Assembly: GCF_014634805.1 (NCBI RefSeq)
Contig: NZ_BMBS01000004.1
Span: 1 to 64,000, forward strand
Direction: 5' to 3'
DNA from: Leuconostoc falkenbergense
GTDB lineage: Bacteria > Bacillota > Bacilli > Lactobacillales > Lactobacillaceae
DNA: 64,000 bases
The notes under the pieces were generated by a model. That model did not search any database, was not told the DNA's origin, and was given only the letters and a program-made list of their open reading frames with translations. The first letter of the stretch is position 1, and the number at the start of each line of letters is the position of its first letter. Of the stretch, positions 1 through 64,000 are shown one piece after another. The position numbers and the translations under genes were made by a program.

Positions 1-1
1 A

Positions 2-88
2 GTAGTGCTTGATGACCAATTGCAGCATCATAAAAAGAAGCTAAATGCCTTGAAACACTTGACTTCTGGTAGAAAAAAACATGGGTGA
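2..88 (+). CDS. C-terminal end of an unidentified protein (partial)
   Basis: One reading frame is open from the window edge to a TGA at 86-88 and encodes about 28 residues. The tail is rich in His, Lys and Leu (ends ...TSGRKKHG), which suggests a basic, soluble C-terminus. The stop codon lies inside the first arm of a terminator hairpin, as expected for the last gene of a transcript. Too little is visible to name the family. It could also be a chance frame, since only the end is seen. Confidence 0.4.
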   Translation, partial: VVLDDQLQHHKKKLNALKHLTSGRKKHG

Positions 89-107
89 GAAATCACTCAT
101 GTTTTTT
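73..107. terminator. Bidirectional terminator between convergent genes
   Basis: The arms ACATGGGTGA (79-88) and TCACTCATGT (93-102) form a ten-pair stem with one G-T pair and a GAAA loop. A run of A precedes it and a run of T follows, so it can stop transcription from both sides: the plus-strand gene at the window edge and the minus-strand DUF4044 gene. Confidence 0.8.
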
Positions 108-312
108 ACATCCAACCTAATGCACTTACAGCTGCATATACAACTGATCCAACCATTAAAATGACCATTAACCACGACATAACTAAAATCATTTTTTCAA
201 TGCGCGTGCGTGATTTTTTTTCGATTTTAGGGACGCGGTGCTGATTGAGTTGTGCATCAATCTCTGCTTGTAATTTTGCGTTTACCGGTCGTTTATTTTG
301 GTCATCTGCCAT
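106..312 (-). CDS. DUF4044-type small membrane protein
   Basis: This 68-residue protein has a hydrophilic N-terminus, a basic stretch (KIEKKSRTRIEK) and one membrane segment at about residues 40-63 (ILVMSWLMVILMVGSVVYAAV). The layout and the position just upstream of DUF3397 and mraZ fit the DUF4044 family of Lactobacillales, whose function is unknown. The start at 312 (MADDQ) is chosen because AGAGGTGA lies about 7 bases upstream. A longer frame to 357 has no such site. It is divergent from the DUF3397 gene, and the 100-bp gap should hold both promoters. Confidence 0.7.
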   Translation of the reverse strand: MADDQNKRPVNAKLQAEIDAQLNQHRVPKIEKKSRTRIEKMILVMSWLMVILMVGSVVYAAVSALGWM

Positions 313-414
313 TGATTTCACCTCTAATTTATTCTTATTTAGTGTATCATAAGTCACAAAAGATTTGAAATTTTTTATAAAATTAGTTAGAGTTAAAACA
401 CGAGGTAATTAAAA

Positions 415-756
415 ATGCAATGGTGGTATTGGCCATTAGGTGGCTTACTTTTTTGTTTGATATTAATAGGTGCTAATCAGTGGACAGCGATGAAAAAAAT
501 ACGCTTGCATGTTTTGGACGTTATTACGTTACCTGTCTGGGTAATTGCACATTACACGATGGGATATGCGCTAGGCGTTAGCTATATCGAGTGGATTTTG
601 CTTTTCTGGTTTGCTTTTGGGGCTATTTTAGCTTGGTTCTTATTACAAAAAAATTGGGATTGGCGCCATTTTTGGCATCGATATTGGCAATGGAGTGGCC
701 TTTTTGGCATTGCGGTCATAATAGTTGTCATGATTTTGGGCTTTATTAACCACTGA
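415..756 (+). CDS. DUF3397 family membrane protein
   Basis: This 113-residue, very hydrophobic protein has about four predicted membrane segments and many Trp residues (MQWWYWP at the start, NWDWRHFWHRYWQW near residue 90). Length, composition and location directly before mraZ match the DUF3397 family of lactic acid bacteria. No catalytic motif is visible and no function is known for the family. GAGGTAA about 8 bases before ATG supports the start. A terminator follows, so it is probably transcribed separately from the division cluster. Confidence 0.72.
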   Translation: MQWWYWPLGGLLFCLILIGANQWTAMKKIRLHVLDVITLPVWVIAHYTMGYALGVSYIEWILLFWFAFGAILAWFLLQKNWDWRHFWHRYWQWSGLFGIAVIIVVMILGFINH

Positions 757-771
757 CCCCCACTTTTATAA

Positions 772-806
772 AAGCAGTACTGTCATTGATGGTACTGCTT
801 TTTTTA
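772..806 (+). terminator. Rho-independent terminator after DUF3397
   Basis: AGCAGTAC (773-780) and GTACTGCT (792-799) form an eight-pair stem around an 11-base loop, followed by seven T. It separates the DUF3397 gene from the mraZ operon. Confidence 0.85.
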
Positions 807-844
807 CGTGAAAATTTACTGATTGATGACAAATTTCAAAATAA

Positions 845-870
845 GGTGGAGAGAAGTGGTGGAATGTGGT
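845..870 (+). promoter_or_regulatory. MraZ operator: three phased GTGG boxes
   Basis: GTGG occurs at 846-849, 856-859 and 866-869, exactly 10 bp apart and about 40 bp before mraZ. MraZ proteins are known to bind direct repeats of a TGGG/GTGG-type box with helical spacing in their own promoter, so this is probably the autoregulatory operator of the dcw cluster. A TATAGA at 881-886 could be the -10 element, but no clear -35 element is seen. Confidence 0.75.
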
Positions 871-906
871 AAATTAATAGTATAGAATTTTAATGGAGGT
901 GGTCCT

Positions 907-1338
907 ATGTTTATGGGCGAATATTCACATACGCTCGATACGAAAGGACGCCTAATTATTCCGGCAAAATTCCGTAATCAACTTGGTGAAAAATTTATTG
1001 TTACTAAATGGATGGAAAAGTCTTTACGGGCTATGCCATTATCCGTTTGGGAAAAGTTAGAAAATCAGTTGAATCAATTACCAACTGGAAAAAAAGACGC
1101 GCGCTCGTTTAGACGTTTTGTCATGGCCGGCGCATTAGAAGCTGAGTTTGATAAGCAAGGTCGAATTATTGTACCAAGTAACTTACGAGAGTACGCATCA
1201 CTAGAAAAAGATGTTATTGTAACTGGCGTTGGTGATTCTTTCGAAATTTGGAGTGCTGATACATGGGCTGCGTACACAGCTGAGACAGCCGAAAACTTTG
1301 ATGATATTGCTGAGGGGTTAGTTGATTTTGATTTTTAA
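907..1338 (+). CDS. mraZ: MraZ, transcriptional regulator of the dcw cluster
   Basis: This 143-residue protein carries two SpoVT-AbrB-like half domains, each marked by the conserved D-K/T-K/Q-G-R-hydrophobic-P core: DTKGRLIIPAKFR at residues 11-23 and DKQGRIIVPSNLR at 82-94. MraZ forms rings that bind repeated boxes upstream of its own gene and controls the division and cell-wall operon. GGAGGT is six bases before ATG 907, and the MFMGEY start is typical of the family. The gene opens the dcw operon, 38 bp ahead of rsmH. Confidence 0.97.
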   Translation: MFMGEYSHTLDTKGRLIIPAKFRNQLGEKFIVTKWMEKSLRAMPLSVWEKLENQLNQLPTGKKDARSFRRFVMAGALEAEFDKQGRIIVPSNLREYASLEKDVIVTGVGDSFEIWSADTWAAYTAETAENFDDIAEGLVDFDF

Positions 1339-1376
1339 TGTAACCAAATAGGTTGCCAGAAGGAAAGTGAGCTGAA

Positions 1377-2315
1377 ATGACATTTGAACACGTTACGGTG
1401 CTATTGCATGAGGCCATTGAATTATTAGATATCAAGCCTGACGGTATTTATGTGGACGCAACGCTTGGAGGCGGCGGGCACACGGGTGAGATTTTAAAGC
1501 AATTAACAACTGGCAAGCTGTATAGTTTTGATCAGGATGATACAGCAATTCAATACAATATGACCCGCTATGCAGATGACATTGCACAAGGAAAATTAGT
1601 TTTGATTCATCAAAATTTTAGGACATTAACTTCGGCGCTAGCAACACGTAATATTCAGAATGTTGATGGCATTGTTTATGATTTGGGTGTCAGTTCAGTT
1701 CAATTTGATGATGGACAACGCGGTTTTAGCTATAACTACGATGCTGAATTAGACATGAGAATGGATCAAAGACAAACTTTGACTGCTAAAACAATTGTCA
1801 ATGAATGGTCGTTTAATGAGCTGTTAAGAGTGTTGAGTCGCTACGGTGAAGACCGTTTTCCAAAACAAATTGCCCGTAAGATAGAGCAACATCGAGAAAA
1901 CGGCCCTATTAACACAACGTTTGAATTGGTTGACATCATTAAAGAAGCAATTCCAGCGCCTGCCCGCCGTAAGGGAGGACATCCTGCTAAAAGAACATTT
2001 CAAGCGTTAAGAATTGCGGTTAATGATGAATTGGGTGCATTAGAAGACTCTTTAACGCAGGCATTGGACCTAATTGATCATAACGGTCGCATTAGTGTTA
2101 TTACATTTCAATCATTAGAAGATCGTCTTGTAAAGCAAATGTTTCGTGAAAAAACTAGCGCACCTGAATTACCTGCCGGTTTACCTGTATTACCCGGACA
2201 ATTTGAAGCTGAGTATGACGCACTGACCAGAAAACCTATTTTACCAAGTGCTGCCGAAATGAGTACTAATCATCGATCGGAATCAGCTAAACTACGCGGT
2301 ATTCGACGCAAATAA
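1377..2315 (+). CDS. rsmH: 16S rRNA m4C1402 methyltransferase RsmH (MraW)
   Basis: This 312-residue enzyme transfers a methyl group from S-adenosylmethionine to N4 of C1402 in the ribosomal P site. The SAM-binding loop [15 protein letters not shown] is at residues 26-40, followed by YDLGVSS near residue 100 and the family signature [14 protein letters not shown] near residues 200-213. Length is normal. AAGGAAAG lies before the ATG. Its second place in the dcw cluster, between mraZ and ftsL, is the standard arrangement. Confidence 0.97.
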
Positions 2316-2371
2316 CTTAATTTAAGTTTTAAAACTAATTGTTACATCATCAGATTTTTGGAGAAAAAGCT

Positions 2372-2743
2372 ATGGCACAAAATGCATACGAATACTCATC
2401 AGCTGCTGCACAACAAGCACCACTCACGCAACCACGCTATCGCCAACGCAAAGCAATTAAATATAAAGCAGCAGTTTGGACCAAAAAGGAACGTGGGCTA
2501 GTTATCTTTGTGGCTGCAGTTGTCTTGTCATTGATGGTTGGTGCTGTTTTTACTAGTATGCAAATTACAAAAGCGACTAATAGTACGACGGCTATTGAAA
2601 CAAAAATAAGCAATACGAAACAAAACAATGATGATTTACAAACTAAGATTCAAGATGTCACTAGTAAATCAAATCTAGATAAGGTTGCAAAAAAATACGG
2701 CATGACACTGTCAGATGATAGTGTACGCAATATTAATCAATAA
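2372..2743 (+). CDS. ftsL: Cell division protein FtsL
   Basis: This 123-residue bitopic membrane protein has a basic cytoplasmic tail, one membrane segment at about 43-63 (LVIFVAAVVLSLMVGAVF) and a short extracellular coiled coil rich in Asn, Gln, Lys and Asp. FtsL pairs with DivIB and DivIC at the septum and helps recruit the division transpeptidase. FtsL sequences diverge widely, so the call rests on topology and on its place between rsmH and the transpeptidase. Start 2372 follows TTGGAGA; an upstream ATG at 2339 has no ribosome site. Confidence 0.88.
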   Translation: MAQNAYEYSSAAAQQAPLTQPRYRQRKAIKYKAAVWTKKERGLVIFVAAVVLSLMVGAVFTSMQITKATNSTTAIETKISNTKQNNDDLQTKIQDVTSKSNLDKVAKKYGMTLSDDSVRNINQ

Positions 2744-2745
2744 TT

Positions 2746-4890
2746 ATGAAAAATAAAGTGAGACGGATACCAAATAAAAGAATCACGAAGAATGCCAAAA
2801 TTTTTGGTGGGTTGTTGCTGTGTGGCACAACAGTGGTGATTTTAATGCTTGGTATTCGTCTTTTTGTTATTGCAGGGAATAAAGCCGTTGATGGGCATAA
2901 CCTAACAAAAGCGACACGAGAAGCTTTTATGGGGAAACAAAACATTATTGCTAATCGTGGTAAAATTTTTGACACCAATGGACAAGTATTAGCCGAGAAC
3001 ACAACGGTTTACAATGTCTACGCAGTCTTGGACAAAAATCAAAAAGACGCTGACGGCAAACCAGATTATGTGACGGATGCGAGTGAAACAGCTCAGAAAT
3101 TAAGCACGGTCATTAACCTAAAAGAAAAAGCGATTTACAAACGATTGAAAGCTAAGCAATTTCAAGTAGAGTTTGGATCAGCTGGTAAAAGTCTGACAAT
3201 TGCACAACATAAGAAAATATTGGCTATGAAGCTTCCAGGCATAAAATTCACATCACAAGCAGCGCGTGTTTACCCCAATGATCAAATGGCATCTCATCTG
3301 ATTGGAAACATTAAGTATAGTGAAAATGTCAGTGGTCAGTCAACAATGACTGGCATGATGGGAATTGAAGCCGCCGAAAACTCGGTATTAACTGGTAAAA
3401 ATGGTATTAAAAGTTACGAAGGTCAAAAAGAGAATAACAAAAATAGTCGAACCGTAAAAAATGGGGATGACGTGTATCTTACTTTAGATGACAGTTTGCA
3501 AAACACATTAGAAACCCGTATGGATACATTGATTAAAGATACGGAGGCAAAAACAGCAGTTGCAGTATTGATGGAAGCAAAAACAGGGCGAATTGTTGCA
3601 GCAACACAAAGGCCAAATTTTAATGCTAATGACAAATCTTCGAATCCGGAAACTTGGCAAAACCTACTTGATCAAGGTGCCTTTGAGCCTGGTTCAACTA
3701 TGAAAGCTATCACGTTGTCGGCTGCTATTGATACAGGAGAGTGGCGACCCAATGATACCTATCAATCGGGAACATTTTTAATTGATGGCAAGAAAGTTGT
3801 TGATGCTTTTGGCCAAGATGCTGGTATGTTGACCTATCGGGAAGGATTTTGGCGATCGTCTAACGTTGCTTTTGCCCGCACTGAACAAAAGTTGGGTGCG
3901 GTAACATGGCGTAAGTATTTGACTCGGTTCCGTTTTTTACAGTCTACTAAATCAGGTCTCAATGGTGAAGAAGCTGGTTCTATTTCATTTACTTATCCGA
4001 TTGAACAGGCCAATACAGCTTATGGTCAAGCCATCAACGTGACACCATTACAACTGATTCAGGCGTTTTCAGCGATTGCCAACAATGGTAAGGAAATTAA
4101 ACCTTATTTTGTCGATAAAGTAGTTAACTCTGCGACTGGTGCAATTGTCAAGGAAGGAAAAACAACAACTGTTGCCCACCCAATTAAAGCAAGTACGGCT
4201 GAAAAAGTTCGTGAATATATGATTGATGTTGTAAATCAGTCTACTGGAACTGCTAAGGAATTTGATTTGCGAGATGCTGGATATCAGATTGCTGCTAAAA
4301 CTGGAACTGCTCAAGTGGCAGAAAAAGGTCAATACCTAGATGGTCTGAAAAATGCAATTCATTCAGTCGTTGTATTAGCACCGGAAAAAGATCCAAAATA
4401 TATTTTTTACATGGCTGTTAAACAACCAAAAGTTTTCCCAGATGCAACAATTCAAACCACAATGAACAAAGTATTTAGGCCGTTAATGCTTCAAGCTTTG
4501 AATAATAGCAGTAGCGCTGTAAAATCTAAGACAACGAAACAGACGGTGCCTAATGTTGTGGGCCAATCAATCACTGCTGCCAAAACAACATTAACTAAAG
4601 CAGGTTTCCGAGTGGCTGTTGTTGGGACAACTGGAAAAATTAAATCGCAATCGCTGTTACCTGAACAAAAAGCATTGACCAATCAATTAGTCATATTAAA
4701 AGCGCAGGGTACCACGAATATGCCTGATATGACAGGGTGGAGTTTAACAGATGCACAGTCGTTTGCAAAGCAAATTGGCTTCACGTTGACTTGGAAAGGG
4801 TCTGGCTACATTACGAGTCAAAGTGTTGGTGCTAATCAGTTGGTTGTCAAAAGCAGTCAAGTAGCGATTGTATTGAAAGAGAAGGAGTAA
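2746..4890 (+). CDS. pbpB: Penicillin-binding protein 2B (division transpeptidase, FtsI-like) with two PASTA domains
   Basis: This 714-residue class B PBP crosslinks septal peptidoglycan. It has a membrane anchor near residues 20-45, a dimerisation region, and a transpeptidase domain with S317-T-M-K (catalytic serine), S371-S-N and K518-T-G. Two C-terminal PASTA domains start at about 601 (VPNVVGQS) and 659 (MPDMTGWS), as in PBP2x/PBP2b proteins of Gram-positives. The ATG is only two bases after the ftsL stop and no clear Shine-Dalgarno is visible, so translation is probably coupled to ftsL. Confidence 0.95.
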   Translation: MKNKVRRIPNKRITKNAKIFGGLLLCGTTVVILMLGIRLFVIAGNKAVDGHNLTKATREAFMGKQNIIANRGKIFDTNGQVLAENTTVYNVYAVLDKNQKDADGKPDYVTDASETAQKLSTVINLKEKAIYKRLKAKQFQVEFGSAGKSLTIAQHKKILAMKLPGIKFTSQAARVYPNDQMASHLIGNIKYSENVSGQSTMTGMMGIEAAENSVLTGKNGIKSYEGQKENNKNSRTVKNGDDVYLTLDDSLQNTLETRMDTLIKDTEAKTAVAVLMEAKTGRIVAATQRPNFNANDKSSNPETWQNLLDQGAFEPGSTMKAITLSAAIDTGEWRPNDTYQSGTFLIDGKKVVDAFGQDAGMLTYREGFWRSSNVAFARTEQKLGAVTWRKYLTRFRFLQSTKSGLNGEEAGSISFTYPIEQANTAYGQAINVTPLQLIQAFSAIANNGKEIKPYFVDKVVNSATGAIVKEGKTTTVAHPIKASTAEKVREYMIDVVNQSTGTAKEFDLRDAGYQIAAKTGTAQVAEKGQYLDGLKNAIHSVVVLAPEKDPKYIFYMAVKQPKVFPDATIQTTMNKVFRPLMLQALNNSSSAVKSKTTKQTVPNVVGQSITAAKTTLTKAGFRVAVVGTTGKIKSQSLLPEQKALTNQLVILKAQGTTNMPDMTGWSLTDAQSFAKQIGFTLTWKGSGYITSQSVGANQLVVKSSQVAIVLKEKE

Positions 4891-4899
4891 CAGGGAGAA

Positions 4900-5862
4900 A
4901 TGACAGAAAATCTATGGACTTTCGCACGATCGTTTATCGTGACAGTTATTTTTATGCCAGCATTGATTAACTTTTTGAGGCATTCTAAGGAGCAGGCAGT
5001 AATCCGTAAACTGGGTCCTGATCATCAGGCCAAAGCAGGGACACCAAGTATGGGCGGTGTATTATTTGTATTAGCTGCTGTGATCAGTGCCGTTGTTGGT
5101 GGGGTAGCAAGTGAGGGGTGGCATGGCTTCATGTTACAATTGATGCCGATTTTGGCATTTGTGGCGTTTGCCATTATTGGAGGTGTGGATGACACACTGA
5201 AAATATTGAAACATGCAGATGATGGTTTTAGGTTTAAGCCAAAATTGTTAGCACAAACACTTAGCGCTTTGGTAGTCATGATTGTTATGTGGTTTATGAA
5301 TGTGCCGTTTGTACTTAATGTACCGTTTGTTGGCCATATTTATTTGGGTGGTTTTTATTTCATTTTCATGTGGTTCTGGCTGGTAGGGTGGTCAAATGCC
5401 ACTAACTTAACAGATGGGCTTGATGGGTTACTAACTGGTATTAGCATTATTGTTTATGGCACCTATACATGGATTGCAATGGCAATGCATAGTCAGTCGA
5501 TCGTGATTTTTAATATCGCAATTATTGGTGCATTGGTTGGCTTCTTGATTTATAACAAACCTAAGGCCAAAATTTTCATGGGAGATACAGGATCGCTAGC
5601 TTTAGGCGCTGGATTGGCAATTGAGACAATCTTGTTGGGTATTCCATTTTCTCTAGTTTGGTTTGGTATTGTCTTTGTAATCGAAACGTTATCGGTCATT
5701 ATTCAAACCATAGGTTATCACTTTTGGCACAAGCGAATCTTCCCAATGGCACCAATTCACCACTCATTTGAAAAATTTGGTTGGCGTGAATGGCAAATTG
5801 ATATACTATTTTGGATTGTAACTCTCCTAGTAAGTATTGTAGGGATTTTATACATGAGTTGA
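4900..5862 (+). CDS. mraY: Phospho-N-acetylmuramoyl-pentapeptide transferase MraY
   Basis: This 320-residue polytopic membrane enzyme attaches phospho-MurNAc-pentapeptide to undecaprenyl phosphate to make lipid I. About ten membrane segments are visible. Family motifs are TPSMGGVLFV near the N-terminus, NATNLTDGLDGL with the Asp pair, GDTGSLALG, and the His-rich loop PIHHSFEKFG near residue 290. AGGGAGA before the ATG supports the start. It lies nine bases after pbpB and ahead of murD, as usual. Confidence 0.97.
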   Translation: MTENLWTFARSFIVTVIFMPALINFLRHSKEQAVIRKLGPDHQAKAGTPSMGGVLFVLAAVISAVVGGVASEGWHGFMLQLMPILAFVAFAIIGGVDDTLKILKHADDGFRFKPKLLAQTLSALVVMIVMWFMNVPFVLNVPFVGHIYLGGFYFIFMWFWLVGWSNATNLTDGLDGLLTGISIIVYGTYTWIAMAMHSQSIVIFNIAIIGALVGFLIYNKPKAKIFMGDTGSLALGAGLAIETILLGIPFSLVWFGIVFVIETLSVIIQTIGYHFWHKRIFPMAPIHHSFEKFGWREWQIDILFWIVTLLVSIVGILYMS

Positions 5863-5906
5863 GACGGTGATAGCCGTGTACATAAATAAAGAAATCAGGT
5901 TAAATC

Positions 5907-7253
5907 ATGCAGGCACTGGATTTTAAAAATGAAAAAATTATGGTTTATGGTTGGGCACGTTCTGGCAAAGCAGTGACTAAGCTTTTATTAGCACTTGGTG
6001 CTGATGTTACTGTTGCAAATGACGGCGATTTTCAAGAAGACGATGATTTTCTGACTTTGCAATCTCAAAGAGTTACTTTTATATCGCAAGCTCAAGATGT
6101 GCATCTTGATAACAGTTTCAAATATCTGGTGAAAAATCCAGGTATTAATTACGACCAGCCATTGGTACAAAAGGCGCTTGTCTTGAAAATTCCAATTTTA
6201 ACAGAGGTTGCCGTGGCGTTGAGTACATTCAATGGCCGATTAATTGCGGTGACAGGATCCAATGGTAAAACGACAACGACTTCCTTGATTCGTGATATGC
6301 TCAAGTCGGATGAACAGCCGGTCACGACAGCCGGCAATATTGGCACGCCGGTCAGTGAAGTCGTTGCTAATTTAACTGAAAAAGATACATTATTGTTAGA
6401 ATTGTCCAGTTTCCAACTAATGGGTATACCAGATATTCGACCAGATATTGCTGTTGTGACCAATATTTTTTCTAATCACTTGGATTATCACAAAACTAGA
6501 GATAATTACGTAGCTGCCAAATTTCAGATTACACGCCATCAAACTAAAAATCAGTATTTAATTTTAAATGCTGATGGCCCAGATACCCCAAATTTTGCTG
6601 CTAAAACGCACGCGAAAGTGCTAACGTTTTCTCGTCAACAAAGTGGTTTGCAGGCAGAAATTAAAGATGATCAACTATTGATTAACGGCGATGCAATAAT
6701 GCCTGTAACTGACATAAAGCTAGTGGGACCCCACAATTTGGAAAATGTTTTAGCAGCAGCAACAGCTGCCAAACTAGCTGGGGTGAGTGATCGCGCGATT
6801 AAAGATGTGTTGAAGACTTTTGGAGGGGTTGAACATCGTTTGCAGTATTTATTTACTGTGAATGGTGTAAAGTACTATAATGATTCAAAAGCCACCGACA
6901 TTGAGGCAACACAGACAGCATTAAATAGCTTTGATCAACCAACAATATGGATTGGTGGTGGGTTATACCGCGGTGATGATTTGTCACGCATGGTACCTAA
7001 TTTAAAACATGTGAAAACCGTAATCGCTGTTGGACAAACGCAACAAAAAATTGTTGATTTGGCAAACCAAGCCGATAAAACAGTCATTACTGTTAAGGAT
7101 GTTATGGCAGCGGCGCCAGAAGCAGTGAAGTTAGCACGTCCGGGCGACGTGGTATTACTATCACCAGCTCATGCCAGTTGGGATCAATTTAAGACATTTG
7201 AAGAACGCGGTGAAAAGTTTGTCGCTGCACTAAAAGAAGCACTTAAAATTTGA
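5907..7253 (+). CDS. murD: UDP-N-acetylmuramoyl-L-alanine:D-glutamate ligase MurD
   Basis: This 448-residue cytoplasmic ligase adds D-Glu to UDP-MurNAc-L-Ala using ATP. A Rossmann-like N-terminal domain is followed by the ATP loop VTGSNGKTTTT at about 115-125, then NIFSNHLDYH in the central domain and YNDSKATD in the third domain, all typical of Mur ligases. Length is normal. It ends within the ribosome site of murG, so the two are probably translated together. Confidence 0.97.
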   Translation: MQALDFKNEKIMVYGWARSGKAVTKLLLALGADVTVANDGDFQEDDDFLTLQSQRVTFISQAQDVHLDNSFKYLVKNPGINYDQPLVQKALVLKIPILTEVAVALSTFNGRLIAVTGSNGKTTTTSLIRDMLKSDEQPVTTAGNIGTPVSEVVANLTEKDTLLLELSSFQLMGIPDIRPDIAVVTNIFSNHLDYHKTRDNYVAAKFQITRHQTKNQYLILNADGPDTPNFAAKTHAKVLTFSRQQSGLQAEIKDDQLLINGDAIMPVTDIKLVGPHNLENVLAAATAAKLAGVSDRAIKDVLKTFGGVEHRLQYLFTVNGVKYYNDSKATDIEATQTALNSFDQPTIWIGGGLYRGDDLSRMVPNLKHVKTVIAVGQTQQKIVDLANQADKTVITVKDVMAAAPEAVKLARPGDVVLLSPAHASWDQFKTFEERGEKFVAALKEALKI

Positions 7254-7264
7254 AAGGAGTCGTT

Positions 7265-8356
7265 ATGAAAATTATTTTATCTGGTGGTGGAACAGGTGGT
7301 CATATTTATCCGGCGCTTGCTTTAGCTGAAGTGATTCAAAAGCATGAACCCGATACAAAATTTTTGTATGTGGGATCAGAGCGAGGTGTTGAATCTAATA
7401 TTGTTCCTGCAACAGGAATGGCATTTGAGCGCCTAACTGTTCAGGGTTTCAAGCGGTCACTATCTTTAGATAATGTTAAAACGATTTCTCTGTTTTTAAG
7501 AGCCGTTCGTGAGGCAAAAAAAATTCTTAAAGAGTTTCAGCCGGATGTCGTCGTTGGCACTGGCGGATACGTCAGTGGGGCAGTTGTTTATGCAGCCCAA
7601 CGATTACATATTCCAACGGTCATTCATGAACAAAATTCAGTTGCTGGTGTTACAAATAAATTTTTGTCTCGTGGTGCGACGCGTATCGGTGTTGCTTTCG
7701 ATGTTGCGTTATCACAATTTCCCAAAGGAAAAGCAACGGTGGTTGGAAACCCAAGAGCACAGCAAGTTGCTTCACTCAAGTCAAATTTCTCATGGCAACA
7801 GATTGGCTTGCGCGATGACAAAAAGACTTTGCTAATATTTGGTGGGTCTCAAGGTGCGCCAGCTATTAATTTAGCAGTTATTGATGCTTTAGAAACATTT
7901 AATCAACGAAGCTATCAAGTTGTGTTTGTTACTGGGCCAAAACGTTATGATAATGTCCTTGCAAGAATGACTACACAACCAGCTGAAAATGTCAGAATAT
8001 TACCTTATATTGACAACATGCCAGAAGTTATGGCACAAACTGATGCGATAGTGGCAAGGGCTGGCGCGACATCAATAGCAGAAATTACAGCGCTGGGTAT
8101 TCCGTCTATTTTAATTCCGAGTCCCTTTGTGACAGGTGATCATCAGACTAAAAATGCGCAAAGTTTGGTTGATGCTGGTGCTGCATTGATGATTTCCGAG
8201 CCATCTTTGTCAGCAGTTACGCTAACTCAAGCTGCCGATACATTGTTATTAAATGACAAGGTGAGTGAGGCGATGGCAGCTCAGGCAACTAAAATTGGTG
8301 TGCGCGATGCTGGCGAAAGACTTTATGCACTGATTCTTGATGCAATTGGAGAATGA
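7265..8356 (+). CDS. murG: UDP-GlcNAc:lipid I N-acetylglucosaminyltransferase MurG
   Basis: This 363-residue GT28 enzyme adds GlcNAc to lipid I at the inner membrane face, giving lipid II. The N-terminal glycine loop GGGTGGH (7-13), GTGGYVSG, HEQNSVAG and the C-terminal nucleotide-sugar loop GATSIAEITALGIPS are all visible. ATG 7265 is preceded by AAAGGAG at the right spacing. A TTG at 7250 in the same frame overlaps that ribosome site and is rejected. The stop overlaps the start of divIB. Confidence 0.97.
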   Translation: MKIILSGGGTGGHIYPALALAEVIQKHEPDTKFLYVGSERGVESNIVPATGMAFERLTVQGFKRSLSLDNVKTISLFLRAVREAKKILKEFQPDVVVGTGGYVSGAVVYAAQRLHIPTVIHEQNSVAGVTNKFLSRGATRIGVAFDVALSQFPKGKATVVGNPRAQQVASLKSNFSWQQIGLRDDKKTLLIFGGSQGAPAINLAVIDALETFNQRSYQVVFVTGPKRYDNVLARMTTQPAENVRILPYIDNMPEVMAQTDAIVARAGATSIAEITALGIPSILIPSPFVTGDHQTKNAQSLVDAGAALMISEPSLSAVTLTQAADTLLLNDKVSEAMAAQATKIGVRDAGERLYALILDAIGE

Positions 8357-9069
8357 TGAAAGAAGATGTACCACAATTAAAACATATTGTAAACAAGAAA
8401 CGACCGTTACAACTTTGGCTGAGTTTAGCGGTTTTTGCTGTTTTGATTGGCGGTTTAATATTGATTTTACAACCTTGGCGTACGATTAAAAATGTGTCAG
8501 TTGCGTCAACGGTCGTTTCTAAAGAGCAAATAAAAAAATATGTTAATGTTGATCAAACGACACCGTATTGGCGTTTGGTTGGACAACAAGCTTTTATTGA
8601 AAATCGACTGCAATCACAAAACAATAAAATAGACTCGGTAAAAGTGACTTTAAATGATGGCGATGTGTTGTTTACTGTTGTTGAAAGAGTCAATGCTGGA
8701 TTTGTTCAACAAAAAGGACAGTGGTATGCTATCAATCAGCAAGGAAATCGTCATTCAGTCAGTCAACCAGATGGTGATGCACCAGTTTATACAGGCTTTA
8801 AGAGCGATGACACATTGGCTAAAACGGCTGTCACATTTTCCAATTTTGAAGCATCTTTGCGACAAAATATTAGTCAAATAATATTTTCGCCTACAAAAGA
8901 GAACCCGAAACGCCTAAAAATTATCATGGCTGATGGTAATACTGTGCTGGCAACGACAACAACATTTGGTCAAAAGATTGTTTATTATCCTGGTATTGCA
9001 GCACAAATGAAAGCAAAAGGTGTGGTTGACCTACAATTTGGCGCTTTCTCATATAACTATAAATCTTAA
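8353..9069 (+). CDS. divIB: Cell division protein DivIB (FtsQ)
   Basis: This 238-residue bitopic protein has a short cytoplasmic N-terminus, one membrane segment near residues 21-42 and an extracellular POTRA domain beginning at WRTIKNVSV. A beta domain follows. DivIB joins FtsL and DivIC to activate septal synthesis. Two adjacent ATG codons (8353 and 8356) follow GGAG closely and the second has better spacing, so the protein may start MKEDVPQL. The first ATG overlaps the murG stop. Family sequences are variable; position between murG and ftsA supports the call. Confidence 0.9.
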   Translation: MMKEDVPQLKHIVNKKRPLQLWLSLAVFAVLIGGLILILQPWRTIKNVSVASTVVSKEQIKKYVNVDQTTPYWRLVGQQAFIENRLQSQNNKIDSVKVTLNDGDVLFTVVERVNAGFVQQKGQWYAINQQGNRHSVSQPDGDAPVYTGFKSDDTLAKTAVTFSNFEASLRQNISQIIFSPTKENPKRLKIIMADGNTVLATTTTFGQKIVYYPGIAAQMKAKGVVDLQFGAFSYNYKS

Positions 9070-9100
9070 ATATGAAACGTACTGAAAAACTAGAATTGGG

Positions 9101-9120
9101 TCGCAAAATATTGCGATTTT
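9101..9120 (+). terminator. Short hairpin with T run between divIB and ftsA
   Basis: TCGCAA (9101-9106) and TTGCGA (9111-9116) enclose a four-base loop and are followed by four T. The stem is short, so it is at most a weak terminator or attenuator between the wall-synthesis genes and ftsA. No convincing promoter was recognised in the rest of the 109-bp gap. Confidence 0.4.
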
Positions 9121-9178
9121 ATGTTACTATTAATATTAGGTATATTTTGTAAAAATAATTAACAAAGGGGCACAACGC

Positions 9179-10501
9179 ATGAATAATTCAGGCGTGACGG
9201 TTGGATTGGATATTGGAACCACTTCAATTAAAGTTGTCATTGAACAAACTGCTGGGAATCAATTTAATGTGATTGGTGCGGGAAGCGCCCCTTCACGTGG
9301 CTTACGCCGTGGCGTGATTGTCGATATCGATACGACTGCCGCTGCGATTCGTGAGGCGATTGATCAGGCACAAGAAAAAGCAAATATTAAAATTACCGAT
9401 GTTGTGGTTGGTGTTCCAGCTAATCAAGTTGAAATTATCAATGTTAATGGTCTGGTATCTATTGCCAACCAAAATAAGCGCATTACTTATCAGGATGTTC
9501 AAAATGTAGCGCAACAAGCATTATCAAATGGCTTGCCCGCAGACCGTGATGTGATTGAATTAGTCGCTGAAGAGTTCGTTGTTGACGGATTTGATGGCAT
9601 TAAAGATCCTCATGAAATGATAGGTGTAAGGCTTGAAATGCATGGGGTGGCCTATGTTGGACCTAGCAAGATTCTTGATAATACGCGAATGGCAATTCAA
9701 AAGGCCGGACTAAATTTGCAAGAATTTATTCTGTCACCATTGGCTCTTGGTACAACTATCTTGAATGACGGCGAGCAAGACTTTGGTACTGTTTTGATTG
9801 ATTTAGGTGGCGGACAGACTAGTGCTGCTGTTATCCATGATCGCAAATTGAAGTACACGTTTGTCGATATTGAAGGTGGTGATAGTGTCACCAAGGATAT
9901 CTCAACTGTGCTTGGCACTTCTTACATCAATGCTGAAAGAATAAAACGTGATTACGGCTTTGCTGATCCATTGCAAACCGACCAAGACAACGATTTTCCA
10001 GTCGAAGTTATTGGTGAGGTTGTACCAAAACAATTTGACGAGAAGTATTTATCGGAAATCATTGCGGCTCGCTTAGAGCAAATGTTTACGCGAATATTTG
10101 ATCATTTACAACAGGTTAATGCTTTGAATATGCCAGGAGGCTTTGTTTTAACTGGTGGCAATGCAGCGCTGCCAAAAATGGTTGATTTTGCCAAACAATT
10201 ATTGGGCGATAATGTTCGTTTGTTTGTACCAGATCAAATTGGTTTGCGACATCCTTCGTACACGCGTGCTTTGGCATACTCAGTGTTTGCATCTAGAGAA
10301 AACATGGTGCAACAGGTGATTAAACAAACGATTATGAACCGTCGTGAGGTTACACCTAATCCTGAACCAACACCAAGTGAGGCACCACAACAAGAATCAT
10401 ATGACAGTTATCAATACGTCGATGATGCCACTGTGGCACCTCGTGAAGGCTGGTTTGGAAAAATTCGCCAAAAGATAAACAATTTATTTAACGAAGATTA
10501 A
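9179..10501 (+). CDS. ftsA: Cell division protein FtsA
   Basis: This 440-residue actin-like ATPase tethers FtsZ to the membrane. The phosphate-binding loop [13 protein letters not shown] lies at about 8-20, the second phosphate loop [13 protein letters not shown] near 205-218, and [11 protein letters not shown] near 325. The C-terminus ends in an amphipathic helix ([14 protein letters not shown]) that serves as the membrane anchor. A Pro/Gln-rich linker precedes it. AAAGGGG lies before the ATG, and ftsZ follows by 23 bp. Confidence 0.97.
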
Positions 10502-10524
10502 AAAGACACTTAAGGAGACAACTC

Positions 10525-11823
10525 ATGGATTTTTCAATTGATGATACCCAAGAAGCGGGTGCAATCATAAAAGTTATCGGTGTTGGTGGTGGTGGCTCAA
10601 ATGCTGTTAACCATATGATTGAAGAAGGCGTCAGTGGCGTTGAATTTATCGTAGCCAATACTGATGTACAAGCACTAGATAAGTCAAAAGCCGATACAAA
10701 AATTCAAATCGGTCCTAAATTAACCGGTGGCTTGGGAGCAGGCTCGAATCCAGAGCGTGGTACTAAAGCTGCTGAAGAATCAACTGAAGATATTGCTAAT
10801 GCCTTAGCTGGTGCCGATATGGTTGTGATTACTGCAGGTATGGGTGGTGGAACTGGTAATGGTGCAGCTCCTGTCGTTGCACGTATTGCTAAAGAACAAG
10901 GCGCATTGACCGTTGCGGTCGTTACACGACCATTTAAATGGGAAGGCCCAAAGCGCGGACGTTTTGCTGCTGAAGGATTACAGGCTTTGTCAGAGTCTGT
11001 TGACTCATTAATCGTGATTACTAACGAACGTTTGAAAGATCGTATTGACCTTCGTACACCACTATCTGAAGCATTTAAAGTAGTTGATGAAGTTGTGGCA
11101 CAAGGTGTTCGAGGCATTTCTGAGCTGATTACCAATCCTGGTTTCATTAACTTGGACTTTGCTGATGTGAAAACTGTCATGCAAGATGCCGGACCTGCTT
11201 TGATGGGTGTTGGTCAAGCAAGTGGCGAAACCCGTGCAGCTGACGCAACAAAACAAGCTATTTCGTCACCGTTGCTTGAAGTCGACATGTCAGGTGCGGA
11301 AGACGTTTTGCTTAATATCACCGGTGGTCTAGATATGTCGTTGTTTGAAGCACAAACGGCTTCAGAAGTCATTAGCCAAGAAGCAGGACGTGACGTGAAC
11401 GTTATATTTGGAACATCAATTGATGAAGATCTTGGTGATTCAATTCGCGTGACAGTTATTGCGACTGGTCTTCAAAATACTAACGATAAATCCAAACAAT
11501 CTGCAGCCAAGAATGTAGCACCAGCTGCTTCAGTTTTTGGCACAGCAACGTCGACTGAGTCGGCAGCGCCTTCGTCTGCTTCATCAGTTTTTGAAAAACC
11601 AGCGACAGCATCACCAGCCCCCAAAGTGACACCAACACAAAACGATCCATTTGCTGATTGGAATATTGGCGGCACAACCAAAGACGCGTTTGCTGAAGAT
11701 GATCGTTTTGATGGCGTTCAGAAGCAATCATTTGATGTCTTTAATACACCGAGCTCAAGTGCTGCGGTGGATTTGGGCAATGATGACGACACTGACCAAC
11801 CACCATTTTTCAAGAAACGTTAA
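10525..11823 (+). CDS. ftsZ: Cell division GTPase FtsZ
   Basis: This 432-residue tubulin homologue polymerises at mid-cell and organises the divisome. The GTP-binding motifs are [11 protein letters not shown] near residue 20 and the tubulin signature [13 protein letters not shown] starting at about G105. After the globular core (to about residue 315) comes a long Ala/Ser/Pro-rich linker and the C-terminal peptide DQPPFFKKR, which is expected to bind FtsA and SepF. AAGGAG precedes the ATG. Codon use is noticeably more biased than in neighbours, consistent with high expression. Confidence 0.98.
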
Positions 11824-11832
11824 GGAGAACTC

Positions 11833-12297
11833 ATGGCATTAGGGGACACAATTAAACGTCTATTTAGTAATGAGGAAGATTATTACGAGGATGAAGGGTA
11901 TGATCAACGATCATACCAAGAACAGCCACAACCACAGCCTGTTCAGCAACAAGCAAATACTTCCCAACAACGATTTACACGACCATCAACTACTACACAA
12001 CAAGCCAATTCAGACTTTAATAGTGCGAATAGTAAAATTGCATTGTTTGAACCAAAAGTATATTCTGATTCTCGAGCGATTGCTTCACAAATTTTGGGTG
12101 GTGAAGCAGTGATTGTCAATTTCACGCAGATTGATGAAGCACAAGCTAAACGAATTCTTGATTTTCTGGGTGGTGCTGTTTATGCTGTTAACGGTGAAAT
12201 CGAACGTATTGGACAATCAATTTTCTTGGTCACACCAAATACGTTTGAAATTTCTGGAACTTTGACAGATAATCTTGAGCCCAACAGTAGGTACTAA
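11833..12297 (+). CDS. sepF: Cell division protein SepF
   Basis: This 154-residue protein has an N-terminal amphipathic membrane-binding helix (MALGDTIKRLFSN), a Gln-rich flexible region (residues 30-60) and a C-terminal SepF/DUF552 core at about 70-150 (motifs ALFEPKVYSDSRAIA and VIVNFTQIDEAQAKRILDFL). SepF bundles FtsZ filaments and anchors them to the membrane. AAGGAG precedes the ATG, nine bases after the ftsZ stop. Confidence 0.95.
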   Translation: MALGDTIKRLFSNEEDYYEDEGYDQRSYQEQPQPQPVQQQANTSQQRFTRPSTTTQQANSDFNSANSKIALFEPKVYSDSRAIASQILGGEAVIVNFTQIDEAQAKRILDFLGGAVYAVNGEIERIGQSIFLVTPNTFEISGTLTDNLEPNSRY

Positions 12298-12300
12298 TTC

Positions 12301-12564
12301 ATGATTGCAGAAATTGTCATATGGTTGTTTCGATTAGTGCAATATTATGAATATGCAATTGTTATTTATATTTTAATGTCTTGGCTACCAGGGGCTCGTG
12401 AGTCTGGCTTGGGCCGATTCTTGGGCCGTATTGTCGAGCCATATCTACGAATTTTTAGGTTTATTCCACCAATTGGGATGCTTGATTTTTCACCGATTGT
12501 CGCAATTTTGGCTTTGAATTTTGCACGTAGTGGTTTGCTACATTTAGTTTCGATATTCCTATGA
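12301..12564 (+). CDS. ylmG: YggT/YlmG family membrane protein
   Basis: This 87-residue protein has two membrane segments separated by a conserved loop ([23 protein letters not shown]...[15 protein letters not shown]), the hallmark of the YggT family. Members act near the divisome in Gram-positives and in thylakoid/chloroplast division relatives, but their biochemical role is not settled. It begins three bases after sepF and overlaps ylmH by four bases, so the three are co-translated. ylmE, found here in Bacillus, is absent. Confidence 0.92.
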
Positions 12565-13358
12565 GTAATGACGTGCTAAGTATTTCACAACATTTTCGTG
12601 AGTACGAGCAGCCTTTCATACAACAAGTTCTGGATTGGGTAAAACAGGCTGATGATGACTATCGCTTAATTCTGACGCGATTTTTAAATCCGAGAGAACA
12701 ATACATTCTACAAACATTGATTAACCGTCAGTCTGGATTGCGAAGTTATTTGTATGGTGGTGTGGATGGCGCCGAAAGTCAAAGGGCAATCATTGCACCA
12801 GAAGTATTTGAAGTAAAACAAGAAGATTTTGAAATTGGGTTACTAACTGTACAATATCCAAAAAAGTTTGCCACGTTACATCATTCGACAATTTTGGGCA
12901 GCTTAATGCACTTGGGTATTAGTCGGGATGTACTTGGCGATATCCTATTTGATAATGAAGAAACGAATTGGCAAATCATTGTCGATCAGAAAATGTTAGC
13001 TTATATCCAGCAAACCGTTACAAAAGTTGGACGAGTTGCTGTTAATCTGAAAGCGCAATCGTTAAGTGAAGCCCTGCCTGTTTTAACTAATTGGCAAGAG
13101 CAATTTGCTTTAATGTCATCTTTGCGACTTGATGTTGTCATATCATCTGTTTTTCAACTGTCACGTAGTGATACTAAGACACTTATTGAAAGTGGTCAAG
13201 TTCATGTGAATTGGATGCTTGCGCAAAAAACCAATTTGGAAATTGCTGTAAATGATTTGATATCAGTTAGAAAACATGGTCGTGCACAAATCAAGTCACT
13301 AGATGGTCGGAGTAAAAAAGATAAATTGAAAGCAATTGTCAATGTTGTACAAAGATAG
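12561..13358 (+). CDS. ylmH: YlmH family RNA-binding protein with S4 domain
   Basis: This 265-residue protein has an N-terminal YlmH domain with the motif [18 protein letters not shown] near residues 63-80 and a C-terminal S4 RNA-binding domain at about 190-250 ([18 protein letters not shown]). YlmH is known in Firmicutes as a division-cluster gene, and its family has been linked to ribosome-associated quality control. The start overlaps ylmG by four bases. A 75-bp gap with a new ribosome site separates it from divIVA. Confidence 0.92.
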
Positions 13359-13433
13359 TAATGTCAGGCTTCTATCTAATTTAGACTAGGCATGATAAAA
13401 TTATGAAGTACAATCATGTTAAAGGAGAAAGTT

Positions 13434-14099
13434 ATGGCATTATCACCAGATGAAATTTTAAATCACGAATTTACAAAAAAAGGCAGTAAGGCTTATGTTG
13501 CGACTGAAGTTGATGCTTTTTTGGATCAAGTCAATAGTGATTATGAAGCGCTAATTGCTGAGCGAGATGCGCTTAAAGTACAACTTGAGCAGTCGCAATC
13601 GCAAGTCGAGGCGCTAGAAGCCAAGCGTGAGCAAGTTAATCAGTCTATTTTTGTCGCACAAGAAGCAGCTGACCGATTGAAAAAAGACGCTGATGTTGAA
13701 GTGAAAAAGCAATTGACGCATGCACAAGAAGCGGCTACTAAAATCATCAGTGATTCTCGTGTTAAGGCAGAAGCGGAAGCAGAACGTTTAGCACAAGAAA
13801 ACGCAGAATTAACTAATGAGCAAAACCAATTACGTACAGAAGTTGAAAGTTTTAAAAATTCCTTCTTGCAATTATTAACAGCACAGCGTACACTATTAGA
13901 AAATGATGAGTTAGCAGAAGCTGTTCATCGTTTACCAATTGGTCAAGTAACAGCCAATCGCATTGGTAAAGTTGCTGAAGCAGCACCAGTTGAAGTTTCA
14001 AGCCAGTCAGAACAAGAGTCAGATGAACAGGAAACAGCAGAAGCCCAAGGGCCGGTTGTAGTGTTTCCAGAATCAGAAGACCAAGCGGACAATCATTAA
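13434..14099 (+). CDS. divIVA: DivIVA cell-pole and septum scaffold protein
   Basis: This 221-residue protein starts with the DivIVA lipid-binding motif (MALSPDEILNHEFTKKGSKAY then EVDAFLDQV) and continues as a long Glu/Gln/Ala-rich coiled coil to about residue 150. An acidic tail follows. DivIVA senses negative membrane curvature and recruits division and wall proteins. ATG 13434 is placed well after AAAGGAG; an in-frame ATG 18 bases upstream lies before that site. It closes the dcw cluster. Confidence 0.95.
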   Translation: MALSPDEILNHEFTKKGSKAYVATEVDAFLDQVNSDYEALIAERDALKVQLEQSQSQVEALEAKREQVNQSIFVAQEAADRLKKDADVEVKKQLTHAQEAATKIISDSRVKAEAEAERLAQENAELTNEQNQLRTEVESFKNSFLQLLTAQRTLLENDELAEAVHRLPIGQVTANRIGKVAEAAPVEVSSQSEQESDEQETAEAQGPVVVFPESEDQADNH

Positions 14100-14119
14100 T
14101 AATTATAAAAAGCGTAACA

Positions 14120-14349
14120 CAGCAAAGTTGGCATATATACGTGCAGCGAGTCATGGTGGTGGAAGATGACCGTCCCTGATGCCAATCAGATCAGTTACTA
14201 GTTTTGTTTAGCTGAAATTTTAGTAAGCTAGAACGGCGCAGGCCGTTAATACTGATTTGAGAGTAATAATGAAGATTAGTTATTACTAAACATTGGGTGG
14301 TACCACGTGAAAACGTCCCTATGCAGATGATGCATAGGGACTTTTTTTA
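14120..14349 (+). promoter_or_regulatory. T-box riboswitch upstream of ileS
   Basis: The invariant T-box core GGGTGGTACCACG is at 14295-14307. It is followed by a terminator, GTCCCTATGCA (14315-14325) and TGCATAGGGAC (14331-14341), with a T run to 14349. Upstream, TTGGCA (14128-14133) pairs with TGCCAA (14180-14185) as the base of Stem I, and AACGGC/GCCGTT (around 14232-14247) forms a further hairpin. Uncharged tRNA binding should favour the antiterminator and switch ileS on. Isoleucine specificity is inferred from the gene; I could not place the specifier codon with confidence. This element fills the whole 300-bp gap. Confidence 0.93.
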
Positions 14350-14399
14350 TCATTATTTTAAATGATTGTTGTCGATTAACTTTTTTAGGAGAATGAAAT

Positions 14400-17192
14400 A
14401 TGAAGTATAAAGATACGTTGAATCTTGGTAAAACGGCTTTTCCAATGAGAGGGTCGTTGCCTAAGACGGAACCAGAACGTCAGGCAAAATGGTATGAGGA
14501 AGACTTGTATCAGCAACGTTTGGCCCAAAATGAGAAGAAACCTCATTTTAACCTACATGATGGACCGCCATACGCAAATGGTAATATTCACATTGGTCAC
14601 GCCATGAATAAAATTACCAAGGACATTATTGTACGTTATAAGAACATGACTGGCTTTTATGCGCCTTATGTTCCCGGTTGGGATACTCATGGTTTGCCAA
14701 TTGAACAACAATTGACAAAAGCAGGTCATGATAGAAAAAGTATGCCTAAATCAGAATGGCGTAATTTAGCTAAAGAATTTGCTTTGCAACAAGTTAATAA
14801 GCAACGTTCGGATTTTAAACGTTTGGGTGTGTTAGGCGATTGGGAAAATCCATATATTACATTGAAGCCAGAATTTGAGGCAGCGCAAATTAGAGTTTTT
14901 GGTGCAATGGCTGGGAAAGGCTACATCTTTAGAGGTGCGAAGCCAGTGTATTGGTCATGGTCGTCTGAGTCAGCTCTTGCTGAAGCTGAAATTGAATATC
15001 ATGACATTGATTCAACATCATTGTTCTATGCCAATAAAGTAAAAGATGGCAAAGGTATTTTGGACGATAATACTTACTTTGTGGTCTGGACAACAACGCC
15101 GTTTACTGTTACAGCCTCTCGAGGTATTACGTTAGGGCCTGAATTCGAATACTCAGTTGTGATACCAGCTGGCGATACGAGACAATTTGTTGTTGCGACT
15201 GAACTACTCGATTCAGTCGCACCTAAGTTTGGTTGGGAATCATATGAAACGGTCGCAACCTATAAAGGCCAACAGCTTGATCGCATTACAGCCTATCATC
15301 CTTGGGACAGTGAGCATGAAGAATTAGTGATGAATGCTGATCATGTTACGCTTGATTCAGGAACTGGCTTAATTCATACAGCACCCGGATTTGGTGAAGA
15401 TGATTACAACGTTGGAAAAAAGTATGGCTTACCCGCTGACGTAACAGTAGATTCAAAGGGTTATATGACAGCCAACGCGGGTGCTGACTTTGAAGGCAAA
15501 TTCTATGATGATGTTGTTGGTATAGTCATCAACAAATTAACGGATGCTGGGTTGTTCTTGGCAAAAGAAAAGATTACCCATTCTTACCCATTTGATTGGC
15601 GTACCAAAAAACCAATTATTTGGCGGGCAGTGCCCCAATGGTTTGCTTCTGTGGCCAAGTTCCGATCAGAAATTTTAGCCGAGCTTGATAAGGTTACATA
15701 TTTCCCAGATTGGGGTAAAGTTCGATTGCACAATATGATTCGCGATCGCGGTGATTGGGTTATTTCACGACAACGTGTTTGGGGTGTACCATTACCAATA
15801 TTCTACGCAGAAGATGGTACAGCTATTTTGGACGAAAAGTTGATCAACCACGTCGCTGATTTATTTGCTGAGTATGGTTCGAATTATTGGTTTGAACATG
15901 ATGCTAAAGAACTTTTGCCAGAAGGTTATACTAATGAACATTCACCAAACGGTGAATTTACTAAAGAAGAGGATATCATGGATGTCTGGTTCGATTCTGG
16001 TTCATCGTGGAATGGGGTTTTGAATACACGACCTGAATTAGATTATCCTGCTGATATGTATTTGGAGGGGTCTGATCAGTTCCGTGGTTGGTTTAATTCT
16101 TCTTTGATCACATCTGTGGCCGTAAATGGCATTGCGCCATACAAATCTATTTTGCACCAAGGCTTTACATTAGATGGTAAAGGCAACAAGATGTCCAAAT
16201 CTCTAGGAAATACAATTTCGCCACTTGAAGTAGCTGACAAAATGGGAATTGAAATTCTGCGTCTTTGGGTGACGTCGGTTGACACGTCACAAGACATGCG
16301 TGTTTCAAATGAAATTTTGAAACAAGTGTCAGAGAGTTATCGAAAGTTGCGCAATACGTTACGTTTCTTGCTGGCAAATACCTCTGATTTTGATCCAAAA
16401 GAAGATGGTGTGTCATATCAATCATTGGCAGCACATGATCAATATTTCTATGCCTTAGAAAATAATTTTGTTAAAGATGTGCGCAATGCTTATGATAATT
16501 ACCAATTCAACGATGTTTTTAAGCGTGTGATTAACTTTGTCAACGTTGATCTATCAGCCTTTTATCTTGATGTGGCTAAGGATGTTGTTTATGTTGAGGC
16601 ACCTACTGGGCAAGCTCGTCGCTCAATGCAAACAGTCTTCTATAAGATTTTGACTGATTTGACGCGATTGTTGCTACCAATCTTACCTCACACAGCTGAA
16701 GAAGTATGGGAATATCTTCCTTATGAAACAGCACAATTTGCTTATTTGACTGATATGCCTGATGTTCAAGATCTAGGTGATACGACAGTTTTGTTTGAAC
16801 AGTGGTCAACCTTTATGAGTCTTCGTGACGCTGTCAACAAGGCACTTGAAGAAGCACGTGAAACCGACTTAATTGGTAAAAATGCTGAGGCTTCTTTGAC
16901 GCTTTATCTGACGACTGAACAACAGTTATGGTTAAAAGATTTGAATGCGGATGTCCGTTTGTTGTTAATGGTGTCACAACTTCATTTGGAATCATTGGAA
17001 AGTGCGCAAAATGTACAAGACTTTGCAGGTTGGCACATTACTGTTGCTCACGCCACAGGTCAAGTATCGCCACGAGATCGCCTGTATCATGACGATATTG
17101 GTTCTGACACTGATTTTCCAGAATTGTCAAAGCATGAAGCAGATATTGTCCGTGAGTTTTATCCAGAAGCCCTAACTGAGGGACTAGAATAG
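14400..17192 (+). CDS. ileS: Isoleucyl-tRNA synthetase
   Basis: This 930-residue class I synthetase charges tRNA-Ile. The HIGH motif is HIGH at 64-67, the editing domain occupies roughly 180-400, and KMSKS starts at K597. The C-terminal domain is shorter in key residues than usual: where most bacterial enzymes have a zinc-binding pair of Cys-x-x-Cys motifs, this one reads [13 protein letters not shown]...ELSKHE with no cysteines. The gene is preceded by TTAGGAG and controlled by the T-box leader. It follows divIVA, as in many lactic acid bacteria. Confidence 0.97.
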
Positions 17193-17200
17193 TATCAAAA

Positions 17201-17232
17201 AACATCACAATTCACAATTGTGATGTTTTTTT
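17201..17232 (+). terminator. Terminator of ileS
   Basis: ACATCACAATT (17202-17212) and AATTGTGATGT (17216-17226) form a perfect 11-pair stem with a three-base loop, followed by a T run. Confidence 0.9.
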
Positions 17233-17261
17233 GATCGTTTTGGAAAAGTATGAACAAACTG

Positions 17262-17309
17262 TGAAAGCGTTTACATTTGATTGAAAACATGCTATGATAA
17301 GGCTATAAA
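17262..17309 (+). promoter_or_regulatory. CcpA cre site and promoter of the PTS/beta-glucosidase operon
   Basis: TGAAAGCGTTTACA at 17262-17275 matches the catabolite-responsive element consensus TGWAANCGNTWWCA at every position. Two promoters fit with 17-base spacing: TTTACA (17270-17275) with TATGAT (17293-17298), which overlaps cre, or TTGAAA (17281-17286) with TATAAA (17304-17309). The overlap with or closeness to the -35 element implies repression by CcpA when a preferred sugar is present. Confidence 0.8.
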
Positions 17310-17339
17310 CGAAATGATTTTTTAAAGGAGAAACATATT

Positions 17340-17660
17340 ATGGCAACTAAAACAATTATGCTAGCTTGTGCAGCTGGTATGTCAACATCATTATTGGTAG
17401 CAAACATGCAAAAGGCCGCCGCGGCTCAAGAAAAGGATTACGATATTTTTGCAACTTCAACGTCTGATGTTGACGCTAAGCTAAAAGAAAAGCATCCTGA
17501 TGTTGTGATGCTTGGACCTCAAGTTGCTTATATGAAAAATGAGGTTAAGGGACACACAGATGCCGCTGGTGTGCCAATGGATGTCATCAATATGATGGAT
17601 TATGGCATGATGAAGGGCGACAATGTTTTGAAGTCTGCCGAAACATTGATGGGAGTTTAA
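17340..17660 (+). CDS. PTS lactose/cellobiose-family enzyme IIB
   Basis: This 106-residue cytoplasmic phosphocarrier takes phosphate from IIA and passes it to the sugar at IIC. The active-site loop LACAAGMSTSLL places the phospho-cysteine at C10, as in cellobiose/chitobiose IIB proteins. AAAGGAG precedes the ATG. It is directly followed by the IIA gene and then a 6-phospho-beta-glucosidase. The likely substrate is a beta-glucoside such as cellobiose. No IIC gene is adjacent. Confidence 0.93.
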   Translation: MATKTIMLACAAGMSTSLLVANMQKAAAAQEKDYDIFATSTSDVDAKLKEKHPDVVMLGPQVAYMKNEVKGHTDAAGVPMDVINMMDYGMMKGDNVLKSAETLMGV

Positions 17661-17661
17661 G

Positions 17662-17994
17662 ATGGCCGATTTGATGCAAGACGAAGCACGAATGCAAGTT
17701 GTGATGGGTCTGATTATGCATGGTGGCAATGCCAAGTCGCAAGCTTTTCAGGCAATTCAGTTGGCTAAATCAGGTGATTTTGAGGGTGCACAAGCAGCAA
17801 TTGATGAAGCTGATAAATCACTTAAAGAAGCACATGATGTTCAAACGGACATGCTAACACAAGAAGCACAAGGTAATCATACTGAAGTTGACTTGTATAT
17901 GGTTCATGCCCAAGATCATTTGATGAATGGTATTACTTTTCGTGATTTAGCAGTTGAAATCATTGCACTTTATCGCAAATTGGCAGAGAACTGA
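17662..17994 (+). CDS. PTS lactose/cellobiose-family enzyme IIA
   Basis: This 110-residue all-helical protein carries phosphate from HPr to IIB. The signature VHAQDHLMNGI contains the phospho-histidine, H82 (the first His of the motif), and D85 is the conserved acidic core residue. GLIMHGGNAKSQAFQAI near the N-terminus is also typical. The gene begins one base after the IIB stop region, so the two are tightly coupled. An attenuating hairpin follows before the glucosidase gene. Confidence 0.93.
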   Translation: MADLMQDEARMQVVMGLIMHGGNAKSQAFQAIQLAKSGDFEGAQAAIDEADKSLKEAHDVQTDMLTQEAQGNHTEVDLYMVHAQDHLMNGITFRDLAVEIIALYRKLAEN

Positions 17995-17997
17995 TTG

Positions 17998-18025
17998 AAA
18001 GCTCGCTTTTGCGGGCTTTTCTTTT
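17998..18025 (+). terminator. Intra-operon hairpin between IIA and the glucosidase
   Basis: AAAGCTCGC and GCGGGCTTT flank a TTTT loop, followed by CTTTT. The stem has a G-T pair and could act as a partial terminator, setting a lower level of the downstream glucosidase mRNA. Confidence 0.6.
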
Positions 18026-18067
18026 ACAAAATAATTGCTAAATGAACCTAAGAACTGGAGAAGATAA

Positions 18068-19507
<1,440 letters not shown>

Positions 19508-19513
19508 ACTTTC

Positions 19514-19541
19514 AAAAGCTGGTGAAATGCTAGCTTTTTTG
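19514..19541 (+). terminator. Weak terminator after the glucosidase gene
   Basis: AAAAGCT and AGCTTTT flank an inner region with little pairing and are followed by a T run. The stem is only six or seven pairs, so confidence is moderate. Confidence 0.55.
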
Positions 19542-19604
19542 CATTCGATACATGGCTTTGATACACTGAATATTATAAATGTCTAGTATTTGGGGGAGAA
19601 AAAT

Positions 19605-20096
19605 ATGATTCCAGAAAAAGCCACGCAGCTGCCTAAAACGGCTAAAATTGTTTGGTTAATTCATGATGTCATCGCTTTGTTGTTTTTAGTAGTCGTGGAA
19701 ATAATTATTTACATGCTTTTTTTGCGCGGTAATTTTCATCAACTAGCAATGATGATTTTAATCATTATGGTTTTGATAGCTATTTTGCCTGTTATACACA
19801 TGACGCTAATCCCTTATTTTTATCGATTTAGACGTTACGTGATTGATGATCAGGCGGTTTACATTTATCGTGGTTTTATTTTCAGAAAGTCTGAATCAAT
19901 TCCACTGAATCGTATTCAAAATGTTGATACCAAACAGGGACCGATTTTACGTTATTTTAAATTAATGGATTTATCTATTGAAACAGCGGCACATGGGTTC
20001 CAAATTGAGGCTATTGGTGAAGTAACAGCTAAAAAGTTGAGAGGTCAATTAGTCGAAGCGGCTTTACACGCCCGTGAGGTAGCTTCAGATGACTAA
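19605..20096 (+). CDS. Bacterial PH-domain membrane protein (YdbS-like)
   Basis: This 163-residue protein has two membrane segments (about 17-37 and 47-70) followed by a bacterial PH-like (bPH2) domain with the motif YRGFIFRKSESIPLNRIQNVDTKQG split around residues 88-112. The pair of YdbS-like and YdbT-like genes is common in Firmicutes; in Bacillus it has been connected with resistance to bacteriocins/competing bacteria, but the mechanism is not known. Start 19605 follows GGGGGAG; the in-frame ATG upstream would overlap that site. It overlaps the next gene by eight bases. Confidence 0.85.
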   Translation: MIPEKATQLPKTAKIVWLIHDVIALLFLVVVEIIIYMLFLRGNFHQLAMMILIIMVLIAILPVIHMTLIPYFYRFRRYVIDDQAVYIYRGFIFRKSESIPLNRIQNVDTKQGPILRYFKLMDLSIETAAHGFQIEAIGEVTAKKLRGQLVEAALHAREVASDD

Positions 20097-21543
20097 ACAG
20101 CATCAAAGTTGGTTTGCCATTGTTGTTAATTTTTTTAGTCACATCAAAATAATGATTTGGCCAATTATATTGGGCTTGTTCAATATTAAAAACGATGGCG
20201 TGATTTTTTTGCCTTTGATAGTATTAGGTATATTTGTCGTATTTGTTGGTAGCGCTTGGATTCAGTGGTTATTTTTTACCTTCGAATTTGATGACAATGA
20301 GCTATCAGTAAAACAGGGTATTTTTAATAAAAAGCAAGTTCATGTGCCTTTTGAGCGTATTCAAACTATTTCTAGAACGATGCCATTTTATTATCAACCA
20401 TTTCAATCCGTGCGTTTACAAATTGACACTTCAGGGCAAGGAAAACCAGAAGTGGTCTTTGATGCTCTGAGTTTGACACAAGCTGATATTATCGAACAAA
20501 AAAGACGCAGTGCCCAAAATAAAAAAACCAGTGTTGAAGAAATTAGGCCAAAGCAATCTATATCAGAGCTAAGATATCATGTGACAAATAGGGACTTAAT
20601 GTTATACGCTGTTACCTCACTGAGTGGTCTCGGTGGCTTTTTAGCTTTATTCACATTATGGACGCAAATTGACGATATTTTACCAAAACATCTCAAAGCG
20701 ACATTCACGGATTTTGTGAATCATCAATCTATGATAGTATTGAGTTCTTTGATTGTAATTGGTCTATTTATAGGTATTGTCGTTGGATTTTTCAGGATTT
20801 ATAATCAATATTTTGATTTTAAAGTTTTACATGAAGAAAATCATCTTGTGATTTCGCGCGGTTTACTAGCACGTAAAAGTGTCCAACTTAAGTTTAGTAG
20901 AATTCAGGCTGTTCAATTGCGACAAACTTTGCTGAGAAGAATGGTTAAGTTGATGAGTGCCAACGTTTTGCTTTCCGCAAGTCGAGATGAAGATGATAAG
21001 AAAACTGTACTGATTCCAGTAGTCAGTAGTCAAAAGGCAACAACTACGTTGCAAAAAGTTTTGGGAGTTGATGACTTTGATATCAAGCAGTGGCAACCTA
21101 GCGCTATTAAGACAGCTGCATGGTATCAGGTTAGATTTAGTTTATTGCGGTTGGCAACTATGATTGTTGTTTTGAGTGGTATTGTGATGATCTGGCTACC
21201 AAAATATTGGGATTGGCATAATATATTGCTCGGTATTTTGATTGCTTTGGTCGTGGTAGTGTTTTTGATTTTAAAAAACATAATGACAATCAAAGATCAA
21301 AAAATAGGATATTGTGAGTCTGTTATTTACTTGCAACGTAGCAATGGCTTAACTAAAGAGGGTTACTTTATCACGCGTGATAAAATACAAGGACTTAATA
21401 CGCATGGTTTGTATACATTAGCAGCAAAAAAAGCAACACATCTTGACATTATTGTTCGTGATGATAATGGTGAGCACACCATACGGTTACGATATGTACC
21501 TGAACAGACAATAACAGTCCTTAACAAATGGCTATTTTTGTAA
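20089..21543 (+). CDS. Bacterial PH-domain membrane protein with repeated domains (YdbT-like)
   Basis: This 484-residue protein alternates membrane segments with PH-like (bPH2) domains. Three copies of the core are visible: KQGIFNKKQVHVPFERIQTI near 80, ISRGLLARKSVQLKFSRIQAV near 260 and LQRSNGLTKEGYFITRDKIQGL near 420. Hydrophobic pairs occur near 15-70, 175-255 and 350-400. It is the usual partner of the preceding YdbS-like protein and overlaps it, so they probably form one membrane complex. The role is unknown beyond that. Confidence 0.85.
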   Translation: MTKQHQSWFAIVVNFFSHIKIMIWPIILGLFNIKNDGVIFLPLIVLGIFVVFVGSAWIQWLFFTFEFDDNELSVKQGIFNKKQVHVPFERIQTISRTMPFYYQPFQSVRLQIDTSGQGKPEVVFDALSLTQADIIEQKRRSAQNKKTSVEEIRPKQSISELRYHVTNRDLMLYAVTSLSGLGGFLALFTLWTQIDDILPKHLKATFTDFVNHQSMIVLSSLIVIGLFIGIVVGFFRIYNQYFDFKVLHEENHLVISRGLLARKSVQLKFSRIQAVQLRQTLLRRMVKLMSANVLLSASRDEDDKKTVLIPVVSSQKATTTLQKVLGVDDFDIKQWQPSAIKTAAWYQVRFSLLRLATMIVVLSGIVMIWLPKYWDWHNILLGILIALVVVVFLILKNIMTIKDQKIGYCESVIYLQRSNGLTKEGYFITRDKIQGLNTHGLYTLAAKKATHLDIIVRDDNGEHTIRLRYVPEQTITVLNKWLFL

Positions 21544-21599
21544 CCAACAACTCATTTTTTAAAATTTTGATTGTAATAATTTAATCTTATGAAGAATTT

Positions 21600-21628
21600 T
21601 TGTTATTTTCTTGTTAATTTGGTAGAAT
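21600..21628 (+). promoter_or_regulatory. Promoter of the small orphan gene
   Basis: TTGTTA (21600-21605) and TAGAAT (21623-21628) are separated by 17 bases, a good sigma-A arrangement about 30 bp before the start codon. Confidence 0.55.
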
Positions 21629-21657
21629 AAATGATATATCAACTGGAGGATTTTTTT

Positions 21658-21864
21658 ATGACGGAAAATGAGCAACTCACTAGTTGGCAGAATCAGCTTG
21701 TAAAAATTATTAATGATTTAAATACACCACACACGCTTGGTGGGATTACTAATGAGGCAAATCGCAAACATGATTCTTTTTTGGCGCGCCGTGCTTTAGA
21801 TAATTTGATTATTTTGAGTGAAGAAATCAATATTGCACGTGAACAGCAAAATGATGTCAAGTAA
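21658..21864 (+). CDS. Small hypothetical protein, 68 residues
   Basis: I do not recognise the family. The product is hydrophilic and probably helical (MTENEQLTSWQNQLVKIIND, then a Asn/His/Gly stretch, then ARRALDNLIILSEEINIAREQQ), with no membrane segment and no cysteine. CTGGAGGA lies before ATG 21658, and a promoter with 17-base spacing is upstream, so it looks like a real gene. It sits just before the rpsP promoter and has no visible terminator. Confidence 0.65.
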   Translation: MTENEQLTSWQNQLVKIINDLNTPHTLGGITNEANRKHDSFLARRALDNLIILSEEINIAREQQNDVK

Positions 21865-21870
21865 AAACCC

Positions 21871-21899
21871 TTGACATAACTTACGAGTAGTGGCATAAT
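21871..21899 (+). promoter_or_regulatory. Strong promoter of rpsP
   Basis: A perfect TTGACA at 21871-21876 and CATAAT at 21894-21899 are 17 bases apart. This is the strongest sigma-A match in this part of the window and fits a ribosomal protein gene. Confidence 0.8.
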
Positions 21900-21951
21900 T
21901 ATCTAGTAGAATAAATGTGTATAAACACAAAGATAATTGGAGGACTACCAC

Positions 21952-22380
21952 ATGGCAGTTAAAATTCGTTTGAAGCGTATGGGTGCAAAAAAGCGTCCGT
22001 TCTATCGTGTCGTTATTGCTGATTCACGTTCACCTCGTGACGGTCGTTTTATTGAAACAGTTGGTACTTATAACCCAATCGCACAACCTGCTGAAATCAA
22101 GTTGGATGAAGACAAGATTTTGTCATGGTTAGGCAATGGTGCACAACCATCTGACACAGTTCGCAACTTGTTGAGCAACGCTGGTATTTTGGCAAAGTTT
22201 AATGACTCAAAGTCAGGTAAGAAGCCAGCTGCAAAGTCAGCAAAAAAGGCCACTACTAATCCTGCTACTAACAAGCCAACAGAAAAGAATACAGTTGCTG
22301 AAATCAAAGCATATTTGGATGCACAAGGTACTGAATATCCATCTTCTGCAAAGAAGGCTGATTTGTTAGCACTTGTTTAA
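21952..22380 (+). CDS. rpsP: Ribosomal protein S16 with a C-terminal HeH-like extension
   Basis: Residues 1-90 are a normal S16 ([21 protein letters not shown], then [19 protein letters not shown]), part of the 30S subunit. The protein is 142 residues, well beyond the usual 80-95. The extra part is a Lys/Ala/Thr-rich linker (95-112) followed by [14 protein letters not shown] and [12 protein letters not shown], which resembles a helix-extension-helix (HeH/SAP-like) nucleic-acid-binding fold. Start 21952 follows TTGGAGGA. rimM and trmD, its usual neighbours, lie 16 kb downstream. Confidence 0.95.
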
Positions 22381-22392
22381 TTCAAAAAGTTA

Positions 22393-22428
22393 AAAAATGT
22401 TGCCATTAATTTGGCACATTTTTTTTTT
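22393..22428 (+). terminator. Terminator of rpsP
   Basis: AAATGTTGCCA and TGGCACATTT form a stem with small mismatches around a TTAATT-type loop, followed by nine T. Confidence 0.85.
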
Positions 22429-22541
22429 GCCAAAAAATAGATTTTGATTTGTGACAATAGCTAAAAAACTACTGTTTCCAACCACAATTGCAGGTTATTT
22501 CTGTTAAAATAGCAGTAAATACTAAAAGGGGATAACAACGC

Positions 22542-23333
22542 ATGGCATTTTTACAAGTTAATTATTATTCGCAGGTTTTGGGAATGGATCGACACATGAA
22601 TGTGATTTTACCTGAATTATCTGATCACAATCCGAGTTGGACACCCGAAATGTTGCAAGATATACCAGTATTGTATTTGTTACATGGCATGTCTGGCGAT
22701 CAAGATATTTGGCAGCGTCGTACGTCAATTGAACGATTAGTTCGTCAAACAATTGTGGCTGTTGTGATGCCTTCCACTGATTTGGCATGGTATACGAACA
22801 CAACATATGGCTTGAATTATTTTGATGCGTTGGCAGAGGAGTTGCCCAAAAAAGTAGCCTCATTATTCCCACAACTATCAACAAAACGCGAAAAAAACTT
22901 CGTTGCTGGCTTATCAATGGGTGGTTATGGTGCCTTCAAACTTGGATTAGGAACCAATCACTTCAGTTATGCAGCTTCATTGTCAGGCGCGTTAGTAGGA
23001 GAACCACAATTTGGCGCTATACCTGATGAGACGACGCAAGATTATTGGACAGGTATTTTTGGTGATTTGGATAAATTTGTCGGTTCGGACAATGACTTGC
23101 TTGCGTTAGCTAAAAAAAATACCCAAAAACCACAGTTGTATGCTTGGATTGGTGAACAAGATTATCTAAAACCAACTAATGATGATTTCATTCCAAAGTT
23201 GCGCGATTTAGACTATGATATCACTTTTGAAACGGCACCCGGTAAGCACGAATGGTATTATTGGGATAAAAAAATTGAGCGTGTCTTAGAGTGGCTACCA
23301 ATTAATTATGTACCTGAAGAAAGGCTAAGTTAA
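22542..23333 (+). CDS. estA: Tributyrin esterase / S-formylglutathione hydrolase-like alpha/beta hydrolase
   Basis: This 263-residue alpha/beta hydrolase belongs to the esterase D family. The oxyanion region LLHGMSGDQDIW (47-58), the nucleophile elbow GLSMGGYG with S125, an acidic residue in GEQDYLKP and a histidine in PGKHEWYYWD complete the triad. It resembles EstA of lactococci and streptococci, which hydrolyses short-chain fatty esters and contributes to flavour esters. No signal peptide is seen. It ends one base before rexB and probably shares its transcript. Confidence 0.85.
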   Translation: MAFLQVNYYSQVLGMDRHMNVILPELSDHNPSWTPEMLQDIPVLYLLHGMSGDQDIWQRRTSIERLVRQTIVAVVMPSTDLAWYTNTTYGLNYFDALAEELPKKVASLFPQLSTKREKNFVAGLSMGGYGAFKLGLGTNHFSYAASLSGALVGEPQFGAIPDETTQDYWTGIFGDLDKFVGSDNDLLALAKKNTQKPQLYAWIGEQDYLKPTNDDFIPKLRDLDYDITFETAPGKHEWYYWDKKIERVLEWLPINYVPEERLS

Positions 23334-26300
23334 TGACGCTCAATATTTTAATGGGGCGTGCTGAGCATGACATGCGTGGTGACATGTTGGTTGATATTCA
23401 AAAACATCTCCAAAAAAATGCTAGTTTAACCATATATTATATTGTCCCTAATCACGTTAAATTTGACAGTGAAGTTGATGTGCTTCAACGTTTTTCTGTA
23501 ATCAATGGTCATAGTCAGGCGCAACGTTATTCGCAGAGTCGGCTGCAGGTATATTCTTTAACACGGCTGGCTTGGGCCCTCATGAAAAATACACCGACAA
23601 AGCAGCCGGAAACAGTTTCGACAGCCGGATTATTTATGCTGGTGACTGATATTTTGCGAGAGAAAGCAAGCCAATTACCAGTTTTTGCACGTCTACAAGC
23701 CAAGAGTGGTTTTGTAACAGCTTTAGTAGCGCAACTGATTGAGCTACGTGTCAGTCGTATATCACCTCAAGATTTGCTTGATATTGTTGCCAAATCTGCG
23801 GATAATATTTTTTTACGACAAACTTTAAACGCTAAACTTCGTGATTTGGCGATTGTCGCTGAAGCATTCGAACAAAAACTAGGGCAACAACGAATAACTG
23901 CACAAGAATCTTTGTTGCATTTTGTCGGGGAATTGAATGACTTAGAACTGTCAAATACGATGTTTTATTTTGATGGTTTCAATGGTTTTACAAGTGCGGA
24001 ACAAGCTGTTGTGAATGCTTTGATTGCTCGTTATCCGGTGACAATAGCACTTCTGGGTGATATATCAAAATTAGGGACACAGCAAGCTGGAGATGTTTTT
24101 TTTAAGCCGATGACAACTGCCCAACAGTTGATTGCATGGGCATCAAGCAACCAACAATCAGTGAATACTCGTAGTGCAAGCACTTTACGAAAACTATCTT
24201 CCGCTAATTATCAAGTCTTATCAGCATGGGAAAAGTTAGGGGAATATCGTTCATTTCAAGTGACCGATGATAAAACTGCATTCAAGGCTTTTGTAGCTGA
24301 AACGCCGATTGTGGAAATTCAGGAGGTAGCCAGACGCATCAGGCGCGCTTTACAACAGGATCCGTCGTTACATTTAAGGGATATTTTGATTTTAGCCCGC
24401 GATTTGGGACCCTATCAATCACATATTCCAGCCGTGATGGCTGCATTTGAGCTGCCCTTTTTTCTGGATACTGATGTCACAATGATGAATCATCCATTGG
24501 TAGAGCTGATTCTAACACTTTTGTCACCACAAAAATTTAATTATCAAAATGTATTAGCAATTTTAAAGACAGGTTTGTTGTGCCCAACTATCGATGGCAA
24601 GTCTGTTGCTAGTGATGAATTTTTTGATATTGTAGGTTATTTGGACAATTATTTATATGCTTATCGACCCTATGAGTCCACTTGGCGTCGGTTTGATCGG
24701 CCTTTTCAACTATTCCAAGTGACTCGTGATAATGATGAAACAGAAATTTCACAAGATCAAAAAATTAATCAACGGCTCGAGTTTTTGCGTCGCTTTGTGG
24801 TTAAATCGTTTGATCAGTTAGATGATGGCCTTAAAAAAGCAACGACATTCCGTCAAGCAGCTACTGCGTTGATTGAATGGCTACAAAAAAATCATGTTGT
24901 TGATGTTTTGATTAATCAACGCGATAATTTAATGGCGCAAGGGGATTTAGTACACGCCCAACAACACGACGAAGTCTGGCAGATGTTTAGCCAGACATTA
25001 GATGATATGGTTAGTTTTAAAGGCGATGATGATTTCGTTTTGACGGACATGGTTGATATTTTGGTTGCTGGCTTTTCCGGTGCTAAATTTTCAGGCATTC
25101 CAAACAGTCTAGACCAATTAACAATATCTGAAGCTGGAATTGTGCAAAGTACGAGCTATCGGGAATTATTTTTTATTGGCGGTACGCGCCAAAACTTGCC
25201 GGCACAAACTAAAACAACAGCTTTAATTAATGATGCCGAACGAACAATGGTTATGCCAGACTTACAGTCAGGCGACCAGCCACGTTACCTACAAAATACA
25301 GCGCAGCAGCAGATGGCCGAAGAAAACTTGTTATTTTATGGTAGCCTGATGTCAGCGACTGACCATATCACGTTATCTTACCCAATCTTGGATAGCAGTG
25401 GACAAATAGCAGAAATGTCGCCATTTTTCAAACGTTTGGTTGATACCTTTAGCATTGAAGTGATAACCGTCAGTGGACAGCCAGTTTCTAGTTCAGCCTT
25501 AATTAAACACTATATTGGAACGCCGCAAACAACGTTATCTGAATTAGTGAAAATTTTACCAGTTGCTAGGCAAACTTCTGCGTTTAAATCATTGAAATCC
25601 TTGCTTGAAACCACGGTAAAATCACGACTCACTCGTGTTTTTTCTGCACCAAATTATCAAAATAAGCCAGTCCAATTGCGCCCAGAATTTGTGGCAGCAC
25701 TATTTGGCGAACAGTTAAATGTCTCAATTTCTCAATTAGAAAGTTACTATCATAATCCGTATGCTTACTTTTTGCAGTATGGGCTGCATTTAAAAGAACG
25801 CACAACAAACACACTAGACGTGGCGCAAACAGGCACACTCTATCATGCTATTTTTGAAAAGGTGTTAGCGCACCTCATTCAAAATAATTTAAGTTTGCGT
25901 GATTTGACCAGCGATGATATCAAACATTTGGTGTCCAAACAAATGGGGCAGTTAATGACGTCGCCAGTTTTCGAAATACTCACCGAAAATGGTAAAATGC
26001 GTGCTACCAGTGAGTATTTGACACGTGTTAGTGACATTCTATTATTGAATTTGCAAGCAGCGGCACGTGAAAACACGAGTCGGCCATTAGCGGTTGAACA
26101 ATTATTTGGTTTTCCAAAAGCTTCTTTGCCAGCATTACAGTTGCCAAAAATACATGTCCGTGGTAAGTTGGATCGTTTAGATTTGCAAGACAGTGCGGGT
26201 GAATTTGGGACAATTATTGACTATAAATCAAATGGCAAACTATTTAGCTGGGCACAAGCTTATGATGGTTTGCAAATGCAATTGTTGACTTATTGGGATG

Positions 26301-26812
26301 CTGCGCAGCAAAGTGCTAATCAACTCGGTTTTGATAAAGTGGGTGGTGCTTTCTTTGCAAAAATTGTACCTGATAAGACATCATTAACGAGTAGCACGGA
26401 CATTGATGCGCTGTTAGAAGGTAGAATTTTACCAGAAAACTTCAAATACCGCGGTTTATTCATTTCAGATTCAGCTTATGTTGATGCGCTTGCTGACATT
26501 GAACCATCAGAAAAGTCGCCACATTATCCACTGGCGCGTCTCAAAAATGGTGATTTAGGAAAATCAGGTGTTGACGCTGTATCACCTGAAGAATTTGAAG
26601 CACTCTTAAAACGGAATCGACAAAACATTGTGACAGCAGGACAACAAATATTAGCTGGTCACTTTCCACTTTCGCCAGTTGAGGGTGGTTTAACCTACTC
26701 ACCATATCTTGATATTATGCGTTTTGATCGCGCGCTTGGTGACCGTTATCGTGAGCAAACCACGGGTGATAAGAATCGTATTTTAGAATTATTGAAAGAT
26801 GAGGATGAATAA
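23333..26812 (+). CDS. rexB: RexB (AddB-like) subunit of the ATP-dependent exonuclease
   Basis: This 1159-residue protein is the second subunit of the RexAB/AddAB double-strand-break processing complex. The N-terminus reads [13 protein letters not shown], so the Walker A lysine of Bacillus AddB is missing, as expected for RexB. The C-terminal RecB-like nuclease domain has [11 protein letters not shown] near residue 962. The four Fe-S cysteines of AddB are absent (the matching C-terminal segment reads [13 protein letters not shown]). It overlaps or abuts estA and rexA by a base, so the three are translationally linked. Confidence 0.95.
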
Positions 26813-29800
26813 TGGCGACCACATTTACAGCTAATCAACAACGCGCTATTGATGAAACAGACCATAATATTCTGGTGGCTGCCTCAGCCGGTTCTGGTAA
26901 AACAACAGTTTTAATTGAACGCATTATTCAAAAAATTTTGGCCGGGACGAGCGTTGACAATTTTTTAATTGTGACATTTACTAACGCCGCTGCTCATGAA
27001 ATGCGACAAAGACTAGAGGTAGCCATTGAGAAGCGTTTAAAGACGGCAACTGGGAAACAAAAACGATTTTTACAAGAGCAGTTGTTGTTGTTGCCCGCAG
27101 CTAATATTTCCACTATTGATGCGTATGCTTTACGACTTATTGAAATGTACTATCACGTGATAGGCTTAGATCCACAATTCCGTCTTTTATCTGACACAGC
27201 CGAGCGTGAGCTGATGCGTCAAGATGTTTTAATAGAAGTGTTTGCTGAATTTTATGCGGAAGAAAATGACAACCACCAAGATTTTTTAGCCTTGGTCAAC
27301 AATTTTGGTAATCCAAATCATGATGATGCGTTGCAAAATATTGTCCTAAAATTAGCGGATTTTGCGGAAGCACGAGCTGATGGCACGCAATGGTTAGAAA
27401 ATTTACGCAATCCGTACCGTATTACTGGTGAACCGTTGGCGAAAACTGATTTATTTATCAAACACATCAAACCATTTTTGAAGGCGGATATCGCTGATTT
27501 AACGCAAAAAGTGCAGCAGATTCAGCTCGGTGCTGATGGTGTTGACGAATTACAAAAAACACAAGATGCTTTTGAAGAAATAGCGACATACCTGTCGTCA
27601 GTTGCTCAGCAGATTGAAAAGGGGTCTTGGGACGCATTGCAATCTGCTATTTTAGCGGTGCCAGCTGCTAAAATGAACACGCAAACCAAAGCAATTAAAG
27701 AAGATCCTGATCTGTCTGCATTGGTGGCCGCCGCGCGGCAAGTACGGACACAAGTCATTGGGTCAAAATCACAATTAAAGCCATGGTTGGAAGACTACTT
27801 CATATTAAACGAGTCGGCGTGGTTACGTGTTCAAGGGCTGGCCTTTCAATTAATTGACACGTTAGTTATTGTGACGCAATCTTTCCGGAAGTCCTTTGAG
27901 CAAGCAAAACGAGACGCGAAGTTACTCGATTTTCCAGATTTGGGGACGTTAGCCTTACAAATTTTATCTGATGACGTTACTAAACAAACGATACAAGGCC
28001 AATTTCAAGAAATTTTAGTTGATGAGTATCAAGATATTAACCAGCTCCAAGAAACTTTACTAACCAGTGTTTCCAACGGACACAACATGTACATGGTTGG
28101 CGATGTGAAGCAAAGCATTTATGGTTTTCGTCAAGCAGAACCATCATTATTTACTGCCAAGTACAAAAAGTTTGCACAATCGGGAAATAATGACAGTCGG
28201 ATAGATTTGGCTGATAATTTCCGTTCACAAAACAATGTCACGCGTGTGACGAATTTAATTTTTACCCAACTTATGGATGAAACGTTGGGCGATATTGCTT
28301 ACGTCGGGGATGCCAAATTAGTTCCCAAAGCTTCATATCCGGAGGAAGTCGCACCTGTCTTTCATCTTGATATCATAACCCAAGATAATGATGACGAAAC
28401 GAGCGAAGAAGATACATTTGAAAAACGTCAAGCACAATATGCCTTACTGGCCAACAAAATATTAGCTTTACGCGGTACAACTATTTATGATCACAAAGCT
28501 GAGCCAGCGGGAATGCGACCGGTTGCCTATGGTGATATTGCAATTTTAACGCGTTCTAAAACTGGCTATATTGATTTGGTCGCGACGTTGCGACAAGCAG
28601 GTATTCCAGTCCAAGTGGATGGTGTTGGTAATTATTTTCAGGCTATGGAAATATACTTGATGTTGGATGTACTACGTGTCATTGATAATCCACATCAAGA
28701 TATTCCGTTAGTAGCAATATTGCGTTCGCCAATGTTTGAATTTAATGAGAATGATTTGGCAGCCATTCGGACGGCGGATCAGCAACATGATTTTTGGACA
28801 GCATTCAATCGCTATGCCAAATCAAACGAACAAGCTGAAAAAGTGATTGCATTGATTAACAAATGGCACGATATTGCGATTCAAAATGACCTCGTGACAC
28901 TTATTTGGACCATTTATGACGAGACAGCTTGGTTGGATTATGTTGGGGGGATGGCGGGTGGTTCCCAGCGCCAAGCTAATCTACACGCTTTGTACACGTA
29001 TGCGCAAAGCTACCAAAATAACACACATGCTGGGTTATTTCGATTTATTCGTTACATTGAACAATTGCAAAGTTCTGATGGCGACTTGGGTGAGGCACCA
29101 CAAGAAGCTGACGCACAAGCGGTTCGTTTGATGACGATTCACGCGTCAAAAGGATTAGAATTTCCGATTGTCATGTTACCGGAAGCGGATAAAGCTTTTA
29201 ACACCAAAGACTTGAATGGGGGACTATTAATTCAAAAAAATGCGGGTGTTGGTCTGGAATATTTGCAACCCGATGCATTGGTTACGATGCCGACCTTGCA
29301 GAAATTAGTTGTCAAACAAGCCTTAAAACGGCAAAGCTGGTCCGAAGAAATGCGTTTACTGTATGTCGCATTAACTCGCGCTGAGCAACAACTTTATATT
29401 GTTGGGACGATCAAAATTAAAGGTGAAGAGGGCAACGAAGCAATTAAAGCATTATGGCAATCAGCGAAGCAAACTAGCGGTCAATTTTTGTCAGAAAACT
29501 TACGATTACAAGCAAATTCATATTTGCAATGGTTGCTGATTAGTTTTGCACGAACTGAGAATCAAGTATTGGACGCGTGGTTAGGCGACGATAGTCTACC
29601 GCGTTTGATGGGAAATGAAACACCAACCAACGCAACAGCATCGGTTGCCATCATACCGCAAACAGATATTGTTGCGCCGAATATATCGTCAGAAAGCTTG
29701 TCTAATGAAACAGAACAACAAGATGATTACACAGCTGAAGACTATACTCAAGCTAAAGCATTGCTATCGTACCGATATCCCAATATGACAGCAACAAAAA

Positions 29801-30507
29801 CGGCAGCTTATCAATCTGTTAGTGAAATTAAGCGTTTATTTGAAGATCCTGATCGCTTGAATATGAGCACACTGATACTTGATGAACAGGGCAATACACA
29901 AGCTGCTAATGCCTACGTGTCAGAGACCTTGCCGTTACCTAATTTTTTGAGTGATGGTCTGCAAAAGCCTTCAAGCGCCGCTATTGGCACAGCCACACAC
30001 TTGTTGTTGCAACTGATTGATATAACGCAACCCATTGATGCTAAAAGTATTGACGATTTATTGACAAAATTAGTGGCTAGTGAACAAATTTTGCCTAGCG
30101 TGGCATCGCTGATACAAGTTGATGATATCTTACGTTTTGTACACACGCCATTTGCTCAAGAAATTGCAGCACATCAGCGTACGTTGCAACGAGAAGCCAC
30201 ATTTGCCATGATTGTACCGGCTAATCAAATTTATCAAGAAGTCAGTGACGACGCGCCTGTACTCATACATGGTATCATCGATGGTTATTTTGTTGACGAA
30301 GCGACTAAAAGCGTGACGTTATTTGATTACAAAACAGATTTTGTGCAACCAACGCGCCTTGCAGAAGGATTAGCACAACTAAAGCTACGCTATAAAGGGC
30401 AGCTTAATTTATATCAAGAAGCACTAGGACAAGAATATCCAGAATATAAAATAAACCCACCTAAACTGATTGCTTTGAGCGTGGGTGAGGTGATGGATAT
30501 TGGGTGA
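26812..30507 (+). CDS. rexA: RexA (AddA-like) helicase-nuclease subunit
   Basis: This 1231-residue UvrD/Rep superfamily 1A helicase with a C-terminal nuclease unwinds and digests broken DNA ends until a Chi site. Walker [13 protein letters not shown] lies at 23-34, Walker B/motif II is [11 protein letters not shown] near 404, motif VI is [14 protein letters not shown] near 850, and the nuclease motif LFDYKTDF is near residue 1175. Together with RexB it makes the complete enzyme. Such nucleases also feed spacer acquisition in CRISPR systems, and the cas genes follow immediately. Confidence 0.96.
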
Positions 30508-30517
30508 CTGTAAAAGT

Positions 30518-30543
30518 TCACAATTTAAGTTAATGAATTGTGA
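30518..30543 (+). terminator. Perfect inverted repeat between rexA and cas9
   Basis: TCACAATT (30518-30525) and AATTGTGA (30536-30543) enclose ten bases in the 64-bp gap before cas9. No T run follows, so it may be a weak terminator or a protein-binding operator for the cas promoter. No clear promoter was recognised. Confidence 0.35.
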
Positions 30544-30571
30544 TATTCTGAAGTGAGAAGGGATTAAAAAT

Positions 30572-33500
30572 ATGAAATATAGTGTTGGATTAGATATTGG
30601 AACGGGCTCTGTTGGTTAGGCTGTCATTGGTGAAGACTATCGACTGAAGCGCACAAAAGGCAAGAATTTGATTGGGGTACGCCTGTTTGAAGGAGCTGAT
30701 ACTGCTGCTGAACGACGTGGTTATCGTACTACACGCCGTCGTTTATCACGTCGTCGGTGGCGTTTGCGATTGCTGAATGATATTTTTGCATCGGAGTTAT
30801 CTAAAATTGATGAAAACTTTTTGCCACGCTTAAAATATAGTTGGGTTAATAAAAATGATACTGATAATGTACACTTTGGTGTAGGGGTTTTTGATAATTC
30901 TGAACAAGAAAAGGCTTTTTATCAAGATTATCCAACAATTTATCATTTGCGCCAAAAGCTGATGACAGACAATCGACAACATGACTTGCGTGAAGTTTAC
31001 TTAGCGATTCACCATATTGTTAAATATCGTGGCCATTTTTTGAATTCAGGTGAAATTAGTGCAAATAGTAGTTTTGATGCGCAAAAATTTCTGGAATTAT
31101 TGCGTGAATTTGATAATACTTTTTATCCCGATGCTGTTAAGTTTTTAAACTTAGATCAATTGGATTTACCAGATAAAATTTCTTCTGAAATCAGTGATTC
31201 GAAAATAAGTAAAAGTGAACGAGTTGACAGGGTTTTGCAACATGTACAATTAGCGAACTCTGGTGCGAAGAAGATACTGAAAGCCATATTAAATGCTGTT
31301 GTTGGTAACTCAGTTGACAGTGTTGCTATGTTTTCGCTTAGTGATTTGGATAAGGAAGAAAAGAAAAAAATCAATCACCCTGTAACTGATAGTAAACCCT
31401 TTAAGTATTCTGATAAAGAGGTTGAGGCTAAGTTGGATGAGCTCTCTAATTTATTACAAGATGAGCAGAAAATTGAATTCTTGTCGTTGTTGAAATTATC
31501 TTTTGATGGATTAACTTTAAAAATGTTACTTGGTAACGCTAAATCTGTGTCTGAAGCGATGGTTGAACGTTATAAAGTGCACAAGGACGATTTAAAATTC
31601 ATTAAGGAAAATATTTTAAATTCATTTAGTAAGGATAAGAAGAAAGAATTTGATAAATACTATGAGGCTCATTTAGCGGAAAAAGACGTTGATAATGTTG
31701 ATAAGTATTTTAAGAAAATAATTGACGACTCGATAATTTCAAAGGATAAGAAAATTGAGTTATTGCAGAAAATTGATGATCATGATTTTTTGCCGTCACA
31801 ACGAAGCAAAATTAATGGGGCTATTCCGCATCAACTACACCGTAATGAATTAGATAAAATTATTTCGCAACAAAGCAAATATTATCCATTTTTAGCCGAT
31901 TCGTATACACAAAATGGTAAAACTGAAACAAAGCTCGCCGGATTGGTTAATTTTAGAGTGCCATATTATGTTGGTCCACTCGTTTCTAAAGAAAATGCTG
32001 ATCGTAATAATCCTGACGGTGGGCAAAATCACTGGGTAGAATTTAAAGAAAATACTAGTTTATCTAATCTAACACCATGGAATTTTAATGAAATTGTTGA
32101 TAAAGATAAGTCAGCAGCGAAGTTTATCGAGCGATTGACAGGAATGGATACTTACTTAATTGGTGAACCGACTTTGCCGCAAAACTCGTTGCTATATCAA
32201 AAGTATAATGTTTTGCAGGAACTTAATAACATCCGTGTAGATAATCACAAATTAGATGTGAAAATTAAGCAAGATGTTTTTGAACATTTATTTAAAACCC
32301 AAAATAGTGTTTCTGCTAAGGATGTTAAGAATTATTTAATTGCCAATGGTTACGCTGCGCCAAGTATACAAATCACAGGCTTATCAGATACGAATGAAAA
32401 AACTTTTAATAGTAAATTGTCTAGCTACAATTATTTGGTTGATAAGCTGGGTAGAACTTTTGTTGAGTCAGTCAAATCAGATGTCTTGGAAAAAATCATT
32501 GAATTGCAAACTGTTTTTGAAGATAAGACTGTACTGTTAAGACAATTATCAATGATTTCAGAATTAACATTGGCGCAAGCAAATCAATTAGCTGAAAAAC
32601 ACTGGACCGGCTGGGGACGGCTATCTCGCAAGTTGTTATCTTCAAAAGTAGTTGATGTTAATAAAATCACAAATTCGACATTTTATCCTGCAACAAGTAG
32701 ACAAACTATCATCGACACACTGTATCATACACAACTTAACTTAATGGAAATCATTAATAATGCAGAGGACTTATATGGTGTTCGTCAGTGGATTAGTGAA
32801 CAAAATAAAAGTGATAGTTCAGATACTAATGATGTCTATGATCAAATTCAAGAACTAGCTGGAGATAAAAAGATTAAGCGTGGTATTACGCAAAGTTTTC
32901 GAATACTTGATGATATTGTTAAGGCGATGGGTGGGGAACCTGAACGGGTTTATTTAGAATTTGCCAGAGAAAATCAACAATCTGGTGTATCTTTTTCTAG
33001 GAAAAATTTACTGTCAAAATTATACGAAAATGATTCTCTAAAACAAACATTCAAAGAACTTAAATCTCAACTTGAGAGTGAAACCAAAGAAAATCTACAA
33101 AATGATCGCCTATATTTGTATTATTTGCAACAGGGACGAGACATGTATTCCAATGATGAGTTAAATATTGATCAGTTATCTAGCTATGATATTGATCACA
33201 TTATTCCTCAAGCTTACACCAAAGACAATTCGTTTGATAATCGTGTTTTAGTTTCATCAAAAGCAAATCGCCTAAAACGAATGCTTCTGTGGTACCCAGT
33301 GAAGTTGTCGAAAAAATGAAACCACTATGGTTACGAATGAAAGATCAAGGCTTTATTAGTAAGCGCAAATTTGAAAATTTGACACGTCGAGGTGATTTTT
33401 CAGAACAACAAAAAGAACGTTTTATTGCTCGAGCACTGGTTGAAACGAGACAAATCATTGTTAACGTATCTTCATTGATTGATTCTCACTTTAATCATAC

Positions 33501-34743
33501 AAAGGCAGTTGCAGTCAAATCAAATATGACGACAGATATGCGCCATTATACGAAAGTGCCAAAAAATCGTGATATTAATGATTATCACCATGCCCATGAT
33601 GCATTGTTCGTGGCAACAGTTGGTCAGTATATTGAAAATAAAGGCTTTATGAAAGCCGGAAAGTTATCAGATAGCGTCGGGAATGAGTATAATCGTTATA
33701 CGAAAAAATGGATTGAAACAGCTCGTAAAAACACCAACTATGGTCGTGTTAATCCGTTTGGGTTTGTGGTCGGTTCTATGCAAACGGCAACCCGAGGCAA
33801 ACTTGACTATGAAACTGGTGAACTGAAAGTTGTTAAAAATAACTATTGGTCAAAAGATGATTTAGATTACTTACTAAAAGTGGTGAGTTATAAGAAAATT
33901 TTAGTGACAACAAAGCTTCAAGATAATAAAGGTGCAATGTATGATGCGAATTTAATTAGTGCTAAAGGATCTGGAAAAAAGAAAGCACAATTACAAATTT
34001 CAAAGAGCAAAAATATCGACTTATATGGTGGATTTAATAAACTGCAGAATGAATATTCAGTTTTGATTTTAAACCACGATGAATACAGGTGGCTTTCTAT
34101 ACCAATGTATGCTCGCAATAGCAGTGAACAATATCTTCACGATAAATATCCTGATGCAAAAGTGATTTTGAACCATATTCTTGTGGGACAGCCAATATTA
34201 TTAAGTAATAGTTCAGATCCACAAAAATCAAAGTTTGCTAGCTTGAGAATCGCAACAGGTGGAGATTATCATAATAATTTTGAATTTGTACCTAGTGTAG
34301 ATGTCAAAAAAATATTGGATAATATTTATCTTAATCACTCAGTAACTGATGATGAATATAAGAAAGTTTTTGAGTCTTTGCTGGCAACATTACACGATAA
34401 GTTTGTGTTTGGCATTCATCAGGTTATGTACAACAAAATATTTGATAATAAGTATCTATTTGACAAAATGCCTGATGAAGCAAAGAGAAATGTTATAAAT
34501 TCCTTACTAAAATTTATGAACATATCAAAAAATCAATTAGGTGCAGTAGGAAAAATTGGCGGTAAAGTTAACGGCGTGCTGTATGGATTCAAAACTGAAA
34601 CAGAAAAAGGAACGAGTGCTGGTCAGTTAATAAGTAATGGTAAAATGCAGCCACATGACATATTCATTTTCCAGTCGCCAACGGGCATATTTGAAAGAAG
34701 AGTCACTGTAGCTGAGTTAGCTAATGTAATAAAGGATGAATAA
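30572..34743 (+). pseudogene. cas9: Type II-A cas9, broken by an amber codon and a frameshift
   Basis: Joined, the frames give about 1390 residues, the usual II-A size. ATG 30572 follows GAAGGG and starts MKYSVGLDIGTGSVG, the RuvC-I motif with the catalytic Asp. Codon 16 is TAG (30617-30619) where Cas9 has Trp. The bridge helix (RRGYRTTRRRLSRRRWRLR), RuvC-II (YLEFARENQ), HNH (YDIDHIIPQ) and RuvC-III (YHHAHDALF) are intact. A second lesion near 33274-33290 shifts the frame right after the HNH motif: the upstream frame ends at 33319, and the correct continuation NASVVPSEVVEKMKP is one base out. A lost A in CTAAAACG explains it. Restart at a downstream codon would lack RuvC-I. Either a recent pseudogene or sequencing error. 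Confidence 0.9.
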
Positions 34744-34747
34744 AGAT

Positions 34748-34783
34748 AAATCCCGTGTTGCAAAGGCAACACGGGATTTTATG
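34748..34783. terminator. Shared terminator hairpin of cas9 (plus) and tracrRNA (minus)
   Basis: AAATCCCGTGTTG (34748-34760) and CAACACGGGATTT (34767-34779) form a perfect 13-pair stem. On the plus strand it is followed by TTTT, on the minus strand by TATCTTTATTC. It can end both the cas9 message and the antisense tracrRNA. Confidence 0.85.
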
Positions 34784-34898
34784 TACGGCCATAGGGCCAC
34801 TCGTAAAGAGTCAATAAGCTTGGCTGACGCCTTGCGTTACTTCAACTTTGTATGTCAGATCAATGGTTTCTATACCCTGAGAGATGACTAGTCTCTCT
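34748..34898 (-). ncRNA. tracrRNA for the type II-A system
   Basis: Plus-strand bases 34852-34868 repeat the CRISPR repeat core TATGTCAGATCAATGG, and flanking bases extend it, so the minus-strand transcript carries an anti-repeat. Read on the minus strand, the duplex mirrors the known Cas9 guide: a six-pair lower stem (tracr TGAAGT with repeat GCTTCA, one G-U), a bulge of AAGT opposite GA, then a long upper stem. After it come AAGGCGTCAGCC (nexus-like GGC/GCC), a GGCC-CTAT-GGCC hairpin and the terminator stem. The 5' end is estimated from a putative promoter. About 150 nt. Confidence 0.85.
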
Positions 34899-34904
34899 AC
34901 GACT

Positions 34905-34933
34905 ATTAAAGCATATTTTAGGAGCGAAAACAA
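34905..34933 (-). promoter_or_regulatory. Candidate tracrRNA promoter
   Basis: On the minus strand TTGTTT (34933-34928) and TTTAAT (34910-34905) are 17 bases apart, placing the start of the tracrRNA near 34898. The element overlaps the cas1 ribosome site on the other strand. The boxes are only moderate matches. Confidence 0.45.
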
Positions 34934-34934
34934 G

Positions 34935-35810
34935 ATGGCATGGCGAAATATCGTTATTACACAACATTGTAAGATTAAGTATAAGCTGAATCAGTTAGTT
35001 GTTCAAACTGACTCAGATGTTTATCAAATACCACTTGAAGACATTCAAGCAATTGTGATTACAACAACGCGCGCAGTCATTACAACATATGCGATTGCTG
35101 AAATTATTAAGAGCGGTATTAAAATTGTGTTTTCAGATCTTAACGGGGCCCCGATTGGTGAAATTAATGCTTATCATCTTAACAGTAATCGTAATCAGAA
35201 TATTCATAAACAAATTGAATGGGGAACAAATGATAAAGCATTATTATGGTCAAAAATTGTGAAATGTAAAATTCAAAATCAAGTCGCATTACTTAATGAA
35301 TATCGAGTGACAGATATTGAAAGTATCAATGCACTTTTGGCAACAATTGAAGTAGGTGATACTAGCAATCGTGAAGCAGTTGCAGCCAGATTATATTTCC
35401 CAAGATTATTTGGGAATGATTTTGTTCGTTCAGGAGAAAATATTGGCATCAACGATATGCTTGATTACGGTTATTCTATATTGGCGGCCGCGGTAGCAAG
35501 AGAAATTTCTGCTGCTGGGTATCTTACTGAGTTAGCAATTCACCATGAGGGTCCACATAACCACTATAATTTAGCTTCTGACTTTATGGAACCCTTTCGG
35601 CCAATTATTGACCGTACTGTTAAACGCTATGCAATGGAGGCACAATTAACAAATGAAATAAAATTTGAGCTAATTGATGTACTAAATCAAAGTCTAAACA
35701 TTAACGGAAAAGAAATGTTGTTAACTCAGGCCATTGGTGATATTGTACGTACATCTGTTGGTTATTTAAATCATGAATCTGCTTTTCCAGATTGGAATTT
35801 TGAAATATGA
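34935..35810 (+). CDS. cas1: CRISPR integrase Cas1 (type II-A)
   Basis: This 291-residue metal-dependent integrase inserts new spacers together with Cas2. The N-terminus MAWRNIVITQHCKIKYKLN, the glutamate in NREAVAARLYFPRLFG near 148, and IHHEGPHNHYNLASDFMEPFRP near 204-225 with the catalytic His and acidic residue are all present. Start 34935 follows TAGGAGCG; a longer frame from 34884 would run through the tracrRNA promoter and is rejected. It overlaps cas2 by four bases. No lesion is seen. Confidence 0.95.
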   Translation: MAWRNIVITQHCKIKYKLNQLVVQTDSDVYQIPLEDIQAIVITTTRAVITTYAIAEIIKSGIKIVFSDLNGAPIGEINAYHLNSNRNQNIHKQIEWGTNDKALLWSKIVKCKIQNQVALLNEYRVTDIESINALLATIEVGDTSNREAVAARLYFPRLFGNDFVRSGENIGINDMLDYGYSILAAAVAREISAAGYLTELAIHHEGPHNHYNLASDFMEPFRPIIDRTVKRYAMEAQLTNEIKFELIDVLNQSLNINGKEMLLTQAIGDIVRTSVGYLNHESAFPDWNFEI

Positions 35811-36127
35811 GGTATCGTATCATGCGATTGATGGTAATGTTTGATTTGCCAGTTGAGACAAGTGAAAATCGGCGAAATTATCGTCAATTTAGAAAATTAT
35901 TGTTATCAGAAGGTTTTTTAATGATTCAAGAGTCAGTGTATGTACGTGTCACGACAAATAAACAATCTGCAGCTTTACTAGAAAAACGTTTAGCAAAATC
36001 AGCACCGTCCGATGGGTTAGTTCAAACACTCATTATCACTGAGAAACAGTATGCTAGCATGAAATTTCTGACCGGTGAATCAAAACAAGATGTACGTAAC
36101 ACGAACGATAGATTGGTGATTATATGA
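35807..36127 (+). CDS. cas2: CRISPR-associated Cas2 (type II-A)
   Basis: This 106-residue ferredoxin-fold protein is the structural partner of Cas1 in spacer integration. The motif LMVMFDLPVETSENRRNYRQFRK is broken here only by variation, with the conserved Asp after MF, and GFLMIQESVYVRV matches the second strand pair. It overlaps cas1 and csn2 by four bases each. A second ATG at 35822 (MRLMVMFDLP) matches most homologues better and could be the true start. Confidence 0.95.
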   Translation: MRYRIMRLMVMFDLPVETSENRRNYRQFRKLLLSEGFLMIQESVYVRVTTNKQSAALLEKRLAKSAPSDGLVQTLIITEKQYASMKFLTGESKQDVRNTNDRLVII

Positions 36128-36789
36128 AAATGACACTTTATCCCAATGAACCTATTATAGTTAATGAAGGCGTTACTTTTGTCAATTTCCAGACCGCCAG
36201 ATATTATTGGCAATGGATACAGGAGCTACAAGTGGGAGATCAATTGATATTTAGTGAAAATGGTCAATTAATTTCCCTTAATAAAGCAGTACAGTACATT
36301 GGTGGCATTGAAAATAAAATTGATTTGAGTAAAATTTATGCTAAATCTATTTTGAGTCTTATTGCATGTCATGCTGATGAAGATAATTTAATGCAGCTAG
36401 CACGATATGATATGGCGATTAAAACGATTTTCCAACAAATACTTTTTGATAATGATTTACCTTTACGTATTGAACGAGAATGGGATTTTAATGAGTTGAT
36501 CAAATCACAAAAGGTGCTAATTGATACTATCAATAGTGGGTCGGCATATGATAAAATAGTAGACGTGGTACGTATTATGTCTGACTTTTCAGAGCAGCGC
36601 ATTTTAGTCTTTAATAATATACATCTCTATTTAAAGCCACTGGAAATTTTGAGTTTACATGATTTTAGCATGACTCACGGCATGAAAGTATTATCCCTTG
36701 GAATGGCTGCGTCACCCATCAAAAAAAATGGCGAGGCATACCACGAAGTCTTCTTTGATGAAGATTTTGTTCAATTTGGAAGTGACTAG
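36124..36789 (+). CDS. csn2: Csn2, type II-A adaptation protein
   Basis: This 221-residue protein has the normal length of the short Csn2 type, whose tetrameric rings hold DNA ends during spacer capture. Recognisable parts are the N-terminal LYPNEPIIVNEGVTFVNFQTARYYW split around residues 4-30 and the C-terminal LVFNNIHLYLKPLEI region. It overlaps cas2 by four bases and ends only 20 bp before the first CRISPR repeat. It defines the locus as subtype II-A. Confidence 0.93.
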   Translation: MKMTLYPNEPIIVNEGVTFVNFQTARYYWQWIQELQVGDQLIFSENGQLISLNKAVQYIGGIENKIDLSKIYAKSILSLIACHADEDNLMQLARYDMAIKTIFQQILFDNDLPLRIEREWDFNELIKSQKVLIDTINSGSAYDKIVDVVRIMSDFSEQRILVFNNIHLYLKPLEILSLHDFSMTHGMKVLSLGMAASPIKKNGEAYHEVFFDEDFVQFGSD

Positions 36790-36809
36790 CCAATGCGAAC
36801 AGGTGGTCT

Positions 36810-36941
36810 GCTTCAGATGTATGTCAGATCAATGGGGCTTTATACTCTTTGTATCGCCGGTTGAATACCCCTTTGGCTTCAGATGTATGTCAGATCAATG
36901 GGGCTTTATACTCTTTGTATCGCCGGTTGAATACCCCTTTG
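36810..36941 (+). repeat. Perfect tandem duplication of one repeat-spacer unit (66 bp x 2)
   Basis: Bases 36810-36875 and 36876-36941 are identical. New spacers are normally acquired singly with different content, so two identical neighbours point to recombination or slippage between repeats and not to two acquisitions. Confidence 0.95.
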
Positions 36942-37109
36942 GCTTCAGATGTATGTCAGATCAATGGGGCTTTATATATTATGGTAATAAAGACGCAGCA
37001 AGCCTACGCTTCAGATGTATGTCAGATCAATGGGGCTTTATACAAAACCATAGTTCCCCAAAACAATGCTTCAGCTTCAGATGTATGTCAGATCAATGGG
37101 GCTTTATAC
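36810..37109 (+). CRISPR. CRISPR array: five 36-bp repeats, four 30-bp spacers
   Basis: Repeats start at 36810, 36876, 36942, 37008 and 37074. Each begins GCTTCAGATG and ends GGCTTTATAC; the third ends in T instead of C. Spacers are at 36846-36875, 36912-36941, 36978-37007 and 37044-37073, all exactly 30 bases. The first two spacers are identical. Plus-strand transcription follows from the tracrRNA pairing. Only 20 bp separate csn2 from the first repeat, so no normal leader is present. A partial repeat remains at 37139. Confidence 0.98.
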
Positions 37110-37138
37110 TCAAACTTTATATAACCGTTTTAAAAAGA

Positions 37139-37156
37139 GCTTCAGTGGGGCAGGCC
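37139..37156 (+). repeat. Degenerate trailing CRISPR repeat
   Basis: GCTTCAGTGGGGC starts 29 bases after the last full repeat, almost exactly one spacer length. It matches repeat positions 1-7 joined to 24-29, as if about 16 internal bases were lost. It is probably the decayed leader-distal repeat. A weaker GTTTCAGTGGG at 37212 may be another remnant or chance. Confidence 0.6.
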
Positions 37157-37313
37157 AATAATATATTATCCGAATACTTAAAAACCCGCAATTATTTCAA
37201 ATCGCAATCAAGTTTCAGTGGGAAGCATCACCCAAAATAATTTTTATTTTAATCCTAAAAAAGATTTAAATGAGATATCTATTACAAAAATTTAATGATA
37301 TTATAAATGGTAA

Positions 37314-37592
37314 CTAAACAGCAGTTTAGCAATTAATATTATCGCAGAATGGAGAAATATTATACCTGCATTTATATTTGCTATATTTTTAACAACTGTT
37401 ATTGTCATTTTAATTCCCGATATACTTATTATTGAAGTTTTTGGCGGTTTTTTGTTGGTCTTGGGTATTGCTTATCTGCTATGGAAAGTCTTCGGTACTG
37501 ATTTTAATGAAACAGAATCTGATACATGCAATTCACGAATACGTAAATTATTAAGCCAACTCACATCGCTTAAAGTTGAAAAAAATAAGTAA
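37314..37592 (+). pseudogene. Remnant of a small membrane protein without a start codon
   Basis: The frame is open from CTA 37314 to TAA 37590-37592, but no ATG, GTG or TTG occurs before the middle of the second hydrophobic segment. The encoded peptide has two strongly hydrophobic stretches (IIPAFIFAIFLTTVIVILIP and VFGGFLLVLGIAYLLWKVF), then a polar tail ending TSLKVEKNK. That looks like a truncated two-helix membrane protein. Family not recognised. The rest of the stretch 37157-37668 is AT-rich and holds no other gene I can support. Confidence 0.4.
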
Positions 37593-37633
37593 AACTATTT
37601 TGGCAAATAGGGTTAACTTTTAATGCAACAAAA

Positions 37634-37662
37634 TTGTTGAATCATTACCATCATGATAAACT
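37634..37662 (+). promoter_or_regulatory. Candidate promoter of ogt, very close to the start codon
   Basis: TTGTTG (37634-37639) and TAAACT (37657-37662) are 17 bases apart. ATG lies six bases beyond the -10 element, and there is no Shine-Dalgarno, so the mRNA may be leaderless. Confidence 0.45.
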
Positions 37663-37668
37663 AAACAT

Positions 37669-38151
37669 ATGATTAAGTATGAAACAATTACATTTTTGGA
37701 TGGTCATTTAACTCTTTTTGAGCATGATGGACATTTAGTTTTTATCAGTTTGGCAAACGATGGGGTAGCTGAGTTTCTGTCTGAATATCAGGGATATGAG
37801 TTAGAACAAGATACACTGCCGGTTGCGCAACTGTTCCACGAATATGAAAACGGTTTGCCAGTTGACTGGACGCGTGTGCCAATTGATTTTCTTTCGGGTA
37901 CTGAATTTCAAAAATCAGTCTGGCGAATGCTTAATCAGTTCAAAGGCACATTGACTTATAGTCAATTAGCAGCAAAAGTCGGTCGTCCTAAGGCGATTCG
38001 TGCTGTTGCAAGCGCTGTTGGTAAAAATCCACTGCCAATTATTAATGCTTGTCATCGTATTTTGCCTAAAAGTGGTGGCGCTGGCAAATTTCAATATGGT
38101 ACTTTAGTCAAAACCCAACTATTAACCCTAGAAGGCATTAAAATTGATTGA
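37669..38151 (+). CDS. ogt: Methylated-DNA--protein-cysteine methyltransferase (MGMT/Ogt family)
   Basis: This 160-residue suicide repair protein removes alkyl groups from O6 of guanine. The C-terminal domain has GTEFQKSVWRML, the winged-helix TLTYSQLAAKVGRPKAIRAVASAVG region (about 94-118) and the acceptor cysteine C128 in INACHRILP. Most family members read PCHR, so P is replaced by A here. No Shine-Dalgarno is visible. It lies alone between the CRISPR region and rimM. Confidence 0.9.
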   Translation: MIKYETITFLDGHLTLFEHDGHLVFISLANDGVAEFLSEYQGYELEQDTLPVAQLFHEYENGLPVDWTRVPIDFLSGTEFQKSVWRMLNQFKGTLTYSQLAAKVGRPKAIRAVASAVGKNPLPIINACHRILPKSGGAGKFQYGTLVKTQLLTLEGIKID

Positions 38152-38180
38152 CATGGAGTATAGGTTGTTACTTAAAAACC

Positions 38181-38189
38181 TGATACAAT
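38181..38189 (+). promoter_or_regulatory. Extended -10 promoter of rimM, adjacent to its start codon
   Basis: TGATACAAT is an extended -10 box (TGn plus TACAAT). The ATG of rimM begins six bases later at 38196, and no Shine-Dalgarno lies between, which suggests a leaderless message. No good -35 element is needed for extended -10 promoters and none is obvious. Confidence 0.5.
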
Positions 38190-38195
38190 AGAGTC

Positions 38196-38717
38196 ATGAC
38201 TAATACAGATAATTTTTTTAAAGTTGGCACAATTGTTAATACGCATGGTATCCGTGGCGAAGTCAAAATTATGGCTATCACCGATTTTGCAGAAGAACGC
38301 TTCCAAAAAGGAGCGTCTCTTTTTATTGATACAAAACAAGGTCGCGTACCGGTAACAGTTAAATCCTCACGTTTACACAAAAATGCTTGGTTGGTACTCT
38401 TCGACGGTGTCAGCAATATTAACGAGATCGAAAAATACAAAGGTGATGACGTTTATGTAGAAGGTAATTCACGTCCAGAACTTGGCGATGATGAATATTA
38501 TTATGATGAAATCATTGATAGTGAGGTTGTTGACTTATCAGGCAATCATATCGGTATCGTTAAAGAGATTATGACCACTGGCGCTAATGATGTTTGGATT
38601 GTTAAACGTGAAGGTCAATCTGATGCGCTCATTCCGCTGATTGATGATGTTGTAAAGGAAATAAACGCTGACGACAAATTGATTACCATTGATGTTTTAG
38701 AAGGGTTGTTAGATTAA
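38196..38717 (+). CDS. rimM: Ribosome maturation factor RimM
   Basis: This 173-residue protein helps mature the 30S head and binds S19. The N-terminal domain starts with [19 protein letters not shown] (about 8-26) and the PRC-barrel C-terminal domain includes [13 protein letters not shown] and [10 protein letters not shown]. Length is normal. It overlaps trmD by one base, the standard pairing. Upstream there is only an extended -10 box and no ribosome site. Confidence 0.96.
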
Positions 38718-39457
38718 TGCGAATTGATGTTTTAAGCCTTTTTCCAGATATGTTTGCGCCAATGCGCCAATCCATTATCGGAAAAGCGATTGACAAACAA
38801 GCACTTGATTTTAATGTGACTGATTTCCGAGATTTTACGGACAACAAGCATAATAATGTTGATGATTATCCATTCGGTGGTGGTGCGGGCATGTTATTGA
38901 TGCCACAACCAATTTTTGATGCGATGGCCGACGTTGAAAAAAAAGCCGGTGATAAGGGACATGTGATTCTACTGGATCCTGCTGGACGACAGTTTAATCA
39001 CGCTGTTGCACAAGAACTGGCGCAATATGATCATTTGACATTTATTGCGGGTCATTATGAAGGCTATGATGATCGTATTCGTGAGTTAGTGGATGATGAA
39101 ATTTCACTTGGAGATTATGTTTTGACTGGTGGTGAACTGGGTGCGATGGTTATTATTGATGCCACAGTGCGCTTCTTACCAGAAATTCTTGGTAACGCTT
39201 CAAGTGCTGATGATGATTCCTTTCAAAATGGACTACTTGAATTTCCGCAATACACTAGACCGGCAGACTTTAGAGGACGACAAGTGCCGGAAGTTTTAAC
39301 TAGCGGTAATCATGCTAAAATTGCAGAGTGGCGTCTGAAAGAATCGCTACGACGGACCTACTTGCGACGACCGGATTTGCTAGAAAATCGTCAATTATCC
39401 GCACAAGAACGTGATTTACTCGATGACATTAGAACTGAAGAAATGACGGAAGGCTAA
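38717..39457 (+). CDS. trmD: tRNA (guanine37-N1)-methyltransferase TrmD
   Basis: This 246-residue SPOUT (trefoil knot) enzyme methylates G37 of tRNAs to prevent frameshifting. The N-terminal [13 protein letters not shown], the active region [14 protein letters not shown], and the knot residues [11 protein letters not shown]-equivalent ([14 protein letters not shown]) and [13 protein letters not shown] are present. AGAAGGG lies upstream in rimM. A strong terminator follows. Confidence 0.98.
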
Positions 39458-39478
39458 GAAAAATCTTAGCCTTTTATT
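39452..39478 (+). terminator. Terminator of rimM-trmD
   Basis: GGCTAAGA (39452-39459) and TCTTAGCC (39464-39471) form a perfect eight-pair stem with an AAAA loop, followed by TTTTATTTT. Confidence 0.9.
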
Positions 39479-39523
39479 TTACTTATTAATGAGAAAATAT
39501 GGTACGGTACTAATAAGTAAAGT

Positions 39524-39561
39524 GGAGGAAGTGTATCACAATCGCTACTGATTGGGTGATA
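39524..39561 (+). promoter_or_regulatory. Displaced Shine-Dalgarno and hairpin before panE
   Basis: GGAGG at 39524-39528 is 47 bases from the panE ATG (39576), and no closer ribosome site exists. Between them TATCACAATC (39534-39543) pairs with GATTGGGTGATA (39550-39561) with a two-base bulge. Folding this stem would shorten the gap. A stop codon lies two codons before ATG 39576 in frame, so an upstream start is excluded. Confidence 0.45.
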
Positions 39562-39575
39562 TGCAACAATAAATC

Positions 39576-40529
39576 ATGAAAATTGCAATTGCGGGTTTTG
39601 GTGCATTGGGTGCGCGAGTTGGTGTAATGTTGCAACGCGCTGGTCATGATGTAACTGGTATAGATGGCTGGGCAGAACACATTGCAGCAATCAACACTAA
39701 GGGATTGACTGTGACAGAGGATGACGGGTCATCTAAAAAATATTTTATTCCAGTCATGACATCCAAAGAAGTTACTGGTGAATTTGATTTGGTGATTTTA
39801 TTGACGAAAACGCCACAATTGGATCGTATGTTAACTGATATTCAACCGCTTATCACAAAACAAACGCAGTTATTAGTCTTGTCAAATGGACTAGGTAATG
39901 TTGAAGTAATGGCAAAGCATGTGTCATCACAACAAATTATTGCTGGGGTAACTTTGTGGACATCTGATTTGGTTCAACCTGGTGAAATTCATGTGACCGG
40001 TACAGGCTCCATCAAGTTGCAAGCGATTGATCACGCAGATATTACCGCTGTTGTCACTGCTTTGAATGAAGCAGGGCTTAATGCTGAGGTATCCGATAAT
40101 GTTGTAGAAGCTATTTGGCATAAAGCGGGCATTAATTCTTTCCTTAACCCATTGACAGTCTTACTTGATGCTAATATTGCTGAATTTGGCACAGCAGGGA
40201 ATGGTATGGATCTTGCATTGAACATTTTAGATGAGATTAAGCAAGTTGGTGACGTGGCTGGCGTTAATGTCGATGTGAATAGTATTTTAAGCGATTTGTC
40301 GAATTTGCTAAAACCAGAAAACGCGGGTAATCACTACCCATCAATGTACCAAGATATTCAAGCTGGTAAACGAACTGAAATCGACTTTTTGAATGGCTAT
40401 TTTGCTAAATTGGGACGTGAAAATCATATCGCCACACCTTTTAATGCACTTGTAACACGATTAATTCATGCAAAAGAAGATATTGAACGTGTTAAATTGG
40501 CCAAACAACAAGAAACCTTTGAAATTTGA
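39576..40529 (+). CDS. panE: Ketopantoate reductase family protein (ApbA/PanE)
   Basis: This 317-residue protein has the NADPH-binding loop GFGALGARVG at 7-16 and the C-terminal ApbA domain with AIWHKAGINSFLNPLTVLLD, including the catalytic Lys near residue 185. PanE reduces ketopantoate to pantoate for coenzyme A; in lactic acid bacteria relatives also act as 2-hydroxyacid dehydrogenases on branched-chain keto acids, so the substrate is not certain. It is a single gene with an odd ribosome site. msrA follows 60 bp later with its own site. Confidence 0.88.
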   Translation: MKIAIAGFGALGARVGVMLQRAGHDVTGIDGWAEHIAAINTKGLTVTEDDGSSKKYFIPVMTSKEVTGEFDLVILLTKTPQLDRMLTDIQPLITKQTQLLVLSNGLGNVEVMAKHVSSQQIIAGVTLWTSDLVQPGEIHVTGTGSIKLQAIDHADITAVVTALNEAGLNAEVSDNVVEAIWHKAGINSFLNPLTVLLDANIAEFGTAGNGMDLALNILDEIKQVGDVAGVNVDVNSILSDLSNLLKPENAGNHYPSMYQDIQAGKRTEIDFLNGYFAKLGRENHIATPFNALVTRLIHAKEDIERVKLAKQQETFEI

Positions 40530-40589
40530 TGACAATTAAAGTAAAATTAGAATAAAATCATTTTACTTTTAATTTGTAAGGAGAAAATA

Positions 40590-41111
40590 ATGGCAATTGA
40601 AACAGCAGTATTTGCAGGCGGTTGCTTTTGGTGCATGGTGCAACCTTTTGATTCGTTACCGGGAATTGAAAAGGTCCGTTCTGGGTATACAGGTGGACAC
40701 ACGGTTAATCCAACTTATGAGGAAGTATCATCACACACCACTGGTCATACAGAAGCAGTTAAAATTTGGTTTGATCCCGAAAAAATAACTTATGCAGAAT
40801 TAGTTGAGATCTATTGGGAACCAACAGATCCAACTGACGCAATGGGGCAATTTCAAGATCGTGGTGATAACTATCGACCTGTTATCTTTGTTGCTGACGA
40901 AAAACAGCGCCAAATTGCCGAACAATCTAAAGCGAAATTAGCCGCGTCTGGCCGATTTACCGATCCAATTGTCACAACGATTGAAGATGTTAAACCATTT
41001 TATGAAGCTGAAGAGTATCATCAAGAATTTTACAAGAAAGATCCGACTCGCGAAGCGCTTGAGATGGAGCAACGATTAGCTTTCAAACTAGCTAATTGGC
41101 AACAAGATTAA
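40590..41111 (+). CDS. msrA: Peptide methionine (S)-S-oxide reductase MsrA
   Basis: This 173-residue enzyme repairs oxidised methionine. The active motif GCFWC lies at 11-15 with catalytic C12, followed by [22 protein letters not shown] and the C-terminal [13 protein letters not shown]. No MsrB domain is fused. TAAGGAG precedes the ATG. It is probably transcribed alone or with panE. Confidence 0.96.
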
Positions 41112-41145
41112 CAGATTGTTAGGATACTGAAAAACAGTGAAAATG

Positions 41146-41165
41146 AGCGGAGACGCTTTTTTTTT
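41146..41165 (+). terminator. Short hairpin and T run after msrA
   Basis: AGCG and CGCT enclose GAGA, followed by nine T. The stem has only four or five pairs, so it may be weak, and the rnz promoter region begins here. Confidence 0.45.
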
Positions 41166-41222
41166 GTTATAATTGATTTCGTTATGAACGTTAAAAGGAA
41201 AGCACGCCGTAGGTAAAAAAAC

Positions 41223-42179
41223 ATGCAACTTGAATTTCTTGGAACTGGGTCTGGCCAGCCATCTAAATTTAGAAATGTGACTAGTATTGCTTTACGGTTA
41301 CTGGATGAACGAAATGCTGTCTGGCTTTTTGATGTTGGGGAAGCCACACAACACCAAATTTTAAAAACGACAATTCGACCACGCAAGGTTGAAAAAATTT
41401 TTATCTCTCACTTACACGGGGATCATATTTTTGGCCTTCCTGGTTTTTTGAGCTCTCGCTCTTTTCAAGGTGCTGATAAAAATGAACCATTAACGATCTA
41501 TGGCCCTAAGGGCATTAAAGATTTTGTCCAGACTGCTTTGCGTGTTTCTGAAACACGCTTGTCTTATCCTATCAATTATGTGGCTTTGCAGGAGGGAATT
41601 ATTTTTGATGATCCGACTTTTCAAGTGATTGCCGCACCTATGCGTCACCGCATTGAAACTTGGGGATTCCGCGTCGTTGAAAAAGATCATCCAGGAGAAC
41701 TCTTGGTTGACAAGTTACGTGCTGAAAATATACCTTCTGGGCCCATATATGGGCGATTAAAAGCTGGTAAAACCGTGACATTAGCTGACGGACGCACGAT
41801 AAGCGGACTGGATTACATCGGGGAAACACAAAAAGGACGTGTCGTGACATTGATTTTAGACACGCGGCCCAATGATAATATTGCTTTATTGGCCCATCAT
41901 GCTGATGTATTAGTTCATGAAAGCACTTATGGTGCCAGTGATGAAGAATCAAAGATGGCGAGAGCACACGCTCATTCAACTAGTATTAACGCAGCTAATG
42001 TGGCGAAAAAAGCCCAAGTTGGCAAGCTAGTGCTAACACATTTATCAGCACGATATGTTGGTCCATTGGTCAAAAATCTCATTCAAGATGTGCGCAAAGT
42101 ATTTCCAAACACGTATGTTGCACGAGATTTGGATGTGATCGAAATTCCATTTAAGAAAGAAATTCATGAGTCAAAGTAA
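41223..42179 (+). CDS. rnz: Ribonuclease Z (tRNA 3' processing)
   Basis: This 318-residue metallo-beta-lactamase-fold endonuclease removes 3' trailers from tRNA precursors that lack an encoded CCA. The N-terminal [14 protein letters not shown] and the zinc motif [13 protein letters not shown] with H63, H65, D67 and H68 are typical, and HESTYG and HAHST supply later zinc ligands. The tRNA-Leu in this window has no encoded CCA and is a plausible substrate. It overlaps recJ by 14 bases. Confidence 0.95.
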
Positions 42180-44133
42180 CTGGCATATGTTGCCAAAACC
42201 AAATGACAAAGTTGTTAAGCAACTGGTGTCACAATTGAATATTAGCCAACTTTCCGCGATGATTGTTGCGCAAAAAGGTTATGATTCGCCTGAGGCTGCT
42301 TTTCAGTATTTAAAGCCTAGTATGTCTACGCTCCATGATCCGATGGCGCTCCATGATATGGCGATCACAATTGAACGTTTGCAGGAAGCCGCGTTTGGCG
42401 GAGAAAAAATTGTTGTATATGGCGATTACGATATGGATGGCGTTACTAGTTCAGCCATCATGGTCGAGGCACTAGAGGTTTTAGGCGCTGATGTGACGGC
42501 CTATATTCCAAACCGCTTTTCTGATGGTTATGGCCCTAACCTAGCGGCGTACCAAAAACTAATTGCAGACGGTGCGCAGCTAATTGTGACAGTTGATAAT
42601 GGTGTTAGTGGTCATGAAGCTGTTGAATATGCAATGGCGCAAGGGATTGATGTCATTATTACTGATCATCATGAATTACCCACAAAACTGCCAAACGCTT
42701 TTGCAATTGTACATCCAAGACATCCTGAAGGGAACTATCCATTTGGTGATTTGTCAGGAGCTGGTGTGGCATTCAAAGTGGCGCAGGCGTTACTCAGTGA
42801 TGGTCAAACTGCCGCTGATATTTCTGAGCTACCCACAGAACTTTTAGATTTGGTGGCATTAGGCGAATTAGCAGATATGGTGTCACTAACCGACGAAAAT
42901 CGTGTCCTTGTTGCGCTTGGTTTGCATCAAATCAATCAAGCGCCACGTCCAGGCTTGAGTGCCGTTTTAAAGAACGCTGGGCAAAAAGATAATGAACCAG
43001 TGATTTCAGAAACAGTCGGCTTTAAGATTGCACCACGCATAAATGCGGTGGGACGACTTGGAGATGCTGATTTATCATTAAAACTGTTGATGAGTCAAGA
43101 TCCAGATGAAGCCACTACCTTAGCTTCTGAGGTTGAAGCATTGAATGCTCAGCGACAAGAAATTGTTGAGGAAGTTTTGGGCGCAGCGAAACAAGTTGCT
43201 TTGTCAGATAAATATCAGCAAGATAAAGTGATTATTGTAGCAGGGGATAATTGGCACCAAGGTATTTTGGGAATTGTTGCTAGTCGATTGGTTGATATGC
43301 TCCAAAAACCAGTGATTGTTTTGAGTTTAGTTGATGGTATTTATAAAGGATCGGGCCGAACATTTGGTGATTTTGACTTGTATCAATTGATGAATAACTA
43401 TCGCCATTTATACGAAACGTTCGGTGGGCACAAAAGTGCTTTGGGTTTGGCAATAAAGCCAGATAACTTAAAAAAGTTAATTGAACAAATACGATCACAA
43501 AATAATCAAATTATTGTGAAACCTGAGCCAATTGATGTCAATTTAGTTTTGCCACCTGAAGCGATGACAACTGAAATTTATCATGATTTGCAAATGATGG
43601 AACCATTTGGAACAGATAATCCACAGCCTGTCTTTGCTTTGAAATCACCAAGTGTTGTTAGTGCTGTCACAATAGGCAATGCTAAACAACATATCAAGTT
43701 AAAATTACAAAATAATGTTGAGGTACTTGGTTTTAATCACCCTGACTGGTTGCCGGTAGTCGCACAGCCTAATGGTCATGCCATGGTTGGTACGTTAGGT
43801 TTGAATTATTTTCGAGGCAAAAAAACATTACAATTATTATTACTTGATGTTGATTTACCGGTTCAAAAAGATGATAATGAAGAGCATAAAAGGTTTTTTG
43901 CAAGTTTATATAAATTTATTTATCACAATCAAACCTTGAATTTTGCCGAAAATTTGGATAAAATTGCCAAACAATTCAATATTAGCAAAACGGACCTAAA
44001 TATTATGGTGCAAGTGTTTATCGAGTTAGATTTTGTGTCGGTACATGACGGTTTTGTCAAAATTAACCCAAATGCCGCACAAAAATCGTTAACGACTTCC
44101 AAAACATATCAAAAATATTTAGCTGGTCGATAA
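42166..44133 (+). CDS. recJ: Single-stranded-DNA exonuclease RecJ
   Basis: This 655-residue DHH-family 5'-3' exonuclease works in recombination and mismatch repair. Phosphoesterase motifs are [14 protein letters not shown] near 85, TVDNG near 143 and TDHHELP near 167 (DHH), and the DHHA1 region [12 protein letters not shown] is near 420. An OB-like domain follows at about 460-560. The protein is shorter than the roughly 750-residue enzymes of many Firmicutes, mainly in the C-terminal domain. The start overlaps rnz. Confidence 0.95.
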
Positions 44134-44168
44134 TTTAGAAAGTATGAGCTTTGGCTCAGAGAAAAAGA

Positions 44169-44699
44169 ATGACAGTAGATTTACATGATTACGTTGCAAC
44201 AGTAGAAAACTTTCCTGAACAAGGCGTTAATTTTCGTGACATTTCACCACTGATGGGGGATGGCGTTGCTTACAAACAAGCGGTTGACGCGATAGCAGAT
44301 TTTGCCAAGCAATTGGATGTTGCTTTAATTGCAGGTCCTGAGTCGCGTGGCTTCATTGTCGGGTCACCATTAGCCTACACTTTGGGAATTGGTTTTGTTC
44401 CAGCGCGCAAAGGTGGCAAACTTCCGCGTAAAGCTGTCAGTGCCTCCTATACACTTGAGTATGGTGGCGTCAACGAACTTGAAATTCATGAGGATGCTAT
44501 CAAACCAGGTCAGCGTGTTTTGATTGTTGATGACTTACTCGCTACTGGTGGCACAATTAATGCGACACGAGAAATCATTGAAAAATTAGGTGGTATTGTT
44601 GCCGGTGTTGCTTTCATTATTGAGCTAGAAGATTTACATGGTCGTGAGAAGATCATGGAAGCAGGGGAAGTACCATTTTTAGCGTTGATGGAATATTAA
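44169..44699 (+). CDS. apt: Adenine phosphoribosyltransferase
   Basis: This 176-residue enzyme salvages adenine to AMP using PRPP. The N-terminal [20 protein letters not shown] region, RKGGKLP, and the PRPP-binding loop [13 protein letters not shown] near 120-132 are present. ATG 44169 gives the normal N-terminus. A TTG at 44151 in frame would add six residues and has no better ribosome site. In Firmicutes apt commonly follows recJ, as here. Confidence 0.95.
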
Positions 44700-44764
44700 A
44701 AGTTTCAAAAATGGGATAGTGGCAGAGCTTGACACCTTCTCATTTATCCTTTAATCTTAATGCT

Positions 44765-45601
44765 ATGGAAAAAAAACAAATTACGAATTGGTTTATTCGC
44801 TTTATAAAAGGTGTTTTTATTGCCTTAGGTTTTATTTTACCAGGCGTTTCAGGCGGCGTTCTTGCTGCTATATTAGGGCTTTACGAGCGAATGCTCAATT
44901 TTATGGCTCATATTCGTCAAAATTTCAAACGAGATTTTGCGTTTTTTTTGCCAGTCGGTTTGGGTGGAATTGCTGGCATTATTTTACTCAGTCGACCACT
45001 TGAGTTTTTACTGGTCTCTTATAAAGCAATGGTGCTTTGGGGATTTGCTGGTGCAATTGTTGGTACATTGCCTGCACTATTCAAGGAAAGTGCAAAAAAA
45101 GGGCGCAGTTATCGTGATTGGATCATGTTTGGTGTAACAGCAGTTGTTGGCGGGTTATTTTTGTATAACATGACTGCTATTTTTGGACAAATGCCAATTA
45201 ATTTCTTCTCTTGGTTGTTGGCAGGGGCTCTCATTGCGCTCGGTGTGATAGTGCCAGGCTTAAGTCCGTCGAATTTTTTGTTATATCTTGGCCTTTTCGA
45301 TCCAATGTTAGCTGGCTTCAAGCGCGCGGATATGGGTGTCTTCATACCAATTGCTGTGGGGGCAATCGTGACTTTAGTTTCTTTTTCTAAAGTCATGAGT
45401 TATCTGTTACAACATTTTTATTCACTTGTTTACCACTTTATTTTGGCGATTGTTGTGGTTTCAACAATCTTAATTGTCATCCCACCAGTTGCTGATTATA
45501 GTGGTTTCAACATGACCAGTGTCATAGTTAGTGCGATTTTGTTTGCTTTAGGTATCGTATTAGGCTACTGGATGAGCAGTTTAGAAAAAAAATACAAATA
45601 A
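44765..45601 (+). CDS. DUF368 membrane protein, candidate undecaprenyl-phosphate translocase
   Basis: This 278-residue protein has about eight to nine membrane segments and the two matching DUF368 re-entrant motifs ILPGVSGGVLAAILGLYE (near residue 19) and VIVPGLSPSNFLLYLGLFD (near 160). DUF368 proteins (PopT type) were recently shown to recycle undecaprenyl phosphate across the membrane. That role is inferred here from family membership. ATG 44765 matches homologue starts but lacks a clear ribosome site; an in-frame start 36 bases upstream is possible. Confidence 0.85.
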   Translation: MEKKQITNWFIRFIKGVFIALGFILPGVSGGVLAAILGLYERMLNFMAHIRQNFKRDFAFFLPVGLGGIAGIILLSRPLEFLLVSYKAMVLWGFAGAIVGTLPALFKESAKKGRSYRDWIMFGVTAVVGGLFLYNMTAIFGQMPINFFSWLLAGALIALGVIVPGLSPSNFLLYLGLFDPMLAGFKRADMGVFIPIAVGAIVTLVSFSKVMSYLLQHFYSLVYHFILAIVVVSTILIVIPPVADYSGFNMTSVIVSAILFALGIVLGYWMSSLEKKYK

Positions 45602-45604
45602 AAA

Positions 45605-45636
45605 AACGATTACGTGAGAATTCGTAATCGTTTTTA
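45605..45636. terminator. Bidirectional terminator between convergent genes
   Basis: AACGATTACG (45605-45614) and CGTAATCGTT (45623-45632) form a perfect ten-pair stem, with A before and T after. It serves the DUF368 gene and the convergent methyltransferase-like gene. Confidence 0.88.
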
Positions 45637-46341
45637 TTTGACTAACCAAACAGCGTCTTTGATAGTATCAAAGGGTTGATGGTTTTGATTGAGAATTTCT
45701 GGTTCCGATAAAATTGCATTTTGCCAAAAGTCAGGAGAATTTGTGACACCATTTTGCTCACCAATGACAATAAAATCCCCTGTAAATCCTTTGCTACGCA
45801 ATGCAGTCAGAACTTGCCAGTCAATGTTTTGAGTGTCAGGAGCCCAACTTAAAATTAAAACATCAAAGGTTCTCTGTTTGACGCTTTTAAGTGCATCTTC
45901 TTGTTCAACATAAGTCCATGGTTCTGGTGCCAAAATATCCTGACCGCGCCAATCAAAATTGTCTGTACTGGCAACTTGATCATTGAGTTGGCGAAGCCCA
46001 GCAGAAATGACAGCATTGCCAGCCATGATTTCTAATACTGAACGGCCACTGATAAAATGATGTAAGTCCATCAACCATTGTTGATTAGGAATATGCCAAA
46101 GCCCGAATGTTGTAATAATTTCTTGTCGAAACATGGCTAAATCATCATCCAGTGGCATTAAAGCAAAATTACTAAAAATGTCTCTTTCTGAAAATGATAA
46201 TAGGGGTAAGTTGCTTTTAGGTAATTGATGTTGATTCAAGCAGATCATAGCTTCTTGAGCTGCTTGAATTTTAAAAAGAATATCAGAAGTTGTTTCAAAC
46301 TTTTTGGCCCATTGATTGAGCAGTTCAAGATAGGCTATCAT
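45634..46341 (-). CDS. Putative SAM-dependent methyltransferase-like protein
   Basis: This 235-residue soluble protein has an N-terminal helical half and then a Rossmann-like segment: SVLEIMAGNAVISAGLRQL near 100-118 resembles methyltransferase motif I (E-x-x-x-G), VASTDNFDW fits the acidic end of strand 2, and FDVLILSWAPD near 157-168 fits motif IV. No substrate motif is visible, so the target is unknown. It overlaps the upstream membrane protein gene by four bases and the two form an operon. Confidence 0.6.
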   Translation of the reverse strand: MIAYLELLNQWAKKFETTSDILFKIQAAQEAMICLNQHQLPKSNLPLLSFSERDIFSNFALMPLDDDLAMFRQEIITTFGLWHIPNQQWLMDLHHFISGRSVLEIMAGNAVISAGLRQLNDQVASTDNFDWRGQDILAPEPWTYVEQEDALKSVKQRTFDVLILSWAPDTQNIDWQVLTALRSKGFTGDFIVIGEQNGVTNSPDFWQNAILSEPEILNQNHQPFDTIKDAVWLVK

Positions 46342-46649
46342 TCTTCAGTCACGTCGCGTCGATTTTTAAAGCTTGCGCCTTTTTTATCAATGTGGACGTT
46401 ATAATGTTTACCATGATGTTCAAAGTCAAAATCATTGTTTTTGATATCACGTCTAAAGCGCCACATTGTGAGCATAGCGATAATACCACCAATAGCTGCG
46501 ACAATGAGAGCAAATAATAGTGCAATACCAATGATACTCAAAACAACTGGCACAGCGACACCGATAACGACCAGTAGAATAGGGATGAGAATCAGTAATA
46601 CAACAATGATTGTGACAATAGCACCAATGAATTGAAATAATTTTTTCAT
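46338..46649 (-). CDS. Small membrane protein of unknown function
   Basis: This 103-residue protein has two long hydrophobic segments (about 5-50 and 45-62, very rich in Ile and Val) and a charged, His-rich cytoplasmic tail (DFDFEHHGKHYNVHIDKKG). I do not recognise a named family. GGAGGG about seven bases before ATG 46649 supports this start over the upstream in-frame ATG. It is the first gene of a two-gene minus-strand operon and is divergent from the leucine-leader promoter. Confidence 0.6.
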   Translation of the reverse strand: MKKLFQFIGAIVTIIVVLLILIPILLVVIGVAVPVVLSIIGIALLFALIVAAIGGIIAMLTMWRFRRDIKNNDFDFEHHGKHYNVHIDKKGASFKNRRDVTEE

Positions 46650-46707
46650 AGATAAACCCTCCAATCATTCAATTATACTACACTTTTATTAGAATTTAGA
46701 AAAAGTA

Positions 46708-46736
46708 TTGACATGTAAATATTAGTAGTGTATATT
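46708..46736 (+). promoter_or_regulatory. Promoter of the leucine-leader transcript
   Basis: A perfect TTGACA at 46708-46713 and TATATT at 46731-46736 are separated by 17 bases. The transcript would start near 46743 and carry about 275 bases of leader before the membrane protein gene. Confidence 0.8.
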
Positions 46737-46788
46737 AATATTCATAAAGTAATAGCGCATTCGTCGCTCAAATATAAGGAGTCGTATC

Positions 46789-46851
46789 ATGACAAAGCAC
46801 ATGACCATCAAATTCAATAACGCCCTCCTCCTCAACCTCCAACTCATTTGA
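46789..46851 (+). CDS. Leucine-rich leader peptide (20 residues)
   Basis: After AAGGAG, ATG 46789 opens a 20-codon frame that ends at TGA 46849-46851: MTKHMTIKFNNALLLNLQLI. Five of the last eight codons are Leu and every one is CTC (three in a row, then two more), a use of one rarer codon that is typical of ribosome-stalling attenuators. It is followed at once by a strong hairpin and then a terminator. No function is expected for the peptide itself; its translation rate would sense charged tRNA-Leu. Confidence 0.8.
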   Translation: MTKHMTIKFNNALLLNLQLI

Positions 46852-46967
46852 GTCTAGTAGGTTGTTATTTGAGCAACATCAGCTACTAGACTATCGTCAT
46901 TGATAAGTTTGGTGGCTGGTTAGGTAGGAATGTCCTAACGAGCAATCGTTGGGACATTTTTATTTTT
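46851..46967 (+). promoter_or_regulatory. Transcription attenuator: competing hairpins and terminator
   Basis: AGTCTAGTAG (46851-46860) pairs perfectly with CTACTAGACT (46883-46892) and contains an inner GTTG/CAAC stem. TGTCCTAACGA (46931-46941) pairs with TCGTTGGGACA (46946-46956), followed by TTTTTATTTTT: a terminator. GTTAGG (46919-46924) can instead pair with CCTAAC (46934-46939) and disrupt it, and CAATCGTTG (46944-46952) can pair with CAACGATTG (46970-46978). The set of exclusive stems behind a Leu-rich frame is the layout of a peptide-coded attenuator. Confidence 0.75.
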
Positions 46968-47019
46968 CTCAACGATTGTGGGCTCACATTGGAGAACACA
47001 CATTTAAGGAGAAAGAATT

Positions 47020-48159
47020 ATGGCACAAAATGCAATTACAGCAAAACAGGTAAAATCAGCAAGTAACAAAAAGTCAGCAGCGGTCGACAAAGAATCAATT
47101 CGCGATACAGTGTACAAAGTCAGCGCCGCTGTCTCTAATGCAATATTGGTGACGTTGGGTATGGGCCTATTGTTGCAAACAATTGCAGGATTTATTCACT
47201 GGGCACCAATGGTACAAATGGGTGCCATCACAAAAGTAATGTTGCCAGCTGCTTTTGGCGCAGCGATTGCTTCACAAATGAAGACCAATACAATGGTTAT
47301 GTTTAGTGCTATGGCTGCATCAGCGGTTGGTGCTAACGCTGTATTTTTCACTGATAAAGCTGTGCAAGGTGTTACCGCAACTGGTTATGCCGGTGCACAA
47401 GCTGCTGGGTCAGCAATTATTACAACTGGACAACCGATTTCGGCTGTATTGGCTGGTTTGATTGCCGTGTTGTTTGGTAAATGGTTGAGTGGAAAAACAC
47501 CATTGGATATGGTGATTGTCCCTGCTGCAACAACAATTGTTGGAACAGTTGCGGGTTACTATTTGGCCGCTGTAACAACACCAATTTTGGTTGCTATTGG
47601 TGCTTTCATTGCTTCAAGTGTTGCAGTTAACCCAATTATTGGAACAGCTGTTGTTGCGATGGTATTCGGTGCTTTGACAATGACACCAGCCTCAGCCGCC
47701 GCATTGGCAGTTGCTATTGGTGCCACGGGTGTAACGTCGCCGGAAGCAGCCGGTGCTATCTTGATTGGTACAACCGCAGTATTCGTTGGTTTCCCTGCAA
47801 TGTCATTCCATGAAAACAAGATTGGGGCAACCATTGCACAAGGTATTGTAACACCAAAAATTCAATTCCCTAATTTGACAGAAAATCCAGCTTTGATTAT
47901 CCCACCAATGATTGGCGCCGCAATTGCTGCGCCAATTGCAACAATGGTCTTCCATGTGACGGCACCATTCGCGATGGCAGGTATCGGATTTAACTCATTC
48001 ATTGTGCCATTGGCATTGGCAGGATCTAACCCAGTTGCATTTGCTGCTTATATGGGTGTCGGCGTTGCTGTACCAGTCGTTGTTTCATTTATTGGCTATC
48101 GCATTATGCGTAAAATTGGTTGGGCTAAGCCACAACAGTTGCACTTGGAAATGATCTAA
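47020..48159 (+). CDS. PTS_EIIC_2 family (PfoR-like) membrane protein
   Basis: This 379-residue protein has a polar Lys/Ser-rich N-terminus (about 30 residues) and then eight to ten membrane segments with unusual Ala, Gly, Ile and Thr content. The fold family is inferred from the overall pattern and motifs such as GFPAMSFHENKIGATIAQGI and LAGSNPVAFAAYMGVG, which resemble the PTS_EIIC_2 family. No IIA or IIB domains or genes are adjacent, so PTS transport is doubtful. AAGGAGAAAG precedes the ATG. The leader upstream implies leucine-dependent control, so an amino-acid-related transport role is a fair guess. Confidence 0.7.
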   Translation: MAQNAITAKQVKSASNKKSAAVDKESIRDTVYKVSAAVSNAILVTLGMGLLLQTIAGFIHWAPMVQMGAITKVMLPAAFGAAIASQMKTNTMVMFSAMAASAVGANAVFFTDKAVQGVTATGYAGAQAAGSAIITTGQPISAVLAGLIAVLFGKWLSGKTPLDMVIVPAATTIVGTVAGYYLAAVTTPILVAIGAFIASSVAVNPIIGTAVVAMVFGALTMTPASAAALAVAIGATGVTSPEAAGAILIGTTAVFVGFPAMSFHENKIGATIAQGIVTPKIQFPNLTENPALIIPPMIGAAIAAPIATMVFHVTAPFAMAGIGFNSFIVPLALAGSNPVAFAAYMGVGVAVPVVVSFIGYRIMRKIGWAKPQQLHLEMI

Positions 48160-48182
48160 TTTAACCAAGCTCTAAAATAATA

Positions 48183-48228
48183 AAAACCACCAAATTTCAT
48201 TATTCAATGAAAAAATTGGTGGTTTTTT
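48183..48228. terminator. Bidirectional terminator between convergent genes
   Basis: AAAACCACCAAATTT and AAAATTGGTGGTTTT pair over about 13 bases around an AT-rich loop, with A before and T after. It lies between the PTS_EIIC_2 gene and the minus-strand LURP-one gene. Confidence 0.85.
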
Positions 48229-48766
48229 AGTGTATTCTGGTTGTTAATTTGTAGGTACGATTTTGGCCTGGTAGCCATTTGATAGCCGTTAGCGGGTTAG
48301 ATTTTACACCCCAAATGTCCAATAGAGCAGCAATAGCGATATGAACTGGTGCTTGTGAGTCGAAAGTGACGGTTAACTGATTATAGATACCATCAGGACG
48401 ACTTTCGGGTTTGACACTGAGTAATTTTTTGGTATTGTGGTAGATGAGGTAGCGATTGGCAATAAAATTACCTGAAATTAACCAACCAAGATGACGAACA
48501 TAAACAATATCACCGAGATGCCCAAAAGTAAAACTGATGGAGCCAACAATATGGCCACGGTAGTTAAGGGTGAAGCGTGGTAAAATGCCATAAGATGTTT
48601 GACGAATACGTACTAGCACATTGCCTGACATGTCTTGAACGTGAAGTTCATCAGACTTTTTACCGGAGCGACCTGAAACAAGGTAAGATGCCTTAAAGTC
48701 GGAATCAAAAACGATATTGACACCATCATCAATACTATGTCGCTGTCTCAAATAATATTTTGTCAT
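48227..48766 (-). CDS. LURP-one-related (YxjI/tubby-like) family protein
   Basis: This 179-residue protein is built of regular beta strands in the order seen in LURP-one/YxjI proteins: YYLRQRHSIDDG at the N-terminus, DELHVQDMSGNVLVRIRQTSYGILPRF split around 40-65, then HLGWLISGNFIANRYLIYH near 110-128. These proteins adopt a tubby-like barrel; their bacterial role is not known. No signal peptide is seen. It is divergent from ung and has its own promoter region of 50 bp. Confidence 0.65.
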   Translation of the reverse strand: MTKYYLRQRHSIDDGVNIVFDSDFKASYLVSGRSGKKSDELHVQDMSGNVLVRIRQTSYGILPRFTLNYRGHIVGSISFTFGHLGDIVYVRHLGWLISGNFIANRYLIYHNTKKLLSVKPESRPDGIYNQLTVTFDSQAPVHIAIAALLDIWGVKSNPLTAIKWLPGQNRTYKLTTRIH

Positions 48767-48817
48767 CTGCTAAGTACCTCTCATTCACCTATTATTTTAT
48801 CATGAAAGAAGAAAAAA

Positions 48818-49480
48818 ATGCCGTTAACTCATACAACTTGGGCACCAGCCGTCAAAGCAAAACTTACTTCGGATTATTTAGATCGTGTGGCAATGTTTAT
48901 TAATCAAAACTATCAGTTCGAAGAAAATATTTTTCCGCCTAGAGAGAAAATTTTTGCTGCACTGGAAACACCACCACTTCCTGGGACTAAAGTCGTGATA
49001 ATGGGGCAAGATCCATATCATGAAATTGGTCAAGCACAAGGTCTGAGTTTTTCAGTTCCTGATGACGTTCCTGCGCCACCGTCCTTGCAAAATATTTTAA
49101 AAGAACTGTCAACAGATATCGGGCAGCGTCAGTCTCATGATTTAACCAGTTGGGCAGAGCAGGGCGTTTTATTGCTCAACGCTGTACTAACTGTTCCGGA
49201 AGGGCGTGCTAATGCACATCAAGGTTTAATTTGGGAACCATTAACTGATGCTTTGATTCAAATTGCTTCAGAAGATAGTGCACCGAAAGTCTTTATTTTG
49301 TGGGGAAAATTCGCCCAATCGAAGCGGCGCTTTGTTGATGAATCAAAGCATTTAGTTATCACGAGTGCTCATCCTAGTCCGTTATCGGCATATCGTGGCT
49401 TTTTTGGTAGCCAACCCTTTTCAAAAGCCAATGCTTATTTAAGCACACACAATCGGACGGCCATTGATTGGCTGAAATAG
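48818..49480 (+). CDS. ung: Uracil-DNA glycosylase
   Basis: This 220-residue family 1 enzyme removes uracil from DNA. The water-activating loop GQDPYHEIGQAQGLSF contains D65, the middle motif is LLLNAVLTV, and the leucine-insertion loop SAHPSPLSAYRG holds the catalytic His near 188. Length is normal. It is convergent with nothing and stands before pta. Confidence 0.97.
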   Translation: MPLTHTTWAPAVKAKLTSDYLDRVAMFINQNYQFEENIFPPREKIFAALETPPLPGTKVVIMGQDPYHEIGQAQGLSFSVPDDVPAPPSLQNILKELSTDIGQRQSHDLTSWAEQGVLLLNAVLTVPEGRANAHQGLIWEPLTDALIQIASEDSAPKVFILWGKFAQSKRRFVDESKHLVITSAHPSPLSAYRGFFGSQPFSKANAYLSTHNRTAIDWLK

Positions 49481-49591
49481 TTAAAACATTCACAAAATAA
49501 CAACAAAATCGCAGACAATTATGAATTGGTCTGTTACAATTAAGGTGTAAATGAAAATTTAATGATTCACAGTGGTGAATTTGGAGGAATT

Positions 49592-50575
49592 ATGGAACTA
49601 TTTGAGCAGCTTAAAACTAAAATTAGTGGTCAAAATAAAACAATTGTGTTTCCTGAAGGAGAAGATGTCCGTATTCAAGGCGCCGCAGTAAGATTGGCAG
49701 CGGATGGCCTTTTGAAGCCAATTTTGTTGGGAGATAGCAAAGCCATAGCAGCTACTGCAACCGCTAATAATTTTGATTTGTCCGGTGTAGAAGTAATTGA
49801 TCCTGCCAACTATAACGAAACCGCACTATCTCAATTAAATGCTGCGCTGGTTGAGCGTCGTAAGGGTAAGACAGATGCTGAGACTGCTGCTAAGTGGCTA
49901 AAAGATGTTAATTATTTTGGCACAATGCTTGTTTACACAGGCAAGGCTGATGGCATGGTTTCTGGTGCAACACATCCAACAGGCGATACGGTTCGTCCGG
50001 CGTTGCAAATTATCAAAACTGCACCCGGCTCAAGCCGGATTTCTGGTGCTTTCATTATGCAAAAGGGTGATGAACGCTACGTTTTCTCCGACGCTGCTAT
50101 CAATATTGATATTGACGCGCCAACCATGGCGGAAATTGCTGTTCAATCAGCCAAGACTGCCAAAGTCTTTGAAATTGACCCTAGAGTAGCTATGTTGTCA
50201 TTTTCAACAAAGGGTTCAGCTAAGTCACCATTGGTAGATAAAGTTGCAGAAGCGACCAAACTAGCTAAAGAGTTGGCGCCAGAATTTGCTGACGTGATTG
50301 ATGGCGAGTTGCAATTTGATGCTGCATTTGTGCCAACAGTTGGTGCAGCTAAGGCACCTGATTCAAAGGTTGCTGGGCACGCCAATACGTTTATTTTCCC
50401 AAGTCTAGAAGCCGGAAATATTGGCTACAAAATTGCCCAACGCCTAGGTGGATATGAAGCAATTGGTCCCATTCTTCAAGGTTTGGCAAAACCTGTTTCT
50501 GATTTATCACGTGGCGCCAATGAAGAAGATGTCTATAAGGTTGCTATTATTACTGCAGCACAAGCATTGGCCTAA
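49592..50575 (+). CDS. pta: Phosphate acetyltransferase
   Basis: This 327-residue enzyme converts acetyl-CoA and phosphate to acetyl phosphate and CoA, part of the heterofermentative acetate/ethanol branch. Signature regions are IVFPEGEDVRIQGAAVRL at the N-terminus, DGMVSGATHPTGDTVRPALQI near 115-135 and YVFSDAAINIDIDAPTMAEIA near 158-178. Start 49592 follows TTGGAGGA; an ATG 30 bases upstream in frame has no site. A strong terminator follows. Confidence 0.96.
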   Translation: MELFEQLKTKISGQNKTIVFPEGEDVRIQGAAVRLAADGLLKPILLGDSKAIAATATANNFDLSGVEVIDPANYNETALSQLNAALVERRKGKTDAETAAKWLKDVNYFGTMLVYTGKADGMVSGATHPTGDTVRPALQIIKTAPGSSRISGAFIMQKGDERYVFSDAAINIDIDAPTMAEIAVQSAKTAKVFEIDPRVAMLSFSTKGSAKSPLVDKVAEATKLAKELAPEFADVIDGELQFDAAFVPTVGAAKAPDSKVAGHANTFIFPSLEAGNIGYKIAQRLGGYEAIGPILQGLAKPVSDLSRGANEEDVYKVAIITAAQALA

Positions 50576-50594
50576 ATCGTTTAATTGATAAAAA

Positions 50595-50627
50595 AGGAAT
50601 CCAAAAATTATTTTGGATTCTTTTTTT
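50595..50627. terminator. Terminator of pta
   Basis: GAATCCAAAA (50597-50606) and TTTTGGATTC (50611-50620) form a perfect ten-pair stem, followed by seven T and preceded by A. The minus-strand small gene ends inside it. Confidence 0.9.
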
Positions 50628-50844
50628 GTGTCACTATGAGCGACGTTCGTTGGTTAAACGTTGAAAATGTGGCTTGTTCATCATCTTTAAAAATTGAAAA
50701 TAGTTCGGTAGCATTGCTTTCAGAAAGTGACATCGACCAATCACCAATCGTTAAAAAATACTGATCAGCCATGTCGTAAAATTGCAGTTTCGCTATTTTA
50801 TCTTGATGATCAACCATCAAATCGTATAAAGTCTTTTTTGTCAT
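50608..50844 (-). CDS. Small hypothetical protein, 78 residues
   Basis: The frame starts MTKKTLYDLMVDHQDKIAKLQFYD and ends TSLIVTQKKNPK. It is soluble, mildly acidic in the middle (FSIFKDDEQATF) and not recognised. It begins four bases after the ancestral stop of an ABC-transporter remnant, with no good ribosome site, so it may have been translationally coupled to that gene. It could be a surviving tail gene of a decayed operon. Confidence 0.4.
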   Translation of the reverse strand: MTKKTLYDLMVDHQDKIAKLQFYDMADQYFLTIGDWSMSLSESNATELFSIFKDDEQATFSTFNQRTSLIVTQKKNPK

Positions 50845-50848
50845 AAAA

Positions 50849-51054
50849 TTATTCAAATTGGGCATCGTATAGTCGTTTATATATACCTTTCTGCTGCAAG
50901 AGAGAGTCATGTGTACCAGTGTACCAGCTTCAGCAACTCGACCATCATTCATCACAATAATTTGATCGGCCTTATGAACAGTGCTTAGTCGGTGAGCAAT
51001 GACGATTGCCGTCTTTGCAATCATTAAATTGTCAAGCGCATGTTGAATCGTTTT
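50849..51054 (-). pseudogene. 3' remnant of an ABC exporter ATPase
   Basis: The minus strand encodes TIQHALDNLMIAKTAIVIAHRLST (split here from its continuation) and ADQIIVMNDGRVAEAGT, the H-loop and C-terminal end of an ABC multidrug-exporter ATPase. Just after AGT the bases GGTACACTGGTACACATG hold a duplicated GGTACAC: an eight-base insertion that breaks the frame. In the other frame the expected end HDSLLQQKGIYKRLYDAQFE then a stop is intact. The 5' part of the gene is missing and a TAA precedes the remnant. Confidence 0.75.
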
Positions 51055-51061
51055 TTAAGAT

Positions 51062-51316
51062 TCATTGCCGCTTTAAAACGGATTCAAACACGAACCGTAA
51101 CATTTCAACGGCTGTTGTGTCAGAATGGGCGAGTTGCTTTTTAATTTCTGTGGGACTCATACGTCCATTTGGATTTCTCATAATGAAGCCATTATACGCT
51201 ATTCCATGGGAAATTAGCTACCAATCCATAATTGAACGACCAATGACGATAAGCTCAAATAATAATAAAGCACATAAATAACTAATGCCAGCCATTAACC
51301 ACCAAGTAATTCGCAT
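51062..51316 (-). pseudogene. Small membrane protein gene interrupted by an amber codon
   Basis: After TGAGGAGG, ATG 51316 opens MRITWWLMAGISYLCALLLF..., one membrane segment, ending at TAG 51220-51218 after MDW. The same frame then runs on for 51 more codons with good composition (HGIAYNGFIMRNPNGRMSP... to VLKRQ, TGA 51064-51062). The two halves look like one 84-codon gene with a point mutation. Family not recognised. It lies next to the ABC remnant, so the whole stretch 50.85-51.32 kb is decaying. Confidence 0.55.
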
Positions 51317-51503
51317 ATTATCGCCTCCTCAAAAAGTATTCTCTCACTTAAATATAATGCTAAATTGTGAAAAATCAAAGAAAGCGCACTGCCGTTAAGG
51401 AAGTGATAACTTTTTTTAGAGATTCTTTATGAATTGAATGACCAACATCAATTACGGTTCACAACAGTGAATTTTTTTGAGGTAATATTAAAAGGCTATT
51501 TAT

Positions 51504-51530
51504 TTGACAAGAAAGCGCTTTCATGATAAT
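51504..51530 (+). promoter_or_regulatory. Promoter with cre in the spacer
   Basis: TTGACA (51504-51509) is followed directly by AGAAAGCGCTTTCA (51510-51523), a perfect 12-base palindrome core matching the CcpA cre consensus in all but its first base, then TGATAAT. CcpA bound there would block the promoter. The rest of 51317-51577 is AT-rich without another feature I can support. Confidence 0.65.
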
Positions 51531-51577
51531 TTCTAGGTAATCTATTACTAGAATTTTAATGAGCGTAGGAGAGTAAA

Positions 51578-51862
51578 ATGGGAATAAACAATGTTTTGCA
51601 TCGTCGGCAATATAAAATTGTAATTGATGACACAATTAACGGGTTAAACCTAGATACATTAGGCAATTTAGGTATCTGGAGTAATCCTAAAAACAAACAT
51701 TATCTTGTCACTTTAAGATCAAATGAAGATCCGAATACGGATATTGGTACATTTATCAAAGCTTTTGAAAAAAAGACCGGATTAACATCGGACAATTTTA
51801 CAATTCAGTCCCAAACCGGTCCATTAACTTTGCAAAGAGCAGTTGATGATGAGTGGTTCTAA
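51578..51862 (+). CDS. Hypothetical protein, 94 residues, cre-controlled
   Basis: I do not recognise this family. The product is soluble with mixed alpha/beta character (YKIVIDDTINGLNLDTLGNLGIW, HYLVTLRSNEDPN, TFIKAFEKKTG), without cysteine, signal or membrane segment. TAGGAGAG precedes the ATG and a terminator follows, so it is a single-gene unit. The cre-overlapped promoter says it is turned down when a preferred sugar is available, which hints at a carbon-state or stationary-phase role. Confidence 0.7.
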   Translation: MGINNVLHRRQYKIVIDDTINGLNLDTLGNLGIWSNPKNKHYLVTLRSNEDPNTDIGTFIKAFEKKTGLTSDNFTIQSQTGPLTLQRAVDDEWF

Positions 51863-51872
51863 ATCATCGAAA

Positions 51873-51914
51873 AAAACGACTCAACCATGTTTGTGGTAAG
51901 GTCGTTTTTTGTTT
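51873..51914 (+). terminator. Terminator of the 94-residue protein gene
   Basis: AAAACGAC (51873-51880) pairs with GTCGTTTT (51901-51908), with an inner ACCA/TGGT pair, followed by a T run. Confidence 0.82.
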
Positions 51915-52042
51915 GAAAAGCAGGGTTTCAGTGATGATAGATGAGATCAAATGGTCTGACGACATATGATTGATAAATTATTAAACCAACATTGATGCAA
52001 ATAAAAACCGTTCCCTCAACATTTGTGAGAAAACGGGGAATA

Positions 52043-52126
52043 TGCCGATGACAGGAATCGAACCTGCACGATGTTGCCATCATACCGACCTGAACGGTAC
52101 GCGTCTGCCAGTTCCGCCACATCGGC
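52043..52126 (-). tRNA. tRNA-Leu(CAG)
   Basis: Read on the minus strand, GCCGATG at the 5' end pairs with CATCGGC before the discriminator A. The D arm includes GGCGGAACTGGCAGAC, the anticodon stem-loop is TACCG-TTCAGGT-CGGTA with anticodon CAG, the long variable arm is GATG-GCAA-CATC (class II tRNA, as for Leu), and the T arm is CAGGTTCGATTCCTG. It is 84 bases long. CCA is not encoded, so RNase Z processing and CCA addition are needed. It reads CTG codons. Confidence 0.95.
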
Positions 52127-52162
52127 AAATCAACTCTTTCATTATACCCGAAAAAAAGAGGG

Positions 52163-52190
52163 TTGACAAATTTTCTAAATAAGGTATTCT
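52163..52190 (+). promoter_or_regulatory. Promoter of the serine-leader transcript
   Basis: A perfect TTGACA (52163-52168) and TATTCT (52185-52190) are 16 bases apart, just before the leader peptide. Confidence 0.7.
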
Positions 52191-52217
52191 AGTGTTACGT
52201 AAGAAAAGGAAATTGTA

Positions 52218-52271
52218 ATGACAGAATTCAAAGTCAACTTAGCTTCTTCCTCCACTCAATCACTCGTGTGA
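52218..52271 (+). CDS. Serine-rich leader peptide (17 residues)
   Basis: AAGGAAA precedes ATG 52218. The frame MTEFKVNLASSSTQSLV ends at TGA 52269-52271. It has three consecutive serine codons (TCT TCC TCC) and a fourth TCA three codons later, 4 of 17 codons, directly upstream of the serine biosynthesis genes. The end of the frame lies in a hairpin and a terminator follows. The design matches amino-acid attenuator leaders, with charged tRNA-Ser as the likely signal. Confidence 0.78.
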   Translation: MTEFKVNLASSSTQSLV

Positions 52272-52341
52272 TTGGGATTCTTTGCGTATGATAACGTGGA
52301 ATTGCTGACGACATGAGTTTAACAACTGATGTCGTCTTTTT
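52257..52341 (+). promoter_or_regulatory. Serine-operon attenuator hairpins and terminator
   Basis: CAATCAC (52257-52263) and GTGATTG (52268-52274) form a perfect seven-pair stem over the end of the leader frame, a possible pause hairpin. GACGACAT (52307-52314) and ATGTCGTC (52329-52336) form an eight-pair stem with an inner GAGTT/AACT helix, followed by TTTTT: a terminator 20 bases before serC. I did not find a clear antiterminator pairing by eye. Confidence 0.72.
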
Positions 52342-52361
52342 GTATACTGAAAGGAATGGTC

Positions 52362-53444
52362 ATGGCAACGTATAATTTTTCGGCGGGTCCGGGTGTACTT
52401 CCGACCCCAGTTATTTCCCAAATAAAGGCAGATTTGGCACAAAATGAATTCACACATCTGTCCATTTTGGAAATTTCACATCGTTCGGCACAATTTGAAA
52501 AAATAATGGCCAGCGCGCAGCAACGCCTGCGTGATTTGATGTCTATTCCCGACGAATATGGTGTTGCTTTTGTTCAAGGTGGTGGTTCGTTACAATTCGA
52601 AATGTTACCGTTGAATCTGGCAACACACAAACAAAGCATTGCGGTACTTGACTCGGGCAATTTTGCTGCCAAAGCGGCGCAAGCTGCTCAAATGCTGGGC
52701 AAAGAAGTGACAATTGTTGGTTCAAGTAAATCACAGCATTATCGTTATTTACCACAATTGACGGGTGATTTTGATGCGAATGCTTATGATTACTTGCATA
52801 TCACTACCAACAACACAATTGAGGGCACAACCTATCATCAAGATATGTTGCCTCAGACAACTGGTCGTTTAACGGCTGATATGAGCTCGAACATTTTGGC
52901 AGAACCCTATGATATCACACAATTTGATGCTGTTTTTGCAGGTGCTCAAAAGAATCTCGGTCCTGCTGGCGTCACACTCGCCATTGTCAAAAAAGATTGG
53001 TTAGCTTCGCAATCAATTGAAAACGTCGGTCCAATGATGCGTTATCAAAATTATTTAGATAAAGATTCAATGTATAACACACCGCCAGTATTTTCTATTT
53101 ATGCCCTTGACCTAGTCTTGTCTTGGGTACAAGCAGAGGGTGGCGTTGATGAAATGACGCGTCGTAATCAATTAAAAGCAGCTAAGTTGTATGATTTCTT
53201 GGACGAATCTCGTTTGTTTGAGGCACCAGTAAAGACCTCAGATCGTTCATTGACCAATATTGTTTTCACGACAAATGACGCAAAGCGTGATGCACAAATA
53301 ACTGCTCAAGCAAAAGAAAATGGTTTATTTAATCTTGGTGGTCATCGTTCTGTTGGTGGTTTTAGAGCTTCACTTTATAACGCTCAGCCAATGGCAGCCG
53401 TTGATGCACTGATTGAATTTTTAAACAAAGTAGAAAAAGGATAA
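52362..53444 (+). CDS. serC: Phosphoserine aminotransferase
   Basis: This 360-residue PLP enzyme converts 3-phosphohydroxypyruvate to phosphoserine. The N-terminus MATYNFSAGPGVLP is the family start, the PLP lysine is K197 in GAQKNLGPAG, and GFRASLYNA near the C-terminus binds substrate phosphate. ATG 52362 follows AAAGGAATG; an in-frame start at 52329 would begin inside the terminator and is rejected. serA follows after three bases. Confidence 0.96.
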   Translation: MATYNFSAGPGVLPTPVISQIKADLAQNEFTHLSILEISHRSAQFEKIMASAQQRLRDLMSIPDEYGVAFVQGGGSLQFEMLPLNLATHKQSIAVLDSGNFAAKAAQAAQMLGKEVTIVGSSKSQHYRYLPQLTGDFDANAYDYLHITTNNTIEGTTYHQDMLPQTTGRLTADMSSNILAEPYDITQFDAVFAGAQKNLGPAGVTLAIVKKDWLASQSIENVGPMMRYQNYLDKDSMYNTPPVFSIYALDLVLSWVQAEGGVDEMTRRNQLKAAKLYDFLDESRLFEAPVKTSDRSLTNIVFTTNDAKRDAQITAQAKENGLFNLGGHRSVGGFRASLYNAQPMAAVDALIEFLNKVEKG

Positions 53445-53447
53445 TCA

Positions 53448-54638
53448 ATGACTAACATAAAAACGTATAATGCAATTAGCCACAAAGGATTGGATTATTT
53501 AGCGCAACATGGCTACGATATTAATTCAACAGAACAGCCTAAGGCAATTTTATTACGTTCACAAAATTTATTTGATGAAGTGATTCCAGATACAGTCCGA
53601 GCTGTTGTTCGTTCGGGGGCGGGTTTTAATAATATTCCGATTGAAAATTTGTCAAAGCGGGGCATTGTTGTCTTTAATACGCCGGGTGGCAACGCAAATG
53701 CTGTCAAGGAATTAACAATTGCTTCATTGATTTTAGCAGCTCGTCCGGTGGTTGGCGCGATTAGGTTTGCTAACCAAACACGTGGTGGTGATGTGTCATT
53801 GCGGACTGAATCAAATAAAGGCGGTTACCGAGGCACAGAGTTAGCTGGTAAAACACTTGGTGTGATTGGATTGGGAAATGTGGGATCTAAGGTAGCCAAC
53901 ACAGCTTTGGCTTTGGATATGGATGTGATTGGCTACGATCCGGGTCTAAATGCTAATACAGCATGGCGAATAGACCGACACATTGCTCATGCGCGTAATG
54001 TTGAAGAGGTTTTGCGCCGAGCCGACTATGTGACCGTCCATATTCCAATGGAAGAAAAGAACGACCACTTTATTGATGCTGGCAAATTGCAATTAATGAA
54101 GCCAGAAGCAGCACTATTGAATTTGTCACGTGGTGGCATTGTTGACGATCACGCGGCTAAAGCCGCATTAGATAGTGATCAACTTCGTATGTATATCACT
54201 GATTTTGCCGATGATGTTTTGTTTGATAATCCTAAAGTTATTATTACACCACATATTGGGGGCTCAACAATTGAAGCCGAAGATACTAGCGCCTTGATGG
54301 CAGCCAAGGAGCTAGATGAATATTTGACTACTGGAAATATTATTAATTCTGTGAATTATCCTGATGTTAATGAACCATTTACAACCAACTATCGCGTCGG
54401 TATAATTCATGAAAATGTACCAAACATGATTGGGCAAATCTCTGCCTTTTTTGGAGATAATGGCATTAACATTGAACAATTGAGCAACCGTGCTGTTGGA
54501 CAATACGCTTATACTTTGGTGGCAATCAATGATTTTACAGCAGCACAACAGGAACATGTAAAAACAGCTTTGGATGAAATTCCACACGTGATTTTGACAA
54601 GACGCTATCAAAATCCAAATATGACAATTGGTGATTAA
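53448..54638 (+). CDS. serA: D-3-phosphoglycerate dehydrogenase with ACT domain
   Basis: This 396-residue enzyme oxidises 3-phosphoglycerate, the first step to serine. The NAD-binding loop GVIGLGNVGSKVA lies near 140-152, with the catalytic Arg region LSRGGIVDD near 226-234, and ITPHIGGSTIEAE (His) near 263-275. A C-terminal ACT domain (about 322-396, VPNMIGQISAFFGDNGINI) may sense serine. No phosphoserine phosphatase gene is seen in the window, so that step is encoded elsewhere. Confidence 0.95.
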   Translation: MTNIKTYNAISHKGLDYLAQHGYDINSTEQPKAILLRSQNLFDEVIPDTVRAVVRSGAGFNNIPIENLSKRGIVVFNTPGGNANAVKELTIASLILAARPVVGAIRFANQTRGGDVSLRTESNKGGYRGTELAGKTLGVIGLGNVGSKVANTALALDMDVIGYDPGLNANTAWRIDRHIAHARNVEEVLRRADYVTVHIPMEEKNDHFIDAGKLQLMKPEAALLNLSRGGIVDDHAAKAALDSDQLRMYITDFADDVLFDNPKVIITPHIGGSTIEAEDTSALMAAKELDEYLTTGNIINSVNYPDVNEPFTTNYRVGIIHENVPNMIGQISAFFGDNGINIEQLSNRAVGQYAYTLVAINDFTAAQQEHVKTALDEIPHVILTRRYQNPNMTIGD

Positions 54639-54648
54639 AGGAGATATC

Positions 54649-55137
54649 ATGACACAAGAATTACAAGAGCAAGCCATTGCGCAGTTAGCAAAGCGTGGCG
54701 TTAAAATTGAAGATATTGCAGAAGGCACTCGTACATTTTTGACTGATAAATATCATGATGAACTTGATGAACAGACATTGGCACAAGCTATTTCACGTGT
54801 GTTACACAAAGATGAAGTCGCAGATATTATTTTGACAGCGCTTTATTTGGATGAACAAGCAGAAACAATGTCAGATGATCAACCGTTAAAGCCTCGCTTG
54901 CAACGAGATGCTAATGGGCACAATGTTGATGAAATTTTAGCGATTGCAATTACCCAGCAATTTTCTGCGGCAGCAACGGTTCATTACGGTTTGTTAGATG
55001 ATTTAAAGCCAGGTTTGATTGGTGTCATCAACGATAAAACAGATAGTATTAATGTTTATCTTGACGATATTTTAGCAGCATTGATTGCCAGTGCTGCTAT
55101 GACGTACTTGGAGTTACTTGGTGGTAATAACTATTAA
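54649..55137 (+). CDS. PgpA-like (YutG) phosphatidylglycerophosphatase A family protein
   Basis: This 162-residue soluble protein resembles Bacillus YutG: LAKRGVKIEDIAEG near residues 11-24, VLHKDEVADIILTALYLDEQAE near 58-79 and VDEILAIAITQQF near 97-109, with the C-terminal GVINDKTDSINVYLDDILAALIA. YutG belongs to the PgpA family but lacks membrane segments. It is co-transcribed with serC-serA, beginning just after serA with AAAGGAG. A phosphatase acting on a soluble phosphate ester, possibly phosphoserine, is an inference from context only. Confidence 0.7.
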   Translation: MTQELQEQAIAQLAKRGVKIEDIAEGTRTFLTDKYHDELDEQTLAQAISRVLHKDEVADIILTALYLDEQAETMSDDQPLKPRLQRDANGHNVDEILAIAITQQFSAAATVHYGLLDDLKPGLIGVINDKTDSINVYLDDILAALIASAAMTYLELLGGNNY

Positions 55138-55158
55138 ACGCAGTAATGCGTTTTTTTT
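55136..55158 (+). terminator. Terminator of the serC-serA operon
   Basis: AAACGCA and TGCGTTT enclose GTAA, followed by a run of T. The stem overlaps the stop codon region. Confidence 0.8.
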
Positions 55159-55288
55159 GGACGCAATTTCTTCATAATACTTAAAATTCTTACTTATCTC
55201 AACATGATTAGTTCAATAATTATTCACTTTCATTTTTTAAAATAGAAATATAGTATGACTGGTCAAAAAATGAAGGGGAGAAAGAAGA

Positions 55289-57064
55289 ATGGATAAGGCA
55301 CCTCAAAAACATTATGTTTGGGTCAATCAGCGACGAACAATTGCATCACTAATGTTAGGGAAAGAAAAAGATTGGGAAGAAAAGATTGATAAAGTTTCTG
55401 ACAGAAATGCCGCTGAATTTTCGAATCAATTCGATTTTGATTTAATTTTTCATCCTGATGAAAATGTCCGAGATGAAGTGCTTGAGTCAACGCGAAGATT
55501 GCAAGTGCCACCACATCTAGTCAAGAATATTGACGTTCAAACTGCTCTGGAAAAATTAAAAAAATGTTTAAGTACAGCAAAATCCAATGATGGATTAATA
55601 ACAGCTCGTCGATACTTACACGACACAATGCTTGCAGCAGAAAAAGTATATCAGAAGACACTCCGGCAAGCTAAAATGACACTTTATGATGTTACACTAG
55701 TTGGTAATGAGACAAAGGTTAGGCAAACAGTATTGGCGTTATCACAGTTATTGCTCCGCCCTGAATCTCATGTTGATGAATTAAAAGCAGCGAGTTCTAA
55801 ATTGACAAGTACAACTGTTTTGGCACGAATTGATAGAAAAATAGCTTTAACAGACTTGAATGCTGGGCCAAGTATTGGGTTATTTAAAAAAATGTCTGAT
55901 GAACAGTTATTGCAAACAAACCAAATTAGTGATTTAACAAATTTAGCACCCAAATATCGTCGTGATTTAGGCGCATTGTTAAAGCGTTATAAGCTTTTAT
56001 CTTCCGAAAATGTATACCAACAGTTAAATACTAAGTTGCTTCAAGCAGCCAAAAAATGCCATGAAAATTGGAATGAATTGTATCAAAATGCTGAAAAAGA
56101 ACTTGCTGTATTATTGCAACAACGTGAAAAATTTGATCTTCATTTAGAAGAGACAGTGGCAAATATGATGACAAGCAGTGTGGCAATGGAACCTGAAGTG
56201 AAAATTGTCATTGAATTTATTCAGGCGATGTATAAGGGCGCCATGGCAGATGAACAATTTGTTCTTAAGTTATTATCTGATCGGGTGACACAAGCAACAG
56301 TTGAACGTGAAAAAGCTGTTAAATTTGCTGAAACATACCTTAATGGTCTTAACATGAGTCGTTGGTCGGAAGATAATGATGTCCAAATTGATGCACTCGT
56401 ACTAGACAATACATTGTACGACAGCAAGGCGACAATTGCTTCAATCTATTCTTTAACCAATCGATTAAGAGCATCTGTAAGACGGAAACAAGCAGAATTG
56501 GATGAGGCGTTGAAGCTGGCACGGCAATTGCTCATGACAATCCATGGATCTCATCAAGATAAAGAAATTATTAGCGAGATCAATTATCTAAAGCACACTA
56601 TGAAGTCGGTTAATTCAAAAGCCATCATGGCTGCCTATCAGCAATTGCAAGCCACTCAAAAAATGATTAATGCATCAACTAAAACTGAGAAAAGTCAGTT
56701 AGATATTCTTTTGGAGGAAGTTTATCAGAGTAGTGTGGCCAATGAACCCACGTTACAAAAACTAATTGGTCGCATTCATACCTGTGAAGGATTCGCCGCC
56801 ATGAAAAAGACACACCGTGATTTGTCAGAGACATTTATTGATTTGCAAACGGCTAGGCAAGGCGTGACTGCAATGGCAACAATGCTATTGAAACAATCAA
56901 ATAGGCGTGTATTTAAGAAAGAATTAATTGTGCAAGAAGCAAAGAAACAGTTGCTGTCTACCTTGGATGATTCATCAACAACTGCTGAAATTTTGGCTGC
57001 TGTTAAACGGTTACGTGGTGCCCTTGATCAAGTAAAATTGAGGTTACAACGGTTAGCTCGATAA
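55289..57064 (+). CDS. Large coiled-coil protein of unknown function
   Basis: This 591-residue protein is almost entirely helical and charged, with repeated heptad-like segments (for example RRYLHDTMLAAEKVYQKTLR, RKQAELDEALKLARQLLM and TTAEILAAVKRLRGALDQVK). It has no cysteine-rich, membrane or signal segment and no enzymatic motif that I recognise. GGGGAGAAAG precedes the ATG. Segments resemble the small helical modules found in surface or cytoskeletal proteins, but no anchor is present, so it is probably intracellular. It stands alone between the serine operon and yebC. Confidence 0.75.
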   Translation: MDKAPQKHYVWVNQRRTIASLMLGKEKDWEEKIDKVSDRNAAEFSNQFDFDLIFHPDENVRDEVLESTRRLQVPPHLVKNIDVQTALEKLKKCLSTAKSNDGLITARRYLHDTMLAAEKVYQKTLRQAKMTLYDVTLVGNETKVRQTVLALSQLLLRPESHVDELKAASSKLTSTTVLARIDRKIALTDLNAGPSIGLFKKMSDEQLLQTNQISDLTNLAPKYRRDLGALLKRYKLLSSENVYQQLNTKLLQAAKKCHENWNELYQNAEKELAVLLQQREKFDLHLEETVANMMTSSVAMEPEVKIVIEFIQAMYKGAMADEQFVLKLLSDRVTQATVEREKAVKFAETYLNGLNMSRWSEDNDVQIDALVLDNTLYDSKATIASIYSLTNRLRASVRRKQAELDEALKLARQLLMTIHGSHQDKEIISEINYLKHTMKSVNSKAIMAAYQQLQATQKMINASTKTEKSQLDILLEEVYQSSVANEPTLQKLIGRIHTCEGFAAMKKTHRDLSETFIDLQTARQGVTAMATMLLKQSNRRVFKKELIVQEAKKQLLSTLDDSSTTAEILAAVKRLRGALDQVKLRLQRLAR

Positions 57065-57145
57065 CTATCATATCGGTCAAGCTGGTAAATCGTTCGTTTT
57101 TTTGATAAAATAGATTGAATATTTATATTTCAAGGAGATGACACA

Positions 57146-57868
57146 ATGTCAGGACATAGTAAATGGCATAACATCCAAGGTCGTAAAAACGCCCAAGATG
57201 CTAAGCGTGGTAAGATTTTTCAAAAGCTGGCACACGACTTATATGTTGCTGCAAAGGCTGGCGGTGCAGATCCAGAGATGAACGCATCATTGCGTTTGGT
57301 TGTTGAAAAAGCGAAGGCAGCTAACATGCCAAAAGATAACATTCAACGTGCACTTGATAAAGCATCTGGTGCTGGTGGTGCAAAGTTTGAAGAAGTGACC
57401 TATGAAGGTTATGGCACAGCCGGTGTCGCTGTGTTAGTTGAAGCATCAACGGATAACATTAATCGTACAGTTTCTACCGTTCGTAATTCATTCAAACATG
57501 CTGGCGGTGCTTTGGGCACATCTGGTTCAGTTGCTTTCCAGTTCGACCGAAAAGGTTACTTAGCAATTGATCGTGAAGCATATCCTGATTTGGATGAAGA
57601 CACTGTTTTGGAGGCGGCGCTGGAAGCCGGTGCTGAAGATGTTCAAACAGCTGATGAAGTATTTGAAATTTACACTGATCCAGCGGACTTTCAGGCAGTT
57701 GAAGGTGCTTTGACTGAAGCGGGTTTCGTTTTTGAAGATGCTGAAATTACGATGATTGCGCAAAATCCAATGACAATTACTGATGAAGATCGCGAAAAAT
57801 TAGATCATTTAGTCGATGAACTTGAAGAAAACGAAGACGTTTTGGCTGTTTATACGTCGGCAGATTGA
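57146..57868 (+). CDS. yebC: YebC/PmpR family protein
   Basis: This 240-residue protein has the family start [22 protein letters not shown], then [15 protein letters not shown] near 64-78 and [15 protein letters not shown] near 92-106. YebC proteins act as transcription regulators in some species and, more recently, as ribosome-associated factors that relieve polyproline stalling; which applies here is not known. AAGGAG precedes the ATG. A terminator follows. Confidence 0.95.
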
Positions 57869-57871
57869 TTA

Positions 57872-57896
57872 AAAAGGACATTATATGTCCTTTTTT
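57872..57896 (+). terminator. Terminator of yebC
   Basis: AAAAGGACA and TGTCCTTTT flank a TTATA loop and are followed by more T. Confidence 0.88.
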
Positions 57897-58020
57897 ATTT
57901 CTATAAATTCGATGAGGCAAACGTTTTAACCGATAATATTAGAAATTAACATCACTTTTCTCAAAAATAAATTTAGGATTATGGTAAAATAAATAGGTAA
58001 AATGAGTTTATCACATTTAA

Positions 58021-58165
58021 TGTTCGTGTTTTACATAAAAATGAACGATGATAGAGGGACACTCACGGATAGGCGCAAACAGGTTAGTTATTCTGAATGT
58101 AGAATACTGGCTTTCTCCGACAAACCTATCCCGTCTGAAAGCAGCTATCGGCGTAACAGGAGAAA
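58021..58165 (+). promoter_or_regulatory. Structured leader RNA of purA
   Basis: GGATAGG (58067-58073) pairs with CCTATCC (58125-58131), extended by ACG/CGT past a bulged C. Inside it, ATTCT/AGAAT form a hairpin (about 58090-58105). TTTCTCC (58112-58118), also inside, is the exact complement of the purA Shine-Dalgarno GGAGAAA (58159-58165). Two exclusive states, one hiding the ribosome site, are therefore possible. It does not match a riboswitch class that I can name. The stretch 57897-58020 is AT-rich and should hold the promoter. Confidence 0.55.
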
Positions 58166-58168
58166 AAT

Positions 58169-59455
58169 ATGTCTGGTGTAATTGTTGTTGGTTCCCAATG
58201 GGGCGATGAAGGTAAAGGAAAAATCGTTGATTTTTTCGCTGAACATGCGGATGCTGTTGTCCGTTACCAAGGTGGTAACAATGCGGGACACACGATTTGG
58301 CATGGCCAAACAAAATTTGAATTGTCTGCACTACCATCTGGAATCATCACGAAAGGTCAACTAGCAGTACTTGGCAACGGCGTTGTTGTCAATCCCGAAG
58401 CACTTTTAGCTGAAATTAAAGAAGTTGAAAGCCAAGGAATTACGATTGAGAATTTGCGCATTTCGAACCGTGCACATGTTATTATGCCGTACCACATTGC
58501 GTTGGATAAGGCATCTGAATCTGCTTCAAATAATCGAATTGGTACGACCAAAAAAGGTATCGGTCCTGCCTACACGGATAAAATCTCACGTGTTGGTATT
58601 CGCGTCGCTGATTTGATTGATCCAGAAGTATTTGGTAAGTTGCTAAAAGAATATTTGCCATTTAAAAATGCCCAATTGACTAAATTGTATGGTGAAGAAG
58701 CGTTAGATTACGATGATATTTACCAAACTTATGTTGAATATGGTCGTCAGTTGGCACCTTATGTGACAGATACGTCTTATTTGCTGGGTCAATTGATGAA
58801 AGCTGGCAAACGTGTTGTATTTGAAGGTGCACAAGGTGTAATGCTTGACGTTGATCACGGTACGTATCCCTATGTGACAAGCTCTAACCCAACAGCGGGT
58901 GGTGTGATGAATGGTGCTGGGGTAGGCCCAAAGCAAATCCAAGACGTTGTTGGTGTCATTAAAGCTTATACGTCTCGAGTTGGTGAGGGACCTTTCCCAA
59001 CTGAATTGTTTAATGACATTGCAGATCATATTCGCGAAGTGGGTCACGAGTACGGTGTGATTACTAAGCGTCCTCGCCGTATTGGCTGGCTAGACGCGGT
59101 TGCTTTGCGACATGCGGTACAAGTTTCTGGTTTGACCAAGTTAGCCATTAACTCATTGGATGTTTTGTCAGGTTTGAAAGAAATAAAAATTGCGACCTCG
59201 TATACTTATAAAGGCGAAGAAATTCACCATTTCCCAGCTTCAGATACTTGGTTTAATGGGTTGGACGTCAACTGTGAGACCTTGCCCGGTTGGGATGAAG
59301 ACATTACGGGTGTGACAACATTTGAAGAACTACCAGTCAATGCCCAACATTATCTCCAACGTATTTCTGAATTGTTGGAAGTTGATTTGTTGAGCTTCGC
59401 CGTAGGGCCAACGCCAGAACAAACCCATTTGTTGGAACCTGTTTGGCATGAATAA
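58169..59455 (+). CDS. purA: Adenylosuccinate synthetase
   Basis: This 428-residue GTP-dependent enzyme joins IMP and aspartate, the first step from IMP to AMP. The GTP loop [12 protein letters not shown] is at 12-23, with [12 protein letters not shown] near 36-47 and [12 protein letters not shown]-equivalent ([13 protein letters not shown]) near 271-283. AGGAGAAA lies before the ATG and is the target of the leader's complementary segment. A terminator follows. Confidence 0.97.
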
Positions 59456-59466
59456 GATATATCAAT

Positions 59467-59489
59467 AGAACCGAAAGGTTCTTTTTTAT
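59467..59489 (+). terminator. Terminator of purA
   Basis: AGAACC (59467-59472) and GGTTCT (59477-59482) with a GAAA tetraloop are followed by six T. Confidence 0.82.
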
Positions 59490-59497
59490 TGCAAAAA

Positions 59498-59541
59498 TAT
59501 ACACTTAAAATTAGTTTATACAACTTTTAAGTGTATATAAT
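59498..59541 (+). promoter_or_regulatory. Candidate ArgR operator and promoter of argGHF
   Basis: TATACACTTAAAA (59498-59510) and TTTTAAGTGTATA (59525-59537) are a perfect 13-base inverted repeat with a 14-base gap. The right arm runs into TATAAT (59536-59541), a perfect -10 element. AT-rich palindromes built on TATACA/TGTATA resemble ArgR boxes, and arginine genes follow. The -35 element is poor, which fits a regulated promoter. The repressor itself is not in the window. Confidence 0.6.
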
Positions 59542-59624
59542 CGTTATCTCATTGCATATTTAAACAAGGCGCGCTAATATAGAATCAACAAATAACTAAA
59601 ACAAAAAACAGCGAGGACATTATC

Positions 59625-60851
59625 ATGACAGAAAAATTAGTATTAGCATATTCCGGTGGGTTGGATACCTCAGTAGCCATTCCTTGGTTGAACGAAAAGG
59701 GTTATGACGTTATCGCTGTCGTTTTAGACGTTGGTCAACATGGCAAAGATATGGACATGATCCAAGCCAAAGCCTTGCAAGTTGGGGCGACACAGTCAAT
59801 TGTTATTGACGCAAAATCAGAATTTGCTGAGCAATACGTCGCACCAGTTATCAAAGCAAACATGATGTATGAAGGCGAATATCCAATGGTTTCTGCTTTG
59901 TCACGTCCTTTGATTATCAAAAAATTAGTTGACATTGCGCATGAAAATGATGCTGTTGCCATTGCTCATGGTTCGACTGGGCACGGTAATGATCAAGTAC
60001 GGTTTGAAGCAGCTATCCATGCCCTTGATCCTGAAATGAAAATTGAAGCACCAATTCGTGATTTCCAATGGTCGCGTGAAGAAGAAATTGAATACGCCCA
60101 TGACCATGACGTGCCAGTGCCTATTGATTTGGACTCACCTTATTCAATTGATGAAAACTTGTGGGGACGTGCCAATGAAGCAGGTATCCTAGAAAACCCA
60201 TGGAACCAAGCACCTGAAGATGCATACGCCTTAACACAGGCTATTGAAAACACACCTGATGTACCAGAATTTATCGATGTGACATTTGAACAAGGTGTGC
60301 CGGTAGCATTAAATGGTGAGCAATTACCACTTGCTGAACTAATTGTTGCCGTCAATGAAATTGCTGGTCAACATGGTATTGGTCGAATTGATCATATTGA
60401 GAACCGTCTGGTAGGTATCAAGTCTCGTGAAATTTATGAAGCGCCTGCTGCTGCAGTGTTGATGACAGCGCACAAGGATCTCGAAGATTTGACGCTCGAA
60501 CGTGATGTGGCCCATTTCAAGCCATTAATTGAGCAACAATTAGCTAATCTCGTTTATGAAGCTAAGTGGGTATCACCTTTGTTTGACAGTTTGATGGCTT
60601 TCGTTGATGATACACAAAAAAATGTGAACGGTGTTGTTAAAATGAAGCTTTATAAAGGTAATGCCATTGCTGTTGCGCGTCAATCAGAGCAAAATTCATT
60701 ATATAACGAAGATTTGGCAACTTACACGGCTGCATCATCCTTTGACCAAGAAGCTGCTGTTGGCTTCATCAAGTTGTGGACATTGAGTAACACGGTGTAT
60801 GAACAAGTGAACCATGTTCATTCACAACCAAAGAAAGATACAGTGAAATAA
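59625..60851 (+). CDS. argG: Argininosuccinate synthase
   Basis: This 408-residue enzyme condenses citrulline with aspartate using ATP. The P-loop-like start [18 protein letters not shown] is at residues 5-22, with [15 protein letters not shown] near 112-126 for citrulline and aspartate binding. Length is normal. It opens an operon with argH and argF behind the palindromic operator. GCGAGGA precedes the ATG. Confidence 0.97.
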
Positions 60852-60924
60852 ACAAGCGCTTCGGCGCGTACATAGCTTTGAAGAAGGGAAAACACTGTTG
60901 CATTGCGCAGTGCAAAAAAGTGAT

Positions 60925-62310
60925 ATGAGTGATAAATTATGGGGTGGTCGTTTTACTGCCAAAGCATCTGAATGGGTTGATGAGTTTGGGGCGTCGATTC
61001 ATTTTGATCAAAAAATGGCGGCTGAAGATTTAGAAGGGTCAATTGCCCACGCAAAAATGTTGGGCAAACAAGCTATTATATCAAGTGACGAATCAGCACA
61101 AATTGTGGCTGGCTTAGAAAGTTTGCAACAAGAATTAACAGCGGGTAATTTGACATTTGATGTTAAAAATGAAGACATCCATATGAATATGGAAGCTTTA
61201 TTGACAGAAAAAATTGGCGCTGTTGCTGGCAAACTTCATACTGCGCGTTCTCGAAATGATCAGGTGGCAACTGATTTTCACCTTTGGGTAAAACACCGTT
61301 TACCACATGTGATGTCAGCCTTGACCGACTTGCAGAGTGAGCTATTATCATTGGCAGACAAACACGCCGGCACGATTATGTCTGGCTATACTCACTTACA
61401 ACATGCCCAACCTATAACTTATGGTCATTATTTGTTAGCTTATTTCAACATGTTCCAACGTGATTACGAACGTTTTGAATTTAACCAAAAGCATACGGAC
61501 ATTCTGCCACTAGGAGCTGCAGCTTTGGCGGGTACCACATTTCCCATTGACCGTGAATTTGTTGCGGATGAGCTAGGCTTTAGTGATATTTATCATAATT
61601 CGTTAGATGCTGTGTCAGATCGTGACTTCGCATTGGAATTTCTCGGCAATGCTTCGATTTTAATGATGCATTTATCACGTATGGCTGAAGAGTTAATTTT
61701 ATGGTCGAGCTATGAATTTAATTATATTGAATTGTCAGATGATTTTTCAACAGGCTCTTCAATCATGCCTCAAAAAAAGAATGCTGATTTTGCGGAATTG
61801 GTGCGGGGTAAAACTGGTCGTACCTATGGCTCATTATTAGCGCTATTGACGACAATGAAATCTTTACCACTTGCTTATAACAAAGATATGCAAGAGGATA
61901 AGGAACAAGTTTTTGATGTGATGGACACGGTAATTGCCTCGGTGAAAATATTTACTGGCATGTTAAATGGCTTAACGGTTCATGAGGGTCAAATGTTAGC
62001 TGCAACGCAAGATGATTTTTCAAATGCAACAGAACTCGCTGACTATTTAGCCACCAAAGGAGTGCCTTTCCGTGAAGCACATGCGATTGTTGGTCAGTTG
62101 GTATTGAAGGGCATTCAGACACATACACCGTTACAGAAAATGACTTTGACTGACTTACAAGCTGCTGCACCTCAAATTGAAGCTGATATTTATCAAATTT
62201 TGGCTTCAGAAACGGCTGTTAATCGTCGTACATCACTTGGTGGTACGGCTGTGACCAACGTCAAAAAAGAAGTAACGCGTAATTATAAAATTTTGGAGGA
62301 GCGCCAATGA
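60925..62310 (+). CDS. argH: Argininosuccinate lyase
   Basis: This 461-residue fumarase-superfamily enzyme splits argininosuccinate into arginine and fumarate. The N-terminus [32 protein letters not shown] near 106-119, the catalytic [15 protein letters not shown] near 279-293 and [14 protein letters not shown] are present. ATG 60925 gives the family N-terminus but only a weak AAGTGA site; a TTG at 60898 in frame is nine bases after AAGGG and could add nine residues. It overlaps argF by four bases. Confidence 0.95.
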
Positions 62311-63323
62311 ATTCACATTTCCAAGGTAAATCATTTTTGAAAGAGATTGATTTTACTAAAGCAGAGCTAGAAACATTGATTGATTTGGCAGCGCATTTAA
62401 AGTCACTCAAACAACAAAATATTCCCCATCAGTATTTGGCGGGTAAAAATATTGCCCTATTATTTGAAAAAACGTCAACGCGGACACGTTCGGCATTCAC
62501 AGTTGCGGCCAATGATTTGGGTGCACATCCAGAATTTTTGGGTCACAATGACATTCAATTTGGCAAAAAAGAATCGCTACAAGATACAGCAAAAGTTTTG
62601 GGCAGCATGTATGATGGTATTGAATACCGTGGCTTTTCTCAGAAAATTGTTGAAGAGTTGGCAACCACCAGTGGCGTGCCAGTGTGGAATGGTCTGACAG
62701 ATGAGTGGCATCCGACACAAATGTTGGCTGATTTTTTGACCATCAAAGAACACTTTGGTCATTTGTCAGGCATTACGTTGGCTTATTTAGGGGATGGCCG
62801 TAATAATGTTGCCCACTCTTTGTTGGTGACAGGCGCTATTTTGGGTGTTAATGTTCATATTGTGGCGCCTAAAAGTTTGCAGCCAACTGATGATGTGCAA
62901 CAGTTGGCAAAGCAAAAGGCTGCCGTATCTGGTTCAAAAATTACTATTACCGATGATGTTGATTTAGGTGTTTCAGGTGCAGATGTTTTGTATACAGATG
63001 TCTGGGCGTCAATGGGTGAGGAAGACCAGTTCGCACAACGAATCGAACTATTGCTACCTTATCAAATCAATCATGAATTGGTAGCAAAAACGCACAATGA
63101 TCAAGTCATTGTTCTGCATGATCTGCCAGCATTTCATGATGTTCAAACGACAATGGCACAAGATATTTATGACAAGTACGGTTTGACAGAAATGGAAATC
63201 ATTGACGATGTCTTTAATGCGCCGTATGCACATCAATTTGAGCAGGCAGAAAATCGTTTGCACACAATTAAAGCAGTGTTAGCTGCCACATTAGGGAACC
63301 TTTATTTACCAAATCCCAACTAA
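62307..63323 (+). CDS. argF: Ornithine carbamoyltransferase-type enzyme with altered HCLP motif
   Basis: This 338-residue carbamoyltransferase makes citrulline from ornithine and carbamoyl phosphate. Carbamoyl-phosphate motifs STRTRSAF (about 56-63) and [12 protein letters not shown] (about 133-144) and the ornithine loop DVWASMGEE (about 232-240) are present. The usual HCLP near residue 272 reads HDLPAFHD, so the ornithine-binding cysteine is an aspartate. The gene overlaps argH and completes an ornithine-to-arginine route. The substrate should be regarded as probable only. Confidence 0.88.
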
Positions 63324-63324
63324 C

Positions 63325-63356
63325 AAAAAACAGCCGTCAGGCTGTTATTTTTTTAT
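63325..63356. terminator. Terminator between argF and the convergent NFACT gene
   Basis: ACAGCC (63330-63335) and GGCTGT (63340-63345) with a GTCA loop, preceded by A and followed by a T-rich run, can serve both strands. Confidence 0.8.
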
Positions 63357-64000
63357 TTTCAATTGTGAAACAAGTGCAGCGTCAGGGGTCACATAAAGTG
63401 TTTGCTGACCCTCAAAAATGACAAAGCCAGGTTTTGCACCGTTTGGTTTTCGCAATTTACCAGCAGGTAAATAGTCAACAGGGACATTAGCCGAATCTCT
63501 AGCTTTACTATAATATGCAGCTAATTTGGCTGCCTCGATAAGCGTTGCTTCTGAGGGATTCGCGTCATGAATGATGACGTGTGATCCTGGAATTTTCTGA
63601 ACGTGTAACCAAATATCGCGACGATCAGCTTGCTTAAGCGAGAGACGTTCATTCTGCAAATTATTCTTTCCGACTTCAATGAGCGTACCATCGCTACTTT
63701 CGAATCTGTCGGGGTGTGACACTTTAGGTCGCTGTTTACTTTTCTTTTTGGTTCGAATATAGCCTTCTGTTGTTAATTCAACGCGGATATCTTCAACATC
63801 TTTAGGTGAAGCCACATCTAATTGCGCCATGATGTTATTGAAATAGGAAATTTCAGCGTCAGTGAGCGCCAACTGTTCATTGACAAAGTCAACCGCTGTC
63901 CGCAACTTTCGATATTTCGTGAAATATTTTTCCGCATTTTTGAGCCCATTAAGTTTAGGATCAAGTGTGATTGAGAGTAAGTTGTTGTTATCGTAGTAGT
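63345..64000 (-). CDS. rqcH: NFACT-family protein (RqcH/FbpA), C-terminal part
   Basis: The frame is open to the window edge, and about 218 C-terminal residues are visible. NAEKYFTKYRKLRTAVDF belongs to the coiled-coil arm, and WLHVQKIPGSHVIIHD with YLPAGKLRKPNGAKPGFVIFE is the NFACT-R domain. RqcH binds stalled 50S subunits and adds alanine tails in ribosome quality control; older work calls the family fibronectin-binding proteins. The start lies beyond base 64000. It is convergent with argF. Confidence 0.93.
   Translation of the reverse strand, partial: YYDNNNLLSITLDPKLNGLKNAEKYFTKYRKLRTAVDFVNEQLALTDAEISYFNNIMAQLDVASPKDVEDIRVELTTEGYIRTKKKSKQRPKVSHPDRFESSDGTLIEVGKNNLQNERLSLKQADRRDIWLHVQKIPGSHVIIHDANPSEATLIEAAKLAAYYSKARDSANVPVDYLPAGKLRKPNGAKPGFVIFEGQQTLYVTPDAALVSQLKIKK

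Follow-up and report, generated by a model that had tools for sequence, protein, structure and literature searches.

Upstream of a gene for a membrane protein of the PF13303 (PTS_EIIC_2) family in Leuconostoc falkenbergense, we find a leader with the anatomy of a ribosome-mediated transcription attenuator, which would sense the supply of leucyl-tRNA and control this single gene. We consider it quite probable that the gene is regulated by leucine attenuation and that its product, which has the fold of a PTS IIC component and would take no part in phosphotransfer, most likely serves to import leucine (or branched-chain amino acids). Attenuation by branched-chain leader peptides is already known in Firmicutes; the interesting part is the probable reassignment of the protein. 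The initial annotation of this DNA regarded the pairing of a leucine attenuator with a gene of this family as undescribed, and our search of the literature available outside subscription found no description of it. The analysis offers a testable substrate for a family of membrane proteins that is widespread and carries a misleading name, and indicates that the codons of leader peptides may be usable as labels of the substrate.

The leader, of roughly 300 nt, separates a divergent small gene from the gene for the 379-amino-acid membrane protein (47020–48159; coordinates are on the plus strand of the window, the whole 64,000-nt stretch analysed, unless stated otherwise). It follows a sigma-70-type promoter (46708–46736) consisting of TTGACA (46708–46713), a 17-nt spacer and TATATT (46731–46736). 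This promoter, initially called perfect, matches 11 of the 12 consensus bases; matches of such quality in the region number 10, against 9.5 expected by chance, and TTGACA and a TATA-type −10 element recur 5′ of the orthologous Leuconostoc leaders. A Shine–Dalgarno sequence, AAGGAG (46776–46781), precedes the leader peptide MTKHMTIKFNNALLLNLQLI (46789–46851, including the stop codon), whose 20 codons include five CTC leucine codons among the last eight. We denote the pairing elements around it as segments 0–6. Segment 1 (AGTCTAGTAGGTTG, 46851–46864) has its 5′ end at the stop codon of the leader, between a few and 27 nt 3′ of the leucine codons. Segment 2 (CAGCTACTAGACT, 46880–46892) pairs with segment 1 or 3, and segment 3 (TGGTGGCTGGTTAGG, 46910–46924) with segment 2 or 4. 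Segment 4 (ATGTCCTAACGAGC, 46930–46943) is either the 3′ arm of an antiterminator or the 5′ arm of an intrinsic terminator, the 3′ arm of which is segment 5 (CGTTGGGACAT, with the T run 46947–46967). The hairpin that starts at the stop codon has ten pairs (46851–46860 with 46883–46892) and the terminator has eleven (46930–46940 with 46947–46957), followed by the T run; for these two helices and for the leader frame, the initial annotation was accurate base by base. The terminator was located by folding and alignment, having been missed by an automated terminator scan. Outside this chain, segment 0 (GCTCAAATA, 46766–46774), in the 5′ untranslated region, is complementary to an element in the loop between segments 1 and 2 (TATTTGAGC, 46866–46874), and segment 6 (CTCAACGATTG, 46968–46978), 3′ of the T run, pairs with 46943–46953. 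The loop element, which contains TTTGAGC, has a second possible partner in a GCTCA 3′ of segment 6 (46979–46990). The membrane protein gene has its own AAGGAG Shine–Dalgarno sequence (47007–47012) and is probably transcribed alone, as a terminator-like repeat of its own and a gene on the opposite strand lie 3′ of it. Further along, the window contains a tRNA gene (52043–52126, minus strand; RF00005, 49.5 bits).

Folding supports this anatomy. The 277-nt leader folds with a z-score of −7.8 and its 126-nt 3′ part with a z-score of −8.3, no shuffled sequence being as good in either case. The five alternating segments define two exclusive states, since segment 2 is common to pairings 1:2 and 2:3 and segment 4 to pairings 3:4 and 4:5, such that 1:2 and 3:4 together exclude 2:3 and 4:5. 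The initial annotation described two pairings as competing with the terminator. Direct competition comes from 3:4 alone; 2:3 is compatible with the terminator and acts against 3:4, which it blocks. The anatomy suggests where the ribosome would stall and in which direction the switch would work. When leucine is plentiful, the ribosome would complete the leader and remain at the stop codon with segment 1 hidden beneath it, so that 2:3 and then 4:5 would form and transcription would stop. When leucine is short, the ribosome would stall a few nucleotides further 5′, at the CTC codons, and leave segment 1 free; 1:2 and then 3:4 would form, the terminator could not, and the gene would be read. The leader thus combines a Shine–Dalgarno sequence and a short translatable frame with a run of leucine codons, an intrinsic terminator between this frame and the gene, and a mutually exclusive antiterminator so placed that the location of the ribosome decides between the two. 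The OFF fold (−54 kcal/mol) is far more stable than the ON fold (−39 kcal/mol), so readthrough must be kinetic. A T-box (RF00230), a riboswitch and other Rfam elements were considered as the identity of the leader, and none gave a significant match.

The pairings of segments 0 and 6, both conserved, add to those recognized initially. In Leuconostoc-type leaders, segment 0 binds the 1–2 loop with a mean energy of −11.4 kcal/mol, against −6.0 (s.d. 2.0) kcal/mol for shuffled loops; in Fructobacillus, the pairing does not rise above shuffles. Segment 0 may be a stand-in protector segment when the leader is untranslated, and the effect of abolishing leader translation is therefore not safely predictable; we had taken expression to be the necessary result of such a loss, and dropped this expectation once segment 0 was found. 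Segment 6 pairs with segment 5 of its own leader at a mean of −15.1, with those of other species at −12.2 and with shuffled sequences at −7.5, and the pairing is strongly compensatory in Leuconostoc carnosum. As it would be possible only after readthrough, it may hold the ON form, which is a guess.

The leader is conserved in its coding as well as its pairing. A scan of genome contigs yielded 28 orthologous loci from Leuconostoc, Periweissella, Convivina, Fructobacillus and relatives, including a Leuconostoc pseudomesenteroides protein that is 99% identical. The leucine run is kept in 28 of 28, as ALLLNLLLI, FALLLSLL or a close variant; the N-terminal half of the peptide drifts, and CTC is exchanged for CTT, CTA or TTG with the residue still leucine. 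This comparison, proposed with the initial annotation, also showed that the aligned leaders share the exclusive stems, with covariation, and the contrary outcome named there, orthologues lacking the run and the terminator, did not occur. Across 14 Leuconostoc-type leaders, stem 1:2 is 99.5% paired with one compensatory pair, stem 2:3 is 93.7% paired with two, and the terminator 4:5 is 98.7% paired with three, a value reached by none of 500 shuffles. Stem 3:4 is 99.2% paired and, being almost invariant, provides neither a compensatory change nor a covariation test in Leuconostoc. Scored on the RNA made before the 3′ arm of the terminator, this antiterminator outscores 96% or more of the shuffled sequences in each leader of the Leuconostoc type. 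In Fructobacillus and Convivina, the topology is kept with different sequences. The Fructobacillus 3:4 consists of an unrelated set of bases; in Convivina and L1_55_11, this stem is weak. A leader arising by chance is ruled out by this conservation (28 of 28) and by controls on neighbouring genes. Any stall 5′ of the stop codon would, by our reasoning, free segment 1, and the leader might on that account respond to slow translation or to starvation in general; we give this idea hardly any credence, as the clade conserves leucine codons alone at the control position and the paralogues carry isoleucine and valine codons there.

A covariance model of the element, run on the same genome, found two further copies with the same five-segment layout, at lower scores than the leader described above. 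One lies directly 5′ of leuA of leuABCD (L211:15040–15177, minus strand; genes at L211:10809–15023, minus strand), with the leader peptide MRNQATVQINKTNAALLLNLLRLP (E = 0.0017), and links the element with leucine metabolism inside a single cell. The other, with the leader peptide MHKTMKQVNHSLLYLLLN (E = 2e-16), lies 5′ of a gene for a NicO nickel/cobalt transporter (L211:6375–7409, minus strand; leader near L211:7585–7790, minus strand, G000:C1:94084–94215:-). A metal transporter gene is an unexpected target for a leucine switch, and its presence here means that possession of the switch is no proof of a role in amino acid transport. Together, the copies suggest that this lactic acid bacterium has a regulon governed by leucine attenuation, with this metal transporter gene among its members. 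In other Leuconostoc genomes, the model also matches 5′ of NicO genes and of a helix–turn–helix regulator-like gene; the latter has leaders in several (L213, L214, L218 and L219), of which MNKKIKKLNNILIILLLN is an example.

The protein belongs with PTS IIC components in both sequence (PF13303, 2.4e-67) and fold. Its AlphaFold2 model has a pLDDT of 90, and the best Foldseek matches are PtsG and ChbC, with TM-scores of about 0.5. These resemblances are what speaks for a true sugar IIC that uses distant IIA and IIB partners and is merely induced by leucine starvation, a reading we regard as extremely unlikely. As the initial annotation stated, there are no IIA or IIB genes nearby: none occurs among the neighbouring genes scanned, which encode a PF04018 protein, UDG, Pta, RecJ-like, phosphoribosyltransferase and LOR-like proteins and two proteins lacking Pfam matches. 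Sugar IICs conserve, and need, a catalytic histidine and glutamate, and no column of an alignment of 59 homologues holds either residue at 80% or more. Branched-chain regulation across Bacilli, described below, also argues against sugar uptake. The family also goes by the name PfoR, 'putative toxin regulator', in keeping with a membrane sensor or regulator rather than a transporter. In a table for group A Streptococcus, the entry for sloR reads 'transcriptional regulator pfoR' (PMC2843714). We think this role very unlikely, because the transporter fold extends over the whole chain, and Pfam, the model and Foldseek revealed no domain for DNA binding or signalling. PF13303 is the sole Pfam match, with none to BrnQ/LIVCS (PF05525); a PDB sequence search with the family profile gave no match, and NCBIfam holds no family for the protein.

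It is the regulation from which we infer leucine, or branched-chain amino acids, as the substrate. The same type of switch precedes leucine-making genes and, elsewhere, related proteins, making a branched-chain amino acid transporter more likely, and a gene switched on by starvation would more readily encode an importer than an exporter. IlvD is missing from the genome, so that formation of branched-chain keto acids by the usual route is improbable despite leuABCD; the organism is probably a branched-chain auxotroph and probably imports these amino acids. Leucine itself might be made from a valine-derived keto acid. The presence of two BrnQ-type carriers elsewhere in the genome counts against this reading. 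The initial proposal that the gene serves branched-chain supply rather than sugar uptake is supported by the leuABCD attenuator, the absence of IlvD and, among homologues, isoleucine/valine leaders, a leucine T-box and CodY-like boxes.

These homologues show branched-chain regulation in several forms. PF13303 is present four times in the genome, and the closest paralogue of the target protein, on contig C8, has a leader of the isoleucine/valine type, MQRLSVNNFTQSIQINIVVIII. Tandem Fructobacillus copies carry a leucine leader and then an isoleucine/valine leader, and more distant Bacilli homologues have mixed leucine, isoleucine and valine leaders. One homologue has a T-box (73.6 bits, below the Rfam gathering score of 93; E = 9e-16), with a CUC specifier in our own placement; CUC is given as the leucine specifier of Bacillus subtilis ilv-leu in the title of a reference in a T-box survey (PMC2494555). 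Others have CodY-box-like sites, with 13 or 14 of the 15 CodY-box bases, which are rare in shuffles, and one family (f24) has a leader and a CodY-like site together. Leucine leaders, isoleucine/valine leaders, the T-box and CodY-type sites thus replace one another on the same gene within the family. With a uniform detector, branched-chain leaders are called for 70 of 143 genes of the PF13303 family and for 14 of 387 genes in their neighbourhood, a control figure that is an upper limit, at least some of the 14 being misassigned PF13303 genes, and a ratio that is not a probability because many of the genomes are related. The co-regulation is not phylogenetically independent throughout. In a clade at about 55% identity (other Lactobacillaceae, Lactobacillus-type), branched-chain signals are absent save for one T-box and one CodY-like site; a BCARR box, considered as an explanation, gave no match when judged by eye. 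Homologues at this identity (L065–L073 and L105–L107) have no leaders, and in several, the stretch from the promoter to the start codon contains shared TTCTCAT or TTCTAATCT-like repeats. Separately, Leuconostoc citreum has a leader with an isoleucine run, MVNSAKTNVQIIISIIIIS, and a terminator (L013:1547–1750) 5′ of a hydratase/fumarylacetoacetase-like gene (family assigned by eye).

The specificity of the leaders follows the protein tree. We built a 118-row tree after manual correction of the leader peptides that the detector had overlooked or assigned wrongly. The leucine-only leaders group in a single clade of 26 rows (one change; support 98), and its sister group consists of the tandem copies that carry isoleucine/valine leaders; the tree is a quick one with long branches, and we trust it only for its near part. 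Such agreement between leader and protein is what substrate specificity predicts, and, like the homologues with a leucine T-box or CodY-like sites, it counts against a protein whose cargo is a compound related to leucine (its keto or hydroxy acid), or some other nutrient required when leucine runs out, under an attenuator that is real. This alternative, which we hold to be unlikely, draws on the NicO gene under the same switch and on two remote PF13303 paralogues of the genome that adjoin genes for D-2-hydroxyacid dehydrogenases (L001:80–2576 and L002:171–2595). One of these paralogues also adjoins an aminotransferase-like fragment. For the family at large, we lean, with some reserve, towards a model drawn from these comparisons of sequence, in which the PF13303 proteins of Bacilli would be unrecognized importers of branched-chain amino acids on a PTS IIC scaffold that dispenses with phosphotransfer. 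The preference for leucine or for isoleucine/valine would have been set after duplication and be mirrored in the leader codons, and the Leuconostoc regulon would include leuABCD and NicO.

Comparison with known systems places the leader among ribosome-mediated attenuators, and leader peptides of Firmicutes were noted in 2010 (PMC2965389). The leucine-responsive ilv-leu attenuator of Staphylococcus aureus has a leader peptide with isoleucine and leucine codons, a terminator and a proposed antiterminator (PMC5794164). It shares the leader peptide and terminator with the PF13303 leader, a likeness of layout; it differs in that its target is biosynthetic and its proposed antiterminator pairs with the U tract. 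Rli60 of Listeria monocytogenes, a ribosome-mediated branched-chain attenuator combined with CodY, likewise in a Firmicute, controls ilv-leu genes (PMC5864092), and loss of its leader translation lowers expression, whereas the effect of such a loss is uncertain for the PF13303 leader. A leucine T-box, present on one homologue of the target gene, also gives antitermination on leucine starvation; it is a tRNA-binding RNA that has no leader peptide, and the PF13303 leader has no T-box match. Excerpts of the T-box survey of transporters list other families and not PF13303 (PMC2494555). The protein shares the predicted fold of the PTS EIIC glucose superfamily (PtsG and ChbC), from which it is set apart by the lack of adjacent IIA/IIB genes and of a conserved histidine or glutamate, and by regulation of an amino acid type. 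In the his and leu attenuators of enterobacteria, a chain of alternative stems ends in a terminator and is read by the ribosome at control codons. The PF13303 leader likewise has a chain of this kind, with control codons and a terminator; in contrast to these attenuators, however, its control codons precede segment 1, the 5′ end of which is the stop codon, it has no segment A identified inside the leader frame, for which segment 0 may substitute, and it carries an extra segment 6 after the T run.
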